A stretch of 22,030 nt of DNA from Hysterium pulicare CBS 123377 (taxonomy: Eukaryota > Ascomycota > Dothideomycetes > Hysteriales > Hysteriaceae), in contig AJFK01000906.1 of NCBI GenBank assembly GCA_000467715.1, forward strand, positions 1-22,030. Reading direction: 5' to 3'. The notes beneath the pieces were generated by a model. The model was not told the origin of the DNA and made no database searches. It was given only the letters and a program-made list of their open reading frames with translations. How positions within the stretch are numbered: position 1 is the stretch's first letter; each line of letters begins with the position of its first letter. A program made the translations under genes and the position numbers. Of this stretch, positions 1 to 22,030 are shown in pieces.

Positions 1-1128
1 CAAGAGTTTGGACTCTGCATGAAGTTAGTTCGATGATGTGGAAAGTGGATAACGATTTTTACTTTCGGTTCGTTCCAACGATCTCAGTCTTTACGGCATT
101 CTATTCCTTACGCTCTTCTGTCGAGGTTATTGTACTTCGAAGCCGTTGTTATTCGTGGTACGGTGAGAGGCTGAAGAGATCTTTCGAACACAGCGTAGCT
201 CTCTAGAAAACTATATAAGATCTCTATTGTTAAATTCAATCGTATCTTCTAACTAGCTCTCTCTATGATCTATCATGTGGTTCACTCTATTAACAATAGA
301 GGCTAGATATTATTACTAATAGTCTCACAAGATGAGCAAATCCAGATAAGAGAGGCACTGTCTGCAAAATGTGAGCCAGCGGTCCAATATGGATTTTGTT
401 GAAGTGCTGATTGAAGAAGGGTAGAAGGCCAGGAGGACAACTCAGGGGTTGTATACGGATTTTAACCGAGGCACAGGCGACTATTGTAACTACTCCAACA
501 CATTTACACTGCTGTAGCCCAATAAAGCAACACATATTCCGGAATGTTTAATGCATTTACGACGTTGGATTCCCAGCTAGCAATCCATGACGGAATATCT
601 CAGTCCTGTTCCGATCTGGCGCATGGGAACACCCAGGCACCTGACTAACCTCATCTAGCCTAGCCAAAAAAAACCCAAAAACATCTGCAAGAAAATTCAT
701 GAAGCAAAAAAATCGCAAAAACATACAACAGCTGGTATTCGCTGCTGGTCACCCACGCAACTACTAATCAGCCGGTCAACTGCTTAAGTACACAAGAGCG
801 GACGGGTTTGACTGTTCTCAGTTGCCTTTGGTCGTATGTGACAGAGATTAATAAAATTTTTAGTTATAACCAGATAATTTTGACAATTTCAACGCTGTGC
901 TCTTATCATCGACCTCAAGTACCGTTAGCTTGCTGCTAACAATCTATCACTTCCGTAACATAGCAGTACTCCATCAGTGCTGAATGCTATCTTAATGCAT
1001 AGAAAATATTGTCGACTCTGAAGCGTCATCCGTTAGGGAATAGATTGAACGTAGAACAAGAATCTATGTAAACAAGCTCTGAAAAACAAACGAACGATGA
1101 TCTAACGAAGTAAGAACGTTCACTACCA
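1..1128. other. gene-free left flank
   Basis: No convincing coding region is seen. The open frames are short and unlike any protein family I recognise. The stretch contains AT-rich patches, A-runs around 666-720 and one perfect inverted repeat (separate entry). It lies downstream of the minus-strand ankyrin gene, so it probably holds that gene's 3' flank. Confidence 0.5.
222..301. repeat. 12-bp perfect inverted repeat with 56-bp loop
   Basis: CTCTATTGTTAA at 222-233 is exactly reverse-complementary to TTAACAATAGAG at 290-301. The enclosed 56 bp are AT-rich and pyrimidine-patterned. This could be the end structure of a small degraded inverted-repeat element or a chance hairpin. No target-site duplication was recognised. 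Confidence 0.45.
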
Positions 1129-1883
1129 CTAGTAATAATACTCGTTTCCATGCAATCCCTCGTTGCCGTCGTGTTCATACCCCTCGCATTCGTATACCTC
1201 ACTATCATTTCCCTCATCATCGTCCTCTTCGGCATCGTCATCTTCGTCCTCATGGTAATATCCCTCGACGTCGTTTTCCTCATCCCCATGAGAGTCTTCA
1301 TGCAAATGATGGCCTCCTTGCCCATGAAAGACTTCATGCCCATGGAACTGTTCGTACCCATGAAGGTTTCCATTCTCATGAAAGTCTCCGTGCCCATGAA
1401 GGTCTCCATGCTCATGACTCTGTTCATGCCCATGAAAGTCTCCATGCTCATGAAAGTGTTCGTGCCCATTTCCGTCTTCGTATTCGTCTTGCGATTCTTC
1501 ATGCAGCAATCTCTCTCTGAAATGCGGCTCCTCAAGTGGCAATCCTCCTCCATGTTGTGGTCTCTCATATGGAAGGTCTTCTCTGAGTTGGACACCACCT
1601 CCGTATTGCCAATCCCTTACATGTGACGACTCCTCGTATGGCAAATGAGCTCCGTGGTTCCAATTTGGTCGACGTTGCAAATCCACTCCATGCTGGAAAT
1701 CTTCTTCGATATACGATTTCCCTTCATAGTGTGGTTTCGAATTTCGTGAGTTCTTTATGTCTTGTAATTCGATTATGTGCTGTGGCTCTCTTTCAGTTGA
1801 TGACTTTTCGTTACGTTGTGATCCTTCCTTATGTTGCGGTTTGGAGTTCTCTCGTGAACCTGGAAATCGGGAATTCTCACTTT
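1129..1883 (-). CDS. His-rich tail, probable last exon of the ankyrin gene
   Basis: This open frame has no ATG start (its apparent first codon at 1899 is GTG). It sits in exactly the same frame as the ankyrin ORF that stops at 1921, so I read it as that gene's last exon after a 72-nt intron. It would add about 250 residues: a charged segment, then a His/Gly/Glu-rich tract (nt about 1288-1470) built on six-residue units such as HGDFHG and HEQSHE. A very acidic stretch and a Tyr-ending C-terminus follow. The spacing of histidines suggests metal binding, which is inference only. Alternatively it is the detached 3' end of a gene truncated by a nonsense mutation. No known domain was recognised. 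Confidence 0.55.
1288..1470 (-). repeat. imperfect 18-bp tandem repeat encoding a His-rich tract
   Basis: The minus strand carries imperfect 18-nt units coding for variations on HGDFHG / HEQSHE / HGDLHG. Histidine occurs about every second to third residue. The units are diverged, so this is an old in-frame minisatellite inside the predicted tail exon. Confidence 0.6.
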
Positions 1884-1955
1884 CTAGCAGAGTGATCACT
1901 GCATAGTATTCGCTTGCTTTTTAGTGCTCGCCCATTTTCAAGCAATATTGTCTAC
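1884..1955 (-). other. candidate 72-nt intron removing an in-frame TAA
   Basis: On the minus strand the segment starts GTAGAC after GCGAG and ends CTGCTAG. It carries CACTAAA as a weak branch-site candidate. Its length (72 nt) is a multiple of three and typical for a filamentous fungus. Removing it deletes the TAA at 1921-1923 and joins the last ankyrin repeat to the His-rich frame. Retention gives the 721-residue form instead. The branch site is not an exact CTRAY match, so RNA evidence would decide. Confidence 0.5.
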
Positions 1956-4086
1956 CTCGCAAAGCATAATCAAGCGGATTCATCCCATGAGTATCACTTG
2001 AACTCTTGCGGACTCCACATATCACCATCAAGTATTTTGAGATGTCAAGACCACCTTTCTCTGCAGCCCAAGAAAGCGGGGTGCGACCGCCGGCATCGTT
2101 CATATTGGGATCAGCGCCAGCGAGGAATAGGGTGGCCAGCACATTCACCTGAGAGCCTTCTACAGCCAGTGAAAGTGAAGTTCGGCCATCCTTGTCCCTG
2201 CTATTGACATTAACACCCCCGTGGTCGAGAAGTAATGCAACCGATTCTACCCTGCTGTTTAGAGCAGCAATAGCAAGCGGTGTTCGGCCATTTGTGTCTT
2301 TGGATTCGGGGTTTGCTTTGCCATCTGCAAGCAGTATGCCCGCAACTTCAATGTGTCCTCCAGAGATGGCTGCCGAGAGCGGAGTTCGGCCGTGCCTATC
2401 CTTCTGGTCGAAAGACTTCATGCCGGTGCTGAGGAGCATGTTAACCACATTTTTATGGCCACATTCAGCAGCCAGCATGAATGCAGTTGAACCAGCTACG
2501 CTGTTCAAATCCAGTTTTCCCTCTTCAAGGAATAACTTCAGGAATTTGACGTGACCTTTTTCCGCGGACCATTTGAAGAATGACCATTTCGTGTCGATAT
2601 TATCCAAGGCCGCCCTTCCCGTCATCAGCAGAAACAAATGTAAGATCTCATTGCCCGGTTTCATCATGAATGATGTCACCGCCCCGTAGTCGGAGAGCAC
2701 GCGACTGTCCGAACTGCAGTTTGTACGAACGAGATCCGTGTGTAGTTCCTCGACGGTCTCGATAAAGCTTTCACACATCTCATCATATTTCTGAGGTGCC
2801 GAGCGCTGATCGAGGAAATGGAAAGGCCGGGAGGGGTTATTTAACTCGGTTCTGAAAAACGTCCGGATGGTATCGGTGTTCCTCTTCGCCAGTGCAACGA
2901 ATAATGGAGTTGCGTACAGCTCCTGCTCGGGTTTGAGATACGAAAAGCGATTCGGATGCGCTGCGATAAGATCGGACATATTCTGTTCGGCCAGGGCATA
3001 GAGCAAGTAGCAGCAATCACAATCGTCGCTGTCGCAGCAACCACAATTTCCATCACCTTCGGCCCCACCATCATTATTATCTTGTTCTTCGCCTCCAATC
3101 TTTCCAGTGGCTCGGTCAGTAAGCTCAATATCATTTCCTTCATGGCTTTGATTATCACTCTGATCATCGCCTTGATCATCGCCTTGATAGGAGGGGTACT
3201 CAGTAGCAATTGTAGCGCCACCTAGCAACCCCACTCCTACCCCAACTCCAGCAGCAAGTTTTGCAGCGTCGTTGTTTGGTTCAGGATTGTGCTGCCACTC
3301 TCGTTCCGATTGTTCGTGGTCTAACTGATCTCCCTGCCGTGGCTCATTCTGTTGATGTGCCCATTGTTCGCGTTCCCATTGCTCTTGCTCTACTTGTGCT
3401 TCTTGCCATTGCTGGTTCTGTTGATGTTGCAATTGCTGGGGATCTGGTTCTTGTTGCTCTGAGTGCTCTGGATTTGAGTGCTCTGGATTTGGCTGCTGTG
3501 AATCTGGTTGCTGTGGATCTGGTTGTTGAGCATCCGGCTTCTTTGGGTCCGGCTGCTTTGCATCCGGCTTCTGAGCATCCGTCTTCTGAACATCCGTCTT
3601 CTGGACATCCGACTTCTTTGCACATGGACGTTTCGGATGTGGTTGTTCTTGCATCGGTATCGCCCCCTCACTCTTCCGGTCATGTTGGACCTGATGCTTG
3701 TGTTTTTCGCCTTCAACATGATGTCGCTCTTTCGACGGCTCTTGCTGGCTCTTCGCGAAGTCTTTTCCTGATTTGTTATGCTGCTTTTGAATCTCAAGCT
3801 GCTGCTGACTCTCTTGAGTCTGTTGCATGTTGCGGGGTTGCTTCGTTTGGCTTCGATCTCCGTTCTGAGGCGAATTTCTCAGTTGATGTATGCGCTGCTG
3901 TGGCAGAGGCGTGGTATCGTGAGATGTAGGATATTGATGACTAAGCATGTGCTGATACGCGGGTGCGTTTTGGTGTCTTGAAGGTTGTGGGTGACCGGGT
4001 GTACTCTGATGGTTCAAAAGTTGTGAACGGTTAGGTTCACTAAAACCTCTTGGAGGTTTTGGCCAATTAACTGTAGTCGGATTCAT
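1921..4086 (-). CDS. Gln/Pro-rich ankyrin-repeat protein
   Basis: The 721-codon frame starts at the ATG at 4086. Residues 1-270 are low-complexity and rich in Gln, Pro and His, including a five-residue repeat of the type QKPDA / QQPDP (about 160-208). Residues 274-296 form a Gly-rich hydrophobic segment (AAGVGVGVGLLGGA), resembling a glycine-zipper or membrane segment. An acidic stretch and a Cys cluster (CGCCDSDDCDCC) follow at about 348-359. From about 500 to 711 there are five to six ankyrin repeats, the clearest being HGRTPLSAAISGGHIEV and NGRTPLAIAALNSRVESV. Ankyrin repeats bind proteins, and no enzyme domain is seen. The real start may be 4560, because an in-frame extension lies upstream, interrupted by two TAA codons. 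The ATG at 4086 has T at -3, a poor context, whereas 4560 has A at -3. The TAA at 1921 may be intronic. Confidence 0.75.
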   Translation of the reverse strand: MNPTTVNWPKPPRGFSEPNRSQLLNHQSTPGHPQPSRHQNAPAYQHMLSHQYPTSHDTTPLPQQRIHQLRNSPQNGDRSQTKQPRNMQQTQESQQQLEIQKQHNKSGKDFAKSQQEPSKERHHVEGEKHKHQVQHDRKSEGAIPMQEQPHPKRPCAKKSDVQKTDVQKTDAQKPDAKQPDPKKPDAQQPDPQQPDSQQPNPEHSNPEHSEQQEPDPQQLQHQQNQQWQEAQVEQEQWEREQWAHQQNEPRQGDQLDHEQSEREWQHNPEPNNDAAKLAAGVGVGVGLLGGATIATEYPSYQGDDQGDDQSDNQSHEGNDIELTDRATGKIGGEEQDNNDGGAEGDGNCGCCDSDDCDCCYLLYALAEQNMSDLIAAHPNRFSYLKPEQELYATPLFVALAKRNTDTIRTFFRTELNNPSRPFHFLDQRSAPQKYDEMCESFIETVEELHTDLVRTNCSSDSRVLSDYGAVTSFMMKPGNEILHLFLLMTGRAALDNIDTKWSFFKWSAEKGHVKFLKLFLEEGKLDLNSVAGSTAFMLAAECGHKNVVNMLLSTGMKSFDQKDRHGRTPLSAAISGGHIEVAGILLADGKANPESKDTNGRTPLAIAALNSRVESVALLLDHGGVNVNSRDKDGRTSLSLAVEGSQVNVLATLFLAGADPNMNDAGGRTPLSWAAEKGGLDISKYLMVICGVRKSSSDTHGMNPLDYALRGRQYCLKMGEH
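3463..3609 (-). repeat. 15-bp tandem repeat coding for a five-residue unit
   Basis: About ten imperfect 15-bp units encode QKTDV, QKTDA, QKPDA, KQPDP, KKPDA, QQPDP, QQPDS, QQPNP and EHSNP. The units nearest the 5' side of the gene are the most alike, and those further on diverge. This is an in-frame minisatellite in the disordered N-terminal part of the ankyrin protein and is likely variable in length between strains. Confidence 0.7.
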
Positions 4087-4110
4087 TAAAGGTTGTGGAT
4101 TAGCTGCAAT

Positions 4111-4482
4111 TTAATCTCTTGGAGTTTTTGAACCGTTTGCTAAGGTCCTGTCTCTTCGGTGTTGGGAAAGGTTAACCGCGGTCTGAGCTCTAGCAGGTTG
4201 TAGACGGCTAGCTGTATTCTGAAATCTTGGTCGTTGTAGATCGTCAACTACACTGCTCCGAATTTTCGGTGTTTGTGGACGACCAGCTGCATTCTGAAGT
4301 CTTGATCGTTGTAGACCGTCAACTATACTTTGAAGTCTCGGTGGTTGTGGATGGTACTCCATTTGGGCAGTTGGCTGAGGCGCGGTATCATTTGTAGCAA
4401 TCTTTTGGTGGCTCGACGTATTCTGGTATGTAGTGTGTGAAGGCGGAGGCTGATGTTTTTGCGATTTCGGGAGGTTCGCCAT
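4111..4482 (-). pseudogene. interrupted N-terminal part of the ankyrin gene
   Basis: This 123-codon frame has the same reading frame as the ankyrin ORF starting 25 bp further on. It is Gln/Pro/Arg-rich and holds imperfect repeats (SIVDGLQRSRLQNAAGR; SSVVDDLQRPRFQNTASR; ARAQTAVNLSQHRRD). The stop TAA (4111-4113) falls inside such a repeat. The codons around it, AAA ACT CCA AGA GAT TAA, match AAA CCT CCA AGA GGT TTT a few lines downstream. This indicates the stop arose in formerly continuous coding sequence. I found no strong short intron that would remove this stop in frame. It could alternatively be a separate small ORF, but the shared frame and repeat style argue against that. Confidence 0.5.
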
Positions 4483-4491
4483 TTGAACGAC

Positions 4492-4560
4492 TTATTTGGG
4501 CTGTTTATACACTGGCCGAGGCACAGTGGGACCGTGTTGTTCATTGCTGTTAGGATTCAT
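4492..4560 (-). other. 22-codon leader frame, probable original start of the ankyrin gene
   Basis: The ATG at 4558-4560 has A at -3 and is the first ATG after an in-frame stop near 4605. It opens 22 codons (beginning MNPNSNEQHG) in the same frame as the two downstream ORFs and ends at a TAA at 4492-4494. The composition matches the rest of the N-terminal region. A GT...CAG segment starting at the GTG codon of PRPVYK would remove 63 or 90 nt in frame, but it lacks a good branch site. Confidence 0.4.
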
Positions 4561-6000
4561 GATTGACGGATGGACGTAGTGAAGGGGAAACGGCGAATGA
4601 CTTTATGGTCAATGGGATGATTACGAAGGAAAAAAAGACGAGTAGAGAGCAATTCCCGAAAGTTATGTGTACCGCAGGGTTAAAAATATGTAACAAAAGA
4701 GAACAAACATTTCGCTCTAGAAAGCCGCTCTGTAAATAGAATGAACATCTCTTACACGGCTGGCCCCAACTGCAGGGCAACGTCCTTCGGCGCCGCCGCT
4801 GAGGCTCAACTGCGGCCACTGCACAAGAGCAATGGCGTGCATGCATATTTCAGAACATCTACCTAATTTTCGAGGCTTAGAGAGCCTAAACATAGGAGAT
4901 GGCGCTGTTGGGCGATGAAGAACTTCCGCCTAAAGGGCGTCTTACCCACCCAACCCTCTCCTCGTACATCTTGTGGCGTTTTCCTTTGGTTAGAAAACAT
5001 CATCGTTGAAGGAAGTGAAACAGGCGTTATGGCGCTGAAGAATGTTGTCAAGATCAGAAGGACTAGAACGTGCGTGCCTTCAAATGCAGAGGTGCTGATT
5101 CAGCATTTAGTCAACTGCCACTCACCTCACGCCCCCATTAATGACGCCCTGCCGCGCCGCATCATTTGATGGATACCCGTGTCGTCTAGCCCTCCGCAAT
5201 GGCTCCAAATCCCGTCCCAAGCGCACGTCGACAGTGATCCGCCAAAGCACATGTCCAAAACGAGGAGAGCACTGATCACGTGCCTAGTTTAACCATGAGG
5301 CTGCTGGTTACTAGCAGCAACCCTGAATGCCTCGCTGCCTAGGTATGTCGGAAAACTGGATCCTCGTTATCTAACGATAAGCTGAACTGCTAGCCGTGGA
5401 TTGCACCATATTCCAGCAGGTGACGGCTACCTTACCCCACTTCCGCCGATGTCGTGATCGCGAAACGACCAGGACTCCACTCAACAGCTTCATCGCAATT
5501 GTAATCATTAGCATGACATGTCAGCATCGACTATCCTCCTTGGTTTAGCTATATATTTTCTTCTCAGATAACCTCTCTACTCCGGGTTTCATCTACTAAC
5601 TTTCACTTAAGTTTAGATCCGTTTCATTATCACGTCTCATATTAAGGTCCTAGTCATCTTCTTAAACTCCGTATAGCAGACTTACTTGCCGCCTATCTTC
5701 GTGAGGAATATTATTTTTATACCTAGGAATGAGGCTATAAGAGCAGTCACGTGATATACTTTCTTATACCTAGTAGTAGAAGAAGAGTTTGGTAAAGCTC
5801 AACTACGCGTAAAGCGGTGATTAATTTAAAGCTCTCGTTTATGGTTGATTTCATTGAATGATGTAACGGTGTTTCTTTGATTTTGCGTAGCAGTACCTCG
5901 GGAAAACAGCAAGCTTATCTACGCCTGTGCATGCGTCACTGCAAGGTCTTCGCTGCTTCTTGCCTCACATACACACCTCTCCTCTGAGATAACGGAGGCC
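4561..6000. other. intergenic region with AT-rich block
   Basis: No coding region could be supported. The segment separates the divergent ankyrin gene (-) and the bisphosphatase gene (+), so it should hold both promoters. About 5500-5880 is AT-rich, with short direct repeats such as TTATACCTAG (near 5717 and 5765). This suggests an old degraded element or simply promoter sequence. Confidence 0.45.
5748..5753. promoter_or_regulatory. CACGTG E-box upstream of the bisphosphatase gene
   Basis: TCACGTGA is a perfect palindrome about 250 bp before the ATG at 6001. A further CACGTG lies at 5277-5282. CACGTG is the core of bHLH factor sites such as Pho4/NUC-1 and Cbf1. Use in this promoter is inferred from position only. 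Confidence 0.3.
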
Positions 6001-7014
6001 ATGGCTAGCTCTACTGCGCCCGATCTGAGTTTAACCACCCTGCTAAAATCCTCCATTCCCGCCAACGGTCGCGATGCTTTACGAGACTCCATCATTCCCA
6101 ACCTCATCCGCTGCATTGCCTCTATCGCTGCGGCTCTGCGCTCCTCACAGCACATATCACTTGCTGGTACCGCAAACGCGTTTGGCGACGACCAGCTGAA
6201 CGTTGATGTCCTTGCCGAGCGCATCATCCGCGGGGCCCTCGCAGAATGCCCTGCTGTCCTCACAGCCTCCAGCGAAGAGGACCCCTTAGAGCGACCGGCT
6301 CGTGATGGTACAGTCGCAAATGAGGAACAGAGAGAACAATACACGGTTGCCTTCGACCCTCTCGATGGTAGCTCTATTATTGCCCCGAACTGGACTGTTG
6401 GAACCATCGTAGGCATCTGGGACGGCCCTAGTGCCCTCCACCAGGCGCCGTCAGTGAAGCAGATTGCTGCCATTTTGGGCGTCTATGGACCTCGCACGAC
6501 TGTCATCGTTGCCCTGCGCGTTCCGGACTGCGCTCCAGCTTGTTTCGAGCTTGGACTTGGGAGCAAGCCTGACGAGCTCGCTTGCGACGTCAATCGCAGC
6601 GAAATAAGGCTGCTGAAGGCGCCGTTCAAGACTCGCTATTTTGCACCTGCCAATCTGCGCGCGGCGGCCGAGGATGAGAATTACATGCGTCTCATAACGC
6701 ATTTCGTGCAGAATAAGTATACTTTACGTTACAGTGGTGGCTTAGTCCCAGACATTGTGCATGCTCTCGTCAAGGGCCACGGTGTTTACATCTCACCAGT
6801 AACCGGCGTGAGCAAGGCGAAGCTACGTCGTTTGTACGAACTGGCTCCGATTGCATTGGTCGTGGAATGCGCAGGTGGAGCTGCTGTTGACCCCGCAAGT
6901 GGCAAGGCAATATTGGGGGAAGTGATCAAGGATTGCGATGAGAGAGCAGGATTGATTTGCGGGACTGCGGCAGACGTTGACTTTGTAACACAGGCGTTAC
7001 TTGGTGATCGGTAG
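6001..7014 (+). CDS. sedoheptulose-1,7-/fructose-1,6-bisphosphatase family protein
   Basis: The 337-residue intronless protein belongs to the class I FBPase superfamily and resembles the SBPase branch known from plastids and annotated in many fungi. Expected role: hydrolysis of the C1 phosphate of sedoheptulose-1,7-bisphosphate (or fructose-1,6-bisphosphate), feeding sugar-phosphate interconversion. Visible motifs are SSEEDP (90-95) and DPLDGSS (119-125) for the divalent metals, TVGTI (132-136), YGPRTT (162-167), KYTLRYSGGLVPD (239-251), and AKLRRLYELAPIA (273-285), which fits the FBPase family signature. The length suits the family. There is no plastid or mitochondrial targeting peptide, so it is probably cytosolic. 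The start GCCATGG is a strong initiation context. The SBPase-over-FBPase assignment comes from overall similarity to plant SBPase motifs and is not proven. Confidence 0.88.
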   Translation: MASSTAPDLSLTTLLKSSIPANGRDALRDSIIPNLIRCIASIAAALRSSQHISLAGTANAFGDDQLNVDVLAERIIRGALAECPAVLTASSEEDPLERPARDGTVANEEQREQYTVAFDPLDGSSIIAPNWTVGTIVGIWDGPSALHQAPSVKQIAAILGVYGPRTTVIVALRVPDCAPACFELGLGSKPDELACDVNRSEIRLLKAPFKTRYFAPANLRAAAEDENYMRLITHFVQNKYTLRYSGGLVPDIVHALVKGHGVYISPVTGVSKAKLRRLYELAPIALVVECAGGAAVDPASGKAILGEVIKDCDERAGLICGTAADVDFVTQALLGDR

Positions 7015-7680
7015 TAACATCCATGTGCACTGGGATATACTTCACCGGTTGCGGTAGATATGCTTCCCTTACTATTGTTAGTTCCCGTCGGCGTGAAAAT
7101 ATCATCTGGACTCAGGGACCAACTGTGAAGGTAGCACGCCTCTCGAGACATATTCCAATGGTAATTTTCCGGATATCCTCAATCTTTATGCCTTATAGAA
7201 GGGTTATACACATGATAACATATGGCATGCTGTCATCTTAGCATTACTACGTGGCCCGCTATTCCGGGCCATTTCCAGCTCCCTTTATTCCGTGAGACTA
7301 CCCAAAAGGGGGCGTGAATGCTGCACATAAGTTTATAGAACTGCTCTATTATCACGGGGCGCCAAATGTATTGGAAGGTAGCTCAGATCTCTGAAATTTC
7401 TTGATGGCCACTCAAATGCGGCAATTGGTCCCCCGTTTTTAGGGCTTGTGCATTCACATGGGTGCCATATAGTAGAGCCTTTTCCCTCACTTTCGATCTG
7501 AGAACACGCATCTTCACACAACAAAGTCTTTGAGATGTATGCTAATTTCGGACACCGTCGCAAAGCCCAAGCTCTGTGGACGGCTGAAAAACAGATCGCT
7601 CCGTGTATATACCTCTGTGAGTCGAAGGAATGATGAGTGCAATGACATTGCGTTGAGATCTATGCTTCTCCAGTGACCTC

Positions 7681-7686
7681 CACGTG
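7681..7686. promoter_or_regulatory. CACGTG site, distal
   Basis: The context CTCCACGTGCC reads GGCACGTGGAG on the other strand, close to the GCACGTGG type of site bound by Pho4-like bHLH factors. It lies about 375 bp before the ATG at 8060. Function is inferred. Confidence 0.25.
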
Positions 7687-7926
7687 CCACCTCTTATGCT
7701 GCTTGTGTCCGCCATCGCTCCATGGAGTAGCAGATTTCGCTCCGCCTTATCTCTTTAACGTACTTTTCGTCCAATAAGTACTCCTACGATCATGCTGCTG
7801 CTACCTGAACCGACACCGGCACCACAAAAGCAACATCGAACTTCGAGAGCCTAGGATATCGGCCAATTATGAGAATCGCATGGTAGTATTGCATGGACAC
7901 CTCAGTAGGGTGAGCGTGGGCGGGGT

Positions 7927-7935
7927 CCCACGTGC
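7927..7935. promoter_or_regulatory. GCACGTGGG-type site, proximal
   Basis: CCCACGTGC is exactly GCACGTGGG on the minus strand, the high-affinity Pho4 site known from the yeast PHO5 promoter. It lies about 125 bp before the ATG at 8060, a reasonable activator position. Whether it is used cannot be told from sequence. Confidence 0.35.
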
Positions 7936-8059
7936 AATAAAAATCCTGCTTACTTTCAAAGTGATAAGGCTGGCTTATTCGGATGTTGTAATCAGGCCAT
8001 CAAATATCCAGTTCGCTCCGTTCTCTTAGCCAGTGCCGCTCTTTTTCACCTCCGTGACA

Positions 8060-8959
8060 ATGTCTGACCAGGATGCCTCGACCCTGCGCGTCTACCCGCT
8101 CGTTATGGTTCGTCAATGGTCTGCTGTCTTTGTACCTCGATCCAATCTTGCTAATTATACGAACCGTTAGGTGAGACCGAGTGGACGAAGAACGGTCGCT
8201 ATACCGGAACCACGGAACTGCAGCTCACAGATAACGGTGTGAAGCAAGTACTTGGTACGAGCAAGCGCCTCGTTGTGCCTGACAAGCTGATCGATCCCTC
8301 TCGCCTGGTTCGAGTGTTTGTTAGCCCCCGAAAGCGCGCAAAGATGATCTTTGGCCTGCTCTTGAAGGACAAGGACGATAAACTTCTGATCGAGGAGAGC
8401 ATGGTGACCGTGACGGAAGAGATAGCTGAGTGGGACTACGGAGCCTATAAAGGACTTTTGATCAGCGAGATCCGAATGCGCAGAAAGGAACAGGCTCTGG
8501 ATAAGGACATGGAGTGGGACATATGGAGAGATGGGTGTGAAAATGGAGAGTGGGTCATTCTTTCCTCCAATTTTGACAATGTTTCGAAGTTCTTATTCTG
8601 ATTGACTCTACAGGTCCGCACAGCAACTCACCGACCGCTTGGATGGATTGATTCAGAAGATACATGAAATCCAAAGGCCATATATGCATGGCGAAAACCG
8701 GCAGATGTTATGGTTGTCGCCCAAGGCCACATCTTGCGTGCATTCACCAAGCGTTGGCTGGCTCACGTACCCCATGCCAACGCCGGTATCTTTGATGATG
8801 TCGCCAGGCGCAATTGGAGTCCTGAGGTAAGTTCTCCTATAGAACGAGGCTAAAGTTATCACCCATTTACTCACTTTTGCCAAGTTATCAAGACCATCTA
8901 ATTGATTAATTGAAGAACCAGGTCTGTATATTGGCATGTCACTTCCGTTCGAGAACTAG
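8060..8959 (+). pseudogene. broken SHB17-type sedoheptulose bisphosphatase (histidine phosphatase family)
   Basis: Four exons are recognisable: 8060-8118 (or to 8111), 8171-8549, 8614-8826 and 8885-8959. Introns have good features, for example CTAAT at the end of the first and CTACAG closing the second. Exon 2 is intact and clearly matches yeast Shb17: EWTKNGRYTG, VSPRKRAK, EWDYGAYKG, IWRDGCENGE. Damage: (1) CGTCAATG|GT stands where CGTCATG|GT would give the RHGE motif, so one extra A breaks the catalytic His. (2) A one-base loss near 8700 and a four-base duplication TGGCTGGC (8755-8762) shift about 20 codons out of frame. (3) Within that segment the second catalytic His (AHGH) is Gln (CAA at 8722-8724). 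(4) An 8-bp near-duplication at 8898-8913 creates a TAA at 8907, before an end still readable as GLYIGMSLPF. A mRNA using the donor at 8112 could stay open as far as 8907 but would be catalytically dead. Sequencing error cannot explain the Gln. Confidence 0.85.
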
Positions 8960-9279
8960 TTAGACGTAGAATTAGATTCAACGCCCAAGAAGGCGATTGT
9001 TGTTGCGACATTCTCTATTTATACTTCAGATTCAACTCGCTTACATTAACTCCACCGATTTAGTTAGGAAGTTTCCTGTAGCGTGTCTATTACTTTTTGA
9101 AATACAGATATTGGTGAAATACTATCTTATCTGCAAAGCAACATGTGTTAGTATTATTTTAATTTATTAATTTACGAATAGGGATTGCAACCATGCTGAT
9201 CATGGCTGGAGAGGCTATTCCGTTTTGGGATCGCCGAGCTCATTTCTCCGCAGCACTCCGAAGCTGGCTTAGCAGCCTC
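8960..9279. other. AT-rich spacer
   Basis: This is an AT-rich stretch between the 3' ends of the broken phosphatase (+) and the CBM18 gene (-). It contains no coding frame of note and probably holds 3' untranslated and polyadenylation sequence of both. Confidence 0.5.
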
Positions 9280-11034
9280 CTATGCACACATCGCCTTGAA
9301 ATTCGTAACATCGATATAAAGAATATTACTCGACGTTACAGTACAAGTCAAAACCGTCGCCGTACTACTCGCCACAAACCCACTCGGCGCCGAAACGCTC
9401 TGCCACGACCCAATAGCCGCCGTCAAAACTGTCGTAAACGAGAACTGCGACCCAGCAGCAGTACATGTGAGCGCGGCACCGGTGCCACGCGCTACAACCT
9501 TGAATGCTAGGCTCAACGAATACGTGATCCCAGGCGCAGTGACCAGCGTTTGGCTAAGGCTGACGGTGCCGGCCGAGGAGATGGAAAGACGCGCGCAGTA
9601 GGGCGAGTACATGCAGTTAGTGTCGAAGCCTTGCAAGCCGCTGCCGGTGCGGGAAGTGGTCCAGGGGCTGAGGACCGGGCCGCCGGAGCCGGTGGAGTCG
9701 AGACCCGAGAAGCTGGGGTTGAGAATTATGTTTCCGGCGGTGCAGGTTGGGGCTGGAGTGGATGTGGATGAGGACGTTGAGGAGGCGGCTGCGCTAGTAT
9801 CACTTGAGCTGGTTGAAGAGGGAACATCGGAGGACGTCGAGCTAGCGGGGGATGAAGAGATAACAGCGGAGGACGTCGAGCTGGCTACGGTGGAGCCCGC
9901 GGCGGCCGAAGAAGAGATTTCGGACGATGTCGAGCTGACGGTGGAGCTCGCGGCTGCGGAAGAGCTCGTGATTGAAGAGCTCGAGACATCGACGGATGAG
10001 GAGCTCATGATCGACGACGACGAACTGGAGGCTGTTACGCTGCTGGAGATCGACGACGACGACAACTGGAAAGATGAGGCAGATGACGATGGCGTCAGAC
10101 TGGAAGTCGACACTAGTGTTGATGTAGACGATACCACCTCCAAGGAGCTAGAACTTGAAGATGGCGACGAGGGCACTAGCGAGGATGAAGATGATGCTGA
10201 AGTGAGAGTTGATGAGGATGAAGGGGTTGCGATAGACGACGATGAGCTGGTCGATGACGAAATTGAGGTAATGCTGGAAGAAGACGAAACGCTTGACGAG
10301 AACGTCGAAGAAACCTGGGAACTCGAAGGAGACGGTGTTGGCGTGCTGGAGGATTGAGTAAGAGTTTGAGTGCTCGAGAACGACGATGAGATTTGAGAGC
10401 TGGTACTGAAAATGCTGGAGGTCGAGGATGGCTTGGTGCTGGTGGATGAGAAGCTTGAAGATAGCTTGGTGCTAGTGGACGACTGGCTCGAAGTCCGAAG
10501 GGTGCTAGTTTTCGTTGAAGAGGAAGAAGACTTCTTCGACGAAGAAGAAGAGCAAACCGCACCCTTCGCCGCGCTTACTCCATTGCAATTACCAAAGCCA
10601 CTTTGGCAACCCGTCGCACAGTATGCGCTTGTAGATCCGCACCATCCATACTGCGAACAGCAATTGCCCCATTGAGAGCCTAGGCAGGTGTAGCCCTTTG
10701 AACCTCCACAGGTGGCATCAGGGCTGACGGTGCCGCATGCTTGTGATGGTGATGGCGAAGGCGTCGATGAAACCTTGGAGGACGAAGGCGTTGGGGAAGC
10801 TTTGGCAGATGATGATGATTTCGCATTGCTAGTACACCTCCCGAACGCAGATTGGCACCCAGCCTCACAATAATCGGAGCTCGTACCGCAGTATCCGTAT
10901 TGAGAGCAGCATTCGTTGTATTTACAGACCCGAACCGCGGCATTAGCACCGCAGCGGTAGTCGTAATCCGATGCGAGAACTACGTTGGTTGAAAGAAAGA
11001 CGAAGCATAACGAAAGACTTGTTGAGAGCTTCAT
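9280..11034 (-). CDS. secreted CBM18 chitin-binding protein with mucin-like linker
   Basis: The 584-residue single-exon protein starts with a signal peptide (1 to about 21, cleavage near VLA|SDY). Two CBM18 (hevein-like) modules follow: Cys28-Cys67 with CCSQYGYCG and Cys100-Cys150 with CCSQYGWCG, each with the usual set of eight cysteines in part or full. Residues about 163-428 are almost only Ser/Thr/Ala/Pro, a linker expected to be heavily O-glycosylated. Residues 430-584 form a beta-rich domain starting TCTAGNIILNPSF, resembling the carbohydrate-binding jelly-roll modules found at the C-terminus of fungal cell-wall proteins. Expected role: binding of chitin at the hyphal wall or in the environment. 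No catalytic domain and no clear GPI signal are seen. The function of the C-terminal domain is uncertain. Confidence 0.88.
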   Translation of the reverse strand: MKLSTSLSLCFVFLSTNVVLASDYDYRCGANAAVRVCKYNECCSQYGYCGTSSDYCEAGCQSAFGRCTSNAKSSSSAKASPTPSSSKVSSTPSPSPSQACGTVSPDATCGGSKGYTCLGSQWGNCCSQYGWCGSTSAYCATGCQSGFGNCNGVSAAKGAVCSSSSSKKSSSSSTKTSTLRTSSQSSTSTKLSSSFSSTSTKPSSTSSIFSTSSQISSSFSSTQTLTQSSSTPTPSPSSSQVSSTFSSSVSSSSSITSISSSTSSSSSIATPSSSSTLTSASSSSSLVPSSPSSSSSSLEVVSSTSTLVSTSSLTPSSSASSFQLSSSSISSSVTASSSSSSIMSSSSVDVSSSSITSSSAAASSTVSSTSSEISSSAAAGSTVASSTSSAVISSSPASSTSSDVPSSTSSSDTSAAASSTSSSTSTPAPTCTAGNIILNPSFSGLDSTGSGGPVLSPWTTSRTGSGLQGFDTNCMYSPYCARLSISSAGTVSLSQTLVTAPGITYSLSLAFKVVARGTGAALTCTAAGSQFSFTTVLTAAIGSWQSVSAPSGFVASSTATVLTCTVTSSNILYIDVTNFKAMCA

Positions 11035-11975
11035 GATAAACGAATGTACTGGCTTAACACCTAATGATTAGACAATAAGAGAAATGTGAAGAGCGACGGC
11101 GAAGGATAAGTTTGGGAGGCATGAGGGATTTATCCTCCAAACAAGATGTACTAGTCTCTCTGCCACCACCATCGTCGGCCTAAGCAAGTGGCTGACTGAA
11201 TGATTGCCATAAGCGGCTCCTGTGGGCAGACCTAATAGTCCGACGTAGTCGAATTTGGTTGAAGATGGCCTGAAAGGGGTTTAAGCTTTTTAAACTAGTG
11301 CAGGGGCTACAACGCCACAACGCCACTAGTTGTTCAGCCGCATGGCCTGGAAGAAGTTTGTACGAAATCTAGAGAAAGAAAGGCGTCTCGACGCAACCCA
11401 TACATAGAACGCGAAAAAGATTTGAGAAATGCGGAACTTTGAGAGAAGAGCCTCGGGAAGGCGCCGAAGAGACGGGTGTCGAAAGGTGGACGTGGAAAAG
11501 TGAAAGGGAAGATGGAAAAGGGGCAAGCCAACGTAGGGAGATTGATCAACACAAGCCTCGCGCTCGATCCTCTTCTCCCACTAAATGCCAAGCCATCCCG
11601 GGTCTCGGCGTGCCACTTGGCGCTACAACACGCGTCCGCCTCTTAGCGTTTTCTGCTATGTTTGTATAGGTAGGATTCACGGATCGTCAACGCTAGTACT
11701 CGGGCGCATGGGAGTACGTAATGATCTACAGCGTAAATAGCTTCCAGAGTTGTTGTATTGTAAGTGTCAAAATAGAATATGCCATCTAAGTACTTCCTCT
11801 CGCAGCGCTTGCATCGGTGTTCAGCCGGAGGTGGAAAAATGCTGTACAGCAGGAATTCATCAGGAGTAACATCTTAGCTTTAACGCTCGTAGCTACCAAT
11901 TTTTACATACTATGTCCACAAGCCTGCCAACCCTTCGTTGCGAACCCACAAACCTTGGAGTGTTGGAAGTCCGCG

Positions 11976-12000
11976 GATTACGTGCCTTGATCACGTAATC
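11976..12000. promoter_or_regulatory. inverted pair of TTACGTG half-sites
   Basis: GATTACGTG (11976-11984) and CACGTAATC (11992-12000) form a perfect 9-bp inverted repeat with a 7-nt spacer. Each arm holds an ACGT core as in bZIP/bHLH sites. It could be a dimeric regulatory site, but position and function are not established. Confidence 0.3.
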
Positions 12001-12562
12001 TTCTTAATCAGCAGCCTACACTCCTGCTGCCAACTTTGGAATGCAACGACTTTCAAACAATTACACCCCGAATTCACGAATCCACTTCACAATTAGGCTT
12101 CAATGTTAACGATTCATCGACCTAGAAAGTATTCCTTCGTCTGTTATCGATCACTGGACCTGCAAAGATGTCAATCCTCAAATTGGATGGCCCTCGGCAG
12201 GATGACTAACGATTTATGCGGCGAAAGTTTCGCTGTTGCCAGAGAGAAACAAGCCCAATAATCAATTGAAGAATGCCGAAGATGATGGAAGTAGCGACCT
12301 CGGCAGATACGCGTGCTAGGGTCATTATATGATGTGTGAAGGCTGATGTCGATGTGGGTATTTGCGACAGGATTGGATGCTGATTTCAGGGAAGAATTTG
12401 GTGTTGCTCGAGGTTGGGATATGTTCACAAGCGACCGATGCTATCTTCATAAGAAGCGCCATGGTAGAGCGGGAGAGTGGCCACCCTTATAGGAGCTGTT
12501 TAGGAGTTTTGCAACGAGTATAGGAAGAAAAATGTATGCAGAATCCGCAATGGAAGACATCA

Positions 12563-12740
12563 GCCTTGCAGAATAGTACTTTTGCTGATATTCCAATCCG
12601 GGATACTGCCATTATTGCTTTAGTACTTTTGCGTAGCGCCTAAAGATTCCTACAGCCCTGCGAAATAGTAGTTTTGCAGATATTCCAATCCGGCTTACTG
12701 GTGTTCTTGAGATAGTACTTTTGTAAAACGCCCAACGGTC
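12563..12740. repeat. degenerate tandem repeat, about 92-bp unit with a 46-bp sub-period
   Basis: Units start at 12563 and 12655 and share GATATTCCAATCCGG. Within them the motif AGTA(C/G)TTTTG recurs at 12575, 12622, 12667 and 12714, spacings of 47, 45 and 47 nt. A weaker copy (AGGACTTTTG) at 12803 is 89 nt further. The segment lies about 320-500 bp before the start of the Clr5-TPR gene. Confidence 0.6.
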
Positions 12741-13058
12741 AGCGCGCACAGACCCTCGCGTGGGAGGCGTCATATCCAAGCTCAGCCGCACTTGGTGGGT
12801 AATAGGACTTTTGTCCTTCATCCAATTAACGCTCTTCCGACGAATGTCTACTTTTCAGGTGTTTTGTCGTATATGTCCCACAAAGTTTTCGCCAACGCGA
12901 CATGCAACTCCTGCTTCACTTTTCCTCTTCTTTCAAAAGCAAGTACCTTCCATCTTGAAGTTTGGACCACATGACCAAGGACAAGGTCATCTTATAGACT
13001 GACAAGGCTGAGCTTTGCCAACCTCTTCTCTAAGGCTGAGGTGCAAAGAGACGTCAAT

Positions 13059-15317
13059 ATGAACCCTCCACCGACCAATACGCCCGTTTTCGACGATTTC
13101 GATCCGTCATACCATCCACAGAATGACTACATCTCACAACAACCTTACCAGCTTGATGGAAACTTCTTGGCGCTTGACATTTCGACTCTAGAAATGCAGC
13201 CCACTAATGAACAGGTTATGACCAGCCACGGCCACCCACCACTCCGTCCGATCATTCCATCTCTTGTATTTCAAATTGGCAATACTGAACCTCCGCCTGC
13301 TATTTCCATGGGTCCACCTACCCAGTCTCGAAAGAGAAAGGCTCCGACTCTGCCTGAAGATGCTGGGGATCCGTACGAGGACGACACTCAGGCTCCACCG
13401 GCAATCCCCATGGGTCCGCCAGCCAAGTCACGGAGAAAGAAAGCTCCAACACTACGTGCCGAGGCTTGGGAGCCATGTAAAGAGAGGATCCAGGAGCTCC
13501 ATATCACGCAGGGCCTAGCGCTTCCAAAGGTCAAGGAGAGGATGGAAATAGAGTTTGGTTTCACTGCTGAGTATGTTTCTCTTTTAAAGCATGAATGAAG
13601 CGTATCCTTATTTTACTCAATGACTTACTTGTTCCAGGGTACGCCAGTACCGAACACGCATAACCCAATAGAAATTAGACAAGAACGTCAAGCCTCAGGA
13701 GATGAAAGCGATTGTTCGGAAAAGACAGCAAAGGAAGGTCGTTGAAACTGATAAGGCGGAGCTTGTTTTCAAGGTCAGAGGTTCCATCGTGGAGCCGCAA
13801 AAGATCGACCGATGGATGAAGAACCACAACGTGGGTGAAAGCCTCATATATGCTCCTAGTCCCGCCGCATGTAAGTGAATGTAATAGATGATGCCTTCAT
13901 TCGAACACTGACATTTCAAGCGACCCCATCTGCCGTATATTGTCGAACAGTCTCCGACCGCGGTTCTTCAGTCCCAAGTCCCGCATATTCAGCACCAAGT
14001 CCGACTTTCTCTCCGATGCCCTTCACGCCTGCTGCCCATAGTCCCCAGGTATCCTCCCCCGCTCTCTCCATTTCGAGCCTAGTCCGGCCTCAAAATAGCT
14101 CTTTCGCGGGGCAAAGTCCGGCTCCTATCTATCGTTCTCTTCCAAACTTGCTACCGGCCACTTTCTCCGCTCTATATATCTCCCAAGACCGATTCTCATC
14201 AGTACAGCCATATGTTCCAGGATCCACGTTACCGCTAGAGATAGGACCTACTGCACCGGGCTCTGTACAAGATCGGTACAGGCAAGAAGACGAAGATCGC
14301 TTGCGGACAGAACTATCCAAAATGGAACTTGTCCACGGGGATAGTGCCTCCACGACTCTAAACGTCTTATTCGAATTGGCAGATGTACTTCTCGACCAAG
14401 GAAGGTACAAATCCGCAGAGGAAGTCATTCGTAGATTAGTAGAAGGTCACCAAAATACGAATGGAAGCAACGATATCAAGACACTTGAGGCCTTGATCTG
14501 TCTTGGACAAGTATTGAGTTACCAAGGATTCTATCGTAAGGCTGAGAAACTGTTCAAACAAGTACTTCGATCGGAAAAGGACATACTAGAAGACGAGCAT
14601 CCTTCCAGACTTACCACCGTGGGTGAATTGGCATTGGCGTATAAAGATCAAGGGCGATGGAAGGAGGCTAAAGAGCTAGAGGTGCAAGTATTAGAGATAA
14701 ATAAGCGGGTGCTTGGGGAGGAGCATCCAGAAACACTAATCAGCAAGAGCAACTTAGCGTTAATATATTCAGAACAAGGGCAATGGAAGGAAGCTGAAGA
14801 GCTAGGGGTACAAGTATTAGAGATAAATAAGCGGGTGCTTGGGGAGGAGCATCCAGAAACACTAATCAGCAAGAGCAACTTAGCGTCAATATATTTAGAT
14901 CAAGGACGATGGAAGGAGGCTGAAGAGCTAGAGGTACAAGTATTAGAGATAAGTAAGCGGGTGCTTGGGGAGGAGCATCCAGAAACACTAATCAGCAAGG
15001 GCAACCTAGCGTTAATATATTCAAGACAAGGGCAATGGAAGGAGGCTGAAGAGCTAGGGGTACAAGTATTAGAGATAAGTAAGCGGGTGCTTGGAGAGGA
15101 GCATCCAGATACGCTGATGAGCATGTACAACCTCGCATATACTATAAAGGACCAAGGCCGCAACGAAGAGGCTCTCTCGCTAAACCAAAAATGCTTTCAA
15201 CTACAGAAACGGGTCCTTGGCTCTCAGCATCCACACACTCAGCTTTCACTTAAAACTCTGACTAAATGGCAGAGGGAGAGCACGGAGACAGGACTCGAAA
15301 GTGATGTGGATTTGTAG
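13059..15317 (+). CDS. Clr5-domain / TPR-repeat protein, interrupted by TAG at a conserved Trp
   Basis: Model: exons 13059-13570, 13638-13870 and 13921-15317, 714 codons in one frame. The start ATG at 13059 has A at -3. The N-terminus is disordered, with two copies of a PPAI.MGPP..SR.(R/K)KAPTL block carrying basic, NLS-like residues. A Clr5 domain follows (about 137-186: WEPCKERIQELH, LPKVKERMEIEFGF, RQYRTRITQ). Then come a Ser/Pro-rich linker and kinesin-light-chain-like TPRs, four of them nearly identical (about residues 491-659). Clr5 is a fungal domain of uncertain, possibly DNA-binding role named after fission yeast silencing factor Clr5. Odd: codon 182 is TAG (13669-13671) where the family has Trp in the ..W..KN motif. 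The downstream frame stays fully open for 530 codons. Readings: young nonsense allele, RNA-edited codon (UAG to UGG), or a downstream protein started at ATG 13702. Confidence 0.72.
13293..13460 (+). repeat. 102-bp imperfect duplication in the Clr5 gene N-terminus
   Basis: Sequence from 13293 recurs from 13395. Both encode PPAI-x-MGPP-x-x-SR-x-x-KAPTL, with a spacer rich in Asp/Glu after the first copy. The second copy runs straight into the Clr5 domain. Divergence is moderate, so the duplication is not recent. Confidence 0.6.
13571..13637 (+). other. intron 1 of the Clr5-TPR gene (67 nt)
   Basis: It starts GTATGT and ends TTCCAG, with AATGAC upstream of the acceptor. Removing it joins GFTAE to VRQYRTR and restores the Clr5 domain. 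Confidence 0.8.
13871..13920 (+). other. intron 2 of the Clr5-TPR gene (50 nt)
   Basis: It starts GTAAGT, contains the branch-site consensus CTGAC and ends TTCAAG. Splicing joins SPAA to STPSAVYC in frame. Confidence 0.82.
14649..15152 (+). repeat. four near-identical 126-bp TPR units
   Basis: Units start at 14649, 14775, 14901 and 15027, exactly 126 bp (42 residues) apart, and differ by only a few bases. Units 1 and 3 share RWKEA..LEV while units 2 and 4 share QWKEAEELGV, so the array probably grew by duplication of a two-unit, 252-bp block. The flanking TPRs are clearly more diverged. Confidence 0.9.
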
Positions 15318-17165
15318 AATAGTGAATATCGAGCAGAAGTTTCTGGGTGTTGTTTACCGAAAGTGTCCTGTAGGTATGCCAAGTTAGAGTGGTATGTATA
15401 TTCTGCAGCAGTAAAGTTACATTGGTCCTTTTGGACGGAGGCAAGCCGGATGGAGGTTTTGGCAGTCAAAGGGTTGTCTTTTCCAAGAGTACTCGAGAAC
15501 GTGGCTAATGCCTCTTCCAATAGACTAGAAGCATCGTCGAATTTTCCTTGGTGTTGTAGACATACAGCTAGATCATTCATGCAGGTCATGGTATCAGGGT
15601 GTCCACGGCCACGGAGTTTTTCCAGCCCCTTAAGACAGTTTCGGTGGTAGTTCTCGGCTTCTTCGTAGTGGCCCAACTTGTCCAAAGCTAAAGCGAGGCT
15701 GACCTGGCTGGAGAGTGCATCAGCCGACTCGTAGTCTGATATTAAATCCCCTAGCTCTAGCTCGTCTTTGTGGACTGCGAATGCATCGGCATATCGTCTG
15801 AGACCTTGCATGATAAGGCCTGTTAGACCTATAGTGTTGATTGTGTCCGGGCTTTTGGGATTGATGAGCTTGAATGATTCAAGCACCTCTGTAGCTAGAA
15901 CCATAGCCTCTTGATATTTTCAAACGGCAAATAAAACTCGGGCTAGGTAGACCTGGCAATTCAGAGTGTCTCTATGCTTATTCGTGAGCAGGCGAGACCG
16001 AATGTTCAAAGCTTCCCGGATCGAGGCCTCAGTTTCTTGTAGCCGTCCAAGCTTAAGCTCGTATTGGGTAACCATCTCTAGGAGCTTGGCCCGGGCCAAT
16101 AAGTCATCGTCATTGATTGCGTCCAGTGACAGAACTCTCTTCGCATGAGGCAGTAGCTCGGCACATGTATGCCAGCTGTTGTACTGATCTTTGGGAAAGA
16201 GCCGAGCAATAAGTTGCAAAGCCATGGACGCAAAGCAGTATCTGTTGCCTTGGGATTCAAGCCAATCATGTACGAATATTTGCACAAGGCGGTGAATAGC
16301 GTAAGATCTTCCTTCCTTAAGAGGCCAGATGAATGCCATAGCTCGAAGCGAGGATATTGCCTCGCTTAGTGCCAATTTATCAGTAAAGCCCTGCGCTATA
16401 AAGGAGACGGGGATGTTGTCTGGGTCCAAGAAACTCATCACCGACAGCACATCGACTGCCAATGGGTTTCTCTGCTTTGTACAGTGGAGGGATATTTTCC
16501 AGGTTGAATAGATAGATTCCCAACCCCTGTCTCTCGTCGAGTCTGTGTTCTCGTATTTCAGTACTCGTCCTGTTGTCATTTGGTCTTGAAAATAGTCCAA
16601 ATAATCGGACATAGAGACGTTGTAGGAGTCCATATAGGCAGCTGTCTGTACTATAGCCAGGGGGAGATATCCGAGAGCCTCTGAAAGTCTAGCAAGCTCA
16701 AGCTCACTCTCTGGCTTAGTATTGGAGTGAAGCATTGTCCTCATACGACTAGTGGCCTCCGACTCGTTGAACTATGAGACGTAGAAAATATCTTTGACTA
16801 GTGAGACATTCTTCGCAAATTGAAATGTCCTAGTCGTGTAGAGGATGGACCCGTGCAAGCATTTTGGCATATAATCGACCAGGGCCCTGGACGTCGCACC
16901 TTCAGATTTTAGAAACATATCGGGGTCATCAACGTTGTCAACTATCATAAGCCATCTGCCAGCACTTTCACTCTCCAACCAGTGCTTGACTCGGAGCATG
17001 AAAAGGGAATCTAACCGTGCACTGCCGAGGATGTCACATTCGACGGCAGTCCGGTGATAGGATTCCTCAACAGCGCTCAAGCTAGCACCATTCACCCAGA
17101 ATACAGAAATCCCGGGATCTCTATCCTTGACTTGATGCGCAAATTGAATGGCAATCTGCGTTTTC

Positions 17166-17218
17166 CTTTAGCGGCCGTCAGTTAAAAGCAGTAGAAGCCA
17201 TGCTACAGGTTAATTTAC
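17166..17218 (-). other. NLR intron inside the P-loop codons (53 nt)
   Basis: It starts GTAAAT, contains CTGAC and ends CTAAAG. Splicing joins GLGGIG to KTQIAIQF, rebuilding Walker A. Confidence 0.82.
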
Positions 17219-17387
17219 CCAATGCCACCCAATCCATAGAGCGATAAAATGAGTTGGTTATCGGTATTTGAGTTCATTCTAGAGTGTAGTCTTTGAAGTA
17301 ATTCTTGTCGGCCAACGAAATTCCGAGTGCGCTGTAGGGGGACTAAGAAGCGCGGGTTGCCGACAAAATTCCGGACGTAGTAGGCGC

Positions 17388-17437
17388 CTGCATGGGCGTG
17401 AGTGGTGCCATCCCGTTAGCGTTCAAGTTGACCTCAC
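17388..17437 (-). other. NLR intron joining kinase and NB-ARC parts (50 nt)
   Basis: It starts GTGAGG, contains the perfect branch site CTAAC and ends ATGCAG. It joins ELAILIAG to AYYVRNFVGNPRF in frame, fusing the kinase half to the NB-ARC half. Confidence 0.75.
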
Positions 17438-17921
17438 CAGCAATGAGAATTGCAAGTTCTCCGTATTTATCTTTTGCATCAAGCTTCATGAAGTCGAGAG
17501 TATCGTCAACAACTGCCGGTGTACGCTTGACTAGGGGTATGTCTTTCCTTGGTAAATTAAGTTGCTCCAGGCAATCACGCCAGGACTGTTGCATTGCTGA
17601 ATGAAAATTGGATGATGCCAATACCCCATATGGGCTGACAAAGCTCTCGTTCCAGTGGCCCCGTTGAATGCATTCATCAAGGATGTCTATGGCAGTTAGC
17701 CGCGTAGAAGAATTAGCGGTGTAACACTTCAAGACGAGGTCTCGAAGCTCGGTCGAATAGCTGATGGGAAGCTCTGGTAGTGCGGAACTGTAAATTAAGC
17801 TGTCTGGGGGAGTTTGGAGGCTCATAAGATTCCATATAGTGGCCCCGAGCGAGAATATATCGCAACCAGTGATCCACTTGAAAGATGGACTGCCGGGATG
17901 AGAGGGACCCACCGGAACTTC

Positions 17922-17975
17922 CTATGTGTATAATCTAGTAACATAGAACGCCGTCCAATCGAAAGTTACGCCTAC
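17922..17975 (-). other. NLR intron at the APE motif (54 nt)
   Basis: It starts GTAGGC and ends ACATAG. Splicing joins GFTAP to EVPVG, creating the kinase APE motif. A clear branch-site consensus was not found (TACTAGA is the nearest). Confidence 0.75.
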
Positions 17976-18151
17976 AGGAGCAGTAAATCCGTATGATCCG
18001 ATATTTCTAGTCGTAGCGATATTCAAAGGAACACTGAAACCAAAGTCCCCAAGCAGGACAGTTGGATAGACGCGAAGTTTGTCGCCGTCGAGAGAAACGT
18101 GTTTTCTCCAACTCGTATCGTGGCTGTGCCAGGGAGGGTCACTCAGCAGGA

Positions 18152-18205
18152 CTGCAAGCAAGCAGATTAGTATCAATAAGAAATTCCCAAGGAAGATAAA
18201 CTAAC
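18152..18205 (-). other. NLR intron after HRDIKPRN (54 nt)
   Basis: It starts GTTAGT, has branch site TACTAAT and ends CTTGCAG. Splicing gives HRDIKPRN-VLLSD, as in kinase catalytic loops. Confidence 0.82.
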
Positions 18206-18442
18206 CATTTCTTGGTTTGATATCGCGATGAATGATAGCTACATGACTGAGTTTCCTAGAAAAGGTTATCCTCTCCGTATTCCAGGTCACTATCGGGTTC
18301 TGTGTAGCGAGATCGAGGAGTTCCGCGTGAACCAATTCTGCCCCATCGGACAACCACTGAAGGCTCCACACGCAACTGCAATCATCGCCCGGGCTGATTT
18401 TAATCTGAGAGAGCGACGAGGACCTGAATCTTGTATAATTGA

Positions 18443-19480
18443 GGAAAAGGAGTTTCGCGGCTAGCTTTAAATATAATCGCCGCTTGCGCGTGGTTGAGCT
18501 TAATCAAACTCTTCTTCGAGTTTCGCGGCTTACCCTCCAGTCAAGCGTACGAAAGAGCTGTAGACCTTGCCAGAAATCTGCAATTCTTTAACCCTTCTGG
18601 TGGACTACTTGAGCTCGCCGGATTTCAGGTCTTGCACTCATCACCACTGGCGAACAATCGCTTCCAATACGTCTTTTCCTTTCCAAAGGACCGTATGAAC
18701 CCGCGCTCACTTCGTGACATACTACTTGATCCCATCAATAAGCCACTGCCACCAATACCACGGAATTATCGCTTCATTCTTCCACGTAAACTAGCAGAGG
18801 CAGTTTATCATGTTCATCAGCAGAACCTTGTCCACAAATGTATACGGCCGGAGTCCATCCTGCTTTTCGAGCCTGCGCCTGGCGACTCGCCTGAACTGAA
18901 ATATCCGAAGGTGATCGGAGTTCCGTTCCTTGTCGACTGGCAACACGTTCGAAAGACGATCGAGGTATCTAGACGACACGCGTATGACGACTGGACCATG
19001 GCGATATATCAGCACCCGGATCGCCAGGCGCAGCCTGGGAGTGTAGCTGAGTCCAAATACAATATTGGCCACGATATCTATAGCCTCGGAGTCTGCCTCC
19101 TTGAAATTGGGCTATGGGATTCTTTCGTCCTCTACAATGGAGGACCCCCAAATTTTTCCCCTCTCATATCTGACGCGAAGAGAAAATGGGAAAGCAAAAA
19201 TGACATAGCCAGCCAAGCCCTGACGGAGTCACAGATTGAGCAGAAGGTATTTATAACACTTGCCGGAGACCGTCTTGCCTATGAGATGGGTGAAGCCTAC
19301 TCGAAGCTGGTGATCAAGTGTTTAACATGTATCGAGAGGGGATTTGGCAACGTGCTCAAGTTCGTGGACAATGAAAGCCGTGACTGGGATGAACAAGGTA
19401 TCATGTTTATTCAGGAGATTCGAAAGGAACTTACGAAGGCGAGCACAATGGGCAGTGGGATATACAACTTGATTTCGTAA
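18443..19480 (+). CDS. 5'-truncated kinase-like protein of the fungal NLR/HeLo-associated type, degenerate motifs
   Basis: The frame is open from 18443 to the TAA ending at 19480 but has no ATG before the kinase-like fold begins, so the 5' part is missing or lies in exons I cannot place. The recognisable part has FQYVFSFP and PRSLRDILL (N-lobe side), LAEAVYHVHQQNLVH, then HKCIRPESILLF in place of HRDxKPxN, VDWQHVR in place of DFG, HDIYSLGVCLLEIG, and a C-terminal CLTCIE..DEQGIMFIQEI element typical of this fungal family. The catalytic Asp and DFG Asp context are lost, so a pseudokinase is likely. Relatives usually follow a HeLo/prion-forming N-terminal domain, which is not seen here. Its 5' end abuts the 5' end of the NLR gene head to head. 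Confidence 0.65.
   Translation, partial: GKGVSRLALNIIAACAWLSLIKLFFEFRGLPSSQAYERAVDLARNLQFFNPSGGLLELAGFQVLHSSPLANNRFQYVFSFPKDRMNPRSLRDILLDPINKPLPPIPRNYRFILPRKLAEAVYHVHQQNLVHKCIRPESILLFEPAPGDSPELKYPKVIGVPFLVDWQHVRKTIEVSRRHAYDDWTMAIYQHPDRQAQPGSVAESKYNIGHDIYSLGVCLLEIGLWDSFVLYNGGPPNFSPLISDAKRKWESKNDIASQALTESQIEQKVFITLAGDRLAYEMGEAYSKLVIKCLTCIERGFGNVLKFVDNESRDWDEQGIMFIQEIRKELTKASTMGSGIYNLIS
18450..18530. repeat. 13-bp direct repeat at the head-to-head junction
   Basis: GAGTTTCGCGGCT occurs at 18450-18462 and again at 18518-18530, 68 bp apart. Both copies lie where the truncated NLR and kinase-like frames meet, so they may mark a rearrangement or insertion/excision scar. Confidence 0.5.
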
Positions 19481-19650
19481 ATCGCCAACGTTGACATCGA
19501 CTGATTCTCGGGGCAGCGATTAGTATTGTGAGTAGGATTTCATTGTTTAGCCCTTGCTATAGTTTCTAATCGGTATCAAACTCAATTTTTATGCCAAATA
19601 TCAATGTAGATTGAAAAAATGGAGGTCGAAAGAAGTGGAGATAAGATTTA

Positions 19651-19689
19651 TTTAGCCTATGCGATACCGAGTATACGCCGTAGGCTAAA
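19651..19689. repeat. near-perfect hairpin with 3-nt loop
   Basis: TTTAGCCTA (19651-19659) pairs with TAGGCTAAA (19681-19689). The inside continues to pair (GCGATAC with GTATACGC, one bulge each side) down to a CGA loop, giving a stem of about 17 bp. It lies about 170 bp after the stop of the kinase-like gene. It could be the core of a degraded palindromic element or a 3'-end structure. Confidence 0.5.
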
Positions 19690-20888
19690 GCGTTTCTACG
19701 GCCTTCTCTAAACATCTTCGTAAACGTCTCTATCACTTACACCTATTAACCATATCATATAAAGCAAAATCGCCGATACAGACGCCAGCGTTTTCTCGAG
19801 ATATCGCGTTCCTAACTACCTGCCAAGCATTGATCCTGTACCTTTTACAAAGTCTCCCCACTCCCTAGTATTCCTGAATCAATTAGGAACAGGTCACAGC
19901 CTCGGTATCATGATGCAGGCCTGGCGTAGCGCTAACAACACCATCCACATAATATCGGCTGGGACACAAGCATGCAGCCAGTGCTCGTCGTTATGAGCTA
20001 CTAGTTTCCGAAAAAAAGACAGTATCTGAGAATCTAGTTTCAAGGTAAGTTATACAAAAGCCTATTATTGGCGTCAATGTGTATTGGACCAGATGCATCT
20101 TACCAAACAGACAACTTGGCCGGAGAGCAGATAGGTCGCCAAATAGAATCTTGCATTAGAGGTTAAGAATTCATAATCCTGATTACGACATCTGGAACAT
20201 GCAACAGTGACAATTCACTCGCATATTATGTAGCTAGAAAGCGCGGGTTCCAGGATCGAGGAGTTTGGCGGTGATGAAGGGTGTGTACTATCTACGGAGC
20301 ATCAGATTATGAAGACCGTGCGCCTTGTCGAAAGGGATTGGAATGCGAGGACATGCTTGTCGGAGAAAAGCGAGAAGGCATATTTCAGTGCGCTGCAGGT
20401 TTGGAGGCAGCGGTGTGGTATATGAGGCAGATACTGAACATCTTCGACAATGACCACAGCTAATGCGACACTTCTCGTACGCAAAAAGACTATATCGCTG
20501 ATGTCACAATATGATGGCATTGCATTGTCAAGTCAACCCTTCATCATGAGTATGATTGCGGTACTGTTTATGAGATTCAAGTTCGTGCCAACTATCTGGG
20601 GCAAGTACTCGCACTGCCACACACCCAGCAAAGGAGTGTTGTTTCGGCTACTGAATGTCAGCCCGCGACGACGTCGGATGCCGAATTTGCAATTTACAAC
20701 GGGGGTTCGTAAAGCTACGTTCCAATTTCTATAGGCCATGTGTGAGTGGTCGTCAGCTAAAGCACGGATCGAAGCCGGGCGGTCAGTATCAGAATGTCTC
20801 TTCTCACGGATGCGAACATTTGCGCCCTTGAACGGAACTTCGACATGCGAAGACCCGGAAGTGAGGAAATAGATGAAGTGCTGATGGA

Positions 20889-21035
20889 CCTCAGCATGGC
20901 GCTAGTATTCAGAACCGTGGACAATGGATAAGACGGGAAGACGGGAAGATTCGGCAGCGAGAACCAAGAGCGAAGCCCGACGAACCTCAGCATAGATATT
21001 CAGAACGGTGAACGATGGATGAGACGGAAAGGCTG
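20889..21035. repeat. imperfect 96-bp-period direct repeat
   Basis: CCTCAGCAT...TATTCAGAAC.GTG.AC.ATGGAT.AGACGG.AAG occurs from 20889 and again from 20985. A weaker relative (CGAAGCCGGGCGGTCAGTATCAG) may lie near 20769. No coding meaning was found. Confidence 0.45.
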
Positions 21036-22021
21036 AACGCGCGGAATAGGATGTCTGCAATGCGTGACTATCCGAGTGTTGCCGTTCGTGAATTTCACTA
21101 GCTCTCGGAAGTAAATGTTGATGCTTCGCCGGATGAGAGTATGCAGTGAGAGAAAATAGGGAGTATGTCGGACGTTCATTCAAGCATTGGGTGACGTGCA
21201 GTGAGACCCCGACGTCAAGAGTGGCGGTGACATGCATCTCGCCCGAGAGAACTCTGGGTTACAATGTGCCCACCGCGCTGATGATCTCCTGCCTTCATGT
21301 CAGCAACAGGGGCATTCCAATCGCCTACCAAGTATCAGCGGAAGCAGGTCCGTGGGCAGCTCGTAAGTTTGATTGCAGATACACAAACTTGTGTATGTTC
21401 CCCATGTTAGTCGCCCGTCTTCGTTTCCCATAAAGTTTCACCCTTCATTTAATTATCTATTGATCAGCTACAACGGATAAGGGTAGGGTTGCCTGTTTCG
21501 GGAACGCGGAGATGAAAGCCTTGGAGCCTGATGTGTTGTTTGCTTGATGTTCAACGTCCCAATGTGGAAGGCGGGAAATTCATGGTAAAGCGAGCCAATA
21601 AAATAACGTAACAGTGTGGGCGATATTTTTTCGGGTTTGCAGCGGAAAGCGAAATAGCGGCCTGTGTGTACCTTCTAGTGTGGTAGCACCCTCGGTACGG
21701 CGCGACGGGAAACGGCTGAGACGGATGCGCGTCAGAGTATCTAGGTATAAAGAAGAAAATAAGCTGCAAGACTAAGACTAAGAGAGCGGGGTCTTTAGTA
21801 TTACCAAGGACAAGCTGTTCTTTTGCGCGCCAGCATCGCAAAGTGATATTGCTTCGAGAATCCGAGAGATATTCCCGCCCCCAAAAATAGCGTTGATCCC
21901 CTGAAACTTCGACAGGCATTTCGACCCACAAGTTTGAAGTCTTAATCGCGTGCGAGCACGAGACATCCCTTACTCGAACCTGGACAGTGCTGTCCAAGGA
22001 CAACATGATGGACCGGGGAAC

Positions 22022-22030
22022 GGGGGGGGG
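22022..22030. other. terminal run of nine G
   Basis: The window ends in a 9-base G homopolymer just after GGGGAAC. No fungal telomere repeat (TTAGGG) is present, so this may be a contig edge or low-quality end rather than biology. Confidence 0.5.

Follow-up and report, generated by a model that had tools for sequence, protein, structure and literature searches.

Routes to cell death described in fungi include amyloid templating, built-in HeLo domains, and the action of proteases on gasdermins (PMC7885112, PMC9815663, PMC12881547). In the nwd2/het-S and pnt1/hellp systems an NLR gene adjoins a gene for a HeLo or HeLo-like effector, and the two products signal via common amyloid motifs (PMC7885112, PMC9815663). 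Fungal protease-gasdermin two-gene clusters place a sensor enzyme beside a membrane-attack protein, and carry WD40, ANK, TPR, or NLR modules (PMC12881547). A protein kinase domain (PKinase) has also been annotated as a domain of fungal NLRs, for which the cited passages describe no pseudokinase partner (PMC12258605, PMC4986451). It is rare in the Sordariales, occurring in 12 of 4613 NLRs and at the C-terminus in nine of the 12 (PMC12258605). Proteins that combine a HELL domain with a kinase or pseudokinase domain are mentioned in a review, the cited passages of which do not mention their pairing with a sensor-kinase gene (PMC12881547). The necroptosis module of mammals consists of the kinase RIPK3 and of MLKL, a pseudokinase preceded by an N-terminal helical bundle (PMC12881547).

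The locus described here, in which a kinase-NB-ARC-TPR gene (the kinase-NLR) lies beside a pseudokinase gene, shares elements with these systems. As with RIPK3-MLKL, it pairs a kinase with a pseudokinase whose family has a predicted N-terminal helical bundle, but the fungal kinases are fused to NLR, WD40, or ankyrin sensors and encoded beside their partners (compare PMC12881547), and no RHIM-type motif was detected in the Pfam scans. Relative to the protease-gasdermin clusters, a kinase takes the place of the protease and a HeLo-type pseudokinase that of the gasdermin (PMC12881547). As in nwd2/het-S and pnt1/hellp, an NLR gene adjoins the gene for a putative HeLo-type effector, but here the N-terminal slot of the NLR holds a kinase and the putative effector ends in a pseudokinase (PMC7885112, PMC9815663). 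The architecture of the pseudokinase partner is that of the HELL-kinase/pseudokinase proteins (PMC12881547). In the open-access full texts searched, no description of a kinase-NLR paired with a pseudokinase was found. The pair would belong among the sensor/executioner gene clusters of fungi.

The window, by which we mean the whole stretch of DNA analysed, is one entire contig of 22,030 bases from an assembly of 37.2 Mb in 596 contigs. The top-listed named relatives of its genes belong to ascomycetes, and no relatives were found in the viral contigs searched. A Clr5-TPR gene (+) and the kinase-NB-ARC-TPR gene (-) are convergent, while the latter and the pseudokinase gene (+) are divergent (Table 1). 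The positions, domain types, and orientations of this three-gene cluster stand as given in the initial annotation, which overlooked that every one of the three genes is damaged, leaving no intact copy. The locus is on balance likely to be the degraded remnant of a conserved kinase-NLR/pseudokinase module of two genes, with the Clr5-TPR gene as an apparently unrelated neighbour.

Table 1. Features of the window, further pseudokinase loci in the same genome, and adjacent pairs in other fungi.
Feature	Location	Strand	Basis or detail
Clr5-TPR gene, broken	13059..15317	+	exons 13059-13570, 13638-13870, 13921-15317
TPR repeat array, 126-bp (42-aa) units	14592..15221	+	repeat comparison and Pfam TPR_10/TPR_12
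Kinase (C-lobe only)-NB-ARC-DUF7779-TPR gene, broken	15239..18323	-	alignment to relative P0121, splicing, Pfam
Kinase-NLR exons	18323-18206, 18151-17976, 17921-17438, 17387-17219, 17165-15239	-	spliced gene model
Inferred deletion scar	18315..18323		P0121 and P0001 homologies both end here
HeLo-like pseudokinase gene, broken	18315..19480	+	P0001 alignment; N-terminal helical domain absent
13-bp direct repeat flanking insert	18450-18462 and 18518-18530 (span 18450..18530)		sequence comparison
Dispersed repeat copy, truncated, inside pseudokinase coding sequence	18463..18517	+	genome search
Further locus	C48		divergent kinase-WD40 frame
Further locus	C347		divergent kinase (4.4e-37), DFA replacing DFG; pseudokinase interrupted by TAA
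Further locus	C154		divergent kinase-ankyrin frame adjoining HeLo-pseudokinase (HeLo 2.5e-27)
Further locus	C161		divergent kinase (5e-29); HeLo 2.4e-20
Further locus	C277		kinase frame upstream on same strand (tandem)
Further locus	C426		kinase and pseudokinase fused in one frame
Further locus	C536		kinase frame about 3 kb away, a doubtful neighbour
Pair, Fusarium torulosum	FTOL_08656/08657		locus tags
Pair, Penicillium macrosclerotiorum	N7462_003098/003097		locus tags
Pair, Penicillium sp. IBT 16267x	N7486_009999/009998		locus tags
Pair, Monosporascus sp. MG133	DL767_006670/006672		locus tags

Judged by homology and locus tags, the kinase-NLR/pseudokinase pair is real and conserved outside the window. 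Seven of the eight best NLR matches have at least 45% identity (P0121-P0126 and P0128), in a search whose query, taken from a gene model extended to 18503, began with roughly 60 non-kinase residues. Four of these seven carry a locus tag one or two away from that of one of the twelve best pseudokinase matches, adjacency being judged from locus tags within the best 120 of each list of relatives. A fifth, P0125, comes from the same source as pseudokinase match P0013, on contigs of equal size. Among the best 120 matches listed, no pseudokinase partner was found for P0124 or P0128, and many pseudokinase matches had no NLR partner. The kinase lies within the gene model of P0121 only; the other six NLR relatives do not align to residues 1-420 of P0121, and P0126 and P0128 start just past that part. 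In these relatives the gene model may have omitted the kinase, or it may be absent or separated from the NLR. The initial annotation had proposed the two neighbours of the kinase-NLR as its partners or decoys, and had named adjacency restricted to this genome as the outcome that would speak against this. For the pseudokinase the adjacency extends to Fusarium, Penicillium, and Monosporascus, three genera in which locus tags place its relatives beside NLR relatives; the Clr5-TPR half of the proposal gained no such support.

Both members of the pair have a recognizable anatomy in their intact relatives. Stretches that we take, reading by eye, to be the G-loop, beta3 Lys, HRD, DFG, and APE motifs are all present in P0121 (1357 aa), the kinase of which is motif-complete and predicted to be an active protein kinase. 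The NB-ARC domain of P0121 scores 34.3 bits (cut-off 23.5) and its TPR_12 match 3.8e-111. In the pseudokinase family the catalytic Asp is absent from 59 of 59 members, and its kinase domain is, on this sequence criterion, catalytically dead. Its predicted fold is a helical bundle followed by a kinase fold; HeLo was above the Pfam cut-off in six of the 11 paralogue pseudokinase frames scanned, and the profile of the family matches full-length MLKL. Structure searches gave no MLKL chain among the 50 Foldseek or VIA matches listed for the whole pseudokinase model, and no Foldseek match below 0.001 for the N-terminal bundle alone. At the column of residue 346 of the pseudokinase relative P0001, 44 of the 59 members have Ser and the other 15 Thr; residues 341-350 of the structure model are of low confidence (mean pLDDT 58).

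By analogy, these features point to a RIPK3-MLKL-like switch, in which a sensor-fused kinase would activate a membrane-attacking pseudokinase. Binding of a ligand by the TPR end would open the NLR and allow it to oligomerise via NB-ARC, and the kinases clustered in this way would phosphorylate the partner pseudokinase, perhaps at the Ser/Thr of residue 346 as candidate phospho-acceptor. Phosphorylation would then free the helical bundle, which would permeabilise the membrane and kill the cell. The broader proposal, that filamentous fungi encode necroptosis-like switches as divergent pairs of a kinase fused to an interchangeable sensor part (NB-ARC-TPR, WD40, or ankyrin repeats) and a HeLo-type pseudokinase phosphorylated for membrane attack, seems to us evenly balanced between right and wrong. 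The adjacent relatives in other fungi and the similar pairs within this genome suggest, short of proof, that fungi have their own cell-suicide switch, triggered by a kinase. Such a switch would add a phosphorylation branch to fungal cell death, as a fungal counterpart of RIPK3-MLKL and a kinase equivalent of the protease-gasdermin clusters; it would also connect the immunity of fungi directly with MLKL signalling in animals and plants, and give the HELL-kinase/pseudokinase proteins a possible function.

Two other readings assign the pair a different function. In the first, the genes would form an NLR/effector pair that signals by amyloid templating, as HET-S/NWD2 and HELLP/PNT1 do; the pseudokinase region would be no more than a scaffold and the kinase incidental. 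Adjacent NLR and HeLo-type effector genes that share amyloid motifs are a described fungal plan (PMC7885112, PMC9815663), the Monosporascus NLR P0122 bears SesA and a sigma motif at its C-terminus, and P0125 has a sub-threshold Ses_B end. The SesA-sigma end of P0122 may, however, be an adjoining gene merged by the gene model, and in P0121 the N-terminal slot is occupied by the kinase. Moreover, no amyloid-motif family occurs among the 14 families found over the 59 pseudokinase relatives, nor among the 25 of 35 P0121 families listed, with the proviso that Pfam may miss short motifs. We regard this reading as unlikely.

Plant pseudokinases are known to be guarded, and the pseudokinase could likewise be an integrated decoy that mimics an effector-attacked kinase and is itself guarded by the NLR. 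C-terminal PKinase NLRs of the Sordariales have been discussed as possible decoys (PMC12258605), and RKS1 appeared among the PDB matches, but only as a weak one. The predicted N-terminal helical bundle and the HeLo domain of paralogues point instead to an effector, and P0121 carries its kinase at the N-terminus, where fungal NLRs carry signalling domains. Guarding is therefore an improbable account, and of the roles first suggested for the pseudokinase, that of an effector partner is favoured and that of a decoy seems less likely, because the family combines an N-terminal helical bundle with HeLo-domain proteins.

The pairing recurs within the genome of the window. Six of 12 further pseudokinase loci adjoin a kinase, which is divergent in four cases, tandem in one, and fused in one, and at the divergent loci the opposing open frames lie 255-1050 bp apart. 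In the flanks read, no kinase neighbour was found at C339, C56, C316, C307, or C465, where the reading spanned just a 3.4-kb locus. Listed kinases come no closer than 6 kb to C56, 10 kb to C465, and 19 kb to C307. These five loci favour the view that the kinases are chance neighbours or products of local kinase-gene duplication without joint function, and tandem duplication could indeed bring kinase-fold genes together. A test for chance adjacency used 13 of 20 rows, leaving out the window and another six whose only match was to the dispersed repeat. It drew on at least 114 kinase genes, obtained by merging the 133 matches listed. A listed kinase lay within 4 kb at four of the 13 places (P 4e-4) and within 2 kb at two (P 0.02), figures that rest on few places and assume even spacing of kinase genes, that include the C426 fusion at both distances, and that leave C48 and C277, known from the reading of flanks, outside the count. 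In tblastn searches the P0121 kinase gave best E values of 0.001-0.002 against the C426 partner kinase and 0.017 against that of C161, and no E below 1 against the partner kinases of C48, C347, C154, and C277. Similarity between the P0121 kinase and the partner kinases is thus weak at best, so that no pair is a recent copy of another, and the pairs are either old or of multiple origin. Against chance or duplication stand both this weak similarity and the adjacency maintained across Penicillium, Fusarium, and Monosporascus, and we consider such an origin highly unlikely.

In the window itself, removal of four short GT..AG introns makes HRDIKPRN, DFG, APE, and the P-loop GLGGIGKTQ continuous in the kinase-NLR, and a P-loop NTPase together with C-terminal TPR repeats places the gene among fungal NLRs. 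The spliced kinase C-lobe matches Pfam at 4e-12, DUF7779 at 8.2e-8, and TPR_12 at 2.5e-30, while the spliced NB-ARC piece reaches 20.7 bits, below the cut-off of 23.5. Segments 184-448, 443-504, and 493-1127 of P0121 align to the window. Two in-frame stops interrupt the gene, at 16772-16774 and 15920-15922, where alignments to the seven NLR relatives have a residue instead (seven of seven and 19 of 19, respectively). Extension of the gene model upstream to 18503 was rejected, since relatives show 18324-18503 to be the antisense of the pseudokinase plus an insert. On the other strand, P0001 (515 aa) matches in two parts, residues 151-200 at 18315-18464 (48% identity) and residues 197-515 at 18521-19477 (80%); the match of the window frame to PF00069 is weak (0.0043). 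The insert between the parts is the end of a dispersed repeat, whose longer copies measure about 100-140 bp and which is present in at least 40 places, window copy included, among the matches listed (209 candidates). A 13-bp direct repeat lies on either side of it, the pattern that a target-site duplication would leave. A start at TTG 18494, from a mechanical list of open reading frames, was discarded because this codon falls within the repeat. The window copy had no supported placement in a tree of 27 pseudokinase fragments.

Homology to P0121 begins abruptly at residue 184 (18323, -; 65% identity), so that the window kinase retains HRD, DFG, and APE and has lost its N-lobe, and homology to P0001 begins at residue 151 (18315, +), the N-terminal bundle being absent. 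The missing parts are thus the first 183 residues of P0121, the first 150 of P0001, and the common 5' region. Both alignments break off inside the same nine bases, so that loss of the divergent 5' region in one event would account for the two truncations; one deletion apparently removed the kinase N-lobe, the common 5' region, and the N-terminal helical domain of the pseudokinase. A divergent arrangement means that one deletion can switch off both genes, and loss of the common 5' region would have disabled both here in one event, with stops and an element insertion present besides. Elsewhere in the genome no match at E 0.001 was found for P0001 1-150 (17 of 17 candidates scored) or for P0121 1-183 (34 of 41 scored), though a very diverged copy of either could escape. 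That the damage is an assembly or sequencing artefact of a pair intact in the strain is very improbable, for although the window is the whole of a short contig among many and the stops may be base errors, the junction unites two truncated genes at a single point, the insert is flanked by a target-site duplication, and the missing parts were not found elsewhere in the assembly.

The Clr5-TPR gene is probably an unrelated neighbour of the pair. It was dropped as a third partner when its linkage to the pair was not seen in other species: among 115 listed relatives none is named from the four pair-holding species, and the role of partner or decoy of the kinase-NLR proposed for it finds no support. 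The negative is weak, since scoring covered just 7994 candidates and part of the matches are nameless. As in the kinase-NLR, short GT..AG introns of consistent phase connect its frames. Its Clr5 domain (3.4e-8, covering positions 2-39 of 54) contains an in-frame TAG at 13669-13671. An earlier loose motif search had recovered the corresponding Trp in only nine of 90 relatives; pairwise alignment of 100 relatives subsequently placed Trp in this column in 94 of the 98 that aligned. Within its TPR array, copies are 85%, 86%, and 66% identical to a 252-nt reference copy.

Elsewhere in the same genome, a single open frame on contig C426 (L074, G000:C426:36742-38697) encodes a kinase domain (2.5e-39) fused to a DUF7580 pseudokinase, resembling both halves of the gene pair in one protein. 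A further pseudokinase locus, L065 (G000:C347), is another damaged pair; its pseudokinase contains an in-frame TAA, with an NPHP3_N frame (9e-9) on the other side of the pseudokinase. The paired NLR from Monosporascus sp. MG133 (P0122) carries at its C-terminal end, within residues 852-1042, both SesA (4e-33) and an amyloid motif of the NACHT_sigma type (2.6e-9), representing either a real fusion or a neighboring gene joined on by the gene model.

The dispersed repeat, of which two copies lie in the window, occurs at 40 places in the genome among the matches listed, of 209 candidates. Across 19 copies compared, the shared length is approximately 100-140 bp in most and only 57-68 bp in four, and we infer a resemblance to a very short SINE-like element. 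Among the remaining features, the Ser/Thr-rich protein is perhaps a cell-wall protein.

Additional features of the window
Feature	Position	Strand	Evidence
5S rRNA gene	720-839	-	Rfam 3e-13
Gln/Pro-rich protein, ankyrin repeats in C-terminal part	1921-4110	-	
Dispersed repeat, copy 1	5779-5888	-	Matches elsewhere in the genome
Ser/Thr-rich protein, two Chitin_bind_1 (PF00187) stretches	9280-11067	-	
Dispersed repeat, copy 2	18463-18517	+	Matches elsewhere in the genome; flanking 13-bp direct repeat
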